Positions 1 to 64,000 of a DNA stretch of 64,000 bases are shown here, one piece after another. The position numbers and the translations under genes were made by a program. Each line of letters starts with the position of its first letter. Position 1 is the stretch's first letter. The DNA is taken from assembly GCA_947467345.1 (NCBI GenBank), contig CANIHD010000003.1, positions 1 to 64,000 on the forward strand, read 5' to 3'. The notes below the pieces were generated by a model that searched no databases, was not told the origin of the DNA, and was given only the letters and a program-made list of their open reading frames with translations. Source of the DNA: Alphaproteobacteria bacterium (GTDB taxonomy: Bacteria; Pseudomonadota; Alphaproteobacteria; Micropepsales; Micropepsaceae).

Positions 1-25
1 AATCCGGTAGGCGGTGCCCTTCTGC

Positions 26-1474
26 CTAGTCTTTCTTCTTTTTCTTCGCCTTGGGCTTTTTCTTGCCGTCGTCCTCATCGTCGGCCACTTCGGCCTTCGC
101 CTCGGTTTTCGTGCCGCCAGTGGCAAGCGCTTCGGAAGCGCTGTCCGGATCCATGAACAAAACCTCCTTGCTCACGGCGCGGTCGTTCACTGAGATAAGT
201 TCGGCAACGAAATCCACAACCTTGTCTTCGAACAATGGAATACGAATCTCCGCCAGCGCCTGCTGATTGTTGGCCAGGTATTCGTAAATCTTCTGTTCCT
301 GGCCGGGATAGCGGCGGGCCTGCGCGGCGACGGCGCGATTCAGCTCGTCTTGGCTGACCTGCAATCCGTTCTGCTCGCCGATGCGGGCCAGAACAAGGCC
401 GAGGCGCACGCGGCGTTCCGCAATGGCGCGATATTCGGCCTTCAGATCGTCGTCCGACTTGCCTTCTTCCTCGGCGGTCTTGCCCTCACGTTCGATCTCA
501 GCTTCCACCTGCTTCCATATGGCGCCGAATTCGGCATCTACCATACCCCGCGGCAATTCAAAGCTATGCGATTCGGCAAGCGCGTCGAGAATGCGGCGCT
601 TGAGATGGACGCCGCTGGCGCGGCCAAAATCGCCTTCCAGCTGTTTGCGCACGGCATCTTTGAGTTCTTCGAGCGAGCCCACGCCGACGCTGCTTGCCAG
701 CTGGTCGTCGATCGGAACGTCAGACGCCGCCTTGACGGCTTTGACTGTGACGTCGAACTCGGCAGGCTGACCTGCCAATTTCGCGCTGCCATAGTTTTCC
801 GGGAAGGTGACGCTGACAACAATCTTGTCGCCGGCCTTGGATCCAACGATTTGGTCTTCGAATCCCGGAATGAAACTTCCGCTGCCCAAAGTCAGATCGA
901 AATTATCGGCTTTACCGCCTTCAAAGGGAACGCCGTCGATTTTGCCTTCGAAATCAATCGTCACCGAATCGCCGATCTCGGCGGAAGCGCCTTCGCCCTT
1001 GTCGGTGTAGGTCTTTTGCTGATCAGCCAAACGCTTCAAAGCGTCGTCGACATCGGAATTTTCGACCTCGGTCTTCAGGCGTTCGGCCTTCAGATCCGAA
1101 AGATTTGCGACGTCGAAGTCCGGCATCAAATCCACTTTCATCGTGAATTCGAGATCGGCCTTGCCGTCCACAACCTGCTCGACCGGCTGAACGAGATCGA
1201 CCTGCGGCGGAGTCGCGGGCTTCAGCTCGCGTTCCTTTAGCGCCTGCTCGCTCAATTCGTTGATGACGTTATTGACGATCTCTCCCATCAGCGACTTGCC
1301 GTAGGTCTTCTTCAAATAGGAGACCGGGACTTTGCCGGGGCGGAAGCCCTTCAACTGCACCCGAGGCGCCATCTCCGCCAAGCGGTCGATGAGCTTCTCA
1401 TCCAAAACCTTCGCGCCGACGACGATTTTGAATTCGCGGTGCAAATGTTCGTTCAGCGTTTCGGTGATTTCCAT
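26..1474 (-). CDS. tig: Trigger factor (ribosome-associated chaperone / peptidyl-prolyl isomerase)
   Basis: Trigger factor binds the ribosomal exit tunnel and helps nascent proteins fold. The 482-residue product has the N-terminal ribosome-binding signature GFRPGKVP (about residues 43-50), an FKBP-like isomerase domain (GDSVTIDFEGK onward, about 163-245) and a long helical C-terminal chaperone domain. It ends in a Lys-rich acidic/basic tail (DDGKKKPKAKKKKKD). The reading frame stays open for 66 codons upstream into the tRNA gene. I chose the ATG at 1474 because family members begin there (MEITETLNEH). Length is normal for alphaproteobacteria. The usual neighbours clpP, clpX and lon would lie off the left edge, which I infer only from known synteny. 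Confidence 0.97.
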   Translation of the reverse strand: MEITETLNEHLHREFKIVVGAKVLDEKLIDRLAEMAPRVQLKGFRPGKVPVSYLKKTYGKSLMGEIVNNVINELSEQALKERELKPATPPQVDLVQPVEQVVDGKADLEFTMKVDLMPDFDVANLSDLKAERLKTEVENSDVDDALKRLADQQKTYTDKGEGASAEIGDSVTIDFEGKIDGVPFEGGKADNFDLTLGSGSFIPGFEDQIVGSKAGDKIVVSVTFPENYGSAKLAGQPAEFDVTVKAVKAASDVPIDDQLASSVGVGSLEELKDAVRKQLEGDFGRASGVHLKRRILDALAESHSFELPRGMVDAEFGAIWKQVEAEIEREGKTAEEEGKSDDDLKAEYRAIAERRVRLGLVLARIGEQNGLQVSQDELNRAVAAQARRYPGQEQKIYEYLANNQQALAEIRIPLFEDKVVDFVAELISVNDRAVSKEVLFMDPDSASEALATGGTKTEAKAEVADDEDDGKKKPKAKKKKKD

Positions 1475-1593
1475 CGGGGCGTTCCTATTTGCGGTGCTTT
1501 CGCCCGGCTTAAAGCGGGCGCTTGAAAATATCTGCTTCGTGCCGCCCGCGAAGGGGAAAGCACGGACTCTATAAATCGCCGGCCGCGGCAGGC

Positions 1594-1678
1594 TGGTGCG
1601 GGCGGAGGGACTTGAACCCCCACGACTTGCGTCACAAGAACCTAAATCTTGCGTGTCTGCCAGTTCCACCACGCCCGC
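1594..1678 (-). tRNA. tRNA-Leu (anticodon UAG)
   Basis: An 85-nt type II tRNA is visible on the reverse strand. The acceptor stem is GCGGGCG/CGCCCGC and the 3' ACCA is encoded. The anticodon arm CAAGA-TTTAGGT-TCTTG places TAG at positions 34-36, so it reads CUA leucine codons. A long variable arm typical of tRNA-Leu and a T-loop with GGTTCAAGTCC follow. It lies 119 bp upstream of the trigger factor start, in the same direction. Confidence 0.97.
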
Positions 1679-1811
1679 AAGGCCGGGCCAACCCCGAACC
1701 GGGGGGTGGGGCTATAACACGGGGTTTCCGCAGAGGGCTAGAGCATGTCGATGGCCCCGCCCTGCGACCTCTCCGACCTGACCGGCTCCGAGCCCTCCAG
1801 GTGATGGGCGC

Positions 1812-2315
1812 CTATTCCAGGTTTTTCTGGTACCAGCCGACATCCCAATAGCGGCCGAATTTGCGGCCGGCCTCGTGCAACACGCCAACCGGGGTGAACC
1901 CCATAGCGAGATGGAGGCCCACCGATGCCTCATTGGGCAGGGTCACGCCGCCAAAGGCGCAATGCAAATCTTTGCCCGCAATGGCCTCGAACAGAGCGGA
2001 ATAGAGCCTGCGTCCATAGCCACGCCCGACTTCGCCGGACGCGAGATAGATACTCGTCTCCACGGTCGTGTCGTAGGCGGCGCGCTCCTTGAACCGCGCG
2101 CTGCAGGCCCAGCCGATTACCTCGCCGCCTTTAGTGCCGACAAGACATTGGTAGCGGCCGCTTGTTCCGAATTGGTCGAACCAGGCCTGACGTTGCGCCA
2201 GCGTGCGCGCGCCCACATCGAATGTGATCGAAGTGTTCTCGACATAATGATTGTAGATAGTGAGTAGCGCCGGAAGATCGCCTTGCTCGGCTGCTCGAAT
2301 CACAAAACCGCTCAA
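1812..2315 (-). CDS. GNAT N-acetyltransferase, phosphinothricin acetyltransferase (PAT)-like
   Basis: The product resembles PAT/Bar-type GNAT enzymes, which acetylate small amines with acetyl-CoA. Seen: YNHYVENTSITFD near the N-terminus, ERAAYDTTVETSIYL in the core, the acetyl-CoA loop GEVGRGYGRRLY, and the C-terminal signature GFTPVGVLHEAGRKFGRYWDVGWYQ. The open frame extends far upstream, but that part is antisense-like sequence inside nnr. A TTG at 2315 overlaps the nnr stop (TTGA) and follows GGAGG; a GTG at 2303 is the alternative start. The overlap suggests translational coupling in an aminotransferase-nnr-PAT operon. The true substrate is unknown: PAT homologues act on methionine sulfoximine or other amino-acid-like compounds. 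Confidence 0.85.
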   Translation of the reverse strand: MSGFVIRAAEQGDLPALLTIYNHYVENTSITFDVGARTLAQRQAWFDQFGTSGRYQCLVGTKGGEVIGWACSARFKERAAYDTTVETSIYLASGEVGRGYGRRLYSALFEAIAGKDLHCAFGGVTLPNEASVGLHLAMGFTPVGVLHEAGRKFGRYWDVGWYQKNLE

Positions 2316-3802
2316 GCGCCCTCCGCGAATTCCTTCAAGACGGCAGGCAATATCTCCGGGAGATCCTCGGCAATAAGGCCTGGGCCGAAATTTCGCGCGG
2401 CCTCGCCGTGCAACCAAACGCCGGCGCACGCCGCCTCGAAGGGCATCATCCCTTGCGCCAAGAGTCCGGCGACGAAACCGGCCAACACGTCGCCGGCGCC
2501 TGCAGTTGCTAAAGTGGGCGGAGCGTTGGTGTTGATCGCGGTGCGGCCATCGGCATGCGCGATAATCGTATCGGGTCCTTTCAACACTACGACGCAACCC
2601 GCCTGAGCCGCGGCATCACGCGCGGCGCCCAATCTCGACGGCGCGCTTTTCAGGAGACCGGGAAAGAGGCGCTCGAATTCGCCTTCATGCGGCGTCAGCA
2701 CACAATCGCCGCGCAGTTTCCCGCCGCTGCGGAGCAAACCCGGCAGGCACGTCAATCCGTCCGCATCCAAAACAATCGCCGCTTTGCTTTGCAACGCGGT
2801 GCGGACAAGCTCGGCCGCCGGTGCGTCGATACCAAGACCAGGTCCGATAGCGACAACATTCATGCGCTTGTCGTTCAGCAATTCTGAAAGACCGGCTGCA
2901 TTTGCAAACGGTTTCACCATGATAGCGGTCAGATGTGCAGCGTTTACCGCCACCGCATCGAGGGGACTGGCGACACTAACCAGCCCGCTGCCAATGCGAA
3001 GTGCGCCGCGTGCCGCCAGGCGGGCAGCGCCAGTGGCATGAGCTGGTCCGCTGACAATAAGCGTAGACCCACGTTTATATTTATGCCCGTCAGCACGCGG
3101 CCACGGGAATGGCTCCCGCCATAGCGCGCGAACATTCTCGAAAATTTGCACGTCGATGGAATTCAGCACCGACTCGGGAATGCCGATATCGCGCAAAACG
3201 GTTTCTCCACAGAGCGCGCGACCCGGAAATAAAATATGTCCCGGCTTTTTTCGGAAGAACGTCACGGTCAGGTTAGCCTCGACGCACGCATTGCCAAGCG
3301 ACCGACCCAAATTGCCATGTAGCCCGCTCGGTACATCGACCGCTACGACCGGCAGTTCCGATTGATTCAGAGAGAGCGCAATGGTGAGCGCGTTGTGATC
3401 GAGCGGCCGCGACAGGCCGGCACCGAACATGGCATCGACAACCAGTTCTGCCGAACGTGCACGCGTGACGGGGCGGGTCTCGCCGGGCCAGCGCCGGAAC
3501 ATCTCGGCCGCGTCGCCGGTTAGGAAAACAGGATCAACAAGCGTCTCTGCCCATACATTCCAGCCGCGTTCTAGAAGGTGGCGCGCCACCACATAACCGT
3601 CACCGCCATTATTGCCGGGCCCGCACAGAACAGCCGTTGCGCGCGTGCTCCATCGCGCGACGATTTCCTCGGCCACCGCGCGTCCGGCATTTTCCATGAG
3701 CACCAGCGATGGCACGCCGCCTGCGACCGCCAATCGGTCGGCCTCGCCCATCTGTTCTATGGTGAGAACGTCAAAATTATTCGGTTGAAGCAGGCGCTTC
3801 AC
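2312..3802 (-). CDS. nnr: Bifunctional NAD(P)H-hydrate epimerase / ADP-dependent NAD(P)HX dehydratase
   Basis: This enzyme repairs hydrated, inactive NADH and NADPH. The N-terminal YjeF-N (epimerase) domain covers about residues 1-215 (VLMENAGRAVAEEI, CGPGNNGGDGYVVARHL). The C-terminal ribokinase-like dehydratase domain covers about 225-490 (IGPGLGID, VLDADGLTCLPG, LTPHEGEF, VLKGPDTII, AGAGDVLAGFVAGLLAQ). The start chosen is a GTG at 3802 that overlaps the aminotransferase stop by four bases (GTGA); translation gives MKRLLQPNNFDVLTIEQM. An in-frame start at 3871 would run 70 bp into the upstream gene and is unlikely. The 496-residue length is normal for the fused enzyme. Confidence 0.95.
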   Translation of the reverse strand: MKRLLQPNNFDVLTIEQMGEADRLAVAGGVPSLVLMENAGRAVAEEIVARWSTRATAVLCGPGNNGGDGYVVARHLLERGWNVWAETLVDPVFLTGDAAEMFRRWPGETRPVTRARSAELVVDAMFGAGLSRPLDHNALTIALSLNQSELPVVAVDVPSGLHGNLGRSLGNACVEANLTVTFFRKKPGHILFPGRALCGETVLRDIGIPESVLNSIDVQIFENVRALWREPFPWPRADGHKYKRGSTLIVSGPAHATGAARLAARGALRIGSGLVSVASPLDAVAVNAAHLTAIMVKPFANAAGLSELLNDKRMNVVAIGPGLGIDAPAAELVRTALQSKAAIVLDADGLTCLPGLLRSGGKLRGDCVLTPHEGEFERLFPGLLKSAPSRLGAARDAAAQAGCVVVLKGPDTIIAHADGRTAINTNAPPTLATAGAGDVLAGFVAGLLAQGMMPFEAACAGVWLHGEAARNFGPGLIAEDLPEILPAVLKEFAEGA

Positions 3803-4968
3803 GCCGGCTGCACCGCGAAGAAATTCTGCAAGCGATGCGCCGCGTCTTCCAGAATCTCGCGCTTTTTGCAAAAGGCGAAGCGCACAAGATCAGTGGGACC
3901 GCCCGAGGCGTAAAACGCCGAAATAGGTATCGCCGCCACGCCGCCGTCGCGTGTCATACGCTCGCAAAAATCGCGGTCGGACTCATTAGTCAGATTTCTT
4001 ATTCCCGCCGTCACAAAATACGTGCCCTCGCTGGACAGAACCTGGAAACCGGCTGCCGTCAACGTGCGGCTCAGAAAATCGCGATTGCTCTCAAGGGCGC
4101 GCGTAAGATTCAGCGCGAAATTCATCTCATGTGTCAGACCATGGGCGATTCCAAGCTGCAGCGCCGGCGGCGTGGTGAAGGTCAAGAATTGATGGGCCTT
4201 CGCGATCACGCCGATCAAAGGTGCCGGGCCTTGAACCCAACCGACCTTCCACCCCGTCAACGAAAATATCTTTCCCGCCGAACCGATCCGCACGCAGCGC
4301 TCGCGCATACCGGGAAGCGACATCAGCGGCACATGTTTGTGACCGTCGAACACCAGATGTTCATAGACCTCATCGCAGATGACATAGGAATCATATCGCT
4401 TGGCATACGCCGCGATGAGCTCCAATTCGCCCTGCGTGAGTACACGCCCGACCGGATTGAGTGGCGAGTTGATAATCAGCAATTTGGTGCGCGGCGAAAA
4501 TACCTCGGCGAGGGCGGCTTCTTCCAATTTGAAGTGAGGCGGCTGGAGACGGATCGCCCTTACATTCGCGCAAACCGCTTCCAGCGCGGGCCGATAAGAA
4601 TCATAGGCCGGCTCGATGATGATGGCTTCGTCGCCAGGAGCCGCCAGCGCCATGATGCTGGCGGTCAACGCCTCGGTAGCGCCCGATGTGATGAGCACTT
4701 CGCTCGCGGGGTTGAAACTCAAACCATGAAAGCGGGCACTATGATCCGCGACCGCGGCTTTGAGCTGCGGCAATCCGGTCATGGGCGGATATTGGTTTGG
4801 ACCTTCATGCAGGACGCGCGCGGCTTCGGCGCGTATGGAGGCTGGGCCGTCTTCGTCGGGAAACCCCTGCCCCAGATTTACGGCGCCCGACTTCAAGGCC
4901 AGCGCCGACATCACCGTGAAAATGGTGGTGCCGAGATCGCCAAAAACCGGATTGTAACTACGCCCCAT
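3799..4968 (-). CDS. PLP-dependent class I/II aminotransferase
   Basis: A fold-type I aminotransferase of about 389 residues. Seen: NLGQGFPDEDGP and PNQYPPMTGLPQLKAAVA near the N-terminus, the substrate/PLP segment NSPLNPVGRVLT, ICDEVYEHLVFDG, and the PLP-lysine region GSAGKIFSLTGWKVGW. This resembles the methionine/kynurenine-type (YbdL-like) subgroup; the exact amino acid used cannot be read from sequence. The start is the ATG at 4968, with a GTG at 4983 as alternative. It is the first gene of the reverse operon that continues with nnr. The NSPLNP form of the usual NNPHNPTG motif is a mild variation. Confidence 0.9.
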   Translation of the reverse strand: MGRSYNPVFGDLGTTIFTVMSALALKSGAVNLGQGFPDEDGPASIRAEAARVLHEGPNQYPPMTGLPQLKAAVADHSARFHGLSFNPASEVLITSGATEALTASIMALAAPGDEAIIIEPAYDSYRPALEAVCANVRAIRLQPPHFKLEEAALAEVFSPRTKLLIINSPLNPVGRVLTQGELELIAAYAKRYDSYVICDEVYEHLVFDGHKHVPLMSLPGMRERCVRIGSAGKIFSLTGWKVGWVQGPAPLIGVIAKAHQFLTFTTPPALQLGIAHGLTHEMNFALNLTRALESNRDFLSRTLTAAGFQVLSSEGTYFVTAGIRNLTNESDRDFCERMTRDGGVAAIPISAFYASGGPTDLVRFAFCKKREILEDAAHRLQNFFAVQPA

Positions 4969-5153
4969 TGTCCCGGTCCCCACTCACCGCCTTGCGGTCG
5001 CGAAATTGTCAAAGCGCTCGTGGCCCGGCAATCCCGCTTGTGGATAATTATTTGCCTATTAAATGGACACGTCGTCTAATATTTAGGCTACTGGTAAGGC
5101 AGCAATGGGATGGACCACATTTAACAGACTGACAACACTTATGAATTAGCTGA

Positions 5154-5603
<450 letters not shown>

Positions 5604-5697
5604 CCCGCGTCTTACGGCCACATTCTCAAATTGAATTTCGTCAGTACCAATTTCGTCTGAGCCTTCCAACCGTTCCTCATAGAGAAAGACCGAGGCA

Positions 5698-7107
5698 ATG
5701 TCTGATGCAAAGTCCGTCCTGAAACTTATCAAGGACAAGGAAGTTAAATTCGTCGATCTCAGATTCACCGATCCCAAAGGCAAGTGGCAGCATGTGACGT
5801 TCGACCTTTCGATGGTCGACGAAGATCTGTTCACGCACGGGACCATGTTCGACGGTTCGTCAATCGCCGGTTGGAAAGCAATCAATGAGTCCGACATGGT
5901 GCTGATGCCGGATCCGGACACCGCCATCATCGATCCGTTCTTCGCGCAGACGACGCTTTCCATCACCTGCGACATTCAAGAGCCGATGACGGGGCAGCCC
6001 TATAATCGCTGCCCGCGTTCGATCTCCAAAGCTGCCGAGAAATTTCTTGCTTCGAGCGGCCTCGGCGACACGGCATACTTTGGACCGGAAGCCGAATTCT
6101 TTCTCTTCGACGACGTCCGTTTCGATACGACGATGAACTCAGGCTATTATTACGTCGACTCCGTCGAAGGCGCGTATAACAGCGGCACCGTCTACGAAGC
6201 CGGCAATCTTGGCCACCGCCCGCCGATCAAAGGCGGATATTTCCCCGTCCCGCCGATCGACTCCGCGCAAGACATTCGTTCGGAAATGCTCGCCGTCATG
6301 GGCGAATTGGGCATTCAGCCTGAGAAGCATCACCATGAAGTCGCGACCGCGCAGCACGAACTTGGCTTCAAGTTCAACACGCTGACCAAGTGCGGCGACA
6401 ACATGCAGATCTACAAATATGTCATCCATCAGGTGGCGCAGGCTTACGGCAAAACGGCGACGTTCATGCCGAAGCCGCTCTACGGCGATAACGGCTCGGG
6501 CATGCATGTGCATCAGTCGATCTGGAAAGACGGCAAGCCGCTCTTCGCCGGCAATGGCTACGCCGATCTGTCGCAGATGTGCCTCTATTACATCGGCGGC
6601 ATCATCAAACACGCCAAGTCGCTCAACGCCTTCACCAACCCGCTGACCAATTCCTACAAGCGGCTCATTCCGGGCTTCGAAGCACCGGTGCTTCTGGCCT
6701 ATTCCGCCCGCAACCGTTCAGCTTCGTGCCGCATTCCGTTCGGCACCGGCCCGAAGGCGAAGCGCGTTGAAGTTCGCTTCCCGGATCCGGGCGCGAACCC
6801 CTACCTCGCTTACGCCGCAATGCTGATGGCCGGCATTGACGGTATCGAGAACAAGATCGATCCTGGCGCGCCGATGGACAAAGACCTTTACCATTTGCCG
6901 CCGGAAGAGCTGAAGGAAGTGCCGCAAGTGTGCGGTTCGCTCCGCGAGGCTCTCGAGAACCTCAATAGCAACCGGACCTACTTGAAGCGCGGTGGCGTGT
7001 TCACCGACGACTTCATCGATTCCTACATCGAACTCAAGATGCAGGACGTCTACGCGTTCGAACACACGCCCCACCCGATCGAATTCAAGATGTATTATTC
7101 GGTCTAG
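5698..7107 (+). CDS. glnA: Glutamine synthetase, type I
   Basis: It makes glutamine from glutamate, ammonia and ATP as a dodecamer. The 469-residue protein shows the beta-Grasp N-domain ([16 protein letters not shown]), the ATP/Glu site [26 protein letters not shown], the [13 protein letters not shown]-binding stretch, and NRSASCRIP. The adenylylation site is Tyr398 in [10 protein letters not shown], so activity is probably also controlled by GlnE. It ends in the standard [12 protein letters not shown] precedes the ATG. It lies 94 bp after glnB and is followed by a strong terminator, so glnB-glnA form one unit. Confidence 0.98.
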
Positions 7108-7148
7108 TGGCACTGACTTTCCGCGCGTCTTGCGCGGATGGATAAATG

Positions 7149-7180
7149 AAAAGGGCCGGGATAAAACCCGGCCCTTTTTT
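7149..7180 (+). terminator. Rho-independent terminator of glnBA
   Basis: A hairpin with perfect arms GGGCCGGG/CCCGGCCC, loop ATAAAA, preceded by four A and followed by six T. It starts 41 bp after the glnA stop. The A-tract means it may work in both directions. Confidence 0.92.
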
Positions 7181-7211
7181 ATTTCATCTCATGGTTCGAG
7201 ACGACCACTCC

Positions 7212-7313
7212 TTGTCATGGCCTGGCTTGACCAGGCCATCCAGCGCTCACGCGTCCGCGTGAGCAATAGAGGCTATGATCGCCTGGATGGCCCGCTTTCG
7301 CGGGCCATGACAA
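7212..7313. repeat. Palindromic intergenic repeat element (three hairpins inside an outer inverted repeat)
   Basis: The element begins TTGTCATGGCC and ends GGCCATGACAA, an 11-bp outer inverted repeat. Inside are three hairpins: ATGGCCTGG/CCAGGCCAT, GCTCACGCG/CGCGTGAGC, and GATGGCCCGC/GCGGGCCAT. It lies between the glnA terminator and the convergent histidine kinase gene. It resembles the short palindromic repeats scattered between genes of many alphaproteobacteria. A second copy is not present in this window, so repetitiveness is inferred from form only. Confidence 0.75.
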
Positions 7314-7388
7314 TGAGAAAATAGGAAGCTCAGGGCGGGCCGTGAGACTTTAGGAACGTGCATCTGGAACGAGGAAGCAGAACAACGC

Positions 7389-8819
7389 CTAGGCGTATCT
7401 GCGGTCTTCAACGTCCGGCGGCGCCGGAAACACGACAAAGGCGCGCGTGCCCTTACCTTCTTCGCTTTCAATCCAGGCGCGGCGGCCATGCACGTCGGCC
7501 AATCCCTTTACGAGTGCCAGACCAAGCCCGGTGCCTTGCCGTTCATCGTCGTAACGATTGTCGACCTGCGAAAACGGATTGAAGATATCGACGAGCTTAG
7601 CCTTCGGAATGCCGTAGCCATTGTCGCCCACCATCAATTGGAACTCGCCCGCTGCATTGCGCTCGGCCACAATGTCGATCTGCCCGCCTTCATGCGTATA
7701 TTTCACCGCATTGGACACGAGATTAATGAGAATCTGCTTGAAAGCACGCTCGTCCGCATAGACCCGCGTCGCGTCGGGCGCGATGCGTAAGACTACAGTT
7801 TGCGGACGCTCTCGCGCCCGCGCCGTTATGAGCTTCAGCGAAGAGTCCAGCGCCTGACTTGTCTCCATGAGATAAGGAGCGATCTCCATCCTTCCGGCTT
7901 CGATCTTCGCAACGTCAAGCAAATCGTTGATCAGCGTCAGAAGATGCTCGCCTGAGATATGAATGTCGGTGGCGTATTCGAGATAGCGCGAACTGCCCAC
8001 GGGGCCGAGTTTTTCGCGCGCGATCATTTCGGAAAATCCGAGAATGGCATTCAACGGCGTGCGCAATTCGTGGCTCATATTCGCCATGAATTTTGTCTTC
8101 AGAATATTCGCCTGCTCCGCTTCAGCGGTCTTGAGCAGCGCGTCGTCACGCGCTTTCTTCAGCTCTTGAGCGAGATCCTGATTGGCATAGTAGACTTCAA
8201 CCGTGGCATCGAGCTTCTGCGCGTAATGGCGCGTATCGCGTGCAACGAAAGCGGCGTAGCCGCAAACCACCGCGGCGAGCGCTATGTCCTGTGGCGTAAA
8301 ACTTGTCGCGGCGCGAAGGAAAAGCAAGATGGTCAGCGGCGCGACCGCCGCTGCGAAATAAGCGGGTTGCACCGAACGGCTGATCAGAAACCGCGCGACC
8401 ACCGACAACGCGATGAGGCTTACGAAGAGATGGTTTGCGACATTACCATCCTGCCAAAGCAACCAGACCACTAATCCCCAGGCGCCACTCAGCAATCCGG
8501 TGAGGGTAACCACACGGAGCGACCAATAGTCGACGATCAGCGATGTAGGCTTCTTGCGGGCATCTATCTCGAAGCGTCGGCCTGCGCTTTTGATCGCGAG
8601 GTAAACGCCAGCGATCAGCGCGGCCGCCAATATTCCGCGCAAGGGCGTCGCATTGCCGAACACGCCCAGCCATTGCGAACTCAGCAATATCGTCGGAAAG
8701 ATCCAGTAAGCCGATATGGTGGCAGCGCCGCACAAAGCCTCGGCACCCCGATGAATCCGGCATATTTCGAGCCGATCATCCCTCGGCTGGTTACGCGTTT
8801 TCGACAACACAGGCGACAT
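7389..8819 (-). CDS. Membrane-bound sensor histidine kinase
   Basis: A hybrid-free histidine kinase of 476 residues from the ATG at 8819. The N-terminal third holds about five to six hydrophobic membrane segments with no recognisable PAS domain, then a coiled linker (QDLAQELKKARDDALLKTAEAEQ). The HisKA box is FMANMSHELRTPLNAILGFS, with the phospho-accepting histidine at about residue 250. The ATPase domain has LINLVSNAVKYTHEGG (N box), GDNGYGIP (G1) and GTGLGLALV (G2). It is similar in build to the PleC/DivJ-type kinases of alphaproteobacteria. No response regulator is adjacent, so the partner is unknown. A TTG at 8846 could add nine residues. Confidence 0.92.
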   Translation of the reverse strand: MSPVLSKTRNQPRDDRLEICRIHRGAEALCGAATISAYWIFPTILLSSQWLGVFGNATPLRGILAAALIAGVYLAIKSAGRRFEIDARKKPTSLIVDYWSLRVVTLTGLLSGAWGLVVWLLWQDGNVANHLFVSLIALSVVARFLISRSVQPAYFAAAVAPLTILLFLRAATSFTPQDIALAAVVCGYAAFVARDTRHYAQKLDATVEVYYANQDLAQELKKARDDALLKTAEAEQANILKTKFMANMSHELRTPLNAILGFSEMIAREKLGPVGSSRYLEYATDIHISGEHLLTLINDLLDVAKIEAGRMEIAPYLMETSQALDSSLKLITARARERPQTVVLRIAPDATRVYADERAFKQILINLVSNAVKYTHEGGQIDIVAERNAAGEFQLMVGDNGYGIPKAKLVDIFNPFSQVDNRYDDERQGTGLGLALVKGLADVHGRRAWIESEEGKGTRAFVVFPAPPDVEDRRYA

Positions 8820-9046
8820 CACTGCCCCACCCACGGCGCAGATCAAGTGCGCTCCAGGGTGGAACCCTAAAGAATGCTCGTTAACAATTGCTGAGAGAAA
8901 CCAGCGACAATGGGCATGTTTGCTGCGGGCCCAGCGTTAAAATTTCTCACACAGCCTTGATTTTTTCAGCCATTCCGGCGGTAAAGCCGGTGCTGCCCAC
9001 ACCGATCGCCCTTTTTCTTCGAGCCAGTCTTGGGCATGAAGTGCTC

Positions 9047-11074
9047 ATGGCAAAGATTCGCGACCTGTTTGAAGACACTCCTAAGCGCTCCGGCACCAAA
9101 GCTTCCGATTCTAAGGGATCGGCTGCGAGCAAATCCGGTGGCGGGGACGACTACACGGCCAAGGACATTGAGGTCCTTGAGGGCCTCGAACCGGTTCGTC
9201 GGCGGCCTGGCATGTATATCGGCGGGACCGATGAGCGGGCGCTTCATCACCTCGCGGCAGAAATTCTGGACAACGCGATGGACGAAGCCGTCGCCGGCCA
9301 CGCCACGCGCATCGAAATCACGCTCGACGAAGACGACGTTCTGACCGTCCGGGACAATGGGCGCGGTATCCCGGTCGATCCGCATCCCAAATTCAAGAAC
9401 AAGTCCGCCCTGGAAGTCATCATGACGACGCTGCATGCCGGTGGAAAATTCGGCGGCAAGGTCTACGACACCTCCGGCGGCTTACACGGCGTCGGCGCCT
9501 CGGTCGTCAATGCGCTGTCCGAGTGGATGGAAGTAGAGGTCGCGCGTGACCGCCGCGCCTACAAACAGCGTTTCGAACGCGGGCATGCGATCGGCAAACT
9601 GAAAGAATTGGGCCCAGCCGCGAATTGGCGCGGCACCGTCGTGAGCTTCAAACCTGATACGCAGATCTTCGGCGCTACACATCATTTCAGCGCCAAAACG
9701 CTCTACCGCATGGCGCGGTCGAAGGCCTATCTCTTCCGTGGCGTCGAAATCCGCTGGCACTGCGCGCAGAGCCTGATTCGAGACGAAACCACACCGGCGG
9801 AAGAGGTGCTCAAATTCCCGGGTGGTCTGTCCGATTTCTTGCGCGGTGAACTGGGCACGTCGAGATCGGTGACCAGCCGCATGTTCTCCGGGTTCGTGCA
9901 GAACCGCGAGGGCAAGGGTGCGCTGGAATGGGCGGTGTCGTGGACACCGCAGATCGATCCCTTCGTTCATTCCTACTGCAACACAATTCCGACGCCGCAA
10001 GGCGGGACGCATGAGCAGGGCTTACGCGCGGCGCTGACGCGTTCCTTGCGCACACATGGCGAGCGGGTCGGAAACCGCAAAACTGCTTCGGTGACGCCGG
10101 AAGACGTCATGGCGGGCGCATGTGCCGTTCTTTCGGTGTTCATTCGTGAGCCTGAATTTCAGGGCCAGACGAAGGAAAAACTTTCCAGCCCCGAAGCGCA
10201 GCGCCTGGTGGAAAACGTCTTACGCGACCATTTCGACCATTGGCTCGCGGAGCATCCGCAAGACGCGGACGCCCTCCTCAACTTCGCCGTCGATGCGGCT
10301 GAGGATCGGCTGAAGCGCCGGCAGGAAAAAGAAGTCAGCCGTAAAGCGGCGACACGAAAACTTCGCCTGCCCGGCAAGCTTGCCGATTGCACGCGCGACT
10401 CTCCCAACGGCACCGAGATATTTCTGGTGGAAGGCGATTCCGCCGGCGGCTCCGCCAAGCAGGCGCGCGACCGCGCCACGCAAGCCGTGCTGCCGTTGCG
10501 CGGAAAAATTCTCAATGTAGCGAGCGCCGCGGCCGGCAAGCTTCAGCAAAATCAGGAATTGTCGGATCTCGTATTGGCGCTTGGCTGCGGATCAGGCTCG
10601 CGCTTTCGCGCCGAAGATTTGCGCTATGAGCGCGTCATCATCATGACCGACGCCGATGTCGACGGCGCGCATATCGCCTCGCTTCTTCTCACGTTCTTCT
10701 ATCGCGAGATGAAGGCGCTGATCGAAACCGGCCACCTCTTCCTCGCCATGCCGCCGCTCTATCGGTTGGCGCAAGGCGGCAAGATTGTTTATGCGCGCGA
10801 CGAGCGCGACCGCGAGGCGATGCTCAAAACCGCATTCCGCCCAAACGCGAAGGTGGAAGTGTCGCGCTTCAAAGGCCTCGGCGAGATGATGCCAGCGCAA
10901 TTGAAGGAAACAACCATGAAGCCCGGCAATCGCACGCTGATCCGTGTCGAGATTGCCGAGGATGAGGCGAAGGAAACTGAAGATTTGGTTGAGCGGCTAA
11001 TGGGCAAGAAGCCTGAGCTGCGCTTCCAATTCATCCAGGAGAACGCCGCTTTTGCCACCGATGTGGACGTTTAA
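9047..11074 (+). CDS. parE: DNA topoisomerase IV subunit B
   Basis: ParE is the ATPase subunit of topoisomerase IV, which unlinks daughter chromosomes. The 675-residue product has the GHKL ATPase (EILDNAMDEAVAGHA, DNGRGIPVD, TLHAGGKFGG, GGLHGVGASVVNAL), the transducer domain, and the TOPRIM domain (EIFLVEGDSAGGSAKQARDR, MTDADVDGAHI). Its short C-terminus and the RGVEIRWHC segment favour ParE over GyrB. The start is the ATG at 9047 (MAKIRDLFEDTPKRS); the 53 open codons before it carry no family similarity. A low-complexity Ser/Lys/Gly stretch follows the start, as in other alphaproteobacterial ParE. parC is not in the window. Confidence 0.95.
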   Translation: MAKIRDLFEDTPKRSGTKASDSKGSAASKSGGGDDYTAKDIEVLEGLEPVRRRPGMYIGGTDERALHHLAAEILDNAMDEAVAGHATRIEITLDEDDVLTVRDNGRGIPVDPHPKFKNKSALEVIMTTLHAGGKFGGKVYDTSGGLHGVGASVVNALSEWMEVEVARDRRAYKQRFERGHAIGKLKELGPAANWRGTVVSFKPDTQIFGATHHFSAKTLYRMARSKAYLFRGVEIRWHCAQSLIRDETTPAEEVLKFPGGLSDFLRGELGTSRSVTSRMFSGFVQNREGKGALEWAVSWTPQIDPFVHSYCNTIPTPQGGTHEQGLRAALTRSLRTHGERVGNRKTASVTPEDVMAGACAVLSVFIREPEFQGQTKEKLSSPEAQRLVENVLRDHFDHWLAEHPQDADALLNFAVDAAEDRLKRRQEKEVSRKAATRKLRLPGKLADCTRDSPNGTEIFLVEGDSAGGSAKQARDRATQAVLPLRGKILNVASAAAGKLQQNQELSDLVLALGCGSGSRFRAEDLRYERVIIMTDADVDGAHIASLLLTFFYREMKALIETGHLFLAMPPLYRLAQGGKIVYARDERDREAMLKTAFRPNAKVEVSRFKGLGEMMPAQLKETTMKPGNRTLIRVEIAEDEAKETEDLVERLMGKKPELRFQFIQENAAFATDVDV

Positions 11075-11119
11075 AGGCGGCATCGTTCACGCTGAACCAT
11101 GCGTTCCGGCCCGCCATCA

Positions 11120-11147
11120 TTGACTTTTCGAAACGAATCCGTATGTT
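11120..11147 (+). promoter_or_regulatory. Sigma-70-type promoter of the DEAD-box helicase gene
   Basis: TTGACT (11120-11125), 16-bp spacer, TATGTT (11142-11147). It lies about 54 bp before the probable start of the helicase. The predicted leader holds two short hairpins: ACTGCC/GGCAGT at about 11164-11181, and CCCCGAG/CTCGGGA at about 11193-11211, the latter covering the GGGAGAG sequence. Confidence 0.6.
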
Positions 11148-11200
11148 GCGCCGCAATGTAGCAACTGCCGATCCGGGCAGTTCAGTGGGCGCCCCGAGCG

Positions 11201-12889
11201 GTGCCTCGGGAGAGTAGAACGAGCACTGACACGTTGGCCGGCGCGCAAGCCGGCGAAAAAGCCTTGGCGTCTGAAGTTTCCATCGATCCGAATTCCGGCA
11301 GTGAGCCGCGCTTCGACACTTTGGGCCTAAACCCGGAGCTGCTGCGCGCGATTGCCGATTCCGGCTACACGACGCCGACACCAATTCAGGCGCAGGGCAT
11401 CCCAGAGGTGCTCAAAGGCCGCGATATGATCGGCATTGCGCAGACGGGCACCGGAAAGACGGCGTCCTTCACCCTGCCCATGATCGAACGCCTGTCACGC
11501 GGCCGCTCAAAGGCGCGCATGCCGCGTTCGTTGATTTTAGAGCCGACGCGCGAACTTGCGGCCCAAGTGGCCGAGAGCTTCGAGCGTTACGGCAAATATC
11601 ATCGGCTTTCGATGGCGCTGCTGATCGGCGGCGTTTCCTTCGACGAGCAAGAAAAGAAACTCGATCGCGGCGTCGATGTCTTGATCGCAACGCCTGGCCG
11701 GCTTCTGGACCATTTCGAACGCGGCAAGCTGATGCTCACCGGCGTGCAGATCCTGGTCATCGATGAAGCCGACCGCATGCTCGACATGGGATTCATTCCC
11801 GACGTCGAACGCATCGCAAAACTCATTCCGTTCACCCGCCAGACATTGTTCTATTCCGCGACGATGCCGCCTGAAATTCAGCGGCTCACGGACCAGTTCC
11901 TACAAGCTCCGGTGCGCGTGGAAGTTTCCCGCCCTGCAACTGCGGCCTCCACCATCACGCAAGTGATGGTCACTGTTCCCGGCGGCGATTGGTCCAAGCG
12001 CGAAACCTTGCGCCGCTTGATCCGCGACAATCCAGTCAACAACGGCATCGTATTTTGCAATCGCAAGATCGACGTCGATGTGGTGTCGAAATCGCTGGTC
12101 AAACACGGCTTCTCGGCAGCAGCGTTGCACGGCGATCTCGATCAATCGGTGCGCACCAGAACGCTTGAAGCGTTCCGTGGTGGCGACGTCAAAATCCTCG
12201 TCGCCAGCGATGTCGCTGCACGCGGCCTCGATATTCCCGCCGTCAGCCATATTTTCAATTATGACGTTCCCTTTCACGCCGACGATTACGTGCACCGCAT
12301 CGGTCGCACCGGGCGCGCCGGGCGGGTTGGATTTGCCTTCACGCTTGTGGGAAAGCGGGACGAGAAAAACGTTTCGGCGATCGAAAAGCTGATCGGCCAG
12401 AATGTCGAACGGCAGATCATGGAAGGTCTGCCCGAAGAGATCGAACAACCGCGCGAGAAGCGTGGTGGACGTGAAGAACGCCCGCGCCGTGGCAAGCGCG
12501 ACGGCGAACCCCGTTCGCACAAGCCGCCGAAATCGCAAAACGTTGCGTCGTTCGAACCGATTTCCCGTGAGCCGGTTGTCGCACAAGAACCTGTCACGCA
12601 CATCGATCTGCCGGAATCGGTACAGGTGGTGGAAACACTTCCCGTGACACTGCGTCCAGCACAGGCGCCGCGTACTCCTCGTCGAGATGCACCGCGCCAA
12701 GCGCAAGCTGCCCGCCCACAACATGCGCCGCGGCCACAACAAGCGACCCGGCAACCGCAGGCGCCGCGCCATGAGAGCAAGATCGAAGCCCACGAATGGC
12801 CCGCCTTCCTTTTGCGGCCGATCGTGCTGCCAAAACCCGAGCCCAAAAAGGCCGGCAGCGGCAGCCGTGAGGAAGAGACTGTCGAATAA
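11201..12889 (+). CDS. rhlE: DEAD-box RNA helicase, RhlE-like
   Basis: ATP-dependent RNA unwinding, probably in ribosome assembly or RNA decay. Seen in order: Q motif (TTPTPIQAQGIP), Walker A AQTGTGKT, PTRELA, TPGRLLDHF, the DEAD box in VIDEADRMLDMGF, SAT (YSATMP), then the second RecA domain with FCNRK, ASDVAARGLDIP and HRIGRTGRAG. The final 150 residues are a Pro/Arg/Gln-rich disordered tail, as in RhlE and other alphaproteobacterial helicases. There is no ATG near the N-terminus. GTG 11201 is the furthest upstream start after the promoter, and TTG 11234 is an alternative, so the first 11 residues are uncertain. Confidence 0.9.
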   Translation: MPRESRTSTDTLAGAQAGEKALASEVSIDPNSGSEPRFDTLGLNPELLRAIADSGYTTPTPIQAQGIPEVLKGRDMIGIAQTGTGKTASFTLPMIERLSRGRSKARMPRSLILEPTRELAAQVAESFERYGKYHRLSMALLIGGVSFDEQEKKLDRGVDVLIATPGRLLDHFERGKLMLTGVQILVIDEADRMLDMGFIPDVERIAKLIPFTRQTLFYSATMPPEIQRLTDQFLQAPVRVEVSRPATAASTITQVMVTVPGGDWSKRETLRRLIRDNPVNNGIVFCNRKIDVDVVSKSLVKHGFSAAALHGDLDQSVRTRTLEAFRGGDVKILVASDVAARGLDIPAVSHIFNYDVPFHADDYVHRIGRTGRAGRVGFAFTLVGKRDEKNVSAIEKLIGQNVERQIMEGLPEEIEQPREKRGGREERPRRGKRDGEPRSHKPPKSQNVASFEPISREPVVAQEPVTHIDLPESVQVVETLPVTLRPAQAPRTPRRDAPRQAQAARPQHAPRPQQATRQPQAPRHESKIEAHEWPAFLLRPIVLPKPEPKKAGSGSREEETVE

Positions 12890-12913
12890 CGGCACAGTCC
12901 AATAGGCTTGAAT

Positions 12914-12942
12914 TTGCTTATTTTCTGAGCATTTTTTGTATT
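12914..12942 (+). promoter_or_regulatory. Candidate sigma-70 promoter of the GGDEF gene
   Basis: TTGCTT (12914-12919), a 17-bp spacer, then TGTATT (12937-12942), inside an AT-rich stretch after the helicase stop. It argues that the GGDEF protein does not start at the TTG at 12936, which lies inside the promoter, but further down. Match quality is moderate. Confidence 0.45.
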
Positions 12943-13031
12943 GCGCAGGGCCGGTGCAATTAACGACTTTTTATTTTCGACGCCTCAGTATCTCCCCATG
13001 TGAGTTCCACGACCTCGTGGAGCTCTGCCAG

Positions 13032-14102
13032 TTGGGGGACGGCTTGGCGAAAACGATAGATAAAAAGCGGGCGGATGAATTCGCTCGTGAAGCCTTGGCA
13101 TGGTTGGCGGCGCGCACCATTTCGCCAATCCCTCAGAATTTCGAACTCGTCTACACCTATGTGGCGAACGAGAATTTCGAGCTCCGCGCTGCGGTCGACA
13201 CGCTTCTCGCCAGTGGCTGCGTATTCGAATCCAGCGTCATGACGACATTGTACGAGCGGTATATTCGCTCGCCCAGCGATGGCGTTGCGGTTGCCGATAT
13301 CGGTGACAAGGTTCACCAGGAACTCGACATCGTGCTGCAAATGTTGGAGAGCGCCGGACGCGATCAAAACAGTTACGGGCACACTCTTACTGCGGTATCC
13401 GGCCAGCTCGGCGACGCTCCGATGAGCGAAAAAGCTGCAAAGGTACTCATCGATAAAGTCGTGGTCGCCACACGCGGCATGGAAGCGCGGACCAAGCTTC
13501 TCGAACGTCAGCTTCAAGCCTCATCCCATGAAATCTCGGATTTGCGCGACCGTTTGGAATCCGTACGCCATGAAGCGCTCACCGACGGATTGACCGGCAT
13601 TCCCAATCGCAAGGCCTTCGATATCGGCCTCAGCGCCGCGGTCGAACGCGCCCACGAACTCGGCGAACCTCTGTGCCTCATGATGGTCGATATCGACCAC
13701 TTCAAGAAGGTCAACGATGCCTGGGGACATCAGACCGGAGACCAAGTCCTGCGCCTCGTCGGCAATTGTCTCTCGGAAAATGTAAAGGGTCGCGATACCG
13801 CCGCACGCTATGGCGGCGAAGAATTCGCGGTCATCTTGCCGCAAACGGACCTCACAGGCGCCTTCAGCGTTGCAGATCAGATCCGCAAGAAGGTGGAATC
13901 CAAGAAGCTCGTGAAGAAATCTTCCGGTGACATTCTCGGCGTAATTACCGTTTCGGCCGGCGTGGCGCTTTATCGTCCGGGCGAACCACTCGAAGAATTC
14001 GTGAGCCGCGCCGACACGTGCCTCTACGATGCCAAGGCAAAGGGCCGAAATCGCGTAATCGGTGAAACCGAACTCAACACCGCTTCGGTGGTAGCAGCGT
14101 AA
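13032..14102 (+). CDS. GGDEF-domain protein, probable diguanylate cyclase
   Basis: The C-terminal half (about residues 185-345) is a GGDEF domain: LTDGLTGIPNRKAFD, MMVDIDHFKKVND and the active-site loop RYGGEEFAVILP. GGEEF is an active form, so it should make cyclic-di-GMP. The N-terminal half is helical and cytoplasmic, with no membrane segment, and ends in a coiled coil (RTKLLERQLQASSHEISDLRDRL). The allosteric I-site RxxD is not obvious before the loop. No ATG fits the N-terminus. I prefer TTG 13032, nine bases after GGAG; GTG 13017 and TTG 12936 are alternatives. The gene runs convergently into sufA with 9 bp between stops. Confidence 0.88.
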   Translation: MGDGLAKTIDKKRADEFAREALAWLAARTISPIPQNFELVYTYVANENFELRAAVDTLLASGCVFESSVMTTLYERYIRSPSDGVAVADIGDKVHQELDIVLQMLESAGRDQNSYGHTLTAVSGQLGDAPMSEKAAKVLIDKVVVATRGMEARTKLLERQLQASSHEISDLRDRLESVRHEALTDGLTGIPNRKAFDIGLSAAVERAHELGEPLCLMMVDIDHFKKVNDAWGHQTGDQVLRLVGNCLSENVKGRDTAARYGGEEFAVILPQTDLTGAFSVADQIRKKVESKKLVKKSSGDILGVITVSAGVALYRPGEPLEEFVSRADTCLYDAKAKGRNRVIGETELNTASVVAA

Positions 14103-14111
14103 GACGCCGCA

Positions 14112-14507
14112 CTACGCGTCTTCGTTGCGGGGCGTGATGGCGACGGACTCACCGCACCCGCACGCATCGGTCTGGTTCGGATTGAGGAATAGAAACCGCG
14201 ACGCAAGCTTCTCGCGCTTGAAATCCATTTCCGTGCCGATCAGAAACATCACCGCTTTGGGATCGACGAAGACCTTCACGCCTTTATCTTCGATCACCTC
14301 GTCCAGCGGCAGCATGGTTTCGGCATAATCCATCGTATAGGTCATGCCGGCGCAGCCGCCGTTCACGACGCCCACGCGTACGCCGATATAGCGCCCATCG
14401 GCGCCGTCCATGATCTCTTTGATGCGCGATGCCGCGTTGTCCGAAAGCCGGATGATCTTCGGGCGCTCGCGCTTGGGGCGGCTTGTGACGGTTTCGGTGG
14501 TGGTCAT
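14112..14507 (-). CDS. sufA: A-type Fe-S carrier / scaffold (SufA/IscA/HesB family)
   Basis: A 131-residue A-type carrier that accepts and passes on assembled Fe-S clusters. The three conserved cysteines are present: one in VVNGGCAGMTY and two in DACGCGES near the C-terminus. It is the last gene of the suf operon, starting 10 bp after sufT. The N-terminal 17 residues (MTTTETVTSRPKRERPK) form a basic extension not needed for the fold. Confidence 0.95.
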   Translation of the reverse strand: MTTTETVTSRPKRERPKIIRLSDNAASRIKEIMDGADGRYIGVRVGVVNGGCAGMTYTMDYAETMLPLDEVIEDKGVKVFVDPKAVMFLIGTEMDFKREKLASRFLFLNPNQTDACGCGESVAITPRNEDA

Positions 14508-14517
14508 GGCGTTCCCA

Positions 14518-14928
14518 TCAGAACATATTCAGTTCGAGTTTGGCTTCTTCCGACATGCGCTCCGGCGTCCATGGCGGATCGAACACCATGTTCACCGTGA
14601 TGTCGCCGATGGTGGGCACCGTCTCCAGCGCCGTTTTCACCATTCCGGGCATCTCGCCGGCAACCGGACATCCCGGCGCGGTCAGCGTCATGTCCACGGT
14701 CACATCCTTGTTGTCGGCAACGTCGACCTTATAAATAAGACCGAGTTCGTAAATATCGACCGGCATCTCGGGATCGTAGACGGTTTTAATCGCCTCGATC
14801 AGCTCTTTGCCGAACACGCCCAATTCTTCGGGCGTCATGGCGGTGCCGCTGCCCGTCACCACGGCTTCTACAGCTGCATCGGTGACAGACGCGTCGGTCT
14901 TATTCTCGGTGTCCGCAGCGTCGCTCAT
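14518..14928 (-). CDS. sufT: SUF accessory protein SufT (MIP18/DUF59 family)
   Basis: DUF59 proteins help mature Fe-S proteins, especially under high demand. Seen in the 136-residue product: TVYDPEMPVDIYELGLIY, the conserved cysteine motif LTAPGCPVAGEMP, and the family C-terminus FDPPWTPERMSEEAKLELNMF. A Thr/Ala/Glu-rich disordered stretch of about 30 residues precedes the domain. Its ATG overlaps the sufU stop by four bases (ATGA), which implies translational coupling. Confidence 0.93.
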   Translation of the reverse strand: MSDAADTENKTDASVTDAAVEAVVTGSGTAMTPEELGVFGKELIEAIKTVYDPEMPVDIYELGLIYKVDVADNKDVTVDMTLTAPGCPVAGEMPGMVKTALETVPTIGDITVNMVFDPPWTPERMSEEAKLELNMF

Positions 14929-15380
14929 TCTGATTTTGCCGATTCTTCGCCGTCAATCGCTGCCTTCATCGCATGCCAAGCCAGGGTTGCGCACTTCACA
15001 CGCATGGGAAATGCCGACACGCCGGCCATAACGGCCAAATGCTCTTTGTCGTCTTCCTCTAAATCGGAAGCGTCCTCGCCTTTGACAAGGTGCAGGAACC
15101 CGCTGAGCAGCTGTTCGGCCTCTTCGGTGCTGCGCCCTTTCAGCATCTCGCTCATCAGCGAAGCAGACGCCACCGAGATGGCGCAGCCTTTGCCTTCAAA
15201 CGCGATATCCGCAATGCGGTCGGCGTCGTCGAGTTTGAGGTAGATCTTCACCTTGTCGCCGCAGAGTGGATTGTAACCCTCGGCAACATGGTTCGCATCC
15301 GCCAGCGCTCCGAAATGGCGCGGGTGGCGGCTATGGTCCAGAATGATCTCCTGGTAGAGCTCGCGCAAATCCGCGTCCAT
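14925..15380 (-). CDS. sufU: SufU-type sulfur transfer protein (IscU/NifU N-terminal family)
   Basis: SufU receives persulfide sulfur from SufS through a zinc-bound cysteine. The 151-residue protein shows LYQEIILDHSRHPRHFG, NPLCGDKV, FEGKGCAISVASASLM and FPMRVKCATLAWHAM. The roughly 20-residue insert before the last cysteine and the lack of the LHCS motif of IscU fit SufU rather than IscU. The open frame extends 44 codons further upstream inside sufS; the ATG at 15380 overlaps the sufS stop by one base (TGATG) and begins MDADLRELYQEI as the family does. No sufE is in the operon, so SufU is the likely partner of SufS. Confidence 0.93.
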   Translation of the reverse strand: MDADLRELYQEIILDHSRHPRHFGALADANHVAEGYNPLCGDKVKIYLKLDDADRIADIAFEGKGCAISVASASLMSEMLKGRSTEEAEQLLSGFLHLVKGEDASDLEEDDKEHLAVMAGVSAFPMRVKCATLAWHAMKAAIDGEESAKSE

Positions 15381-16627
15381 CAGCTGAACACCTTCCGCGC
15401 AACTTGCACCGCCGCGATCAATGCATCCACCTCTTCCTCGGTGTTGTAGAGGGCAAAGGAGGCGCGCGCCGTTGCAGGCACATCGAAACGATCCATCAGA
15501 ACCTGTGCGCAATGATGGCCCGCACGCACCGCCACGCCTTCGCGGTCTAGGATGGTGGCCAGATCATGCGCATGAATACCGATGGTTTCGAACGAGACGA
15601 TGGGGCCTTTATCCTTCGCCTCGCCGATCAATTTGACGCCGTTCAACGCGCGCAAGCCCGCCTCGGCTTTGCGCGCCAGCGCGTTTTCATGCGCCGCCAT
15701 CGCCTCGCGCCCAACGCTTTCCATATAGCCAAGGGCCGCCGCCAGTCCGACCGTCTCCACGATGGGCGGCGTGCCTGCCTCGAAGCGCATTGGCGGGTCG
15801 GCATAGGTGACATTGTCACGCGTCACCACGCGGATCATCTCGCCGCCACCTTGATAAGGGCGCATCGCTTTCAAATGCGCGCGCTTGCCGTACAGAATTC
15901 CGATGCCGGTGGGGCCATAAAGCTTGTGCCCCGTCATCACATAGAAATCGACGTCGAGATCCTTCACGTCGACGCGGCCGTGAACGGCGCCCTGACACCC
16001 ATCGGCCAGAACAGGCACACCCTTTTCATGGGCGAGGCGCACGATTTCCTTCAGCGCGGTGCGCGTGCCCAGCACGTTGGACATATGGGTGATCGCGACC
16101 ATTTTCGTCTTCGGTCCGATGGCACGCGCCACATCCTGCGGATCGAGATCTCCTTCTTCCGAAACATTTACCCATTTCAGAACCGCGCCCAGGCGCTCGC
16201 GCAGAAAATGCCACGGCACAATGTTGGAGTGATGCTCCATGACGCTGAGGACAATTTCGTCGCCCGGCTCGATACGCGGCGCCAGGAAGGATGACGCGAC
16301 CAAATTAATCGCCTCTGTCCCGCCATGGGTGTAGATGATTTCGTCTTCATGCGCGGCGCCGACAAATGCCTGCATGCGTGCGCGCGCAGCTTCGTAGCGC
16401 TCGGTCGCCACAGCCGATAGAAAATGCACGCCGCGGTGAACGTTGGCGTATTCCTCAGTCATGAAAGTCGTCATCGCATCCAAAACCTGCTTCGGCTTTT
16501 GCGCCGAGGCGGCATTGTCGAGATAGACCAATTTGCGGCCATGAACGGTCTTCGTGAGGATTGGAAAATCCCGGCGCAAAGTCTCGACGTCGTATTCCCG
16601 GCTTGTCTTGGGAAGCGGACGCGTCAT
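15380..16627 (-). CDS. sufS: Group II cysteine desulfurase SufS
   Basis: A PLP enzyme that takes sulfur from cysteine for Fe-S assembly. The 415-residue product has VYLDNAASAQKP, THGGTEAINLVA, VMEHHSNIVPW, ADGCQGAVHG, the PLP lysine in YVMTGHKLYGPTG, and the catalytic cysteine in VRAGHHCAQVL. The start is the ATG at 16627, which overlaps the sufD stop by four bases; the 15 codons upstream in frame belong to sufD sequence. It acts with SufU and the SufBCD scaffold encoded beside it. Confidence 0.96.
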   Translation of the reverse strand: MTRPLPKTSREYDVETLRRDFPILTKTVHGRKLVYLDNAASAQKPKQVLDAMTTFMTEEYANVHRGVHFLSAVATERYEAARARMQAFVGAAHEDEIIYTHGGTEAINLVASSFLAPRIEPGDEIVLSVMEHHSNIVPWHFLRERLGAVLKWVNVSEEGDLDPQDVARAIGPKTKMVAITHMSNVLGTRTALKEIVRLAHEKGVPVLADGCQGAVHGRVDVKDLDVDFYVMTGHKLYGPTGIGILYGKRAHLKAMRPYQGGGEMIRVVTRDNVTYADPPMRFEAGTPPIVETVGLAAALGYMESVGREAMAAHENALARKAEAGLRALNGVKLIGEAKDKGPIVSFETIGIHAHDLATILDREGVAVRAGHHCAQVLMDRFDVPATARASFALYNTEEEVDALIAAVQVARKVFS

Positions 16628-17958
16628 GGGACGTCCTCCACATTCGTCATCGCCGCATCGATCCGCGCCCAAATGGCGTCGTGGATCGCTTCGCTGGTGC
16701 CTTCGCCGATGGCATCCTCCAAGAACGCGCGCACCATCATCTGGCGCGCTTCAGCCGCCAGAATCCCGCGCGAGCGCAAATAAAACAGCGCGTCTTCGTC
16801 GAGTGCGCCGATGGCAGTGCCATGGCCGCACACGACATCATCCGCGAAAATCTCAAGTTCCGGCTTAGCGTCGGCTTCGGCGCGCGGCGCCAGAAGAAGT
16901 GCCTTGAACATCTGGTGGCTGTCGGACTTCACCGCACCTTTGCGCACCGTCACCCTGCCCTGGCTGACGGCTTTCGCGCGCCCGCCGACCACGCTCTTGA
17001 ACAATTGCCGGCTCTTCGTGTGCGGCGCGGCGTGGTCCACAATGGTGGTGACATCGGCTGCCGCTTCGCCGCCAAGCACCGTCGCCGCGCGAATGCCGAC
17101 TGAGGCCAGCGGCTCTTCAAGGCGCACATTCATGTCCACACGCGAAAGATGGGCACCGAGATTGACCAGCAGCGATTGATAGTGAGCGCCGCCGGCAACG
17201 CGCGCGTCCAGGCTGGTGATATGCAGCGTGTGAGTGCCTTCTTCTTGCACGCGAATCTGATTCAGCCGCGCATTTTTCTTCAACACAAACTCGACCCCAA
17301 GATTGGCGAGAACTTGCTCGCTCGTCACGCCGCTATGGCTTTCGAGAAGGTCGAGCTGCGCATCTTCTTCCAACACGATCAGTACTCGCGAGTGGCACAT
17401 CAGGGGTTGGCTGCGGGACGGGTTGATGAAGCGCAAATGCAGTGGCGAAAGTCCTTGCGCACCGGCGCGGACGCGCACCGCGATGCCGCCGCGCATCAGC
17501 GCCAGAGAAGCCGTGCCCAGTCCCGGCCCGCCGCCGGTCGGACCCGTGCCGAGATAGAGCCGCACCCATTCGGGCGTGCGCGCGCTCAGCTGAGTCAAAT
17601 CGACAATGTCGATGTCGTCGGTCAGCGCCGTGCCGCCGATATAATGCAGAAACCCGTTCATCAAAACGACGCGCGTTCCCGGCAGATCCGCGAACACATC
17701 GGTTGTCGTCGCCGCGGTGTCGGCACGGAACAACGTGGCCGGCTCCAGCTCGCCATCCAGCGCGCCGGCGAGGTCGGTGTATTTCCACGCTTCCATGCGG
17801 CGCGTCGGCACGCCGGTCGCCGCGAATGATTCCATCGCCAATACGCGCCGCGAATCCAGCCAGCTTAGACCTGCGCCCGGCAGATCGGCGGAATTCGCGG
17901 CGAAATCGTCTTCGAAAAGTTGGGTTTTGGGATCGACGCGAAGCGCCTGGCTGCTCAT
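16624..17958 (-). CDS. sufD: Fe-S scaffold subunit SufD
   Basis: SufD partners SufB and SufC in the SufBC2D scaffold complex. The 444-residue protein has the family N-terminus with PTRRMEAWKYTDL, a beta-helix core, and the C-terminal SUFBD region (ATVLGGEAAADVTTIVDHAAPHTKSRQLFKSVVGGRAK in part, then VCGHGTAIGALDEDALFYLRSRG). It overlaps sufC by four bases at its start and sufS by four at its end, so the three are tightly coupled. Length is normal. Confidence 0.95.
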   Translation of the reverse strand: MSSQALRVDPKTQLFEDDFAANSADLPGAGLSWLDSRRVLAMESFAATGVPTRRMEAWKYTDLAGALDGELEPATLFRADTAATTTDVFADLPGTRVVLMNGFLHYIGGTALTDDIDIVDLTQLSARTPEWVRLYLGTGPTGGGPGLGTASLALMRGGIAVRVRAGAQGLSPLHLRFINPSRSQPLMCHSRVLIVLEEDAQLDLLESHSGVTSEQVLANLGVEFVLKKNARLNQIRVQEEGTHTLHITSLDARVAGGAHYQSLLVNLGAHLSRVDMNVRLEEPLASVGIRAATVLGGEAAADVTTIVDHAAPHTKSRQLFKSVVGGRAKAVSQGRVTVRKGAVKSDSHQMFKALLLAPRAEADAKPELEIFADDVVCGHGTAIGALDEDALFYLRSRGILAAEARQMMVRAFLEDAIGEGTSEAIHDAIWARIDAAMTNVEDVP

Positions 17959-18704
17959 GCCGGCTCTCCGATCAGATGCTCATAGCCCTTCTCTTCAAGA
18001 ACCAGCGCCAATTCTGGCCCGCCGGATTTCACAATTCGCCCGGACGCCAGAACATGAATGCGGTTGGGTACGATATAGGTCAGGAGCCGTTGATAATGGG
18101 TGATCACCAGCATCGTCCGCGACGGCCCGCGCATAGCATTCACCGACTCGGCGATCATCCGCAGCGCATCGATATCGAGGCCGGAATCGGTTTCGTCCAG
18201 AACCGCCAATTTCGGTTCGAACAAGGACATCTGCAGCACTTCTAGACGCTTCTTCTCGCCGCCCGAGAAGCCAACATTCAGCGCACGGCGCAGCATCTCT
18301 TCCGGAACGTTCAGCGCCTTGGCCTTCTCGCGCACCAATTTCAAAACGCGCAAAGCATCGAGTTCGGACTCATTGCGCGCCCGGCGCTGCGCATTCAGCG
18401 CCGTCTTGAGAAAATTGATTGTGGTGACGCCCGGAATTTCCACCGGATATTGCATCGCCAGGAACACGCCGCGCGCGGCACGCGCATCGGAGGACAATGG
18501 CGCCAGATCCTCACCATTGAAGAGAATCTTGCCCGATACGATCTCATAGCCTTCGCGCCCTGCCAGCGTATAGGACAGCGTCGATTTGCCGGACCCGTTG
18601 GGGCCCATGACGGCATGAACCTCGCCGGTCGGAACCGAGAGCGTCAGCCCTTTCAGGATTTCCTTGCCGTCAACGCGAACGTGTAAGTCTTGAATTTCAA
18701 GCAC
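17955..18704 (-). CDS. sufC: Fe-S scaffold ATPase SufC
   Basis: An ABC-type ATPase without membrane domains that drives SufB/SufD rearrangement. The 249-residue protein has Walker A GPNGSGKSTL, the family-specific signature FSGGEKKRLEVLQM and Walker B LAVLDETDSGLDIDAL. It starts 21 bp after the sufB stop, the largest gap in the operon core. Confidence 0.97.
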   Translation of the reverse strand: MLEIQDLHVRVDGKEILKGLTLSVPTGEVHAVMGPNGSGKSTLSYTLAGREGYEIVSGKILFNGEDLAPLSSDARAARGVFLAMQYPVEIPGVTTINFLKTALNAQRRARNESELDALRVLKLVREKAKALNVPEEMLRRALNVGFSGGEKKRLEVLQMSLFEPKLAVLDETDSGLDIDALRMIAESVNAMRGPSRTMLVITHYQRLLTYIVPNRIHVLASGRIVKSGGPELALVLEEKGYEHLIGEPA

Positions 18705-18725
18705 TGTGTTTTTTCCGACCTATTG

Positions 18726-20183
<1,458 letters not shown>

Positions 20184-20192
20184 GCTGTTCTC

Positions 20193-21353
20193 CTATGCCG
20201 CCGATACGGATGTCAGGCGTGCTTTGCGCGCGAGCAATCGCGCCAATGCCGCCAAAACCGCGTCGATGTCTTCGTCTTGCGACGACCAGCCGAGACTGAG
20301 GCGCAAAGCCCCGCGCGCGAGATTCTCGTCAACCCCCAGCGCATCAAGCACATGGCTGGACCGCGTTTTACCGGACGAGCAGGCGGAGCCCGACGACAGC
20401 GCGACACCGTCGAGATCGAGAGCGATCAACGCGGTCTCGGCGCTCAGGCCAGGAATGGCAAAACCCGATGTGTTGGCAAGCCGCGTCGAGCCCTCGCCGA
20501 ATATCACGGCGCCGGGTGCCAATTGCTTCACGCCAGCTTCAAAGCGATCACGCAGTCGCTGCAGTTTTGCGATGTCTCTGACAGCCGCGGCAGCAGCACC
20601 GAATCCGGCAATGGCAGCGACATTCTCGGTGCCGCCCCGCCGCCCGGATTCCTGCGCGCCCAGCGCGAGCGGCGACAAAGCCGTGCCATTGCGTACAAGA
20701 AGCGCGCCGGCGCCTTGCGGCCCACCAAGCTTGTGCGACGAAAAGGTCAACAGATCGGCGCCCAATGCGTCGAACGACAACGGAATTCGCCCCACCGCCT
20801 GCACGGCGTCGACGTGAAGAATTGCGTCCTCGCACTCGCTGCGAATGGTTTTCGTAATTTCATCCACATTCTGCACCACGCCGGTCTCATTATTCGCGGC
20901 CATGATGGAAATGAGCGCACGGCCTTTGCCTTGCACCAAAAGGCGGCGCAACGCGTCGGGATCGACCGCGCCGTCACGCGTCACCGGAATTTCAGTCAGC
21001 GCGAGCGCAGGCGCTGTTTCGGACAGAGCTACTGCATTGGCGCGCACGCTTTCGTGCTCGATTGCGCTGATGAAGATGCACGTGATGCGGTCGTTCGCCG
21101 CCAACGCGCCGGCCACAGCGCCGCGCAATGCCAACGCATTCGCCTCACTGCCGCCGCTCGTGAACACAACCGAGGCGGCTTTCGCACCGGCAAGTTTAGC
21201 GACTTGCTGGCGGGCGGTTTCCACACGCGCCCGCGCACGACGCCCCGCAGCGTGAATGGAGGATGCGTTGCCGGCATCGGCAAGCGCCGCGAACATGGCG
21301 TCCTTGGCCTCGGGGCGTAGCGGTGATGTCGCGTTGTGGTCGAGATAGATCAT
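20193..21353 (-). CDS. Group I (NifS/IscS-like) cysteine desulfurase
   Basis: A second cysteine desulfurase in the same operon as sufS. The 386-residue protein has YLDHNATSPLRPEA, FTSGGSEANALALRG, AANNETGVVQ, HVDAVQAVG, the PLP lysine in FSSHKLGGPQGAGAL and the active-site loop LSSGSACSSGKTRSSHVL. The cysteine sits in the longer mobile loop typical of group I enzymes. It lies between iscR and sufB, with 9 bp on each side. Such an iscR-nifS-suf order is known in alphaproteobacteria. It could supply SufBCD directly or serve tRNA thiolation; the sequence does not decide. Confidence 0.92.
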   Translation of the reverse strand: MIYLDHNATSPLRPEAKDAMFAALADAGNASSIHAAGRRARARVETARQQVAKLAGAKAASVVFTSGGSEANALALRGAVAGALAANDRITCIFISAIEHESVRANAVALSETAPALALTEIPVTRDGAVDPDALRRLLVQGKGRALISIMAANNETGVVQNVDEITKTIRSECEDAILHVDAVQAVGRIPLSFDALGADLLTFSSHKLGGPQGAGALLVRNGTALSPLALGAQESGRRGGTENVAAIAGFGAAAAAVRDIAKLQRLRDRFEAGVKQLAPGAVIFGEGSTRLANTSGFAIPGLSAETALIALDLDGVALSSGSACSSGKTRSSHVLDALGVDENLARGALRLSLGWSSQDEDIDAVLAALARLLARKARLTSVSAA

Positions 21354-21362
21354 TGTCGTTCT

Positions 21363-21839
21363 CTAGGCCGCCGCGTGTTGGCCAGATTCTGGCTGACCGG
21401 ATTCGACGCGTCGCGCGCGCCCTTTGACGCGCTTTCCCACTACGTCAGCCAGCGTCACGGAGGAGAGGAAGCTTTCAATATGGTGGCCGAGCTCGTCCCA
21501 CAGATCGTGCGTCAGGCAGCGCCCGCTTTTGCCAAGGCAGCCTTGCGTGGTGCGGCACCGCGTGGCCTTCATGGGCTCGTCCACGACGCGAACGATATCG
21601 CCGATTCTTGTGTCACCGGCCGCTTTGGCCAGGCGGTACCCGCCGCCGGGTCCGCGCAAGGAGACAACCAGGCCCGCCCGCCGCAGCTTCCCGAACAATT
21701 GTTCGAGATAGGCGAGCGAGATTTCCTGCCGCCGAGCGATGCCCGCCAGAGTCTCCATTGTCCCTTCGCCGCTATCCGATTGGCTTGCCAGATCGGCCAT
21801 TGCCATGACGGCGTAACGGCCGCGGGTGCTGAGCTTCAA
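21363..21839 (-). CDS. iscR: Rrf2-family Fe-S regulator IscR
   Basis: A winged-helix regulator that carries a 2Fe-2S cluster and represses Fe-S assembly genes when clusters are plentiful. The 158-residue form begins KLSTRGRYAVMAMADLA and holds the cluster cysteines C95, C101 and C108 plus H111 (CRTTQGCLGKSGRCLTH), close to the CX5CX5C spacing of E. coli IscR. The start is a TTG at 21839 with a strong GGGAGG six bases before it; the 28 codons upstream in frame carry no similarity. It heads the nine-gene suf operon and very likely regulates it through the site at 21973-21997. Confidence 0.95.
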   Translation of the reverse strand: MKLSTRGRYAVMAMADLASQSDSGEGTMETLAGIARRQEISLAYLEQLFGKLRRAGLVVSLRGPGGGYRLAKAAGDTRIGDIVRVVDEPMKATRCRTTQGCLGKSGRCLTHDLWDELGHHIESFLSSVTLADVVGKRVKGRARRVESGQPESGQHAAA

Positions 21840-21964
21840 TTTCGCCTCCCTTTGGCAGTGGCTGGGTTCCGGACCCACTGAGTTCTTGCCACGCGAACCC
21901 GCGGATGTAGTAAGAAGCGCCAATTAGCGTTCGACCGGAAAGCGTTCGCCCCGACCGTATGGGG

Positions 21965-21993
21965 GATATAGAATTCCCGAGTAATCTGGTCAA
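21965..21993 (-). promoter_or_regulatory. Sigma-70 promoter of the iscR-suf operon
   Basis: On the reverse strand, TTGACC (21988-21993), a 17-bp spacer and TATATC (21965-21970). The predicted transcript would start near 21958, giving a leader of about 120 nt before the iscR TTG. The -35 box and spacer are covered by the IscR-like operator. Confidence 0.75.
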
Positions 21994-21997
21994 GAAT
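21973..21997 (-). promoter_or_regulatory. IscR type 1-like operator overlapping the iscR promoter
   Basis: The 25 bp read on the reverse strand match the E. coli type 1 IscR consensus (ATASYYGACTRWWWYAGTCRRSTAT) at 20 of 25 positions, counted by hand. The core CTTGACC...ACTCGGG half-sites are intact. Because it covers the -35 box, occupancy by [2Fe-2S]-IscR should block the promoter, giving autorepression. Confidence 0.72.
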
Positions 21998-22093
21998 TAC
22001 CCTGCCCGCCGGAGGACGATTTCCGGCTAAGGGGAGCCCGTTTTTCCTTACGCCCGCCGTCGTCCGTTCAAACCCCGCCCAGAGAAAGATCCC

Positions 22094-22747
22094 ATGCCCG
22101 ACATCATCCTGCCCGGACCCGCGGGGCGCATTGAAGCCCGTTATCTTCGCCAAAAAGCACCGAATGCCCCGATGGCGCTGATTCTGCACACCCACCCGCA
22201 ATATGGCGGCACGATGAACAATCCGCTGGTCTACGACCTCTACCATCGGTTTCATGGGCTGGGTTGCACCACGGCGCGCTTCAATTTCCGTGGCGTCGGC
22301 CGCAGCCAGGGTTCATTCGACAATGGCGCCGGTGAATTGTCCGATGCCGCCGCAGTGCTCGATTGGATGAGCACGCTCTATCCCAATCCGTCGTTCTGCT
22401 GGGTGGTCGGCGTTTCGTTCGGCGCCTGGATCGGCATGCAGCTTCTGATGCGCCGCCCCGAGATCACCGGCTTCATCTCCATCGCGCCACAACCTAACAT
22501 GTATGACTTCGCGTTCCTGGCGCCGTGCCCAACATCAGGCCTATTCATTCACGGCACGCGGGACCAGGTCGTGCCGGAAGCCGACGTGCAGAAACTCGTC
22601 GACCGCCTGACGGCGCAGAAGGGCATCAAGATCACCTACACGAAGGTCGATGGCGCCAACCATTTCTTCGACAACCACACCGGCCAGGTGCTGGATCTGG
22701 TTGAGGATTATGCGCGCCGCCGCATGGCATCACCGGAAGGTCGTTAG
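22094..22747 (+). CDS. Alpha/beta hydrolase family protein
   Basis: A small (217-residue) alpha/beta hydrolase of the kind often annotated as a dienelactone-hydrolase-like or CocE-unrelated hydrolase. The nucleophile elbow is GVSFGAW, the acid lies in HGTRDQVVP and the histidine in DGANHFFDN. HTHPQYGGTMNN and TARFNFRGVGRSQG near the N-terminus define the oxyanion side. There is no signal peptide, so it is cytoplasmic. It is transcribed divergently from iscR. Its substrate cannot be read from sequence. Confidence 0.88.
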   Translation: MPDIILPGPAGRIEARYLRQKAPNAPMALILHTHPQYGGTMNNPLVYDLYHRFHGLGCTTARFNFRGVGRSQGSFDNGAGELSDAAAVLDWMSTLYPNPSFCWVVGVSFGAWIGMQLLMRRPEITGFISIAPQPNMYDFAFLAPCPTSGLFIHGTRDQVVPEADVQKLVDRLTAQKGIKITYTKVDGANHFFDNHTGQVLDLVEDYARRRMASPEGR

Positions 22748-22759
22748 TTCGTATACGGA

Positions 22760-23869
22760 CTAAGCGCGGTATTCATGTACCCGCCCGCCGGTCATGGGAT
22801 GGGGCACGCCTGTCGTTGTCGGCAGGCTGAGCGGAAGATTTTTCACGCTGCGAATGGCGAGATAGGCGAAGGCCTCGGCTTCCAGAAAATCGCCGCGCCA
22901 GCCCAATTCCTCGGCGGCAACAACATTGTTCAGCCGCCGGCGCAGCGCCATCATCAGCGCCGGGTTGCGCCGGCCGCCCCCGCAGATAATCCACGTCATG
23001 GGTACAGCCGGAAAATGCTCAATCGCACGCGCCAATGAGGCTGCGGTGAATTCGGTCAGCGTTGCGGCGCCATCGCTGGGCGAGAGTTTGTTGACGGCGT
23101 CAAACGTGAAATCGAGACGGTCGAGAGATTTGGGCGGCGACACATCGAAATAGGGGTGACGCAACATGGCGTAAAGAATATCCGCATGCACGCGGCCGCG
23201 CCGCGCCAAAACGCCATCGCGGTCGACTGGAACGCCTAGATGACGCATCGCCCAATCGTCTATCGGCGCGTTGCCAGGTCCCGTGTCGAAGGCGAGCAAC
23301 TCGCCGTCCGTTCCGACAAAAGTGACATTGGCGACGCCGCCGATATTGACGACGACGACCGGGCCCGCATGCGGGCGCGCACGCACAAGCGCGGCGTGAT
23401 AAAGCGGCACGAGAGGCGCGCCCTGCCCGCCGGCCGCAACATCGGCACCGCGAAAATCATTCACCACCGAAACACCGGTGGCGCGCGCCAAGCGATCGCC
23501 CTCGCCGAGCTGCACGGTTAAGCGCTCGGCTGGGCGATGCAGAATGGTTTGGCCGTGAAACCCGAGATAGGCGATCTCGTGCGGCGCCAAGCCGGCTTCC
23601 TGCATCAGGCGCTGAACGACTTCAGCGTGGGCGTCGGTCAGCCGGATTTCGGCCTCTCGGACGGAGTCCAACTGCCGCGCCGCGCCGCCGGCCTTTGCCG
23701 CAACGTCCATGGCGCCCCGCAAAATCGCGCGCAATTCGGGCGCATAGGGAACGGTGAGCGCCGGCCCGGATACGGCAAAGCCTTCGCCGTCGGTCTCCAG
23801 CACGGCGGCATCGATGCCATCCAGCGAGGTGCCGCTCATCAACCCGATGACTTTCTTGATTTCCGCCAT
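22760..23869 (-). CDS. anmK: Anhydro-N-acetylmuramic acid kinase
   Basis: AnmK opens and phosphorylates 1,6-anhydro-MurNAc in peptidoglycan recycling. The 369-residue protein begins with VIGLMSGTSLDGIDAAVLET (ATP phosphate loop), then shows YLGFHGQTILHRP, VVNDFRGADVAAGGQGAPLVP, VVVNIGGVANVTFV, DTGPGNAPIDD and ICGGGRRNP, all family hallmarks. It is divergent from tyrS with 40 bp between starts, a common alphaproteobacterial arrangement. Confidence 0.95.
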   Translation of the reverse strand: MAEIKKVIGLMSGTSLDGIDAAVLETDGEGFAVSGPALTVPYAPELRAILRGAMDVAAKAGGAARQLDSVREAEIRLTDAHAEVVQRLMQEAGLAPHEIAYLGFHGQTILHRPAERLTVQLGEGDRLARATGVSVVNDFRGADVAAGGQGAPLVPLYHAALVRARPHAGPVVVVNIGGVANVTFVGTDGELLAFDTGPGNAPIDDWAMRHLGVPVDRDGVLARRGRVHADILYAMLRHPYFDVSPPKSLDRLDFTFDAVNKLSPSDGAATLTEFTAASLARAIEHFPAVPMTWIICGGGRRNPALMMALRRRLNNVVAAEELGWRGDFLEAEAFAYLAIRSVKNLPLSLPTTTGVPHPMTGGRVHEYRA

Positions 23870-23909
23870 GTGTGTTATGCCGCCTGCCTCATCGAACCAG
23901 GTTTATAGC

Positions 23910-25169
23910 ATGCCCGCCGCGCCGCAATTCCAGTCCGAATTCCTCCGCACCTTCGCGGCGCGCGGCGCCTATTACGATTGCTCCGGCCCGGAAGAACTGG
24001 ACAGGCTTTTCGCCAAGGAACGCGTCACCGCCTATATCGGCTTCGACTGCACCGCCGATTCCCTCCACGTCGGCAGCCTGGTGCAGCTCATGACGCTACG
24101 CCGCCTTCAACAGGCCGGGCACAAGCCCATTTTGCTAATGGGCGGCGGCACCACCAAGGCAGGCGATCCCAGCGGCAAGGACGATACGCGCCAGATGCTC
24201 ACCAGTGAGCAGATCGAGGCGAACAAGCAGTCGATCCTGGGCGGCATCAAGCATCTGCTTCATTTCGGCGACGGCCCCAGCGACGCCATTCTGGTGGACA
24301 ATGCGGAATGGCTGGACAGGCTGGAATGGCTTCCCTTCCTGCGCGAGGTCGGGCGGCATTTCTCGGTCAACCGCATGCTGACCTTGGAGTCGGTTAAACT
24401 GCGGCTGGAACGCGAGCAGCCGCTCTCCTTCCTCGAGTTCAACTACTCGATCATGCAGGCCTATGATTTCGTCGAGCTCTACAAGCGCTATGGCTGCCGC
24501 CTGCAATCTTCTGGCTCCGACCAGTGGGGCAATGTGGTGTCCGGCATCGATTTGGGTCACCGGCTGGCGAATGTGCAGCTTTATGGCCTGACGACGCCGC
24601 TGATCACCACCGCCTCGGGCGCCAAGATGGGCAAGACTGCAGCGGGCGCGGTGTGGCTGAATTCCGACCGCGTCAGTCCCTATGATTACTGGCAGTTCTG
24701 GCGCAACACGGAAGACGGCGACGTCGGCCGGTTCTTGCGACTCTTCACCGAACTTCCCGAGAGCGAAATCACGCGGCTGGAAAATCTCGAAGGCGCCGAA
24801 CGCAACGACGGCAAAAAGATTCTGGCGACCGAGGCGACATCGATTCTGCACGGGCGTGAAGCCGCAGGCTTAGCCGCGGAAACCGCGCGGCGTACATTCG
24901 AAGAAGGCGCGTCCGCCGAAGGTCTGCCGAGTTTCGAGATTGAACGCGCGAAATTGGAAGCCGGAATTCCGGTACCGAATTTGGCACAAATGTCCGGGCT
25001 CACCAGCTCAACCGGTGAAGCGCGTCGCTTTATTCAGGGCGGCGGATTGTCGGTGAACAATGTGCCGGTGAAAGACGTAAAAGCGAACGTCTCGCTTTCC
25101 GACGTCAAAGACGGCGCCATCAAATTGTCGCTCGGCAAGAAGAAGCACATTCTGATCAAGCCGGTTTAG
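23910..25169 (+). CDS. tyrS: Tyrosyl-tRNA synthetase
   Basis: Charges tRNA-Tyr. The 419-residue class I synthetase has HVGS in place of HIGH (DSLHVGSLVQL), YIGFDCTADSLH, QSSGSDQWGN, and the KMSKS loop as KMGKT (SGAKMGKTAAGAV). A C-terminal S4 RNA-binding domain follows (GEARRFIQGGGLSVNN, KKKHILIKPV). The frame is open far upstream across the anmK start; the ATG at 23910 (MPAAPQFQSEFLRTF) fits the family. It converges on the AsmA-like gene with 10 bp between. Confidence 0.97.
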   Translation: MPAAPQFQSEFLRTFAARGAYYDCSGPEELDRLFAKERVTAYIGFDCTADSLHVGSLVQLMTLRRLQQAGHKPILLMGGGTTKAGDPSGKDDTRQMLTSEQIEANKQSILGGIKHLLHFGDGPSDAILVDNAEWLDRLEWLPFLREVGRHFSVNRMLTLESVKLRLEREQPLSFLEFNYSIMQAYDFVELYKRYGCRLQSSGSDQWGNVVSGIDLGHRLANVQLYGLTTPLITTASGAKMGKTAAGAVWLNSDRVSPYDYWQFWRNTEDGDVGRFLRLFTELPESEITRLENLEGAERNDGKKILATEATSILHGREAAGLAAETARRTFEEGASAEGLPSFEIERAKLEAGIPVPNLAQMSGLTSSTGEARRFIQGGGLSVNNVPVKDVKANVSLSDVKDGAIKLSLGKKKHILIKPV

Positions 25170-25179
25170 TTCGCCTAAC

Positions 25180-28100
25180 TCAATTCGCGCTGGCCGGCGG
25201 ATTTGGCACCGCGCCGGGAATGGCGTTCTGTGCCGTCGGCTGGGTCGGCGGACCGCCGAATTCGAAGATGCGGCGAAAGATTCCCGGCGTGAGCATCGAC
25301 AGCGGATTCATCGCGACATTCGGTTCGTCGATATTGCCGCGCACCTGATAGGTGATGCCGAATATGCCCTCGCCTTCCTTCGATGTGAGCAGATTTCCGA
25401 CCAGCGGCAGCGAACCTAACATGCTGTTGATGCCATAAACCGGCGCCATGCTGCCGTTCAGATTAAGCGTGTCCTTTTCGCGATCGACCGTGCCTTGAAA
25501 CGAAAAACCGAGGGCGGGCCCCGCAGCGCGGCCATTGCGAAACAGCAGCAGCGGTCCATTCGCGGTGAACGGCGCATCCAGCCGATTGATTTGAATCCCC
25601 TGGCCCTGCAGCAGGCGTAACGGTCCATCCAACGTACCAATGGAAAAGAGGCGCGCCAGGAAGGGTTGGTCAACCACTGTAAAATCATTGAGTTCGACAA
25701 GACCTGAATAATCGCCCCCGACGCCGGAACCCGGCACCGGGAAATCGACACGCACCGCAACCTTGCCGCCGAGCATGCTGGGAAATCCGGTCATGCCATT
25801 AATAAAATCGCCCGCCGCATCGGCGTGAATTGTCATCTGGCGCGCGCCAGCTTTCTCGGTGAAGCGGCCGACCACACGCCCCGTCGGTGTCGGTCCCTCG
25901 GCATCGAGAGAGAACCCGTTGATACGCCGCTCGGGACCGAGTTCGATTGCGAAGTCGACGGCGCGCAAGCTTAAATTCTCACGCAGCACGGTGCGGTCCA
26001 GAGTGGCCCTGATGGTGATGGGCCGCTCGTTGCCGCGCGTGGGCGCGGTTGGCGGCGCCACGGCCCGCCCCGCTTTATCCTCGTCCTGCTCGCCGAACAC
26101 CCGCGTCGCATCCACCGCGCGGCCGCGCAAATGCCAGATGCGCGAGCCGTCCGCCGGTGCTTCCATGTTCAGCGCAAAATCATTGTTGGGCCCGGCCTTG
26201 ATCTCAGACATCGTCGCCGAGAGAAGCGCGCCGCGAGGGCCGAACGACAACCCGCCGCGAATGTGAAGATTCTCTCCCGTTACGTCGAGGTCGGTAACGG
26301 TGAACGCGCCGCCTTCGCCAAAGCGCACATTGCCCGAACCCATTGCAGGCTCGCCGGCTTTCTTGACCACGTTGATGGCTTCGATTTCTGCCGAAGCGCC
26401 GGTGAGATCCGCGCGCACGTCCGCTTCGCGAAAATCGAACCGCCGTCCCCGCAAGGTCGCCGTCACGGGAATGGTGCCCCGAACCCAGCTTGGTTCGATC
26501 AGGCCGAGAGTCACACGCGAGGCGTCGTTCAGCCGCGCCTGTATGTCGATCTTCGTGGTGAGATCGGTTCCCACCGGCACGAATTCCTCTGTCCAGTTGA
26601 ATGCCAGAGGCACACCGGACATGCGCGCAGCGCCTTCAGCGGTCAGACGCGCATTGTCGACAGTCAGTGATGCGATACCGCGGTCCAGCTTACGACGCTC
26701 GCCCAGCGGCAATGCGAAGCCATTGACCTTCGCGGCAACGGCGATCTTGATTTCATCGACCTTGAGATCGCGCTTCATCGGAATGGAAAAATCGAGATCG
26801 AGCGCCGCCGTGCCCTCGGTTTGCGCGGGATCGATCCGAAACCTTCTGGCATACCCGAGCGGCGGCATGTCGATCAGGCGCAAGACATCTTCCACGCGCC
26901 CATCGCCGTGAACTTTAAATTCGCCGGGGGAGTGCCGGATATGGAGCGTCGGTATGTCGACCGTTCCGGCACGAACCGCAATCGGCCCGACATTGCCCTC
27001 GCTCATTTGCGCGCGGAACGAGCCACCCGTCAGCTGCGCGGCGCCCTTACCATTGGTGAGCGGCGTCAGCCCTCTTATATAGGTGGCCGTCATATTCTCG
27101 ATCGGGAACGTGACGTTGACCGCATCGTCAGGCAGAGGTTCGCCGATGAAAAGAGCACCCGCGGGAACGTCCGCAGTGATCGCGAATGGTCCCATAGTGC
27201 CTTGGGCGACGTTATCGACAATCCAAAGCCGCGCGCCGGGGCCAATATTCGTCGGCCAGAATTTGATGAGATCCGCGACGTTGATCTTTTGGACTTCGCC
27301 GTTCAGCGTAATAGCCGGCGATTGGCCCTCGGATAAAACGGTGGTGCCGGAGAATTTTCCCGTGAGGCCGCCGCCGGCAAGGGCGATATTCACCCAGGTG
27401 ATCCGCTTCGCAGGCACATTGTAAATCGCTTCGACGCCGAAATTCGTAAGCTGCAACGGCGCGGAGAAATGCTCCGGCGCTACGATTCTTACATTTTTCA
27501 GTTTCAAGCCGCTGCTGGCGACGCGCAGCGCGTCATCCTGCCAAAGAAAGCGAAAATCTCCGGTGCCTTCACCGGAAATGTCGGGACCGGCGAGCGAGAT
27601 ATTGTCGAGCGTGAGGCGCTTATCCGTACCGTCATAACGCCCAACAAGCGCAAGCCGTTCGACGCGAAGCGGCATACCCAGCCCTGGTGGCGACATTTGT
27701 CCGGAACTCTCAACGGTAAAGCCGGCGGAGGTAAGTTCGCCGTCGTCGCCGAGAGCGAAGCTCCCGCTGAGATCGGATTTGAGCTTGTAGTCACTGAGCG
27801 CCGCGAATTTTGGGCTATTGGCCGCAAGCGCGGCGAGATCAAGACCGCGTATGGCGATGGTGCCCGAGTCGGCGCCGCCATTATCACGGAGTGTTGCTTT
27901 GGCCGCGATCACCGCCGGCGCGCCGGAGATTTCAACGGCGGCCTCCAATGTGGCAGTCAATGCGCCGTCGCGATTGCGAACTTCGAACGTCAAGTTCGGC
28001 GCGACAACGAAGGCGCCAGTGATGTCATCGCGAAAGGCAAGCCGTGCATCGGAAATGGAAAATGTTTCGAGCGTGCCTGCGCCATCGCCGCCGCGCTTGC

Positions 28101-28563
28101 TTAGCGTGTCGCGAATGATTTTGAGGATATCGGCATCGCCCTGAATCGGACCGAAGCCGAGCTTGAGCGTGTTGTCGGTACCGCGAACGGCCGTGACCTG
28201 CATGCCGAGAAGCGCAAAGCGCTTCAACGCGAGTTTGCCGCCCAGCAAAGCGACGCCGTCGAAATCGAGATCGGCCTTCGGTGCTTGGGCGATAATGCGC
28301 CCATTCACATCGAAGACTTTGGTGCCCAATATAGCGAGATTGATATTGCCGTCTTCGCGCGACCATTCGAGAACGGCCTGGTCAAAGCGAACCACCAAGC
28401 CGGTGATCGAACGATTGAGAACGTCTTCAATGGCGCCCGCGAATGGCCCCAATGATATCGGCCCCATCGCCAGACGCAGTGCCGCTCCCCCGACAAAGAA
28501 CAGCGAGGCGGCGATCAGCGCACCGACAACCACACAGGCGCGAAAAAAATGGCGCGGCTTCAT
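25180..28563 (-). CDS. AsmA-like / YhdP-type large envelope protein (DUF3971)
   Basis: An 1127-residue protein with one N-terminal membrane anchor (about residues 8-30, ACVVVGALIAASLFFVGG) and a long periplasmic beta-rich body of repeated short strands, ending in an AsmA-like C-terminal domain (GIFGITYQVRGNIDEPNVAMNPLSMLTPGIFRRIF in part). TamB/YhdP/AsmA proteins are now thought to form lipid-conducting bridges between the two membranes; that role is from family knowledge. The last 25 residues are Pro/Ala-rich. Length is close to other alphaproteobacterial members. The C-terminal half (MSEIKAGPNNDFALNMEAP onward) holds the most conserved part. Confidence 0.88.
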   Translation of the reverse strand: MKPRHFFRACVVVGALIAASLFFVGGAALRLAMGPISLGPFAGAIEDVLNRSITGLVVRFDQAVLEWSREDGNINLAILGTKVFDVNGRIIAQAPKADLDFDGVALLGGKLALKRFALLGMQVTAVRGTDNTLKLGFGPIQGDADILKIIRDTLSKRGGDGAGTLETFSISDARLAFRDDITGAFVVAPNLTFEVRNRDGALTATLEAAVEISGAPAVIAAKATLRDNGGADSGTIAIRGLDLAALAANSPKFAALSDYKLKSDLSGSFALGDDGELTSAGFTVESSGQMSPPGLGMPLRVERLALVGRYDGTDKRLTLDNISLAGPDISGEGTGDFRFLWQDDALRVASSGLKLKNVRIVAPEHFSAPLQLTNFGVEAIYNVPAKRITWVNIALAGGGLTGKFSGTTVLSEGQSPAITLNGEVQKINVADLIKFWPTNIGPGARLWIVDNVAQGTMGPFAITADVPAGALFIGEPLPDDAVNVTFPIENMTATYIRGLTPLTNGKGAAQLTGGSFRAQMSEGNVGPIAVRAGTVDIPTLHIRHSPGEFKVHGDGRVEDVLRLIDMPPLGYARRFRIDPAQTEGTAALDLDFSIPMKRDLKVDEIKIAVAAKVNGFALPLGERRKLDRGIASLTVDNARLTAEGAARMSGVPLAFNWTEEFVPVGTDLTTKIDIQARLNDASRVTLGLIEPSWVRGTIPVTATLRGRRFDFREADVRADLTGASAEIEAINVVKKAGEPAMGSGNVRFGEGGAFTVTDLDVTGENLHIRGGLSFGPRGALLSATMSEIKAGPNNDFALNMEAPADGSRIWHLRGRAVDATRVFGEQDEDKAGRAVAPPTAPTRGNERPITIRATLDRTVLRENLSLRAVDFAIELGPERRINGFSLDAEGPTPTGRVVGRFTEKAGARQMTIHADAAGDFINGMTGFPSMLGGKVAVRVDFPVPGSGVGGDYSGLVELNDFTVVDQPFLARLFSIGTLDGPLRLLQGQGIQINRLDAPFTANGPLLLFRNGRAAGPALGFSFQGTVDREKDTLNLNGSMAPVYGINSMLGSLPLVGNLLTSKEGEGIFGITYQVRGNIDEPNVAMNPLSMLTPGIFRRIFEFGGPPTQPTAQNAIPGAVPNPPASAN

Positions 28564-28731
28564 TCGACGCGTACTCCAACGCCGATCGTATGAACGGGAC
28601 CTGAATGCCCGGTGATAGGAAAATCAAATCCAGACTTGGACTTAGCACCGATTCATATGAATTTTGCCAAAATCGCCCCTTGAACTGTATCGCCTACCGA
28701 GATCACCTTACCAACGCACCGGGGTAAAACG

Positions 28732-29211
28732 ATGACAAAATCCGAAAAGACTTTGGAACCCGGGGACAAGGCGCCCTCCTTCACCCTGCCACGGGAGGGC
28801 GGAGAGACGATCTCCCTTTCAGGACTAAAAGGCAAAACACTTGTCCTCTACTTCTATCCCAAGGACGACACCTCCGGTTGTACCGCTGAAGCCATCGCCT
28901 TCTCGGCTGAGGCAGCTAAGTTCAAAAACGCAGGCGCCGTGGTGGTCGGTGTGTCCAAGGACAGCCCGAAATCGCATGACAAATTCAAAGGCAAATACGA
29001 CCTCAAAGTCGTCCTGGCATCCGACGAGGACATCAAAACGGCCGAGGCCTATGGCGTCTGGGTCGAGAAGAGCATGTATGGCCGCAAATATATGGGCATG
29101 GAGCGGGCCACCTTCCTGATCGACGGCAAGGGCGTGATCCGCAAGATCTGGCACAAGGTCAAAGTCCCAGGCCACGCAGCCGAGGTTTTGGCGGCGGTGC
29201 GCGAACTCTAA
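28732..29211 (+). CDS. bcp: Thioredoxin-dependent peroxiredoxin, Bcp/PrxQ family (single-cysteine form)
   Basis: Reduces peroxides. The 159-residue protein has the PrxQ fold markers: GDKAPSFTLP, LYFYPKDDTSGCTAEA with the peroxidatic cysteine at residue 50, and SKDSPKSHDKF. In most Bcp proteins a resolving cysteine follows five positions later (GCTTEAC); here that position is isoleucine. Cys50 is the only cysteine in the protein, so it must work as a 1-Cys enzyme or use an external thiol. The insert KSMYGRKYMGMERATFLID is normal for the family. Confidence 0.94.
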   Translation: MTKSEKTLEPGDKAPSFTLPREGGETISLSGLKGKTLVLYFYPKDDTSGCTAEAIAFSAEAAKFKNAGAVVVGVSKDSPKSHDKFKGKYDLKVVLASDEDIKTAEAYGVWVEKSMYGRKYMGMERATFLIDGKGVIRKIWHKVKVPGHAAEVLAAVREL

Positions 29212-29477
29212 TTTGTCACAGATGCTCCCGGACTAAATTCAAACCAGTGCCACTATCGAATTGAATCGGCCCCGTCGGCGAAAGCGCTGAGTGAGCAAGA
29301 ATTCCGACATGTCATGAGGCCCTCGCCGAGGCGTGCAACAACATCTCGGGGGCCCTGCAGCCGGATACGCGTCAACACCTGGTCAACCATCTAAGAGCTT
29401 GATCTGGCGCCAAGAAGTAGGGTCAAATACTGGCAAGTGGGGTTGAAGCCCGGCACAGGGCTATAAGGGACGATATC

Positions 29478-30911
29478 ATGCTGGATTTGCTTCGTGAGCG
29501 AGGCTGGAAATTTGTTTGCGCCACATTCCGGGAGCGGCAAATTTACATTCGCAGTGATGGCCGCGTGCAGTTCTTCACCTTCGGGCCGCATATGCAGGCC
29601 ATCATGGCGGGCATCAGTCTCGTTTTCCTCGGCTGGGTGGCCTTCACCTCCGTCAATACGGTTTTCAAAGACCGCATCATCGCCTCCAAAGAAAATCATT
29701 TCCGGCAATTGCAGGAATCTTACGAGACGCGCATCGCCGGCTTGCAGCTTTCTTACGACCAGCTGAACGGCGCGCTTGTCGCCGCCGAAGATCAGTTCCG
29801 CGATGTCGCTGAAGAGCTCGAAGCAAAACAACAAGCGCTTGCCAGTGTCATCCGCAACAAAGAAGCGGTGCGCGCGGCGCTTGGGCTCGGCAGACCCGCT
29901 GCGCCGGCGGGCACGCCGGTCAGGCAGCGTGGCGCCAGCCTGATGAACAACACCTCCGTTGGCGGCGCGTCATTCGCCGACCAAAGTGCAGGAAGCGTAT
30001 TGCCGCGTTCACCCACCGCCCTCGCGCCGACAAGCGGAACTTTCAAAAGCGACTCGCGCCCAGCCTCGGCCACGAATTCCAGCGCGACAAATAAAAGCAC
30101 CGAAGGCAGACCGCGCGCCTATTTGCGTGACGCCGCTCAAAAGGTTGGGCAATTTTTCCACGTCACGTCCGGAACATCTTTTGTAAATCACCCGTCTATT
30201 CCTGCAATCGCCGGACTTCGCGACAGGCTCGCGTCCCTTCTTCCTTCGCAGAAGGGGCTGCTGGAAGCCGCTACCGTCGATGTCAAAGCCGATGCAAAAC
30301 GCCTTGAGCGCGCAATCCGTGATGCCGGCCTCAATCCCTCGACGCTGCTTGCGCGCGTCAATCGTAACCGCGGTATGGGCGGTCCCAATATCCCCCTAAC
30401 GTCTGGCTATGGCGACGAAGCTTTCGCGAATGCGGCAGCTGGCGCTGCGGCCGAATTGAGCGCGTTGCAAAACGTCGCGACGGCCATGACCTCGGTGCCC
30501 TTGACATCGCCGGTTCCTGGGAAGGCGCTGGAAACCACAAGCGGGTTTGGCGCACGCGAAGATCCCTTCACGCATCGCCAGGCCTTCCATAGCGGTTTGG
30601 ATTTTGCGGGTGCCTGGGGTACGCCGGTCAGCGTGACGGCGCCGGGCATTGTCACCTATGCGGGACCGCGCGGCGAATACGGCAACACGGTTGAAGTCGA
30701 CCATGGCTTTGGAATCAAAACCCGCTACGGCCATCTTTCGCGCATCTCGGTTGCGGTCGGCACCAAAGTCGTGCGCGGCGTGCAGATCGGCAAGATCGGA
30801 TCGACAGGGCGCAGCACAGGCCCGCATCTGCATTACGAAGTGTGGGTCGAAAACGCGGTGCGCAATCCGAGCACATTTTTAAAGGCGGGGCGTGATGTTC
30901 TCAAAGACTAA
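29478..30911 (+). CDS. M23-family metallopeptidase with coiled coil (LytM-like)
   Basis: A probable peptidoglycan endopeptidase or regulator of one. From N to C: a short cytoplasmic part, one membrane segment (about 39-61, AIMAGISLVFLGWVAFT), a periplasmic coiled coil (about 72-140), a disordered Ser/Thr/Ala-rich stretch, and a LytM domain at 350-465. The zinc ligands are present: HRQAFHSGLDF (H and D) and PHLHYEVW (HxH). So it is likely catalytic rather than degenerate. Its 3' end overlaps the bactofilin gene by 17 bp, and such M23-bactofilin pairs shape cells in several bacteria. AAGGGA precedes the ATG. Confidence 0.92.
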   Translation: MLDLLRERGWKFVCATFRERQIYIRSDGRVQFFTFGPHMQAIMAGISLVFLGWVAFTSVNTVFKDRIIASKENHFRQLQESYETRIAGLQLSYDQLNGALVAAEDQFRDVAEELEAKQQALASVIRNKEAVRAALGLGRPAAPAGTPVRQRGASLMNNTSVGGASFADQSAGSVLPRSPTALAPTSGTFKSDSRPASATNSSATNKSTEGRPRAYLRDAAQKVGQFFHVTSGTSFVNHPSIPAIAGLRDRLASLLPSQKGLLEAATVDVKADAKRLERAIRDAGLNPSTLLARVNRNRGMGGPNIPLTSGYGDEAFANAAAGAAAELSALQNVATAMTSVPLTSPVPGKALETTSGFGAREDPFTHRQAFHSGLDFAGAWGTPVSVTAPGIVTYAGPRGEYGNTVEVDHGFGIKTRYGHLSRISVAVGTKVVRGVQIGKIGSTGRSTGPHLHYEVWVENAVRNPSTFLKAGRDVLKD

Positions 30912-31404
30912 GGCAACGGAGTCTCCCACTTCCATGTCCACACCGCCCTCTCCTGCAACACTGCCAAAGCGCCCGGCGCGCCCGCAGGCGCCATCGATCG
31001 TCAGCGCCGATCTGACCGTGCAAGGCACGCTGATCTCGGCCGGCGAGCTTCAAATCGACGGTCGCGTCGAGGGCGATATCCGCGCCGCGGCCATAGTGGT
31101 CGGCGACAACGCGGTCATCATGGGCGACATCAGCGCTGAGGAATTGACCGTCCGTGGCCGCGTCGAAGGCAATATCCGCGCGCGCAAGGTGCAGCTTTGC
31201 GCCACCTGCCATGTCGAAGGCACGATCCTGCACGAGGCATTGTCCATCGAAGCGGGCGCCTTCTTCGAAGGCAACTGCCGTCACTCCGACAATCCGCTGG
31301 CCGAATTTACGGAAATAGCCGGGCGTTCGGGCAATGTGGCGCAGCGCCCCGTTGCCGTTGCGACCAACTCGGTGATTGCCGAACCAGCGCGCACGACGGG
31401 CTGA
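30895..31404 (+). CDS. bacM: Bactofilin
   Basis: Bactofilins polymerise into beta-helical filaments that localise cell-wall enzymes. The roughly 169-residue product has a Pro-rich N-terminal tail (1-40) and a central beta-helix of regular short repeats (VQGTLISAGELQIDGRVEGD, AEELTVRGRVEGNIRA, CHVEGTILHEALSIEAGA). A disordered C-terminal tail follows. ATG 30895 follows GGCGGGG; a GTG directly before it (30892) is equally possible. It overlaps the end of the M23 gene, so the two are translated together, and the peptidase is its probable partner. Confidence 0.93.
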   Translation: MFSKTKATESPTSMSTPPSPATLPKRPARPQAPSIVSADLTVQGTLISAGELQIDGRVEGDIRAAAIVVGDNAVIMGDISAEELTVRGRVEGNIRARKVQLCATCHVEGTILHEALSIEAGAFFEGNCRHSDNPLAEFTEIAGRSGNVAQRPVAVATNSVIAEPARTTG

Positions 31405-31470
31405 GAAAGCAAGCGCCGCAAAGCGACGTCTCGAACTGTCAGAAAAAAACGTTGTGCTGAGATGCGAACG

Positions 31471-31562
31471 TCCTTCGAGACGCGCCTTCGGCGCTCCTCA
31501 GGACGAGGAACAAAATCAATCCTCGTGGTGAGGAGGTCGCGTAGCGACCGTCTCGAACCACG
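31471..31562. repeat. Palindromic intergenic repeat element
   Basis: The stretch runs from TCCTTCGAGACGCGCC to GTCTCGAACCACG. Imperfect arms pair across it: CGAGACG with CGTCTCG at the outer ends, and TCCTCAGGACGAGGA with TCCTCGTGGTGAGGA toward the centre, with CGCGCCTTCGGCGC and GTCGCGTAGCGAC as small inner hairpins. The form is familiar from intergenic repeats of Bradyrhizobium-like genomes. It lies between bacM and the convergent prfB. Another hairpin, GCGGCCCGCTAACGCGGGCGC, follows at 31562-31582 and may serve as a terminator. Confidence 0.7.
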
Positions 31563-31600
31563 CGGCCCGCTAACGCGGGCGCCTCAACAACGGTGTTCTT

Positions 31601-32729
31601 TTATTCGAGATCCGTCACGTCGGGAGTTCCGCCGCCGACTTTCTGCGCCAATGACGCCGCCATAAACGGATCGAGCTCGCCGTCCAGAACGTCGCCTGGC
31701 GAATGGCTTTCCATGCCGGTGCGCAAATCCTTCACCAGCTGATAGGGCTGAAGAACATAAGAGCGTATCTGGTGTCCCCAACCGATATCGCTTTTGGCGT
31801 CGTTCTCGGCCTGCGCGGCGTCTTCGCGCTTTTTCAATTCCGCTTCGTAGAGACGCGCGCGCAACATGCCCCAGGCGGTGGCGCGGTTCTTATGCTGCGA
31901 GCGGTCGTTCTGGCACTGCACGGCGATACCGGACGGCAGATGCGTGATGCGCACCGCGCTCTCGGTCTTGTTGACGTGCTGACCGCCGGCGCCTGAGGCG
32001 CGGTAAACGTCGATGCGAACGTCTTTTTCCGGAATCTCGATCTCGATCTTGTCGTCGATCACCGGATAGACGCCGACACTGGCAAAACTGGTGTGGCGCC
32101 GCGCATTGGAATCGAACGGCGAAATCCGCACCAGGCGATGCACGCCGGTTTCCGTCTTCAGCCAGCCATAGGCATTATGGCCCTTGATCACGAGCGTCGC
32201 CGATTTGATTCCGGCCTCTTCGCCTTCGCTCTCTTCGAGATATTCGACCTTATAGCCTTTGCGCTCGGCCCAGCGCGTGTACATGCGGAGCAGCATCGAA
32301 GCCCAGTCCTGCGATTCCGTGCCGCCGGCACCGGCATGAACTTCCAAATAAGAATCGTTGGAATCAGCTTCGCCCGACAACATGGATTCCAATTCCATGG
32401 CGGCGGAGCGCGATTTCAGCCCCGCTAGATTGGCTTCCGCTTCACCGACCAAAGCCTTGTCGCCCTCGGCTTCGGCGAGTTCGATCATGCCGACATTGTC
32501 GGAAAGGTCGCGTTCCAGACCCGCATAAGCCGACAGCGACTCATCGAGGCGCGTACGCTCGCGCATCAATTCCTGCGCCTTTTGGGCGTCGTTCCAGAAA
32601 TCGGGGGATTCAGACTTTGCGTTCAGTTCTGCGAGGCGGCGTTGGGCGTTGTCCCAGTTAAAGATGCCTCCTCAGCAGCGCGAGCGACTGCTTGATCTGG
32701 CCGATGGTCCGCTCGGTATCCGCGCGCAT
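31601..32729 (-). CDS. prfB: Peptide chain release factor 2 (programmed +1 frameshift)
   Basis: RF2 ends translation at UGA and UAA. The main frame (32569 to 31601) lacks an N-terminus. Twenty-three codons in another frame start at ATG 32729 ([19 protein letters not shown]) and end CTT at 32663-32661, followed by a TAA. A +1 shift that skips base 32660 continues L-N-W-D-N-A-Q into the main frame, giving 375 residues. Seen: the SPF anticodon-like tripeptide ([13 protein letters not shown]) that marks RF2, and GGQ in [15 protein letters not shown]. It lies downstream of mrcA in the same direction. The shift site is described separately. Confidence 0.95.
32657..32672 (-). promoter_or_regulatory. 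Programmed +1 frameshift site of prfB with UAA stop
   Basis: Read on the reverse strand: AGGAGG (32672-32667), spacer CAT, slippery codon CTT (32663-32661), stop TAA (32660-32658), then C (32657). The spacing from the internal Shine-Dalgarno to CTT is the canonical three bases. The canonical stop is TGA; here it is TAA because the codon read after the shift is AAC (Asn) instead of GAC (Asp). Confidence 0.92.
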
Positions 32730-32810
32730 GGCTGCTTTTATCCCTGGGTAGAACGGCGTTCGATATAGGGGCACCGCGCGGCACCGTAAAGGTCCGCGCG
32801 GCCGGCAGGC

Positions 32811-35237
32811 TTAGTAAAGCCCGCCGGTGCCTTCGCCGATAATGGTGTTGACGGTATCGGACGGCGGCGCGCCATTCGCGTTGACGCGTGCGGTTTCGAA
32901 GCCGTCATCGTCGCGATAATTGCGGCTGGGATCGTCTTGCGAATAGCCCTGCCCCGGTTCCGTGCCGGGCTTGAAGGCTTCGAGAATGCCGTTTACTTCG
33001 ACCAGCACGACACCGGCCGGAATGCGGAACGGTGTCGCGGGTTGATCCGCCAAAGCTTCCGCCATGAAGTCGCGGAAAACGGGAGCGGCATTGCGGCCGC
33101 CGGTTTCGGTGGAGCCGAGCGTGCGGGGATTGTCGTAGCCAAAATAAACGCCGACCGCGAGATCCGGTGAGAAGCCGACAAACCACACGTCGCGATTCTC
33201 GCTCGACGTTCCGGTCTTACCGGCCAGCGGCTTGCCGACGGCTTTGACGGCCGTGCCGGTACCGCGCTGAACGACGCCTTCCATCAGCGACACGACCTGA
33301 TAGGCAGTACGCGGATCGAGCACCTGGGGCCGGAATTCCGGCAGCAAGGGTTCTTCCTGCGACTTCCAGTCCTTGTCGTTGCACTCCGGACATTCCCGGT
33401 TGTCGAAGCGATACACCGTCTTGCCGTGGCGATCCTGCACGCGTGTGACCAGTGTCGGCATCAGCTTGCGCCCGCCATTCACGAATTGCGCGTAGCCGGT
33501 GGTCACCTTCAGCAGCGTGCTTTCGCCGGCGCCGAGCGACATGGACAGCAGATGCGGCAATTTCTCGTAGACGCCCATGCGCTCGACCGTCTCGGCAATC
33601 TTCTCGATGCCGATTTCATGCGCGAGCCGCGCGGTCATGACGTTGCGCGAAAGCTCCAGACCTTTGCGCAAAGTCGTGAGGCCGAGATATTCGCCTTCTT
33701 CGTAATTTTGCGGCGTCCATAGCGGCAGACCTGGGCCTTGCGGGACTGCAAACGGCGAATCCAGCACGCGCGAAATCGGCGTGTAGCCATTGTCCAATGC
33801 CGTTGCATAAACGAACGGCTTGAAGGTCGAGCCGGGCTGACGCTGCGCCTGCATGGCGCGATCGAATTCGCTGGACGCGTACGAGAAGCCGCCCGAGAGC
33901 GCCAGCACATCGCCTGTGAAGGGATCGATGGCGACGATGGCGCCGTTTATCTCCGGCACCTGCCGCAAGCCATAGGTGTCGGAAACCTTGCCCGGCTCGG
34001 CCAGGCTTTCGACATAGACAACGAAGCCAGGCGCAACAGCGTCGGCGGCCTTCTTAACTTCGGGGCCGAGCCACGAGCGGATCGGTTTGCGCGCCCAGGC
34101 CAATTCCTTGAAAGGAATTTGCCCTTTGCCGCCGCCTTCGAATGTCAGCTCCACATCTTGCTTTGCAGAAATGCCGGTTACGACCGCGAGGCGCCACGTA
34201 GGCACACCCGAACGGTTCTGCACCTCTTTGAATTTCACCTGCCAGTCCGCATCCATATCGAGCTTGGCAACCGGGCCGCGCCAGCCATGGCGGCGGTCAT
34301 ATTCGATCAGGCCTTTGCGCAGCGAACGCACAGCAATGTCTTGCAGGCGCGTGTCGAGCGTGGTGCGAACCTGGAGGCCGCCATCGTAAAGCGCCTCCTG
34401 TCCATACTTCTCGTAGAGAACGCGGCGAACTTCTTCGACAAAATAATCGACGTCCTGCGCAACAGCACCGAACGGACGGCGATAGGTGACCAGATCTTCG
34501 GCTTTCGCCGTTTCCGCCTGCTCATGCGTGACGTAACCGTTCTCGGCCATCTGATCGATGACCCAGTTGCGGCGAATGATGGCCGCCTCTTTGCGCCGGA
34601 CCGGATGATAGTTGGCAGGGCCTTTAGGAAGAGCGGCGAGATAGGCGATTTCCCCGAGGCTGAGTTCGCCGAGCGGCTTGGAGAAATAATTCATCGCCGC
34701 GGCTGTCACGCCGTATGAGTTTTCGCCGAGAAATATCTGATTCAAATAGAGTTCGAGGATCTTGTCCTTGGTGAACGCGCCGTCGATGCGCATGGCCAGA
34801 ACGGCCTCACGCACTTTGCGCGAATAGTTCACGTCGCTGTTCAACAAGAAGACGCGCGCGACTTGCTGCGTGATGGTGGAAGCGCCTTGCGGGCGGCCCG
34901 TATTGCGGAGGTTGTAAACAATCGCGCGCGCAATGCCGGAAATATCCACGCCAGGATGGTTGTAGAAATTCTTATCCTCGGCAGAAAGGAACGCCTCTTT
35001 GAGCAGCGCCGGCATCGCACCGATCGGCACGAAGAGCCGGCGCTCGCGGGCGTATTCGCCGATCAGCGTGCCGTTGCCGGCATAGACCCGTGTGGTGACG
35101 GGAGGCTCGTAATTCGTCAGCGCGTCATAGCTCGGCAGATCGCGCGTGATCCAATAGATGAAACCGGCAGAACCGATGAGACCCGTCACTACCAGGACGG
35201 CCAAGCCGCCAAGCACATATCGAACCGATTTACTCAT
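32811..35237 (-). CDS. mrcA: Penicillin-binding protein 1A (bifunctional glycosyltransferase/transpeptidase)
   Basis: Polymerises and cross-links peptidoglycan. From ATG 35237 the protein has 808 residues: one N-terminal membrane anchor (about 5-30), a GT51 domain (LSAEDKNFYNHPGVD, QGASTITQQVARV), an OB-like linker, and a transpeptidase with SxxK in RQPGSTFKPFVYA, SRN (KGLELSRNVMTAR) and KTG in LAGKTGTSSENRD. The C-terminal tail is disordered and acidic. Starts at 35261 or 35276 would add 8-13 residues without similarity. The order amiC-mrcA-prfB on one strand, divergent from rne, is conserved in alphaproteobacteria. Confidence 0.96.
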   Translation of the reverse strand: MSKSVRYVLGGLAVLVVTGLIGSAGFIYWITRDLPSYDALTNYEPPVTTRVYAGNGTLIGEYARERRLFVPIGAMPALLKEAFLSAEDKNFYNHPGVDISGIARAIVYNLRNTGRPQGASTITQQVARVFLLNSDVNYSRKVREAVLAMRIDGAFTKDKILELYLNQIFLGENSYGVTAAAMNYFSKPLGELSLGEIAYLAALPKGPANYHPVRRKEAAIIRRNWVIDQMAENGYVTHEQAETAKAEDLVTYRRPFGAVAQDVDYFVEEVRRVLYEKYGQEALYDGGLQVRTTLDTRLQDIAVRSLRKGLIEYDRRHGWRGPVAKLDMDADWQVKFKEVQNRSGVPTWRLAVVTGISAKQDVELTFEGGGKGQIPFKELAWARKPIRSWLGPEVKKAADAVAPGFVVYVESLAEPGKVSDTYGLRQVPEINGAIVAIDPFTGDVLALSGGFSYASSEFDRAMQAQRQPGSTFKPFVYATALDNGYTPISRVLDSPFAVPQGPGLPLWTPQNYEEGEYLGLTTLRKGLELSRNVMTARLAHEIGIEKIAETVERMGVYEKLPHLLSMSLGAGESTLLKVTTGYAQFVNGGRKLMPTLVTRVQDRHGKTVYRFDNRECPECNDKDWKSQEEPLLPEFRPQVLDPRTAYQVVSLMEGVVQRGTGTAVKAVGKPLAGKTGTSSENRDVWFVGFSPDLAVGVYFGYDNPRTLGSTETGGRNAAPVFRDFMAEALADQPATPFRIPAGVVLVEVNGILEAFKPGTEPGQGYSQDDPSRNYRDDDGFETARVNANGAPPSDTVNTIIGEGTGGLY

Positions 35238-35399
35238 TCGCCGAATGATCTCACGAGGCATGCCGGACCGGCACAAAGCGTGCCGCGCCGCACGCGAAGC
35301 ACATCCATACCATGTGTTATACGGCGGGAAAAAGGCGATCTCCGCCGATCACCAAAATGCGAGACGACTTCTAGAATTCGCATAAAAGGCAAAAGTTCC

Positions 35400-36749
35400 C
35401 TAATTGGCGGCGCGGCGGATAGTCGACGCAGTGTCACCGGCAAAATGACGGTCGATGGCGCTGCCGACAGCTTCTGCGACCCGCCCCCGCCATGAATCGG
35501 TGATCATGACCGCTTCATCCGCTTTGTTGGTCAGATAGCCGAGCTCCAAGAGAACCGCAGGCACATCCGGCCCCTTCAACACGGCGAAGCCAGCCGAACG
35601 ATGGGGTGTTGTCGGGCGTACGGTGGTGGCGCGCGGCAGCGTGCTCACCAATGTTTCGGCGAATCGAACCGAGCGATTCATAGTGTCGCGCTGCGCGAGA
35701 TCGATCAGAATCGAGGCCACCGGCGTGTCTTCCGACGAGAGATCCACGCCGGCGATGATGTCCGACATGTTTTCCTTTTCGGCCAGTTTCGCGGCTTCCC
35801 TGTCCGACGCCGACTCCGAGAGCGTGTAGACGGACGCGCCGCGAACCTCGCCGTGGTCGTTCGAATCGGCATGTAGCGAGACAAAAAGATCGGCCTTCAC
35901 GCGACGGGCAATGGTCACCCGTTCTTTGAGCGGAATGAAGATGTCCTTGTCCCTGGTGAGATAGACTTTGTAACGCCCCGTCGCCTCAAGGGCGTCTCGA
36001 ACCTTGCGCCCAACCTGCAGCACCAGGTCTTTTTCCTGAACGCCGCTGCCGCCATGGGTGCCGGGATCGATCCCGCCATGACCGGGATCGAGAACGATAA
36101 TGCGCTTACCGGGCGCTGAGCCGGTTCTGGGCGTATTGAGCGGCGGCGGTTCCAGCCTCGTGGCCGCCCCTGCGACCCGGTTTTCCCGCGGCCACCCAGC
36201 ACTCGCCACGAAGGCCTCGTTGGTGGTGGGAACCAGATCCACGACCAACCGAAATCCTTGAGCGCCTTCTGGCGGCAGCAATTGCGGCTTGCTAGCCCGA
36301 ACGGGCGAATTCAGGTCGATAACGAAGCGAGAATTTCCCTGCCGAAACAACCCGTAGCGATAGCTTCTTACAGCAGACCTTCCGCTTGGGCGGGCGGCAT
36401 CTGGTATGCGCCACAGGACCTCGGGAAGGTCGACCACGATGCGGTTCGGGTTGACCAGGACAAAGGTTTCGGCGCTGACGGGATCGCTGAGCTCGACCAC
36501 AAAACGGGTACGGCCCGCCTCTTCCGAGAGGCGCAGGCCAATAACGATCGGGGTTACAGAGGGGCGGGTCTGCTCGCGATTGACGCGGTCGACCAATGCG
36601 CCCAGCGGGTCATTGGCGTCGGCTGCTGACGCCGCGCCTGGCCTGGCCATGGGAAGGGGCTGAGCGGCGGCCGAGCCGGCAAGGATGGCGGCGAGCATAA
36701 GCCCCGCGCCCAACCTTCCAATTCGCCCCCACATCCCAGGAATCCCCAT
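35400..36749 (-). CDS. amiC: N-acetylmuramoyl-L-alanine amidase (AMIN + Amidase_3)
   Basis: Splits septal peptidoglycan during division. The 449-residue protein has a signal peptide (MLAAILAGSAAAQP, cleavage near residue 29), an AMIN domain at about 65-170 (TRFVVELSDPVSAETFVL, NRIVVDLPEVLW) for peptidoglycan targeting, and a zinc amidase at about 220-435. Zinc and catalytic residues are visible in VLDPGHGGIDPG, GVQEKDLVL, FVSLHADSND and VLLELGYLTNKAD. An ATG at 36734 is a possible alternative start. LytM-type activators control such amidases; the M23 protein at 29.5 kb could be one, which is inference. Confidence 0.94.
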   Translation of the reverse strand: MGIPGMWGRIGRLGAGLMLAAILAGSAAAQPLPMARPGAASAADANDPLGALVDRVNREQTRPSVTPIVIGLRLSEEAGRTRFVVELSDPVSAETFVLVNPNRIVVDLPEVLWRIPDAARPSGRSAVRSYRYGLFRQGNSRFVIDLNSPVRASKPQLLPPEGAQGFRLVVDLVPTTNEAFVASAGWPRENRVAGAATRLEPPPLNTPRTGSAPGKRIIVLDPGHGGIDPGTHGGSGVQEKDLVLQVGRKVRDALEATGRYKVYLTRDKDIFIPLKERVTIARRVKADLFVSLHADSNDHGEVRGASVYTLSESASDREAAKLAEKENMSDIIAGVDLSSEDTPVASILIDLAQRDTMNRSVRFAETLVSTLPRATTVRPTTPHRSAGFAVLKGPDVPAVLLELGYLTNKADEAVMITDSWRGRVAEAVGSAIDRHFAGDTASTIRRAAN

Positions 36750-37290
36750 TTAGGTGAATCGCTCCCAACAATCTGGTTTGCAAGCGTTTATACTTCGTTA
36801 GCAAATCCGGTCTCTATTAGCTCTAACAGGCTTGAGTAGGAAATCCGACACGAACGAGGGTCTACCCCTTGCCGCCGGGTCGGCCCTTCCACTACAAAGC
36901 GTGTGTCCTGTCCTGCCCGGTCTGAGTCGCGCTACACCGCCTCGGCCGATGGATGGGAAAATGCTTTCCTCAAGCGCCCAAGGCCCCGGAAAGCCCTGTT
37001 TTTTCGTGTCGCGAAGGCTTTGGCCTTTTCGGCGCGGCCCTTTGGACACCACCGGTCCGGTGCATTCGCTAACCCGCGATACACAGGCGAACCGGGTTTC
37101 GAATTGAGATGGCTGGCAGCAACGCTTCTCGCGACTTCCCCATAGCGCAAGGCCGACGCCTTACGAACTCGTCTTCGCGCCAGCCACACTGCACCTTCAA
37201 CATTCTGCGCCCAGTTCCGCCGATCCGCACGCGCGTGAGTTCGCTCGCGCTTTCGCGTTTCGCAGCCGAGCGGGCAGCACGGAGATTACC
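36750..37290. other. 541-bp intergenic region: amiC promoter side and long rne leader
   Basis: No gene is supported here; short open frames lack a ribosome site and similarity. It separates the divergent amiC and rne genes. A 13-bp palindrome CACCGGTCCGGTG lies at 37050-37062, and GC-rich inverted segments (GGCCTTTTCGGCGCGGCC, about 37022-37039) could fold in RNA. RNase E controls its own mRNA through the 5' leader in E. coli; a similar role for this leader is inference. CACGGAG precedes the rne ATG. Confidence 0.5.
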
Positions 37291-40137
37291 ATGCCTAAGC
37301 GTATGCTCATTGATGCCAGCCACCAGGAAGAAACCCGCGTCGTCATTCTCGACGGCAGCAAAGTCGAGGAATTCGATTTTGAAGCGGCATCAAAACGCCC
37401 TTTAAAGGGCAATATCTATCTCGCCAAAGTCACGCGTGTGGAGCCTTCTCTCCAGGCGGCCTTTGTCGAATATGGCGGCAACCGCCAAGGTTTCCTCGCC
37501 TTTTCCGAAATCCATCCGGATTATTACCAAATTCCCGTAGCCGACCGTCAGGCGCTGCTCGCCGACCAATCGCGCCGCTTGATGGCGGAAGACGATGACG
37601 GTTTCGAGCCGGTCAAAACCTCCAAACCGTCAGCTAAGAAAGCCGCCGCCGAAGGCGACTCCGGTGAGGCCTCCTCCGAGAACGAAAATGAGGAGACCGA
37701 AGAGGAAGAAGAAGAGGCCGAAGACGACGGCTCCGAATTCCCGCGTCAGATCGATAACAATTCCGGCGAAGAGTCGGACGAGAATACCCGGCACCGCGCG
37801 TCGTCACATGACGACGACGCGCATGATCACGATCATGAGCATGACCACAATCATGAGCACGACCATGAGCCCGGGCACGATCATGAACACGGGCATGACC
37901 ATGAGCACGCCGATCATCATGACGATCATCATGACGAGCATCATAGCGGTGCATCGTCTGAGGAACCGCACGGGCATTCTCACCACGCCGAAGCCTCAGG
38001 CGATAACGGCGAACAGAATTCCGAACAGCATGCGGTGAAAGCGGAATCGACCGGCGCGCCGGTGCCGCATCAACGCCGCGAGCCGCGTCAGCGCCCGCCG
38101 CGCCGCCGCCAATATAAAATTCAGGAAGTCATCAAGCGTCGCCAAGTGATGCTCATTCAGGTGGTCAAAGAAGAGCGCGGCAATAAAGGCGCGTCCCTCA
38201 CCACCTTCATGTCGCTCGCCGGCCGCTATTGCGTCTTGATGCCGAACACACCGCGCGGCGGCGGCATTTCGCGCAAAATCACGTCGGCCACCGACCGCCG
38301 CCGTTTGAAATCCGCGGCTCAATCGTTGGAGCTGCCCGAGGGCATGGGCCTGATCATCCGCACCGCCGGCGCCAACCGGACAAAGGTCGAGATCAAGCGC
38401 GACTATGAATATTTGCTGCGATTGTGGGATTCGGTGCGCGAGCTGACACTGAAATCCAACGCGCCTGCCCTCGTCTACGAGGAGGGAAATCTCGTTAAGC
38501 GCGTCATCCGCGACCTCTACAACAAGGACATCTCGGAGGTCTTGGTCGATGGCGAAGGCGGCTATCGCGACGCCAAAGACTTCATGCGCATGCTCATGCC
38601 GAGCCATGCCAAGAATGTGAAGCTCTACAAGGATCAAGTGCCGCTTTATCAGAGCGCCGGCGTCGAAGCACAGCTCGATGCCATGTTCTCGCCCACCGTC
38701 ACATTGCGGTCGGGCGGCTACATCGTGATCAACCAGACCGAGGCCCTTGTCGCCATCGACGTGAACTCGGGCAAGGCGACGCGCGAACACAATATCGAAG
38801 ACACCGCCTATAAGACCAATTGCGAAGCCGCCGATGAAATCGGCCGCCAATTGCGCTTGCGCGATCTCGCCGGCCTGATCGTGATCGATTTCATCGACAT
38901 GGAAGACGGCAAGAACGACCGCATCGTCGAGAAGCGCTTGCGGGATGCCGTTCGCGGCGATCGTGCCCGTGTGCAGATCGGCAAGATCAGCCAATTCGGC
39001 CTGATGGAAATGTCGCGCCAACGCTTGCGTGCAGGCGTGATGGCAGGATCAACCGTCACCTGCCCGCATTGCGCCGGCCTCGGTCTGGTGCGCTCCACCG
39101 AATCTGCCGCGCTGCGGCTCTTGCGCTCGCTCGAGGAAGACGGTCAGCGCCAAGGCGGCGCCAATTTCTCGGTGCGCGCGCCGGAAGACATCGTCATTTT
39201 CACGCTGAACCATAAGCGCCGCGAAATTGCGCGGATCGAAGAATCCTACGACCTCTCGATCATGTTTGAGCCGAAACCCGCAATGGCGGGCGGAACGTTC
39301 GAGATCGAGCGTACTGGCATACGCGTGAACGCGCCGGCGCCAAGAAGTGCGGCAATCTCTATGGACGGCGGTTTCCATCACCGCGCTGAAGCGGTGGAAA
39401 TCGTTCCTGAGATCGTTGTGCCTGAGGAGGAAGAACCGATTCTTTCCGAACCCTTGGAAGCGGAAGCACCCATGGGCCAGCAGCAGCCTCAGCCTTTAGG
39501 CGACGGCAAGCGCAAGCGCCGCCGCCGCCGTCGCGGCGGACGTGGCCGTGGCCAGCAAGAAAACAACGGCGCCGTGCATGCCAAAGAGAACGGGGCGCTT
39601 ACCGCAAACGAATCCTCGGAAAACGAAGACGGCGAGGACAACGAGGACGAGCTTCCGTCCGAAGGGGAAGCTGAATCGAATGGCGCCCCCCGCCAAGCGC
39701 AACCAACACCGCAGAGCGAAGAAGAAGGCGCGCAACGCCGTCGTCGCCGCCGTCGTGGCCGCCGCGGCCGCCGGCGTGATGGCGACAGCCCGCGCGTCGA
39801 GCTCGGCCAGGAAAATGGCATTGGCATCGCGCTTGAAACACATGCGGATCATGATGGCGAAATGCGTGTCCAGGGAACGGGACCGATTGCGGAGCAATCT
39901 GACAGCGTAACCGTTGTCGAAACTCCGCAATGGTTGCCGCCTGAACCGCTTCCGGCCTTTACCAGCCACGTCGTTCCTGAGCCGCCCGCCCCTGTCGCGA
40001 AGGCTGAAGAAATCCCCGTCGCGGAAGATTCACCCCGTGCGCCAGTTCAAGATCTGCGGCGTCCGGAACCGGCCGCTGCGGCACCTGATCCCGCCGAACG
40101 CAAAGGCGGCTGGTGGCAACGGCGCTTTGAGGGCTAG
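37291..40137 (+). CDS. rne: Ribonuclease E (with His-rich insert in the S1 domain)
   Basis: The main mRNA-decay and rRNA-processing endonuclease. The 948-residue protein starts MPKRMLIDASHQEETRV. The S1 domain is split: strand GNIYLAKVTRVEPSLQAAFV at about 40-60, then an acidic and His-rich insert of roughly 190 residues (about 90-270), then S1 resumes at YKIQEVIKRRQVMLIQVVKE. The catalytic core has VAIDVNSGKATRE and LIVIDFIDMEDGKND, and the zinc-link is CPHC (C591, C594). The scaffold tail is short, with two Arg-rich clusters (GKRKRRRRRRGGRGRG; RRRRRRRGRRGRRRDG) and a C-terminal GGWWQRRFEG that matches the PNPase-binding GWW motif known in Caulobacter. Confidence 0.96.
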   Translation: MPKRMLIDASHQEETRVVILDGSKVEEFDFEAASKRPLKGNIYLAKVTRVEPSLQAAFVEYGGNRQGFLAFSEIHPDYYQIPVADRQALLADQSRRLMAEDDDGFEPVKTSKPSAKKAAAEGDSGEASSENENEETEEEEEEAEDDGSEFPRQIDNNSGEESDENTRHRASSHDDDAHDHDHEHDHNHEHDHEPGHDHEHGHDHEHADHHDDHHDEHHSGASSEEPHGHSHHAEASGDNGEQNSEQHAVKAESTGAPVPHQRREPRQRPPRRRQYKIQEVIKRRQVMLIQVVKEERGNKGASLTTFMSLAGRYCVLMPNTPRGGGISRKITSATDRRRLKSAAQSLELPEGMGLIIRTAGANRTKVEIKRDYEYLLRLWDSVRELTLKSNAPALVYEEGNLVKRVIRDLYNKDISEVLVDGEGGYRDAKDFMRMLMPSHAKNVKLYKDQVPLYQSAGVEAQLDAMFSPTVTLRSGGYIVINQTEALVAIDVNSGKATREHNIEDTAYKTNCEAADEIGRQLRLRDLAGLIVIDFIDMEDGKNDRIVEKRLRDAVRGDRARVQIGKISQFGLMEMSRQRLRAGVMAGSTVTCPHCAGLGLVRSTESAALRLLRSLEEDGQRQGGANFSVRAPEDIVIFTLNHKRREIARIEESYDLSIMFEPKPAMAGGTFEIERTGIRVNAPAPRSAAISMDGGFHHRAEAVEIVPEIVVPEEEEPILSEPLEAEAPMGQQQPQPLGDGKRKRRRRRRGGRGRGQQENNGAVHAKENGALTANESSENEDGEDNEDELPSEGEAESNGAPRQAQPTPQSEEEGAQRRRRRRRGRRGRRRDGDSPRVELGQENGIGIALETHADHDGEMRVQGTGPIAEQSDSVTVVETPQWLPPEPLPAFTSHVVPEPPAPVAKAEEIPVAEDSPRAPVQDLRRPEPAAAAPDPAERKGGWWQRRFEG

Positions 40138-40247
40138 TTGCGCTTTAAGACAGTTCGGGTCGGCGGGAACCGGCATTGACGGGCCATGGCCCCCCACCTA
40201 CCGTCCGCTCGCGTGGGGGCGCAGCGCGATTTGAGGAGATTGCGGTA

Positions 40248-41624
40248 TTGAATCTCGCCCGTGACTTTTTGCGCCCGGTACTCGGCGCGGCCGCTTTAGC
40301 GCTCGCAATACTGGCCGTAAGCCTCTCTTCGCCGCCCGCGCAGGCGCAAGGGCGCCCGATGAATTTCATCCGCGACGACGAGACCGAGCGCCTCGTCCGC
40401 AGTTACCTCAACCCCATTCTGACTGTCGCCGGGCTGCAGCCCAGTGCCGTTGAGCTCTATGTCATCAACGACCCGTCGATTAACGCCTTCGTGGCCGACG
40501 GCCAGAAGATGTTCATCAACACCGGCCTGATCATGGAGCTGAAAACGCCGGCTCAGATCAAAGGGGTGCTGGCGCATGAAACCGGCCATATGGCGGGCGG
40601 GCATTTGGTTCGTACGCAAGTCGCCGTGCGTGCCGCCATGGTGCCGATGCTGCTTTCGGTCGCCGCCGGTATCGGCGCGATGGTCGCCGGTGCCGGCGAT
40701 GCAGGCGCAGTGATCATGATGAGCGGACAGCAAATGTTCGAGCGCGAGTTTTTCTCGTTCACGCGCACGCAGGAATCCGCCGCCGACCAAGCGGCCGTGA
40801 AATATTTGACCGCCACGGGGCAATCGTCCGACGGTATTCTGGAAGTCTTCCGGCGTTTCGAAGGCCAGGAGATCATGAGCGCACAGCGCATCGATCCGTT
40901 CGCACAGAGCCATCCCGCTTCCAGTGAGCGCGTGGCGCAACTTCGCGCACTGGTTGAGAGCTCGCCGTTCCACGACAAAGACAGCGCGGAAGCGCAATAT
41001 GGCTACGACATGGTCCAGGCGAAATTGCGTGGCTATATCCAGCGCCCCGAAGTGACGCTGCGGCAATACCCGACAACCAACACGACGAAGCCGGGACGCT
41101 ACGCCCGCGCCATGGCCTATTTCCGCCAGCCCGACATGAAAATGGCGCTGAGCGAGATAAACAGTCTTCTAGCCGAAGAACCGAACAACCCGTTCTTCCT
41201 GGAGATGTTCGGGCAGATCAACGTGGAAATGGGCAAGGTCGAAGAAGGCATTACGCCCTATAAGCGCGCCGTCGAGATATTGCCTGATGCACCGCTGATC
41301 CGCGTCGCGCTCGCGGCCGCTTTGCTCGGAACCGAGAAGCCGCAATACACCGAACAGGCCCGCTTCGAGCTTGAGACCGCGCTCAATCAGGAGAGCGACA
41401 ACGCCTATGGTTGGTATGTGCTTGCCGATGCCTACAATCGCTTGGGTATGACAGGCAAAGCGCAGCTTGCCACCGCCGAGCGCTATTTCGCCGTCGGCGC
41501 CTATCCGATGGCCATGCAATTTTCGGTGCGGGCGCAACAACAATTGCAGCGCGGCTCAAGAGATTGGCAACGTGCCAACGACATAATGGCCGTCTCACAA
41601 ACCCAATTGCCCAAACGGAACTGA
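40248..41624 (+). CDS. M48-family metalloprotease with TPR region (BepA-like)
   Basis: A probable periplasmic zinc protease and chaperone for outer-membrane proteins. The N-terminus is a signal sequence (LGAAALALAILAVSLSSPPAQAQG). The catalytic site is HETGHMAGGH (HExxH) with the third ligand in ESAADQAAVKYL. The C-terminal half (about 280-458) is a run of TPR-like helices (ALSEINSLLAEEPNNPFFLEMFGQINVEMG in part). The start is a TTG at 40248, nine bases after GAGGAG; earlier in-frame codons lack a signal sequence in the right place. A DsbA-like gene follows 5 bp later. Confidence 0.92.
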   Translation: MNLARDFLRPVLGAAALALAILAVSLSSPPAQAQGRPMNFIRDDETERLVRSYLNPILTVAGLQPSAVELYVINDPSINAFVADGQKMFINTGLIMELKTPAQIKGVLAHETGHMAGGHLVRTQVAVRAAMVPMLLSVAAGIGAMVAGAGDAGAVIMMSGQQMFEREFFSFTRTQESAADQAAVKYLTATGQSSDGILEVFRRFEGQEIMSAQRIDPFAQSHPASSERVAQLRALVESSPFHDKDSAEAQYGYDMVQAKLRGYIQRPEVTLRQYPTTNTTKPGRYARAMAYFRQPDMKMALSEINSLLAEEPNNPFFLEMFGQINVEMGKVEEGITPYKRAVEILPDAPLIRVALAAALLGTEKPQYTEQARFELETALNQESDNAYGWYVLADAYNRLGMTGKAQLATAERYFAVGAYPMAMQFSVRAQQQLQRGSRDWQRANDIMAVSQTQLPKRN

Positions 41625-41629
41625 TTCTC

Positions 41630-42370
41630 ATGGACAGCCGTATGCGAACCACAATTCTGGGTGTTGCCGCAGTGGGGTTGGCGACGATCGCGCTTGTGTC
41701 GGCGCAAGTCGCTCCTGGAAAAGCAGCGGTCGAGAAGATCGTGAAGGATTACCTGATCGCCAATCCCGAAATCCTGATCGACGTGCAGAATGCGTTGGAT
41801 CGCAAGCAGGCGGCGAACGAAGCCCAGTCGCAGCAAACCGCTTTGACGAAAATCGGCGAAGCTGCGCTTACCGATCCAAAAGTCGCCTTTATCCAAGGCC
41901 CGGCGGACGCGAAAGTTACCGTGGTGCAATTCTTCGATTACCATTGCGGTTTCTGCAAAGCCTCCCTGCCCGCCATGAAGAAAGCGCTCGAACGTGGTGG
42001 CAGCGTCAGGTTTGCCTTCGTGGAATATCCGATCCTGTCAGCGGAATCGCTGATTGCGGCGCAAGCGGCGGTAGCCGCGCGTCAGCAGCCGGGTAAATAT
42101 ATGGCGTTCCATATCGCGCTTATGGAAACGACAGGCGCTTTACCGCGCGAACGCATTCTGAGCATCGCGCAGACTGTCGGGCTCGACATTCCGAAGCTTG
42201 AAATGGACATGGCCAGCGACGCGACGCGCGCAAGCTTGCAAGCGAGCAACGCTTTGGCGCAGCAACTTCACGTCAACGGCACACCGACTTTCGTCATCAA
42301 CGGAAAATTCCTTGTCGGTCAAATCGACGACGCGGAATTGACCAAGCTGCTGAAAGATGGGCAGGCTTAG
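41630..42370 (+). CDS. DsbA-family thiol-disulfide oxidoreductase
   Basis: A 246-residue exported thioredoxin-fold protein. An N-terminal hydrophobic segment (GVAAVGLATIALVSAQ) acts as signal or anchor. The active site is FFDYHCGFCKAS (CGFC), and the cis-proline loop is NGTPTFVINGKFLVGQ. The helical N-terminal region (EKIVKDYLIANPEILIDVQNAL) is typical of the ScsC/Com1-like subgroup of DsbA proteins, some of which form trimers and act as isomerases. The gene starts 5 bp after the M48 protease, so both probably serve envelope protein quality control. Confidence 0.93.
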   Translation: MDSRMRTTILGVAAVGLATIALVSAQVAPGKAAVEKIVKDYLIANPEILIDVQNALDRKQAANEAQSQQTALTKIGEAALTDPKVAFIQGPADAKVTVVQFFDYHCGFCKASLPAMKKALERGGSVRFAFVEYPILSAESLIAAQAAVAARQQPGKYMAFHIALMETTGALPRERILSIAQTVGLDIPKLEMDMASDATRASLQASNALAQQLHVNGTPTFVINGKFLVGQIDDAELTKLLKDGQA

Positions 42371-42423
42371 GTTCCCGCGGGCCCGCTGAGCTATCGCGCC
42401 AGCGGCCTCTGAAGGAGGGGATC

Positions 42424-42879
42424 ATGAGCGCATTCAACGTCGTTCGATTTCGCGTCAAACCCGATCGTGAAGAAGAGTTTGTCGCCGCGCATAGAATAGA
42501 TGTGAAATTCGCTGGTCTTCAGCGCGCCGCATTGGTGAAGACAGGCGAGCACACCTATTGCTTCGTCGGCGAATGGGATGGGTTCAATTCCATCGTCTCC
42601 GCGCGCCCGCAAATGATCGGCATACTCGATAGCATGCGCGATTGCCTAGAAGATCTCGGCGGCGGAATTGGCCTCACGGATCCGGTGTCGGGAGAAACCG
42701 TGGTCGACATCGCGCCGCGCAAAGCGGCGCGCAAGGCCGGAAAGAAACGCGCCCCCGCGAAAGCGAAGAAGCCGGCAAAGAAAGCGCGCAAGGCGGCAGC
42801 CAAGAAGGCGCCTGCTAAAAAGGCTAAATCTAAAAAGGCACCTGCACGCAAAGCTAGCAAGAGGCGCACACGGCGCTAA
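42424..42879 (+). CDS. Small ABM-like domain protein with a histone H1-like Lys/Ala tail
   Basis: Residues 1-95 look like a dimeric alpha/beta barrel of the antibiotic-biosynthesis-monooxygenase type (MSAFNVVRFRVKPDREEEFVAAH, YCFVGEWDGFNSIVSARPQM). Residues 97-151 are almost only Lys, Ala, Arg and Pro (KKRAPAKAKKPAKKARKAAA and similar), like eukaryotic H1 tails and bacterial H1-like proteins. GAAGGAGGGG lies just before the ATG, so the gene is likely well translated. The tail should bind nucleic acid; the function of the joined domain is unknown. The repetitive tail is coded by varied codons, which argues for selection on the protein. Confidence 0.85.
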   Translation: MSAFNVVRFRVKPDREEEFVAAHRIDVKFAGLQRAALVKTGEHTYCFVGEWDGFNSIVSARPQMIGILDSMRDCLEDLGGGIGLTDPVSGETVVDIAPRKAARKAGKKRAPAKAKKPAKKARKAAAKKAPAKKAKSKKAPARKASKRRTRR

Positions 42880-42886
42880 CAGCTTA

Positions 42887-43408
42887 TTAGCTGTGCGTGC
42901 CAAGCCCGAAGGCTTTCGGGTAAGAGAGCGTACCGCTATTTCCCGTCAATATTCCGGGTACGAGTTCGAGCGCCATGAACGCCTCGCGCGGATAGGGCGA
43001 TTCGAATTTCGCGGCTAACGCGGCCGAGAATCCAAAGCGCGGATAATAGCCGGGGTGCCCCAGTACGATCACTGCTTCGCAGCCCAGTTTCGGCAAGCGT
43101 TGCAATGCTTCGCGGATCAGCGCGGAGCCGATGCCCTTGCCTTGCAGCTTGGGGGATAAGGACATCGGCGCCAAAGACACGGCGTGAATTTCGCGACTGT
43201 CGACGGAAACATGCAGTCTGCTGAACAGAATATGCCCGACGATGTCGTCCTCCTTGAGCGCGACCAACGACAACACCACGAGACCCGCATCCCGCAATCG
43301 GTGGATCAACTCCACTTCGTCGCTGCCTTGGAAGCTGGCGCGCGTGACGGCGGCGATCGCATCGTCATGCGCCGGCAGTGCTTCAACAATGTTTACTGAC
43401 GCGGCCAT
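42887..43408 (-). CDS. GNAT-family N-acetyltransferase (YhbS-like)
   Basis: The 173-residue protein has the GNAT acetyl-CoA loop LSPKLQGKGIGSALIREAL after the core strand HAVSLAPMSL, and GHPGYYPRFGFSAA, typical of the YhbS-like subgroup. The N-terminal part AIAAVTRASFQGSDEVELIHRLRD fits the same group. Its substrate cannot be predicted. It converges with the H1-tail gene (7 bp apart) and lies 34 bp downstream of thiSG on... the opposite order: its start is upstream-facing from the thiSG stop, so the two are separate units in the same direction. Confidence 0.88.
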   Translation of the reverse strand: MAASVNIVEALPAHDDAIAAVTRASFQGSDEVELIHRLRDAGLVVLSLVALKEDDIVGHILFSRLHVSVDSREIHAVSLAPMSLSPKLQGKGIGSALIREALQRLPKLGCEAVIVLGHPGYYPRFGFSAALAAKFESPYPREAFMALELVPGILTGNSGTLSYPKAFGLGTHS

Positions 43409-43442
43409 CGCTGCCCCCGGTTAAAGCCAAACGCGCCGTTTG

Positions 43443-44441
43443 TCAGATCAGGCCGGACAAAGGCGAAGACGGGTCGGCATAAAGCTTTTTGGGCATGCGT
43501 CCGGCGAGATAGGCATTGCGCCCCGCTTGCACCGCTTGGTTCATGGCGCGCGCCATGAGAACCGGATTCTTCGCTTCGGCGATGGCCGTATTCACGATCA
43601 TTCCGTCACAGCCCAGTTCCATGGCGATAGCGGCATCCGACGCCGTACCAACGCCCGCATCCACAATCACCGGCACTTTGGCCTGTTCGATAATCAGGCG
43701 AATGTTGACGCGGTTCTGAATGCCGAGCCCCGACCCAATCGGCGCCGCCAGCGGCATGATGGCGGCCGCGCCCATATCTTCCAGGCGCTTGGCCAGCAGC
43801 GGATCGTCGCTGCAATAGACCATCACTTGGAAGCCTTCTTTGATCAGCACTTCGGTGGCGCGCAAAGTTTCGATCATGTCCGGATAAAGCGTTTTCTTGT
43901 CGCCCAGCACTTCCAGTTTGACCAATGACCAGCCGCCCGCCTCGCGTGCGAGGCGCAAGGTGCGCAAGGCATCCTCAGCGGTGAAGCAACCGGCCGTGTT
44001 GGGCAAATAAATGAATTTCTTGGGATCGATGAAATCGATCAACTTCGGCGCGCCGGCATCCATCAGATTCACGCGCCGCACGGCCACGGTGACCATTTCG
44101 GCGCCGGAGGCTTCGAGCGCCGCCGCGTTCTCAGCATAGTCTTTATATTTGCCGGTGCCGATGATGAGACGCGATTTAAGGGTACGGCCTGCGACCACAA
44201 ACGGCTCGTCGACGATGGGCGTCGCCGCCGGGGCGTTGCCGCCGCCGATGAACTGCACGATCTCCAGCCTGTCACCACTGGCGAGGCTCGCCGCCCCATA
44301 GGTCGAGCGCGGCACGATTTCGAGGTTTCGTTCGACGGCCACCTTCGCCGGGTCGAGATTGAGCTGGCGCAGCAGCCCATCCACCGTCAAAGGTTCATCG
44401 AATTCCCGGGCTTCCCCGTTAAGACTTAGCCGCAATCCCAT
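43443..44441 (-). CDS. thiSG: Fused sulfur carrier ThiS and thiazole synthase ThiG
   Basis: Makes the thiazole of thiamine. Residues 1-68 are a complete ThiS ([20 protein letters not shown] ... VQFIGGG). Residues about 80-332 are ThiG ([44 protein letters not shown], the Schiff-base lysine region [36 protein letters not shown]). No stop separates them. In free ThiS the Gly-Gly is the C-terminus and is turned into a thiocarboxylate; here it is followed by [12 protein letters not shown]. No TPP riboswitch is visible in the 98 bp before the gene, and no other thi gene is in the window. Confidence 0.94.
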
Positions 44442-44473
44442 CGCCTTAATTTCCGTTTCGTTCTCTTATGTTT

Positions 44474-44501
44474 TTGGTTTTCTTACGCGGGCCGGTATAG
44501 A
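44474..44501 (+). promoter_or_regulatory. Candidate promoter of aroQ-accB-accC
   Basis: TTGGTT (44474-44479), a 16-bp spacer, TATAGA (44496-44501). It lies in the 98-bp gap between the divergent thiSG and aroQ genes, about 39 bp before the aroQ ATG. Confidence 0.55.
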
Positions 44502-44539
44502 ATTCTCCACCCACCTCACCTGGCCCCAACGGGGGGAAG

Positions 44540-45007
44540 ATGACCCTGCCCATATATGTCCTGAACGGCCCGTCGCTCAATCTCCTTGGTACCCGGGAGC
44601 CCGAGATTTACGGCCATGCCACTTTGGCCGATATCGAACGCCTCTGTGCCACAAGGGCCAAGGTTTACGGCCTGGAAACCGTATTCCGGCAGTCCAATAT
44701 TGAAGGCGTCCTGGTCGACTGGATTCAGGAGGCGCGTGAAAAGGCCTCGGCCCTGATCATAAACGGCGCCGCCTATACCCATACATCGATCGCAATCCTC
44801 GACGCCTTGCGCGCCTTCGACAAGCCGGTCATTGAAGTTCACCTATCGAATCCCTTCAGGCGGGAGCCATTCCGGCGTCACTCTTATGTCAGCCTTGGGT
44901 CCACCGGCGTTATTGTCGGCCTCAAGGAACATGGCTACGTGCTGGCGATCGATGCCCTCGCGAACATGCTTGAAAGCACCAGTAATGACCGCAGACGAAC
45001 CAACTGA
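44540..45007 (+). CDS. aroQ: 3-dehydroquinate dehydratase, type II
   Basis: Third step of the shikimate pathway. The 155-residue protein has [20 protein letters not shown] with the catalytic tyrosine, [17 protein letters not shown], and [32 protein letters not shown] precedes the ATG. Its last 23 bases overlap accB. The aroQ-accB-accC order is conserved across alphaproteobacteria. Confidence 0.96.
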
Positions 45008-45464
45008 TAAAAAAGAGATCCCCGGCAAGCGCCCCAATGTTGACGCTGGCTTCGTGCGCGAGCTCGCGGCGCTTCTCGATGAGACCGGACTGACCGAGAT
45101 CGAGGTGGAAGAGCAAGGCGTGCGCGTGCGCGTCGCCCGCCAGGGGGCAGCCGTCTACGCCGCCGCTTCGGCGCCTGCGCTTCTCGCCGGCCCCGCAGGC
45201 GGGGCCAAAGGTGCCGAGGCGCCCAAGCGTGGCACGACGGTCACGTCGCCGATGGTCGGAACGGTCTATCTGGGCCCGTCGCCCGGCGCCCCGCCTTTCG
45301 TGAAAGTCGGCGACAGCGTGAAGCAGGATCAGACGCTCCTCATCATCGAAGCGATGAAGACGATGAATCAGGTTCCGTCGAATGCCTCCGGCCGCATCGT
45401 CGAAATCTACGTGCAGGACGGCCATCCGGTGGAATACGGCGAACCTCTGATGTTGGTCGAATAA
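44985..45464 (+). CDS. accB: Biotin carboxyl carrier protein of acetyl-CoA carboxylase
   Basis: Carries the biotin used to make malonyl-CoA. The 159-residue product starts at ATG 44985 inside the end of aroQ ([20 protein letters not shown]). It has an N-terminal helix region ([20 protein letters not shown]), an Ala/Gly-rich linker, and a biotinyl domain with [19 protein letters not shown] and the biotinylated lysine in [13 protein letters not shown]. The EAMKT form replaces the more common EAMKM. accC follows 78 bp later. Confidence 0.96.
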
Positions 45465-45542
45465 TGCGCGCGGCCAGCCCGGCCAAAATCAGTGTTTCTT
45501 GCGCAATTCTTCGCGCCCCTTCGCACAGGTCACATCATCCGC

Positions 45543-46898
45543 ATGTTTGAAAAAGTCCTCATTGCCAATCGCGGCGAGATTGCCCTTCGGGTCAATCGCG
45601 CGTGCAAGGAAATGGGTATCGCAACGGTGGCGATTCATTCGACCGCCGACGCGGAGGCGATGCATGTGCGGCTCGCCGACGAGAGCGTATGCGTGGGACC
45701 ACCGCCGGCGGCGCAATCCTATTTGAATATTCCGGCGATCATCACCGCCTGCGAATTGACCGGCGCCGACGCCATCCATCCCGGCTACGGCTTTCTTTCC
45801 GAAAACGCGCGCTTCGCGGAAATCGTCCAAGAGCACGATCTGACCTTTATCGGTCCGAACCCGGAACATATTCGCCTGATGGGGGACAAGATCGCCGCCA
45901 AAGCCGCCGTGAAACGCCTGGGCATTCCCACCGTTCCGGGTTCAGATGGCGCTGTAGGCTCGGATGAAGAAGCCTCTGAGATCGCCAAGGAGATCGGCTT
46001 TCCCGTAATCGTCAAGGCTGCGGCCGGCGGCGGCGGACGCGGCATGAAAGTGGCACGCTCGGCAGGCGAATTGTCCATGGCGCTTTCCACCGCGCGCGCG
46101 GAAGCGAAGGCTGCGTTCGGCAACGACGAAGTTTACTTAGAAAAATATCTCGAGCGCCCGCGTCACATCGAAATTCAAGTTATCGCCGACAGTCATGGCA
46201 AGGTTCTGCATCTCGGCGAGCGCGATTGTTCTTTGCAACGCCGACATCAAAAGGTTTGGGAGGAAGCGCCCTCGCCCGCCCTCAATCCGGGCGAGCGTGT
46301 GCGCATCGGCAAAATCGTTACCGATGCACTGACCGAGCTCGGCTATCTCGGCGTCGGCACCGTCGAATTTCTCTATGAGAACGGCGAATTCTATTTCATC
46401 GAAATGAACACACGGCTTCAGGTCGAGCACCCGGTGACGGAATTGATTACGGGCATCGACCTTGTTCGCGAACAGATTCGTATCGCGGCCGGCGCGCCGC
46501 TCGATGGCGGCCAAGACGACGTGACGTTTGCCGGCCACGCCATCGAATGCCGTATCAATGCCGAGCATCCGTTCACGTTTCAGCCGTCACCCGGGAAGAT
46601 CACAGATTTCCACGCGCCGGGCGGGCTTGGCGTGCGCATGGATTCGGCCGCCTTTGCCGGCTATCGCATCCCGCCTTATTACGACAGCCTCGTCGGTAAA
46701 CTCATCGTGCATGGCCGCAACCGCAATGAATGTTTGATGCGCTTGCGCCGCGCGCTTTACGAGCTTGTCGTCGGCGGTATCGACACCACCATTCCGCTGT
46801 TCCAGGAATTGATCAAACAGCCCGACATCATTGACGGGGACTACAATATTCACTGGCTGGAGCACTATCTCGCGCGCCGTTCGCTCGGCCAGAGCTAG
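45543..46898 (+). CDS. accC: Biotin carboxylase subunit of acetyl-CoA carboxylase
   Basis: Carboxylates the biotin on AccB with ATP and bicarbonate. The 451-residue protein begins [20 protein letters not shown] and shows [15 protein letters not shown], the ATP-grasp glycine loop [34 protein letters not shown], and [16 protein letters not shown]. The ATG at 45543 fits the family; an in-frame start at 45492 adds 17 unrelated residues. Normal length. Confidence 0.97.
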
Positions 46899-46916
46899 TC
46901 GGAGCCCATCCCCCAT

Positions 46917-47846
46917 GTGGATTGGCGGGTGATTTCCCTTCACCGCATTCGTGATCTCGATCTGGCAGCGCCAAGCGCGGCAGGACGGCCAGCTTTTCTC
47001 AGTGCCGCCAGCGGCCTCGTCTGCATCCATGATTTTATCTATGTGGTTGCAGACGACGAACTCGATCTCGGCGTATTTCGCGCGCAGACAAGTGAGCCGG
47101 GCCTACTGATGCCGATTTTTGCCGGCACACTTCCTTTGGACGCAGCAGAGCGTAAAAAACAAAAGCCCGACTTCGAGGCGCTCGTTCATCTGCCGGCTTT
47201 CGGTAATCATACCCATGGCGCGCTACTTGCGCTAGGTTCGGGATCGAAACGCACGCGCCGCATGGGCGCTCTAGTAGCATTGGATTCCACCGGCGCGGTT
47301 CATGGCTCACCACACATTGTCGACCTCTCGCCGATCCTCTCGCCTCTGAACGAGCAATTCGTCGCGCTGAACATTGAAGGCGCGATTATCGTCGGCGACG
47401 AATTTCTTCTGCTTCAACGCGGAAATAGGAATGATGCGGTAAACGCCATCATCCGATTTTCGCTGAACGATATTTTCGGAATCCTACGCAAGGGAACACA
47501 TGCGGCCTTAGTGCCACATTCCACCACCGCGATAGATCTCGGCGATGTCGGCGGCGTTCCCTTGAGCTTCACCGATGCGGCCGCATTGCCGGATGGCGGC
47601 ATGGTCTTCTCCGCCGTGGCCGAAGACACCGACAATTCTTACGACGACGGACCCTGCGTAGGCGCCGCCGTGGGCATTATCGACAGCAAAGGAAAGCTGC
47701 AAAGCGTCCAGCGCCTCCATTACCCGTACAAAATTGAAGGCATTGCCGCGCGTGTGGACAGCGACGCCATCCATTTGCTGCTTGTCACCGACGCCGACGA
47801 TCCGGAAACTAAAGCAAGCCTCTTTTCGGCGACAATACGTCAATAG
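46917..47846 (+). CDS. Conserved protein of unknown function, probable beta-propeller-like
   Basis: I do not recognise a catalytic family with certainty. The 309-residue sequence is a series of strand-rich segments (SAASGLVCIHDFIYVVADDELDLGVF in part, FEALVHLPAFGNHTHGALLALGSGS in part, GAIIVGDEFLLLQRGN) that look like a propeller. It matches the pattern of DUF6929-type proteins. No signal peptide. The start is a GTG at 46917 or 46929. It follows accC by 18 bp and could be cotranscribed with it. Confidence 0.7.
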   Translation: MDWRVISLHRIRDLDLAAPSAAGRPAFLSAASGLVCIHDFIYVVADDELDLGVFRAQTSEPGLLMPIFAGTLPLDAAERKKQKPDFEALVHLPAFGNHTHGALLALGSGSKRTRRMGALVALDSTGAVHGSPHIVDLSPILSPLNEQFVALNIEGAIIVGDEFLLLQRGNRNDAVNAIIRFSLNDIFGILRKGTHAALVPHSTTAIDLGDVGGVPLSFTDAAALPDGGMVFSAVAEDTDNSYDDGPCVGAAVGIIDSKGKLQSVQRLHYPYKIEGIAARVDSDAIHLLLVTDADDPETKASLFSATIRQ

Positions 47847-47917
47847 CTCCATCGAGATTCCCCCATCTGCCGAAAGGCAGCGATGACGGCAGCCGCGCGG
47901 TCCGTTAAAGTCGGCTT

Positions 47918-48622
47918 ATGAGCGGCATTCATCCGGAAGAGCTGTTGCTGGCCTATCGGCTTGGCATGTTTCCGATGGCGGAAAACCGCTTTGCCGAAGA
48001 CGTGCTCTGGATCCGGCCGCGTCAGCGCGGAATTCTGCCGCTGGAAAATTTTCATGTGCCGCGCCGTCTGGCGCGCACCGTGCGCGCCGACCGCTACACT
48101 GTGCGCGTTGATCAGGCCTTCCCTGAGGTCATCCGCGGCTGCGCCGCCGAAGGCCCCGACCGCGAAGATACTTGGATCAATCCAGCCATCATCGAGGTGT
48201 TCGAAGGTCTGTTTGTACAGGGCCAAGCGCACAGCGTCGAAACCTATGACAATGGCGAGCTTGTCGGCGGGTTATACGGGCTTTCACTCGCTGGTGCATT
48301 TTTTGCCGAAAGCAAATTTTCGCGCCGTACCGATGCCAGCAAAGTTGCGCTGGTGCATCTCGCTGCTCGTCTCAAAGCCGGCGGCTACACTCTGTTGGAT
48401 GCGCAATTTCCCAATCCGCATCTCGCGCAATTCGGCGCCGTCGCGGTGCCGGAGCAACGCTTCGCGCAATTGCTGCAGACCGCCCTTTCGCGACAGGGCA
48501 ATTTTTACGCGCTCGATCGGCTTTATGGCGTGGGCGGCAGCGGCGGAAGTTCAGCGGGCACTTCAGGTTCGGGCGCAGTTTCCGGCGCGTCTGTTCTGCA
48601 GGTGATGACCCAGACATCGTAG
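47918..48622 (+). CDS. aat: Leucyl/phenylalanyl-tRNA-protein transferase
   Basis: Adds Leu or Phe to proteins with N-terminal Arg or Lys, marking them for ClpAP (N-degron pathway). The 234-residue protein has LLLAYRLGMFPMAE, LWIRPRQRGILPLENFHVPR, AEGPDREDTWINPAIIEVF, GGLYGLSLAGAFFAESKFSR and TLLDAQFPNPHLAQFGAVAV. The last 30 residues (GVGGSGGSSAGTSGSGAVSG) are a Gly/Ser tail beyond the catalytic fold. This tail is coded in the 100 bp that overlap the convergent DUF2155 gene, which explains its odd composition. Confidence 0.95.
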   Translation: MSGIHPEELLLAYRLGMFPMAENRFAEDVLWIRPRQRGILPLENFHVPRRLARTVRADRYTVRVDQAFPEVIRGCAAEGPDREDTWINPAIIEVFEGLFVQGQAHSVETYDNGELVGGLYGLSLAGAFFAESKFSRRTDASKVALVHLAARLKAGGYTLLDAQFPNPHLAQFGAVAVPEQRFAQLLQTALSRQGNFYALDRLYGVGGSGGSSAGTSGSGAVSGASVLQVMTQTS

Positions 48623-49092
48623 ATCGGATGCTCGACGGCGTTGAGCGCCGGCGTGGATGCAAACATCCAGCCGGAGAAGATTCGCGTGGCGTGGTTTTGC
48701 GGGTCCACATCGTCAACTTGCAGGAAGGCGGTGGTTTCCGGCGGCTCCTCTGGTGGCACGGTGTGGCAATAGCGAACCGTGATCGACAGCGAACCGAACC
48801 TCACCGGAACGCCGGACGGCGCGAACACATCGGTGGCGCGACCCGTGACTTTGTCGAGCCCACGCAACACGGCCATGCGCTTGATTCCGGAAGCGTCCGG
48901 AACGGCGCGCAACAAAGAAGCCGCTTGTGCGGGGGGGATTTGCGCCGCCTTAGCAGTCGGCTGCGGTGCAGGCCGCCCCGCCCTAGCGGCAGCGGGCCGT
49001 GCGGGCGGCGGAGCGGGCTCAGCCGCGAACAGAGACGTCGACGCCGCACAACACGCGCTCAACAAGATCCAGCGCAATTTTCTCACATTCAT
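48523..49092 (-). CDS. DUF2155-domain exported protein
   Basis: An alphaproteobacterial family of unknown function. The 189-residue protein has a signal peptide (LLSACCAASTSLFAAEP), a Pro/Ala-rich linker (about 25-55) and the DUF2155 domain (VLRGLDKVTGRATDVFAPSG, LSITVRYCHTVPPEEPPETTAFLQV, HATRIFSGWMFASTPALNAVEHPIYDVWV). Its ATG overlaps the mlaD stop by four bases. The C-terminal tail PEPEVPAELPPLPPTP is antisense to the Aat tail. Confidence 0.9.
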   Translation of the reverse strand: MNVRKLRWILLSACCAASTSLFAAEPAPPPARPAAARAGRPAPQPTAKAAQIPPAQAASLLRAVPDASGIKRMAVLRGLDKVTGRATDVFAPSGVPVRFGSLSITVRYCHTVPPEEPPETTAFLQVDDVDPQNHATRIFSGWMFASTPALNAVEHPIYDVWVITCRTDAPETAPEPEVPAELPPLPPTP

Positions 49093-49544
49093 TGCGCGGG
49101 CGCGCCTCCGGCGCCGAATACGGTCTTGCCGAGCAGACCGATCAAATCGATGGCGCCTTGCGTGTTTTCAATTTCGCCGCCGGCCGCCAATGGCGTCGGC
49201 GAGCCGCCCGGCTCAATCGAAAGATAATTGCCGCCGAGAAGGCCTTCCGAGGTGATGCGGACGGACGAATCGTCGGGCAGCTTCACGTCACTGCGTAAAT
49301 TCAAATGGGCGACGGCCGCGAATGTCTTGGGATCGAGATCGAGTCGCGAAACGGTGCCGATCTTGATTCCCGACATGCGCACATCGGTGCCGGCATTGAC
49401 GCCGTCCACTCGATTGAATTTCGCCATGACTTCGTAGCCGCCGGCCACCGCATTGCCGGTAGAGCTGTAAGCGAACACCAGAAACATGACGGCCACGCCC
49501 AGAACGGACGCTCCGATCAAGGTCTCAACGATGGAGTTCTGCAT
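49089..49544 (-). CDS. mlaD: MlaD-family phospholipid transport protein
   Basis: MlaD forms a membrane-anchored hexamer that binds phospholipid in the periplasm. The 151-residue product has one N-terminal membrane segment (IGASVLGVAVMFLVFAYSS) and an MCE domain (YEVMAKFNRVDGVNAGTDVRMSGIKIGTV in part, RITSEGLLGGNYLSIEPGG). No mlaE, mlaF or mlaC is nearby; in alphaproteobacteria mlaD is commonly found between NDUFA12 and DUF2155 genes, as here. Confidence 0.93.
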   Translation of the reverse strand: MQNSIVETLIGASVLGVAVMFLVFAYSSTGNAVAGGYEVMAKFNRVDGVNAGTDVRMSGIKIGTVSRLDLDPKTFAAVAHLNLRSDVKLPDDSSVRITSEGLLGGNYLSIEPGGSPTPLAAGGEIENTQGAIDLIGLLGKTVFGAGGAPAQ

Positions 49545-49621
49545 GGGTGGTTCCTCGATACGCGGCTGTCAATATCCGAGAGGGCAAAGGTCTCACGGGA
49601 GATGGGCCGAATCTGGGCAGC

Positions 49622-50005
49622 TCAATTCGGCTTCCAGGCCTCGTAGTCACCGGTTGCCGGCGGGCGCGTGCCCTGTTCCCAAAGGCTGCCGCCCGGCCGG
49701 CGCGCATGGGACGTGCCGGTCAGATTCGGTTCGTGTTCAAGCTCGAAACGCTTAGGTTTGAAGGGCTCCACGGTGGGGGGCTGGTCGAACGTATGGTGCA
49801 GCCAGCCGTGCCAATCGGGAGAAACGAGGCTCGCCTCAACCGTGGCGTCATAGATGACCCAGCGTCTCTTGCCGTCGGCTGTTTGGTAATAGCGATTGCC
49901 GATCTTATCCGTACCGACGAGCTGGCCGCGCCACCAGGTGGTGACCCAGGTACCGACCGTGGCGCCGTGCCACCAGACGAACAGCATACGGAAGAGATTG
50001 ATCAC
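49622..50005 (-). CDS. NADH:ubiquinone oxidoreductase NDUFA12-family subunit
   Basis: An accessory subunit of respiratory complex I found in alphaproteobacteria and mitochondria. The 127-residue product shows FVWWHGATVGTWVTTWWRGQ, LVGTDKIGNRYYQTADGKRRWVIYD, VSPDWHGWLHHTFDQPP and NLTGTSHARRPGG, all typical. The start is a GTG at 50005 with GGGGTG before it; ATG 49987 is the alternative. The frame runs 82 codons further upstream without similarity. Confidence 0.93.
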   Translation of the reverse strand: MINLFRMLFVWWHGATVGTWVTTWWRGQLVGTDKIGNRYYQTADGKRRWVIYDATVEASLVSPDWHGWLHHTFDQPPTVEPFKPKRFELEHEPNLTGTSHARRPGGSLWEQGTRPPATGDYEAWKPN

Positions 50006-50400
50006 GCTCGCACCCCAAACAAATTCGATAGGCGAATCTCGAAGAACCATACGGCAGCTAAGCGAATTCGCCGAAGCGCCCGGACTATAGGGAGACGAGC
50101 CTGAAGGAGCAACGCGCTCTATCCGCCCGATCCGCCACGAGATTCTCCGCCCGTGCCGCGTGCGCAGAAAATGATTCGAATGGGAGCAGCGCGATTCGTC
50201 GGCCGGAATCGTACGGAAATGTAAGAATCCAATGTGACGAACCCAAGACATGGGCTCGGGAATCGCCGTCTACACCTTGTGCCGGCGCCTCATGACACAC
50301 ACACGACAGGCCGCCATTTCGTCCACAGAGTCTTCCACAGGCTCTGAGCGAACCGAGCCAGGTGCTTGAATCTCCTAAAAGATCGCCCAAAATTCTTATC

Positions 50401-50448
50401 CCACAACATATAGCGGTAGAGGAGCCGCGTTAACACAAAATCTCTTGC
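50401..50448 (+). promoter_or_regulatory. Pair of NrdR boxes upstream of nrdJ
   Basis: Box 1 (50401-50416) CCACAACATATAGCGG matches the NrdR consensus ACACWATATATWGTGT in the core CWA-AT-T-W-G. Box 2 (50433-50448) ACACAAAATCTCTTGC matches 11 of 16. Their starts are 32 bp apart, three helical turns, which is the known spacing of paired NrdR boxes. Box 2 overlaps the candidate -35 element. NrdR with ATP/dATP represses ribonucleotide reductase genes. Confidence 0.7.
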
Positions 50449-50479
50449 AAGCCTGGGGCCCTGGTCATAGCTTTTGGGT

Positions 50480-50505
50480 CCTCTGCCGCTGATCCGCGGC
50501 AGAGG
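50480..50505 (+). promoter_or_regulatory. Perfect 10-bp hairpin in the nrdJ leader
   Basis: CCTCTGCCGC and GCGGCAGAGG pair perfectly around the loop TGATCC. It lies just after the predicted transcription start and 126 bp before the nrdJ ATG. There is no T-tract, so it is not a simple terminator; a role in mRNA stability or protein binding is possible. Confidence 0.6.
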
Positions 50506-50630
50506 CTCAGACAGACAAAGCCGGAGAGATTCGGCGGACGGCGCGGGGACTTTCTTTGCGATTCCGCCAGCGCTCGAACTTTGTCTGCGCCGAGGGGGAC
50601 CGGGTCCATTGCTGCGAGGGGTTAGCCAGA

Positions 50631-53600
50631 ATGCATATCCGCCGTTTCTTCACGACCGAAGGCATGTCGCCATACCAAGGCATTTCGTTCCGCAACGCGA
50701 CGAGCGAGATCCGAAATCCAGACGGCTCGGTGGTATTCCGACAGGCGGATATCGAGGTCCCGGAGAGTTGGAGCCAGGTCGCGTGCGACGTGCTGGCGCA
50801 GAAATATTTCCGCCGTGCCGGCGTCGCAAAGGCGATGAAGAAGCACGAGGAAGAGACCGTTCCGTCCTTCCTGTGGCGTTCGGTGCCTGACAGCGCCGCC
50901 TTGGCCACCCTTGCCCCCACCGAAAAAAAGACCCGCGGCGAAGCCAGCGCCAAGGAAGTGTTCCATCGCCTAGCCGGCACCTGGACCTACTGGGGTTGGA
51001 AGGGCGGCTATTTCGACGCCGAGAGCGACGCGCAGGCCTTCTATGACGAGATGTGCCACATGCTGGCTACGCAAAAGGCAGCGCCCAATTCGCCGCAATG
51101 GTTCAATACCGGCCTGCATTGGGCCTATGGCATCGACGGCCCGAGCCAAGGCCATTTTTACGTCGACTTCGAATCTGGCGAGCTGGTGAAATCCAACTCG
51201 GCCTATGAGCACCCGCAGCCGCATGCCTGCTTCATCCAGTCCGTCGCCGACGATTTGGTGAACGAGGGCGGCATCATGGACCTTTGGACGCGCGAGGCCC
51301 GCCTGTTCAAATACGGCTCCGGCACCGGCACCAATTTCTCCGGCCTGCGCGGCGAGAACGAATCCCTTTCCGGTGGCGGCAAATCCAGCGGTTTGATGAG
51401 CTTCCTCAAGATCGGCGACCGCGCGGCGGGCGCCATCAAATCGGGCGGCACGACGCGCCGCGCGGCCAAGATGGTCATCGTCGATGTCGATCATCCCGAC
51501 ATTGTCGATTTCATCGGCTGGAAAGTCATCGAAGAGCAGAAGGTGGCCGCCATGGTCGCCGGCTCCAAGCTGGCGCAGAAGCATCTTAAAGCGATCATGC
51601 GTGCCTGCATCAATTGCGAGGGCTCGGGCGACGATTGCTTCGACCCCACGATGAACCCGGCACTGAAGCGTGAAATCCGCGCTGCCAAGAAATCGATGAT
51701 CCCCGAGAACTATATCGAGCGCGCCATCTCTTTCGCGCGTCAGGGCTATAGCGAAGGCGATTTCGAATTCCGCGCCTACGACACGGATTGGGATTCCGAA
51801 GCCTATCTCACCGTCTCGGGCCAGAACTCGAACAACTCGGTGCGCGTGACTGACGATTTCCTGCGCGCCGTGCAAGGCAACGCGTCATGGAATCTGAAGG
51901 CGCGCCGTGACGGCCGTATCACCAAGACGCTGCCTGCGCGCGAATTGTGGAACAAGATTTCCTATGCGGCATGGGCCTGCGCCGATCCCGGCATCCAGTT
52001 CCACACCACGGTGAATGACTGGCACACCTGCCCGGCCGGCGGCGAAATCCACGCCTCCAATCCGTGCTCGGAATATATGTTCCTGGACGACACGGCCTGC
52101 AATCTCGCCTCGCTCAATCTCATGCAGTTCCGCAAAGACGGCGACGGCGGCAAGAAGCGCTTCGATGTTGCCGCCTTCGAACACGCCGTCCGTCTCTGGA
52201 CCGTCGTGTTGGAAGTCTCCGTGCTGATGGCGCAATTCCCGTCCAAGGAAATCGCTCAGCTCTCTTACGAGTACCGCACGCTCGGCCTCGGCTTCGCCAA
52301 TATTGGCGGGCTCCTGATGGCCGCCGGCCTGCCCTACGATTCGCATGAGGGCCGCAACATCGCCGGCGCCATCTCCGCCGTCATGACCGGCGTGTCCTAT
52401 GCCACCAGCGCCGAAATGGCTGGGGAACTGGGCGCCTTCCCGCGTTTCGAAGAGAACCGCGATTCCATGTTGCGCGTGGTGCGCAATCACCGGCGCGCGG
52501 CACAGGGCGAACGGACCGGCTATGAAGGCCTGAACACACATCCCGTGGCGCTCGATCACAGCGCGGTCGTCGATAAGGAATTGTCGGAAGCCGCCAAGCG
52601 CGCCTGGGACGAAGCCTTCCGCCTCGGCGCCGATTTCGGGTTCCGCAACGCGCAAGCCACCGTCATCGCGCCCACCGGCACGATCGGGCTTTTGATGGAT
52701 TGCGACACCACCGGCGTCGAACCCGATTTCGCGTTGGTGAAATTCAAGAAGCTGGCCGGCGGCGGTCACTTCAAGATCATCAATCGCTGCGTGCCTGAAG
52801 CGCTTCGTACACTCGGCTACGAGCAGATCCAGATCGAAGAGATCATTCGCTACGCCGTCGGTCACGGCACGTTGCAAGGCTCCAACGCGCTCAGCCACGG
52901 CGCCTTGCGCGCCAAAGGCTTCGGCGCCAAGGAATTGGATGCGCTGGAGCATGCGCTGGCCCAAGCCTTCGACATTCGCTTCGCCTTCAACAAATGGACG
53001 CTGGGCGAAGAATTCTGCGCTGAGGTCCTGAAACTGCCGCGCGCCCAACTCGACGAGCCAGGCTTTGACATGCTCAGGGCGCTCGGCTTCGAGAAGAGCG
53101 AAATCGAAGCTGCCAATCTCTATGTTTGCGGCACCATGACCCCGGAAGGCGCGCCCTATTTGAAGGCCGAACATCTTCCGGTGTTCGATTGCGCCAATCC
53201 GTGCGGACGCATCGGCAAGCGCTCTTTGAGCGTGGAATCGCATATCCGCATGCTGGCGGCATGCCAGCCCTTCATCTCCGGCGCGATCTCCAAGACGATC
53301 AATATGCCGAACAACGCGACGGTGAAGGATTGCGGCGAATCCTATTTGCTGTCGTGGAAATTGGGACTGAAGGCCAATGCGCTTTATCGCGACGGGTCCA
53401 AGCTCTCACAGCCGCTGTCCAGCCAGCTATTGGCCGACGACGATGCCGAAGACGAATTGGAAGAATTGATCGCGCAGCCACAAGCGCAGCGCACCACGAT
53501 CGTCACCGAGCGTATCGTCGAAAAAGTAATCGAGCGCGTTCGCGTGCATGAGCGGGAGCGCCTGCCCCATCGCCGCAAGGGCTACACGCAGAAAGCCGTT

Positions 53601-54395
53601 GTCGGTGGGCACAAGGTCTATTTGCGGACCGGCGAATACGAAGATGGACGCCCCGGCGAAATCTTTATCGACATGCATAAAGAAGGCGCCGCCTTCCGCT
53701 CGCTGATGAACAATTTCGCCATCGCAATTTCCATCGGTCTCCAATACGGCGTTCCGCTGGAAGAATTTGTCGACGCGTTCACCTTCACGCGCTTCGAGCC
53801 CGCCGGCATCGTCATCGGCAATGACTCGATCAAGAACGCGACGTCGGTGCTGGACTACATCTTCCGCGAAATGGCGGTCAGCTATCTCGGGCGTCATGAC
53901 CTCGCCCACGTGCAACCGGCCGAGGACGAAGATTTGGGCGGCGGCGACACTAGCGGCAATCCGGGCGGACGCGACGCGGCGCAAATCATCTCCAAGATGA
54001 CGTCATCGGGTTATGTGCGCGGACAGTTGAAATCGCTCTCGGTGGTGCGCGGCAATACCGCGGCCAAATTGGACGCCGAACATGCGCATGTGCACGAGCA
54101 CGAGCTTGTAGGTGAGGTTACGCTCGAAGCGGCGATGGGTGCTCTCAATCTCCAGGTGATGGAAGCAGCGGGACGTTCGGCTGGGGCTAGCGGCGGTTCG
54201 GTCGCGAGTTCGGTGGCCGAGATCGGCAATCGCATTGTCTCCGACGCACGCGAAGCGCGCGCCAAACGCGCAGCGGAAGCGCGGCTCAAAGGCTATGAGG
54301 GCGACAATTGCGGCTCGTGTGGCAATTTCACATTGGTGCGCAACGGCACCTGCATGAAATGCGATACGTGCGGCAGCACCAGCGGTTGCAGCTGA
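50631..54395 (+). CDS. nrdJ: Adenosylcobalamin-dependent (class II) ribonucleotide reductase
   Basis: Reduces ribonucleotides to deoxyribonucleotides using vitamin B12, independent of oxygen. The 1254-residue protein begins [20 protein letters not shown]. Seen: [17 protein letters not shown] with the first redox cysteine, [16 protein letters not shown], the radical-site segment [21 protein letters not shown], and [26 protein letters not shown]-like region ([39 protein letters not shown]) follows, with a C-terminal cysteine cluster ([21 protein letters not shown]). A cation-rich helix near 960-985 joins the two parts. ATG 50631 follows GAGGGG. The 452-residue antisense frame within it is a shadow. 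Confidence 0.97.
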
Positions 54396-54650
54396 GGGAT
54401 GAATAGAGGTGGGGCGGCGTCTCTGACAGAGCCGTCGCCCGCTGTAATGGCCCCCGCGCAGCGCGCTCAATTTAGTTTCTAGGGGGCCTCCGCCGGAACT
54501 TGGACTTCTGGCCTAAACCCTAAAGGCCATAAAAAGCTGCGGAACGGTTCACGATTGACTCCCCGCCTTTGGGAGCAAAACGCGCCTAAGTGCGTTTCCT
54601 TGGTCGATGCAGGGGTTCCACTCCGGAGTCCCGCCGCTAGGAGACGCCAA

Positions 54651-54902
54651 ATGGCTACGGAATATCGCGAAACGCACACCATCAAGAGCGGCGACGGCGG
54701 CAGTCGCGAAATCCACACAATCGACAGCGGCAACGGCGGCAGTAAGGCCGGCGTGTGGCTGGCCGGTATTCTCGGCATGATGCTGCTGGCTATCGTTGGT
54801 TATGTGGTGGTGAACGGGCGAGCCGTCGTTAAACAAGATGCAGGCGGTCAATCGGTAACGGTTGACGTCGATCCGCCGACATTGCCGGCGCCGGCGCGCT
54901 AA
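54651..54902 (+). CDS. Small single-pass membrane protein of unknown function
   Basis: The 83-residue product has a hydrophilic N-terminus with two near-copies (YRETHTIKSGDGGSREIHTI, then DSGNGGS), one membrane segment at about 34-54 (GVWLAGILGMMLLAIVGYVVV) and a short outer tail. TAGGAGA lies seven bases before the ATG, which marks this start over upstream in-frame codons. I recognise no family. It stands alone between nrdJ and a terminator, so it is probably monocistronic. Confidence 0.75.
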   Translation: MATEYRETHTIKSGDGGSREIHTIDSGNGGSKAGVWLAGILGMMLLAIVGYVVVNGRAVVKQDAGGQSVTVDVDPPTLPAPAR

Positions 54903-54925
54903 ATCGAAAATTACTTATGTGTTTT

Positions 54926-54951
54926 GGCGGAGCGTTAAGCAGCGCTCCGCC
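54926..54951 (+). repeat. Hairpin after the small membrane protein gene
   Basis: GGCGGAGCG and CGCTCCGCC pair perfectly around an 8-nt loop (TTAAGCAG), 23 bp after the stop. Only a weak T-run follows (ATTTGAT), so termination here alone would be poor; a stronger terminator follows 13 bp later. Confidence 0.7.
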
Positions 54952-54964
54952 ATTTGATATTCTC

Positions 54965-54993
54965 GGCGAGCAAACGGGGCTCGCCATTTTTTT
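54965..54993 (+). terminator. Rho-independent terminator
   Basis: GGCGAGC and GCTCGCC pair around AAACGGG and are followed by ATTTTTTT. It ends the unit carrying the small membrane protein gene and precedes the ABC exporter genes. Confidence 0.88.
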
Positions 54994-55130
54994 GGCATGA
55001 AAAGGCGGCGGCGCACCGGTACCTGTGCACAAGCTACCCCTCGCGATTGAACAAAGGTGCCGGACACCCGACTCTTTCCAGTTCAAGGCTGCGGCTTGTC
55101 GCGGGCCACATTCCTTTGTATTCACGCGCC

Positions 55131-56053
55131 ATGTCTCCCATCCTTTCTATCTCCAATGTCAGCAAGACATACCGTTCCGGCCATCATGCGCTGAAGAACG
55201 TGAATCTTGAGATCGAGCGGGGAGAAATCTTTGCCCTTCTCGGTCCCAATGGAGCGGGCAAGACCACGCTGATCAGCCTCATTTGCGGCATCATCAAGTC
55301 CGGCGAAGGCACGGTGCTGGTCGATGGGCACGATATTGCGCGAGACTACCGCGCCGCGCGCGAAAGCATCGGGCTTGTGCCGCAGGAATTGACGACCGAC
55401 GCGTTCGAGACGCCGTGGGCGACGGTCAGCTTCTCGCGGGGATTGTTCGGCAAACCGCCGAACCCTGCCTTCGTCGAGAAAACCTTGAAGGATCTTTCTT
55501 TGTGGGAGAAGAAGGACACCAAGATCCGCAATCTTTCCGGCGGCATGAAACGGCGGCTGATGATCGCGAAGGCGCTCAGCCATGAGCCGCAACTTCTCTT
55601 CTTGGATGAGCCCTCGGCAGGCGTCGATGTGGAGCTGCGCAAGCAAATGTGGGAGATCGTACGGGGCCTTCGCGCCTCCGGCGTCACCATCATTCTGACC
55701 ACGCATTATATTCAAGAAGCCGAGGAAATGGCCGACCGTATCGGCATCATCAATCACGGCGAACTCATTCTGGTGGAAGAAAAGACTGCGCTGATCCGCA
55801 AACTCGGTAAGAAGCAGCTCCGGATTGAACTAAACGACCCCATCGAAACCGTACCTGAATCACTGGCGGCCTATCGGCTTGAGCGCGCCCAAAACGGCGA
55901 CGCGTTGATTTACACCTATGACGGCACAGCCACGCGCACCGGCATCACCGCGTTGCTCGCCGATCTCGCACAGGCGGGGATCAGCTTCGCCGATCTGCAC
56001 ACCACGCAGTCTTCGCTAGAAGACATCTTCGTCGATCTGGTGAGGCGTCCGAA

Positions 56054-56057
<4 letters not shown>
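55131..56057 (+). CDS. ABC-2 type exporter, ATP-binding protein
   Basis: The 308-residue ATPase has Walker [17 protein letters not shown]-loop VPQELTTD, signature [15 protein letters not shown], Walker [16 protein letters not shown] and switch histidine [12 protein letters not shown]. The C-terminal 80 residues form the small extra domain of this YadG/DrrA-like group. The start is ATG 55131 ([17 protein letters not shown]); the 59 open codons before it cover the terminator. Its stop overlaps the permease start by four bases. The exported substrate is unknown. Confidence 0.94.
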
Positions 56058-56827
<770 letters not shown>

Positions 56828-56975
56828 CGGTCTCACGCCAGCTTCGAGCTCTAACCCAGGCGTAACCGGGTCTGCCTAGGCCTGGGCAAAGATTCGTGTA
56901 TTGCTTATCTTTAAGCCTGCCTTCATCTAGACCTTTCGGAATTGAATTTTCGCTGACGCTTTCCGGAGTGCGCGC

Positions 56976-57863
56976 ATGTCGAATTTCTCGTTTGCTTTTC
57001 ATCCGCTCAAATGCGGCATGGTTGTGGCGCAAATCCTTGCTACCAGCGCGTTGATCCTGACGGCAACGTGCCCTGCCAACGCCGCCGAGGTCGTGCCTGA
57101 TTTCTACGCCAGCGGCTTTGGCTGGCAGCACGCGCCGAATGCATCAGGGAAAAACTTCGATCCGCCGCCGCCAGGAGCTCCAGGCGCGGCCGGCCCCATC
57201 GGCGCCCATCCGAACCATCCGCATGTCGGCAACGGCACGCCTGGTCAGGCCGCGACCCCGCGCATTGGTAACGATGGCAGCCCGCTCCTTCTGCCGTGGG
57301 CGGCGGAAAATATGAAGAAGACGCGGCTAGCCATCGAAGCCGGCGGCGTGCCGTTCGATCCCGCGGCGCGATGCTGGCCGGGCGGCGTTCCTGCCGTTGT
57401 CAGCTTTGCCAATCAGCCCATGGAAATTCTGCAGACACCGGATCTCGTGGTTCTGCTTTATGAGCGTGGCCAGGTTGCGCGCCGCATCTATATGAACCGC
57501 CCGCATGCGCAAAATCTCACGCCAACCTGGTATGGCGAATCCGTTGGTCATTATGAAAACGGCGACACGCTTGTGATCGACACGATCGGCATGACGGACA
57601 AGAGCTTTGTCGATGTGTTCAATGTTCCACACACCAAAGCGCTGCATATCATTGAGCGTTACAAAATCATCGATGGCGGTAACAAGATCGAGCTGGTCAT
57701 CACGGTCGATGATCCGCAGACCTTCACGCAAACCTGGTCGGTGATGAAGCTGATGGAGCCCTCGCGGGAACGCGTCGGCGAGGTTCTCTGCCAAGTCGGA
57801 AATGACGATGTCTACAATCAGGGTTTGCGGCCGGTTCCGACCGCCGCGACACCGGATTACTGA
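56976..57863 (+). CDS. Exported protein of unknown function, family A copy 1
   Basis: The 295-residue protein has a signal peptide (VVAQILATSALILTATCPANAA, cleavage near residue 37) and a Pro/Gly-rich N-terminal part. Its conserved C-terminal domain shows RCWPGGVPAVVSF, PMEILQTPDLVVLLYERG, RRIYMNRPH, ESVGHYENGDTLVIDTIGM, VDVFNVPHTKALHIIERYKI and ITVDDPQTFTQTWS. The same order of motifs occurs in the protein at 58372-59187, so they are paralogues. CCGGAG precedes the ATG. No catalytic family is recognised. It stands 68 bp before a DUF6152 gene, probably in one operon. Confidence 0.82.
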   Translation: MSNFSFAFHPLKCGMVVAQILATSALILTATCPANAAEVVPDFYASGFGWQHAPNASGKNFDPPPPGAPGAAGPIGAHPNHPHVGNGTPGQAATPRIGNDGSPLLLPWAAENMKKTRLAIEAGGVPFDPAARCWPGGVPAVVSFANQPMEILQTPDLVVLLYERGQVARRIYMNRPHAQNLTPTWYGESVGHYENGDTLVIDTIGMTDKSFVDVFNVPHTKALHIIERYKIIDGGNKIELVITVDDPQTFTQTWSVMKLMEPSRERVGEVLCQVGNDDVYNQGLRPVPTAATPDY

Positions 57864-57931
57864 ACGACGAGCGCATTTTCGCATCGGGCGCGCGGCGAAA
57901 ACAGAAGATGCGGATCATCGGAGGGCAATCC

Positions 57932-58300
57932 ATGAGCGTTAAGGCAATCTGGTTGGCGGGAATAGCCGCGACAGCTTTCGCAGTTCCTGCCCTTGCACAT
58001 CATTCCTTCGCTATGTTCGACGCTACCAAGACGATTGAAATGGCGGGCGTCGTGAAAGAGTTTCAGTGGACCAATCCTCATGCGTGGTTGATCGTTACGA
58101 TCGCCGATGAGCAGGGAAAGGCGACCGACTGGCAGCTCGAAATGGGCGGCCCCGGCGGCTTGGCGCGGCAGGGCTGGCGCCCCAAGACGGTCGTTCCCGG
58201 TGACAAGGTGACCGTCAAACATCACCCGCTCAAAGACGGTTCGGCGGGCGGCCAATTTGTATCGGTGGTGCTGCCGAACGGCACATCACTCGGCGAATAG
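57932..58300 (+). CDS. DUF6152-family exported protein, copy 1
   Basis: A 122-residue small exported protein. The signal peptide ends ...VPALA at residue 22, so the mature protein would start His23-His24-Ser25. Other conserved points are NPHAW (His50), WQLEMGGPG, QGWRPKTVVPGD and HHPLKDG (His97, His98). It aligns without gaps to the second copy at 59973-60344 over residues 23-100. GGAGGG precedes the ATG. The function is undescribed; an exposed N-terminal His with other fixed His suggests metal binding (inference). It lies between the two family A genes. Confidence 0.85.
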   Translation: MSVKAIWLAGIAATAFAVPALAHHSFAMFDATKTIEMAGVVKEFQWTNPHAWLIVTIADEQGKATDWQLEMGGPGGLARQGWRPKTVVPGDKVTVKHHPLKDGSAGGQFVSVVLPNGTSLGE

Positions 58301-58371
58301 ACACAGCAAGAGATTTGGCACTGCGCGGCGGAAAGCGTCGCGCAGGCGCCGATTGGTAGGGGAATAGATTT

Positions 58372-59187
58372 ATGCAGTTTTGGTCCATCGAACGGCGAAA
58401 CTTTGTCGCCGTCGCGTTCACGGCAGCTTTGGGATTTGCATTGACCATCCCAGCGGTTGCAACGGCTCGCGAAGCGGCGCCGACAGCAGCGCGCACACCG
58501 GGTGGGCCTTTCTACACGCCGACTGCCAACCAGAACATTTCCGGCATTTGGTGGGTACGTCGTTACGACGCAAAGATTGCCCCCGTGGGCGGCGGCGAAT
58601 TGCCGTTCACACCGGCGGGCTTGCAAAAATACCGCGAGAATATGGCGGGGCTAAAAGCCGGCACACTAAAGGACGAAGCGCGGCGTATTTGCGTGCCCGA
58701 TGGTTTTCCGCGTTTGGCCGGCAATCCCTACCCGTTCCAGATCATCCAAACGCCGGGCCAAGTGACGATCACTTATGAGGTCAATCACATCATTCGTCCG
58801 CTTTATCTGAACGCAGCGCCGCCAAGCGCCGACGACGTGGAATTGTTTCCGCGTTACATCGGCTACTCCACGGCGAAGTGGGAAGGTGATGTGCTCGTCG
58901 TCGAAAGTGTCGGCTTCCACCAGGACACATTCATCGATGCCACCGGCGTGCCGCACAGCGAGCAATTGAAGACGGTCGAGCGCATTCGCAAAGTCGACAA
59001 CAAAACACTGGAAACCGAAATTACAGTGACCGATCCCGCGATGTTTACGCGGCCCTGGCAATCGCGCTTCGTCTACGATCTTCATCCGGAAGAGCGCCTG
59101 CGCGATTACAATTGTGGCGAAAGTTTCCGCGACATCTCGAACGTACCAGGCGTCGCCGAAGCGCGGCGGGCACGGACGCAGCCTTAA
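58372..59187 (+). CDS. Exported protein of unknown function, family A copy 2
   Basis: The 271-residue protein has an N-terminal basic stretch and hydrophobic signal (FVAVAFTAALGFALTIPAVATA). It shares motifs with the protein at 56976-57863: RRICVPDGFPRLAGNPYPFQ, IIQTPGQVTITYEVNH, AKWEGDVLVVESVGF, TFIDATGVPHSEQLKTVERI and ITVTDPAMFTRPW. Unlike copy 1 it has the added YDLHPEERLRDYNCGESF near its end. Two cysteines (in RRICVP and YNCGE) could pair in the periplasm. It follows the DUF6152 gene by 71 bp. Confidence 0.82.
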   Translation: MQFWSIERRNFVAVAFTAALGFALTIPAVATAREAAPTAARTPGGPFYTPTANQNISGIWWVRRYDAKIAPVGGGELPFTPAGLQKYRENMAGLKAGTLKDEARRICVPDGFPRLAGNPYPFQIIQTPGQVTITYEVNHIIRPLYLNAAPPSADDVELFPRYIGYSTAKWEGDVLVVESVGFHQDTFIDATGVPHSEQLKTVERIRKVDNKTLETEITVTDPAMFTRPWQSRFVYDLHPEERLRDYNCGESFRDISNVPGVAEARRARTQP

Positions 59188-59207
59188 ACCGCGGAAATCT
59201 TCGCGCG

Positions 59208-59792
59208 CTATCGCTGACGCGGGCGTCCATCCGGGAAGGAATGGTTGTCTTCGCGATAGCGCAGCACCATGCCGGCATTGTCGATGAGTTCGAGCGACGC
59301 CTGATAGGCGGCCGGTGGCGCTGCGTTTCCGGGCACTTCGGCTTCCATCACATAGAGTCTGTTGTCGAGGAAATGAATCTCGGCAAAGAGACGTCTTCCG
59401 TTCGGCAGCGTCACCTGCAATTGGTGCCCCGGCACCACCTGTATCTCCGCATAGGCGTCGTAGGTGACGGTGCGTTTCTGCCGGATCTGTGTGGCCAGAT
59501 GCTGCATAGCGCCGCGCTTCTCCAAGCCGATGGCTGCCGGGCGCATCGTGGTTTTCGAGAAATCGATTACGGTCATGGTGTAGCCCGATAGCCCACGCTC
59601 GGCCGTATAGCGGTGACCCGGCATGATCGCCGCGCACTCCGTTTCGTGCATCATATTTTCGATATTGGGCTGCCCGGGAAAATTCACCCGGAAGCGATCT
59701 TGCGCGCTGACATATTCGATCCAGCCCTGCGCCGACGCCGCACTCGCCGCGAAAACCAGTGCAAGCACTGCAATGATTGGCCCCACGCGCAT
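59208..59792 (-). CDS. Exported protein of unknown function, family H copy 1
   Basis: The 194-residue protein has a signal peptide (IIAVLALVFAASAASA, then QGWIEYVS). The mature part shares with the protein at 60646-61227: W-I-x-Y-V, RFRVNFPGQP, PGHRYTAERGLSGYTMTVID, VVPGHQLQVTLPNGRRLF, NRLYVMEAEVPGN and ASLELIDN. One cysteine. GGAGGGG precedes the ATG. No known family is recognised. It converges on family A copy 2 with 20 bp between and lies downstream of the second DUF6152 gene. Confidence 0.78.
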   Translation of the reverse strand: MRVGPIIAVLALVFAASAASAQGWIEYVSAQDRFRVNFPGQPNIENMMHETECAAIMPGHRYTAERGLSGYTMTVIDFSKTTMRPAAIGLEKRGAMQHLATQIRQKRTVTYDAYAEIQVVPGHQLQVTLPNGRRLFAEIHFLDNRLYVMEAEVPGNAAPPAAYQASLELIDNAGMVLRYREDNHSFPDGRPRQR

Positions 59793-59918
59793 CCACCCCT
59801 CCCTGATGTTTATGATCCGGGAAGAGTGCCACGACGGTGATCTCAGGCAAACGGTGCACGGCTTTTTCTTAGCTCTCTCATCTTGTCAGAGAGAGCGGCA
59901 ATCGTGACGTGACGCGCA

Positions 59919-59953
59919 TAAAAAAACGGGCCGCGAATCTTGCGGCCCGTTTT
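59919..59953 (-). terminator. Rho-independent terminator of the second DUF6152 gene
   Basis: ACGGGCCGC (59926-59934) pairs perfectly with GCGGCCCGT (59942-59950) around a 7-nt loop. On the reverse strand it is followed by a run of seven T, so it should end the gene at 59973-60344 and keep it apart from the gene at 59208. Confidence 0.9.
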
Positions 59954-59972
59954 CACATTCAAGACATCGACC

Positions 59973-60344
59973 TCAGTCGAATTCCTTCGGCGCTGAACCC
60001 GGAGTTGTAAGGAAGCCGAGGAGGCATCCGTCCGAGTTGTCCTTCAAATGGTGGCAGCGAACCTGAATCGTATCGCCGACTTTCACGCTTTCCTTCGTCC
60101 AGCCGCCGCGGATCAACGCGCCAATGCTGCCGCCTTCAAGCGCCCAGGTTTTCGCCACACCGGCAGCGTCCGGAACTTCCATGTAGACCCACACATGCGG
60201 GTTCATCCAATGGACTTCCGTCACCTTACCGCTGAGGTTCATCCACTCGTTGGTTTTATAATTCGCGTGGCTGTGATGTGCCCAAGCCGCGCCCGACATG
60301 GCGAGCGCTGCAACTGCCGCCAAGCAAATGGACCTCTTAAACAT
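59973..60344 (-). CDS. DUF6152-family exported protein, copy 2
   Basis: The 123-residue protein has a signal peptide ending ...GAAWA at residue 22, so the mature protein would begin His23-His24-Ser25-His26. Conserved with copy 1 in a gapless alignment: NPHVW (His50), W-x-L-E-G-G, RGGW, GD at 90-91, and His98 followed by LKD at 100-102. Position 97 is Cys here and His in copy 1. A second cysteine occurs in DGCLLGF. GAGGAACAC precedes the ATG, and a strong terminator follows the gene, so it is a single-gene unit. Confidence 0.85.
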   Translation of the reverse strand: MFKRSICLAAVAALAMSGAAWAHHSHANYKTNEWMNLSGKVTEVHWMNPHVWVYMEVPDAAGVAKTWALEGGSIGALIRGGWTKESVKVGDTIQVRCHHLKDNSDGCLLGFLTTPGSAPKEFD

Positions 60345-60645
60345 GTGTTCCTCCCCGGAATTTGATTGCCTGCAATATACAATGTCTGGTCAACGAAGAA
60401 AACGCCCTTCCTATTATTGCGACGCTTTCTCTCGGGAACGTTAAACCTTACGTGGTGCTCCCTTTTGCCATAAGGATTTCGTGGGTTTAGCTGGAATTTG
60501 ACCGCTAAGGAAGACGGTTTGCTACAAAGCTTTAATCCGGTGTCCATCGCGCAAATCACGTCGGCACAACGGGACAACGGCGCCGATTCGTGGCAAGTTC
60601 GCCGTCAAATGATGGCCGGCACAACCGGCTTAACGGGAGGCTTTC
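60345..60645. other. 301-bp divergent intergenic region
   Basis: No gene is supported. It separates the divergent DUF6152 copy 2 and family H copy 2 genes and must hold both promoters. On the reverse strand TATATT lies about 30 bp before the ATG, with no clear -35. On the forward strand TTGACC (about 60498-60503) is the best -35-like element, with only weak -10 matches after it. Confidence 0.4.
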
Positions 60646-61227
60646 ATGCGTTTTCGATTCTTGACCTTGGCCGCAGCACTGGCGACAGCGACCGTTCTAG
60701 CGGGTGCCGCCTACGCCCAGGATTGGATCAATTATGTCGATAAGGATGTTCGCCTAGCGGTCAATCTGCCGACCCAGCCCACGGCTGAAGACATTACCTT
60801 CGAATCCGAATACGGCGCCATGCTGCCGGCGCGTCGTTTCACAGCAGCGCGCGGCGACAGCCGCTATGTCGTGACCGTCATCGACTACACGGACTCAAAT
60901 ACGCCCATCACCGATTGGCGCGGCTCCATGCAATGGGCTCTCTGGCCCTTCCGGCAAATGGGCAAGCTGACCTTTGACGGGTATCAGGAAATTGATCGCA
61001 TCCCGGGCCATCAGATCGCCGTGCAGCTTCCGAATGGCCGCCGCCTCTATGTAGGCACCAATATGTATGACAAGCGGCTCTACGTGCTTGAAGCCGAGCT
61101 TCCCGGCAATTTGCCGCCGCCCGAACATTTTCGCGCCTCACTTCAAGTGCTGAATGAGACGGGTAATCCGATCCGTCTCGATGACGACGGCAACCCGGCG
61201 CAGCAGCGGCCTATCGAGCAGAGATAA
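60646..61227 (+). CDS. Exported protein of unknown function, family H copy 2
   Basis: The 193-residue protein has a signal peptide (LTLAAALATATVLAGAAYA, then QDWINYVD). It is a paralogue of 59208-59792: RLAVNLPTQP, LPARRFTAARGDSRYVVTVID, DRIPGHQIAVQLPNGRRLYV, KRLYVLEAELPGNLPPP and ASLQVLNETG. It has no cysteine after the signal. GGGAGG lies five bases before the ATG. A cytochrome c gene follows 101 bp later on the same strand. Confidence 0.78.
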   Translation: MRFRFLTLAAALATATVLAGAAYAQDWINYVDKDVRLAVNLPTQPTAEDITFESEYGAMLPARRFTAARGDSRYVVTVIDYTDSNTPITDWRGSMQWALWPFRQMGKLTFDGYQEIDRIPGHQIAVQLPNGRRLYVGTNMYDKRLYVLEAELPGNLPPPEHFRASLQVLNETGNPIRLDDDGNPAQQRPIEQR

Positions 61228-61328
61228 CCCGCACCCTTACGGCTTTTCCCGCCTGGCTGCCGCTGGCACCTTTTCGCGCGCGCAAATAATCTTAGCCAAT
61301 CGAATAAATTTTCGAGTGGCGGGGAACC

Positions 61329-61934
61329 ATGCGAAACACATTTCGGAATTATATGCGGCCGGCTTTCGCGGCTGTCGCTCTTTTCATGTCTGCCTGCAGC
61401 GCGCCGCAACAAGAGGCGCAAGCACGGGCCGCACCCGCGGCACCAACACAGGAAGAACGCATAGCGCGCGGCGCCTATATCACCAGCTATGCCGGCTGCA
61501 ATGATTGCCACACGCCAGGCTATTTCCTGGGCCAGCCCAATAACGAACTGCATTTGGCCGGCAGCGATGTCGGGTTCTTCATGCCAGGGCTCGGCTATGT
61601 CTATGGGCCCAATCTGACGCCGGACCCTGAGACGGGTCTCGGCAATTGGAGCGAGGACCAGATCCTCACCGCGATCCGCACCGGCGTCCGCCCGGACGGA
61701 CGCAAGCTCGCCCCTATCATGCCATGGCAAGCCTTTGCCGGGCTGACCGACGAGGATGTCCGTTCCATCGCCGTCTATCTGAAAAGCCTAGCGCCGATTG
61801 CGCGTCCATCTTTGCCGATGACCCCTGCCGATCAAATGCCGCCAGGCGCCTATATGAGCATCGTGTTTCCGCCGGGCGTAACGCCTCCCGGACCGCCACC
61901 TGGTGCGGCACCTGCGGCACCGCCGGCGCCATAA
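61329..61934 (+). CDS. Lipoprotein c-type cytochrome
   Basis: The 201-residue protein has a lipobox (FMSACSAP, lipid-bearing Cys at 23), a heme site CNDCH in YAGCNDCHTPGYFLGQ, and a likely axial methionine in LAPIMPWQAFAGLTDED. LTPDPETGLGNWSEDQILTAIRTGVRPDG is typical of the cytochromes that accompany alcohol, aldehyde or sorbosone-type dehydrogenases. The C-terminal 30 residues are Pro/Ala/Gly-rich. One heme only. No dehydrogenase is adjacent; it probably passes electrons from a periplasmic enzyme, partner unknown. Confidence 0.9.
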   Translation: MRNTFRNYMRPAFAAVALFMSACSAPQQEAQARAAPAAPTQEERIARGAYITSYAGCNDCHTPGYFLGQPNNELHLAGSDVGFFMPGLGYVYGPNLTPDPETGLGNWSEDQILTAIRTGVRPDGRKLAPIMPWQAFAGLTDEDVRSIAVYLKSLAPIARPSLPMTPADQMPPGAYMSIVFPPGVTPPGPPPGAAPAAPPAP

Positions 61935-61938
61935 AGGA

Positions 61939-62637
61939 TCAGCGCGTAAGCCAGTTCCGTAAAGCAGCGGTGACTGCCGCGGGCTGTTCGGCAATCGACA
62001 TGTGGCCGCAACGCTCGATGATTTCGAGCGTTGCGCCGCCTATGCCGGCTGCGATCTCTTCGTGCTGGGCGACGGTGCCTAAACTGTCCTGCCTTCCGGT
62101 AAGTACCAGCGTCGGGACCGAGATTTTAGGAAGCAAATCAGCGGCGGCGCGGCGATTGAGAAGCGCTTTTACCTGCTTTTCGAAAATCTCCAGTGTGGCG
62201 CGGGCGAACATCTTCACAAGCGGCGCCGTAAGCTTTTCATCGAAGACACGCGTTGCATGCACCATTGGCGGCAACCACCGTCCGACCAGCGCCAACATGC
62301 CGTCGCTATAAGCGAGATCGACCAGAACCTGACGCTGTTCGGCTTCGCCCTGCCCTTTCGCGTGAATGTGCGTATTGAGCAGTGCGAGCCGTTCGACGCG
62401 CTGCGGAGCCTGCCGCATGATTTCGAATGCTACGCGCCCGCCCATCGAATGGCCGGCGATGCAGAATTTCTCCGGCGCCTTGGCCAGGACGGAGGCTGCC
62501 ATCGCATCCAGTGAATCGAAGCCGAGAAAATTCGCTACTGAAATCTCGGCAATATCCGACAGGCCGGTAACCTGATGCGCCCATACCGTCTCGTCGCAGA
62601 GCAGTCCCGGTAGAAATATGAGATTGGTTTTTGCCAT
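61939..62637 (-). CDS. Alpha/beta hydrolase
   Basis: The 232-residue protein has the oxyanion stretch NLIFLPGLLCDETVW, the nucleophile elbow IAGHSMGGRVAFE, the acid in VLTGRQDSLGTV and the histidine in IIERCGHMSIAEQP. No signal peptide, so it is cytoplasmic. It resembles the MenH/BioH/3-oxoadipate-enol-lactonase-like group. It converges with the cytochrome gene, 4 bp apart, and follows the solute-binding protein gene on its own strand by 35 bp. Confidence 0.88.
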   Translation of the reverse strand: MAKTNLIFLPGLLCDETVWAHQVTGLSDIAEISVANFLGFDSLDAMAASVLAKAPEKFCIAGHSMGGRVAFEIMRQAPQRVERLALLNTHIHAKGQGEAEQRQVLVDLAYSDGMLALVGRWLPPMVHATRVFDEKLTAPLVKMFARATLEIFEKQVKALLNRRAAADLLPKISVPTLVLTGRQDSLGTVAQHEEIAAGIGGATLEIIERCGHMSIAEQPAAVTAALRNWLTR

Positions 62638-62672
62638 GAATTTTTCGCCGCTCTTTCCCGAGTTCCGCCCGC

Positions 62673-63725
62673 CTAGAATTTCTTCGCCAGCATTGCGCGG
62701 GCGCGCTCCAAAATAGGCTTTGGCGTATCATAGGCGAGGGATAGGGTTTGATGCACGCCCTCGCCTGTCAGCGGCGTGATCTCGAGCCGTTGACGTTTGG
62801 CGTCGGCAAGAAATTGCGGATCCGTAACGACCTTATTGAAAGCGGCACGTAAAGCAGCAACCCGCTCCAGCGGCACGCCGGGCGGCAGCATGAAGGGGCG
62901 CCCCAACGCACTGCGTGCGACCACCGCGCGAAGGATCTGCCGCTCCTCTTCATTACGCGCCAAATCTAATATCCACGGCACGCCGCGCGCAGTGAGTTCG
63001 GGATGCGGTTTCAGGGCGAGTTGCAGCAGTACCTTGATCTTGCCCTCGTCGAGCCATTCCTTCTTGGTCGAAAGAATGCTGGACCACGACCAGCCGCAGC
63101 GCCCGTCGACTTCGCCGCGCTCCATGGCGAATTCCAAATCGGCGCCGCCAGGATATCCGCTCACGAGGCGAAATTTCGCGCCCAGAACGCCCGATGCCAC
63201 CATCGGATAGACGTCGGGGTCGCCGCCAATGCCGACGCCGCTGACGATCAGTTCTTTGCGATAGAGATCGTCGAGTTTGTTGATGCCGGCGCGTTCCCAC
63301 GCCACGCATACGCTGACTTCGTCTGTGGTCGAACCCAGCCAATTGAACTTCAGCGCATCGAAGCGTATCGACGCCGGCGGCGTCGAGCCGAGTAATGGTT
63401 CAAAAGGAATCCCACGCGCAATAACGCCAATAGCGGTGCCGTCTTTGGGCGCGACATTGCAAAGCCAATTGGTGAGTTTCAGGCTGCCGGCGCCTTCCAT
63501 GTTCAGCGGAACGACGGTCGGATTTCCTGGGATATATTTCCCGATATAGCGCGCCACCAACCGGTTGTGGACGTCATAGCCGGCGCCGACCGTGAAGCCG
63601 ACATACATGGAAATAACTTTGCCGCGATAGAAATCGGCAACACTGTCGGCGGCATGGGCCGTGGTCACGCTGAAAGAAACGCCCAGCATTATACAAAGCG
63701 CAAGCCCGAGCCTTCGCAACATCAT
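62673..63725 (-). CDS. Tripartite tricarboxylate transporter (Bug/TctC-like) solute-binding protein
   Basis: The 350-residue exported protein has a signal peptide (GLALCIMLGVSFSVTTAHA, then ADSVADFYRGK) and the Bug fold: ISMYVGFTVGAGYDVHNRLVARYIGKYIPGNP in part, VVPLNMEGAGSLKLTNWLCN, GTAIGVIARGIPFEPLLGS, and a C-terminal PPGVPLERVAALRAAFNKVVTDPQF. GAGYD replaces the usual GG-xD loop. No tctA or tctB membrane genes are in view, so it is an orphan binding protein here. The first or second ATG (63725 or 63722) may be used. Confidence 0.88.
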   Translation of the reverse strand: MMLRRLGLALCIMLGVSFSVTTAHAADSVADFYRGKVISMYVGFTVGAGYDVHNRLVARYIGKYIPGNPTVVPLNMEGAGSLKLTNWLCNVAPKDGTAIGVIARGIPFEPLLGSTPPASIRFDALKFNWLGSTTDEVSVCVAWERAGINKLDDLYRKELIVSGVGIGGDPDVYPMVASGVLGAKFRLVSGYPGGADLEFAMERGEVDGRCGWSWSSILSTKKEWLDEGKIKVLLQLALKPHPELTARGVPWILDLARNEEERQILRAVVARSALGRPFMLPPGVPLERVAALRAAFNKVVTDPQFLADAKRQRLEITPLTGEGVHQTLSLAYDTPKPILERARAMLAKKF

Positions 63726-63807
63726 GATAAGCCGTCTTAGGTTCCTGTCGGACGAGCCTAACAGGTCTCCTTATGAGGCGTTGCTCGCGTTGTCGTGATG
63801 AGACGGC

Positions 63808-64000
63808 TTAAAAGCGCAGCGTATGTCCGAGTCGGATGGAAAGCTGCGACACCTGAAAGCGAAAATCCGTGCCAGGAATGACAGCCGATTGTCCCAGCGC
63901 GACGAAGAGTTCGCTACCCGGCCGAAACTCCCAGCGATAGCGCCCGAGGAATCCGAAACTCTCGCTGATATTGTCGTATTGCGCTTGGAAGGCGATCTGC
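63808..64000 (-). CDS. C-terminal end of an outer-membrane beta-barrel protein (partial)
   Basis: On the reverse strand the frame enters from the right edge and stops at 63808. The last 64 residues alternate like barrel strands (FGFLGRYRWEFRPGSELFVA, then LSIRLGHTLRF) and end in phenylalanine, the usual outer-membrane insertion signal. The RWEFRPGSELF segment resembles DUF5916-type proteins, in which a carbohydrate-binding-like domain precedes a barrel. The start lies outside the window. Confidence 0.65.
   Translation of the reverse strand, partial: QIAFQAQYDNISESFGFLGRYRWEFRPGSELFVALGQSAVIPGTDFRFQVSQLSIRLGHTLRF

Follow-up and report, generated by a model that had tools for sequence, protein, structure and literature searches.

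We propose that the proteins of the DUF6152 family are secreted OB proteins which bind a metal, probably copper, through an N-terminal histidine, and which work with a membrane partner; this is the best explanation that we can give for the observations as a whole, and we give it an even chance of being right. According to this proposal, DUF6152 would be exported to the periplasm, where signal peptidase would expose an N-terminal His1-His2 pair. A single transition-metal ion, in all likelihood Cu(II), would then be bound by the amino group and the imidazole of His1, by the invariant His28 and possibly by His2; this site, of the histidine-brace type, would lie at one end of the OB barrel. The protein would capture or carry the metal, with a four-helix inner-membrane protein of the DUF6644 type, which has one invariant membrane histidine, as its partner; in one branch of the family (the HHS branch) a further partner would be W, a secreted FABP-like small-ligand-binding protein.

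Two DUF6152 genes lie in the window, that is the whole stretch of 64,000 nucleotides which was analysed. Both are genuine Pfam DUF6152 (PF19649) members, scoring far higher than the 27 bits of the curated cut-off. Their features are the following:

57932..58300, + strand: DUF6152 copy A, 122 aa (PF19649, E 8.8e-36, 122.4 bits)
57932..57997, + strand: predicted signal peptide of copy A, 22 aa, ending in PALA, with A-x-A directly before HH as family-wide
57998..58003, + strand: His1-His2 codons of mature copy A (precursor residues 23-24), invariant in 162 relatives
58073..58081, + strand: Asn-Pro-His of copy A, its His50 being mature His28; Pro and His invariant in 162 relatives
59973..60344, - strand: DUF6152 copy B, 123 aa (PF19649, E 6.5e-29, 100.3 bits)
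60279..60344, - strand: predicted signal peptide of copy B, 22 aa, ending in AAWA, with A-x-A directly before HH as family-wide
60273..60278, - strand: His1-His2 codons of mature copy B, invariant in 162 relatives
60195..60203, - strand: Asn-Pro-His of copy B, its His50 being mature His28; Pro and His invariant in 162 relatives

Window residues 23, 24, 49 and 50 are thus mature His1, His2, Pro27 and His28. For copy A, an alternative in-frame ATG upstream, at 57908, would give 8 extra residues. The initial annotation had noticed in both copies an AxA site ending at residue 22 and followed by His-His-Ser, and a gapless alignment of residues 23-100; we found both again. The predicted junctions are PALA/HHS in copy A and AAWA/HHS in copy B, and 30 of the 78 aligned residues (38%) are identical, among them H23, H24, N48-P49-H50, W52, W67, E70, G81-W82, G90-D91 and H98. 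In Pfam the two copies match PF19649 only, and none of LPMO (AA10), CopC and CusF/SilF; a search of NCBIfam gave no match, and no relative of DUF6152 was found when solved structures were searched by sequence, with the single protein and with a profile. The suggestion that the family is new must be withdrawn, as DUF6152 is already catalogued in Pfam. Its function was rightly called undescribed: the PF19649 entry is without functional description, and we found no mention of DUF6152 in the PMC literature (5.39 million papers).

DUF6152 occurs in Pseudomonadota and Acidobacteriota, and was found in 42 of the 398 sampled genomes of the phylum. The window's genome has 19 copies, and genomes of its genus have 5-22 each; in sister genera within the same taxonomic family DUF6152 is absent or gives a single weak match. 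Close relatives of the window's copies are found in Alphaproteobacteria MAGs (GTDB contig scan, best 80 of 425). Both window copies belong to the HHS branch, HHGW being a diverged branch. A single lineage-specific burst of the 19 copies is not supported, since they are not gathered in one clade and need 12 label changes on the tree, which is poorly resolved.

The sequences compared came from the window's genome (19 copies), from samples of the phylum and of relatives, and from the same GTDB contig scan (best 80 of 425 relatives). HH stands at the same place in all 162 distinct DUF6152 precursors, and again in 162/162 when the re-check was made using a profile stripped of its N-terminus. So that the sampling would not favour HH, 40 weaker or partial matches were added, of which 38 were readable; in all 38, among which are HHGW relatives with some 20% identity, HH follows a stretch resembling a signal peptide. 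Judged from these sequences, the placement of HH is far beyond chance. An alignment of 135 sequences, reaching down to about 20% identity, has H1, H2, P27 and H28 as its only invariant positions; there is no invariant Met and no invariant Trp, and the conserved aromatics are W24, W30, W45 and W60 (mature numbering). Such a small fixed set is typical of metal sites. One of the 38 weak matches (L181, at G401:C31) has NPY for NPH, possibly as a degenerate or re-purposed copy. The histidines had been presented as fixed, which holds in the 162 sequences for His1, His2 and His28 and fails for His98: no more than 57% of the family have His at this position, where 32 Asn and 13 Tyr were also counted, and it is therefore not a family-wide ligand, the variability ruling it out.

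The main support for a cleavage exactly before HH is that the position of HH is constant family-wide, and we regard a mature start at HH as very probable from the sequences. In 96% of the family, the site before HH agrees with the permitted -3/-1 pattern. A small home-made signal-peptidase weight matrix, made of 17 reference sites, which are too few to decide on the cleavage of copy A by themselves, and not modelling the hydrophobic core, places its best site at HH in 102 of the 162 precursors, and disagrees for copy A, where it prefers a site 5 residues earlier. Cleavage might then take place elsewhere, either two residues earlier, giving an ATCUN-like x-x-His start, or five residues off, in which case His1 would not be the true N-terminus. 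A lenient -3/-1 rule indeed also fits offsets -2 (82%) and +5 (98%), and seven paralogues, all of the HHSG or HHSY type, carry an unusual cleavage site with Val at -1. However, strict AxA is found at HH in 81% of the family and never exceeds 17% at other offsets, the offset -2 usually places Pro at -2, which signal peptidase avoids, and conservation starts exactly at His1. For the family, we find such a displaced cleavage very unlikely. The Val(-1) paralogues themselves (L064, L073, L082, L087, L119, L124 and L127, with [FYW]V/HHSG or HHSY, adjoining a canonical copy) may be cut elsewhere; a cut two residues earlier would give the mature start x-V-His, an ATCUN-like motif.

We folded mature copy A with AlphaFold2, using the alignment of 135 relatives. 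The model has a mean pLDDT of 93.9 and only its first ten-residue block is lower (79); the four residues at pLDDT 50-70 are probably residues 1-4. The strands 13-23, 30-36 and 42-48, the helix 52-57 and the strands 70-78 and 84-91 follow each other in OB-fold order, and the structure matches in the PDB are OB proteins (Rim1/SSB and the anticodon-binding domain of LysRS). DUF6152 is hence predicted to be a small, secreted, single-domain OB-fold protein. Judged from the hairpin register, His28 would be placed at the turn between strands 1 and 2, near that end of strand 3 at which the nearly invariant Glu48 is found. A viral fold library gave generic OB matches only, with CcmE among the weak ones. 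CcmE is an OB-fold haem chaperone; the histidines of DUF6152 could be kept for binding haem, which CcmE also does, or else for docking to DUF6644 or W, with no transition-metal site at all; strict conservation alone does not separate a ligand from a contact residue. Contact surfaces, however, normally keep more residues, and a free N-terminal His-His together with one invariant internal His and little else fixed is the pattern of a metal site. We therefore hold a role without metal to be improbable, and think that DUF6152 quite probably carries a metal site.

The histidine-brace build proposed by the initial annotation stood in its sequence part: there is a His at residue 1 after the predicted removal of the signal peptide, and a conserved internal His28. 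It failed for the fold, the predicted OB barrel being unlike CopC and LPMOs. Any likeness of DUF6152 to histidine-brace proteins can therefore lie in its way of working alone, as it is no relative of the CopC and LPMO families; it is a member neither of these nor of the CusF family. LPMOs, CopC and PmoB have in common with DUF6152 an N-terminal His exposed by signal peptidase (predicted for DUF6152) and a further invariant His. They differ in that there is no sequence or Pfam relation, that LPMOs, as classical histidine-brace proteins, have an immunoglobulin-like fold (PMC12537917), and that copper is putative in DUF6152. CusF and SilF, which are periplasmic Cu(I)/Ag(I) chaperones, share with DUF6152 as we propose it that they are small secreted OB-fold proteins with the metal at one end of the barrel; no other OB-fold protein is said to have metal binding for its sole function (PMC10656224). 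Their ligands, though, are an internal His, two Met and a Trp, whereas DUF6152 would use its N-terminus.

A parallel in kind is the "signal strapping" class. DUF4198, DUF6702 and the anglerases are secreted proteins which were picked solely by their conserved N-terminal His and shown to bind Ni or Cu there (PMC12537917). DUF6152 fits this class, being likewise secreted and of a family with no known function for which metal binding is predicted, but is not among the families of that paper. It also differs from them: the N-terminal His is present in 79% of DUF4198 and 65% of DUF6702 (PMC12537917) as against 162/162 in DUF6152, which has two adjacent His, and the Ang and DUF6702 domains are beta-sandwiches, whereas DUF6152 is predicted to be an OB-fold.

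The same comparison bears on the identity of the metal. DUF4198 and DUF6702, to which the N-terminal His led in the same way, have a preference for Ni (PMC12537917), so that the site of DUF6152 might serve for the uptake or storage of Ni, Co or Zn and not for copper. Among the 318 neighbour proteins of our three sets no copper family stood out (among the 25 commonest families listed per set), which agrees with such a reading; yet no nickel, cobalt or zinc family did so either, and by the Irving-Williams order Cu(II) is favoured at an N-terminal His chelate, where it is the default metal (PMC10952591). A metal other than copper seems rather doubtful to us. For copper as the native metal, the sequences leave us evenly divided.

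For the proposed membrane partner in the HHGW branch, we considered 20 regions with HHGW loci and left out six where our crude gene caller had missed DUF6152; in 14/14 of the others DUF6152 is immediately followed, on its own strand, by a DUF6644-like gene, the gap being 3-20 bp in 12 and 104-116 bp in two (3-116 bp overall). Its product is a four-helix membrane protein whose invariant residues include one membrane His as well as Asp, Lys, Trp and Arg. Near the HHS-type copies of other genomes, DUF6644 is again the commonest Pfam family (10/146 neighbours), and in L030 a single ORF joins DUF6152, W and DUF6644 in a triple fusion, the DUF6644 part of which is below its Pfam cut-off. This arrangement is like that of CopC-CopD, where an N-terminal-His periplasmic protein adjoins or is fused to a small helical membrane protein, and like that of the anglerases (Ang-1/Ang-2), which are fused to membrane permeases (PMC12537917). 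Aligned with CopD, the DUF6644 profile gives no convincing match (hhalign E 0.067, with a probability of 0.8%), and a relationship between the two is not established. Because DUF6152 has a small membrane protein as its fixed companion, much as CopC has CopD and the anglerases have their permeases, we favour a capture and hand-over of the metal, with a presumed direction of transfer; by this analogy, metal transfer is somewhat more probable than catalysis.

In the window, the two copies are surrounded by secreted proteins of two families without a Pfam model, W and V:

56976..57863, + strand: secreted W-family protein with a conserved Cys pair and no Pfam or NCBIfam match, directly upstream of copy A; its homologues are beside or fused to DUF6152
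58372..59187, + strand: W-family protein, predicted FABP-like barrel, directly downstream of copy A (AlphaFold2 pLDDT 92.3)
59208..59792, - strand: secreted V-family protein, no Pfam family, between copies A and B; homologues next to DUF6152 in 23 loci
60646..61227, + strand: second V-family protein, divergent from copy B and 45% identical to the first

Within 1 kb of the 19 DUF6152 copies of the window's genome, W is found near 8 against 0.5 expected; V is near 5 of the 19 against 0.24 expected, the P values of both proximities ignoring the shared ancestry of duplicated clusters. W is present in 16 of 17 HHS-type genomes and in none of 9 HHGW-only genomes (Fisher P 3e-6, uncorrected for kinship). 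DUF6152 and W are fused in five ORFs (two in L074, the others in L067, L028 and L030), and both match within one 391-aa frame at G427:C263; these natural fusions suggest a stable pair. The W family, which has the motif GHWEGDTLVVDT and a conserved Cys pair, has about 30 copies in the window's genome; in three congeners, with genomes of 2.7-3.9 Mb, it shows a striking expansion to 103-123 matches each. The W match with the highest score in the window's genome (C8:38201-39019) contains an in-frame TAA within its open frame. The V family consists of small secreted proteins, with about 16 copies in the window's genome. A cytochrome c-type protein (Pfam Cytochrom_C; 61329-61934, + strand) adjoins the second V gene; it could be a redox partner, or stand there by chance.

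An LPMO-like oxidative role has to be kept in mind because the HHS branch has expanded along with W, TonB receptors and catabolic genes. DUF6152 would then be a copper enzyme, an oxidase or peroxygenase acting in catabolic clusters on hydrophobic small molecules presented by W. The large sets of paralogues, as in LPMO-rich genomes, would agree with this, and so would the lipid-binding-like barrel of W with its more than 100 matches per genome in several congeners, the conserved aromatics, and the neighbours found elsewhere, which include TonB receptors (8-9/146) and glyoxalase/dioxygenase, GST, CoA-transferase and amidohydrolase families. Nevertheless, the HHGW branch is without W but always with the membrane partner, no known electron donor is linked, and the fold matches of the W model at 58372-59187 (Foldseek), although all to FABP/CRABP, are weak (E 3e-4, rmsd ~7 A). 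Such an enzyme is, in our judgement, unlikely.

Some points count against a metal-binding protein working with a membrane partner, the explanation which we prefer. Up to about 20 paralogues per genome exceed the need of a simple chaperone. No copper-homeostasis family is prominent among the 318 neighbours, and to this must be added the Val(-1) paralogues, the NPY of L181 and the low hhalign probability of DUF6644 against CopD. In its most specific form, a histidine-brace-type copper site on an OB-fold, made of the N-terminal His-His and the His of NPH, in a two-part system with DUF6644 and, in one branch, with an expanded W, the proposal is tentative and falls a little short of an even chance.

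Finally, a metal site of this type on an OB-fold seems undescribed so far, as we found no paper in the PMC literature combining "histidine brace" and "OB-fold". If our proposal is true, the OB-fold would join the short list of scaffolds for N-terminal-histidine metal sites, and two secreted families without a Pfam model, W and V, would become linked to DUF6152. The family would also be a directly testable case of the 2025 proposal that secreted N-terminal-His proteins are metalloproteins. This would give a first function to DUF6152 and probably also to DUF6644.
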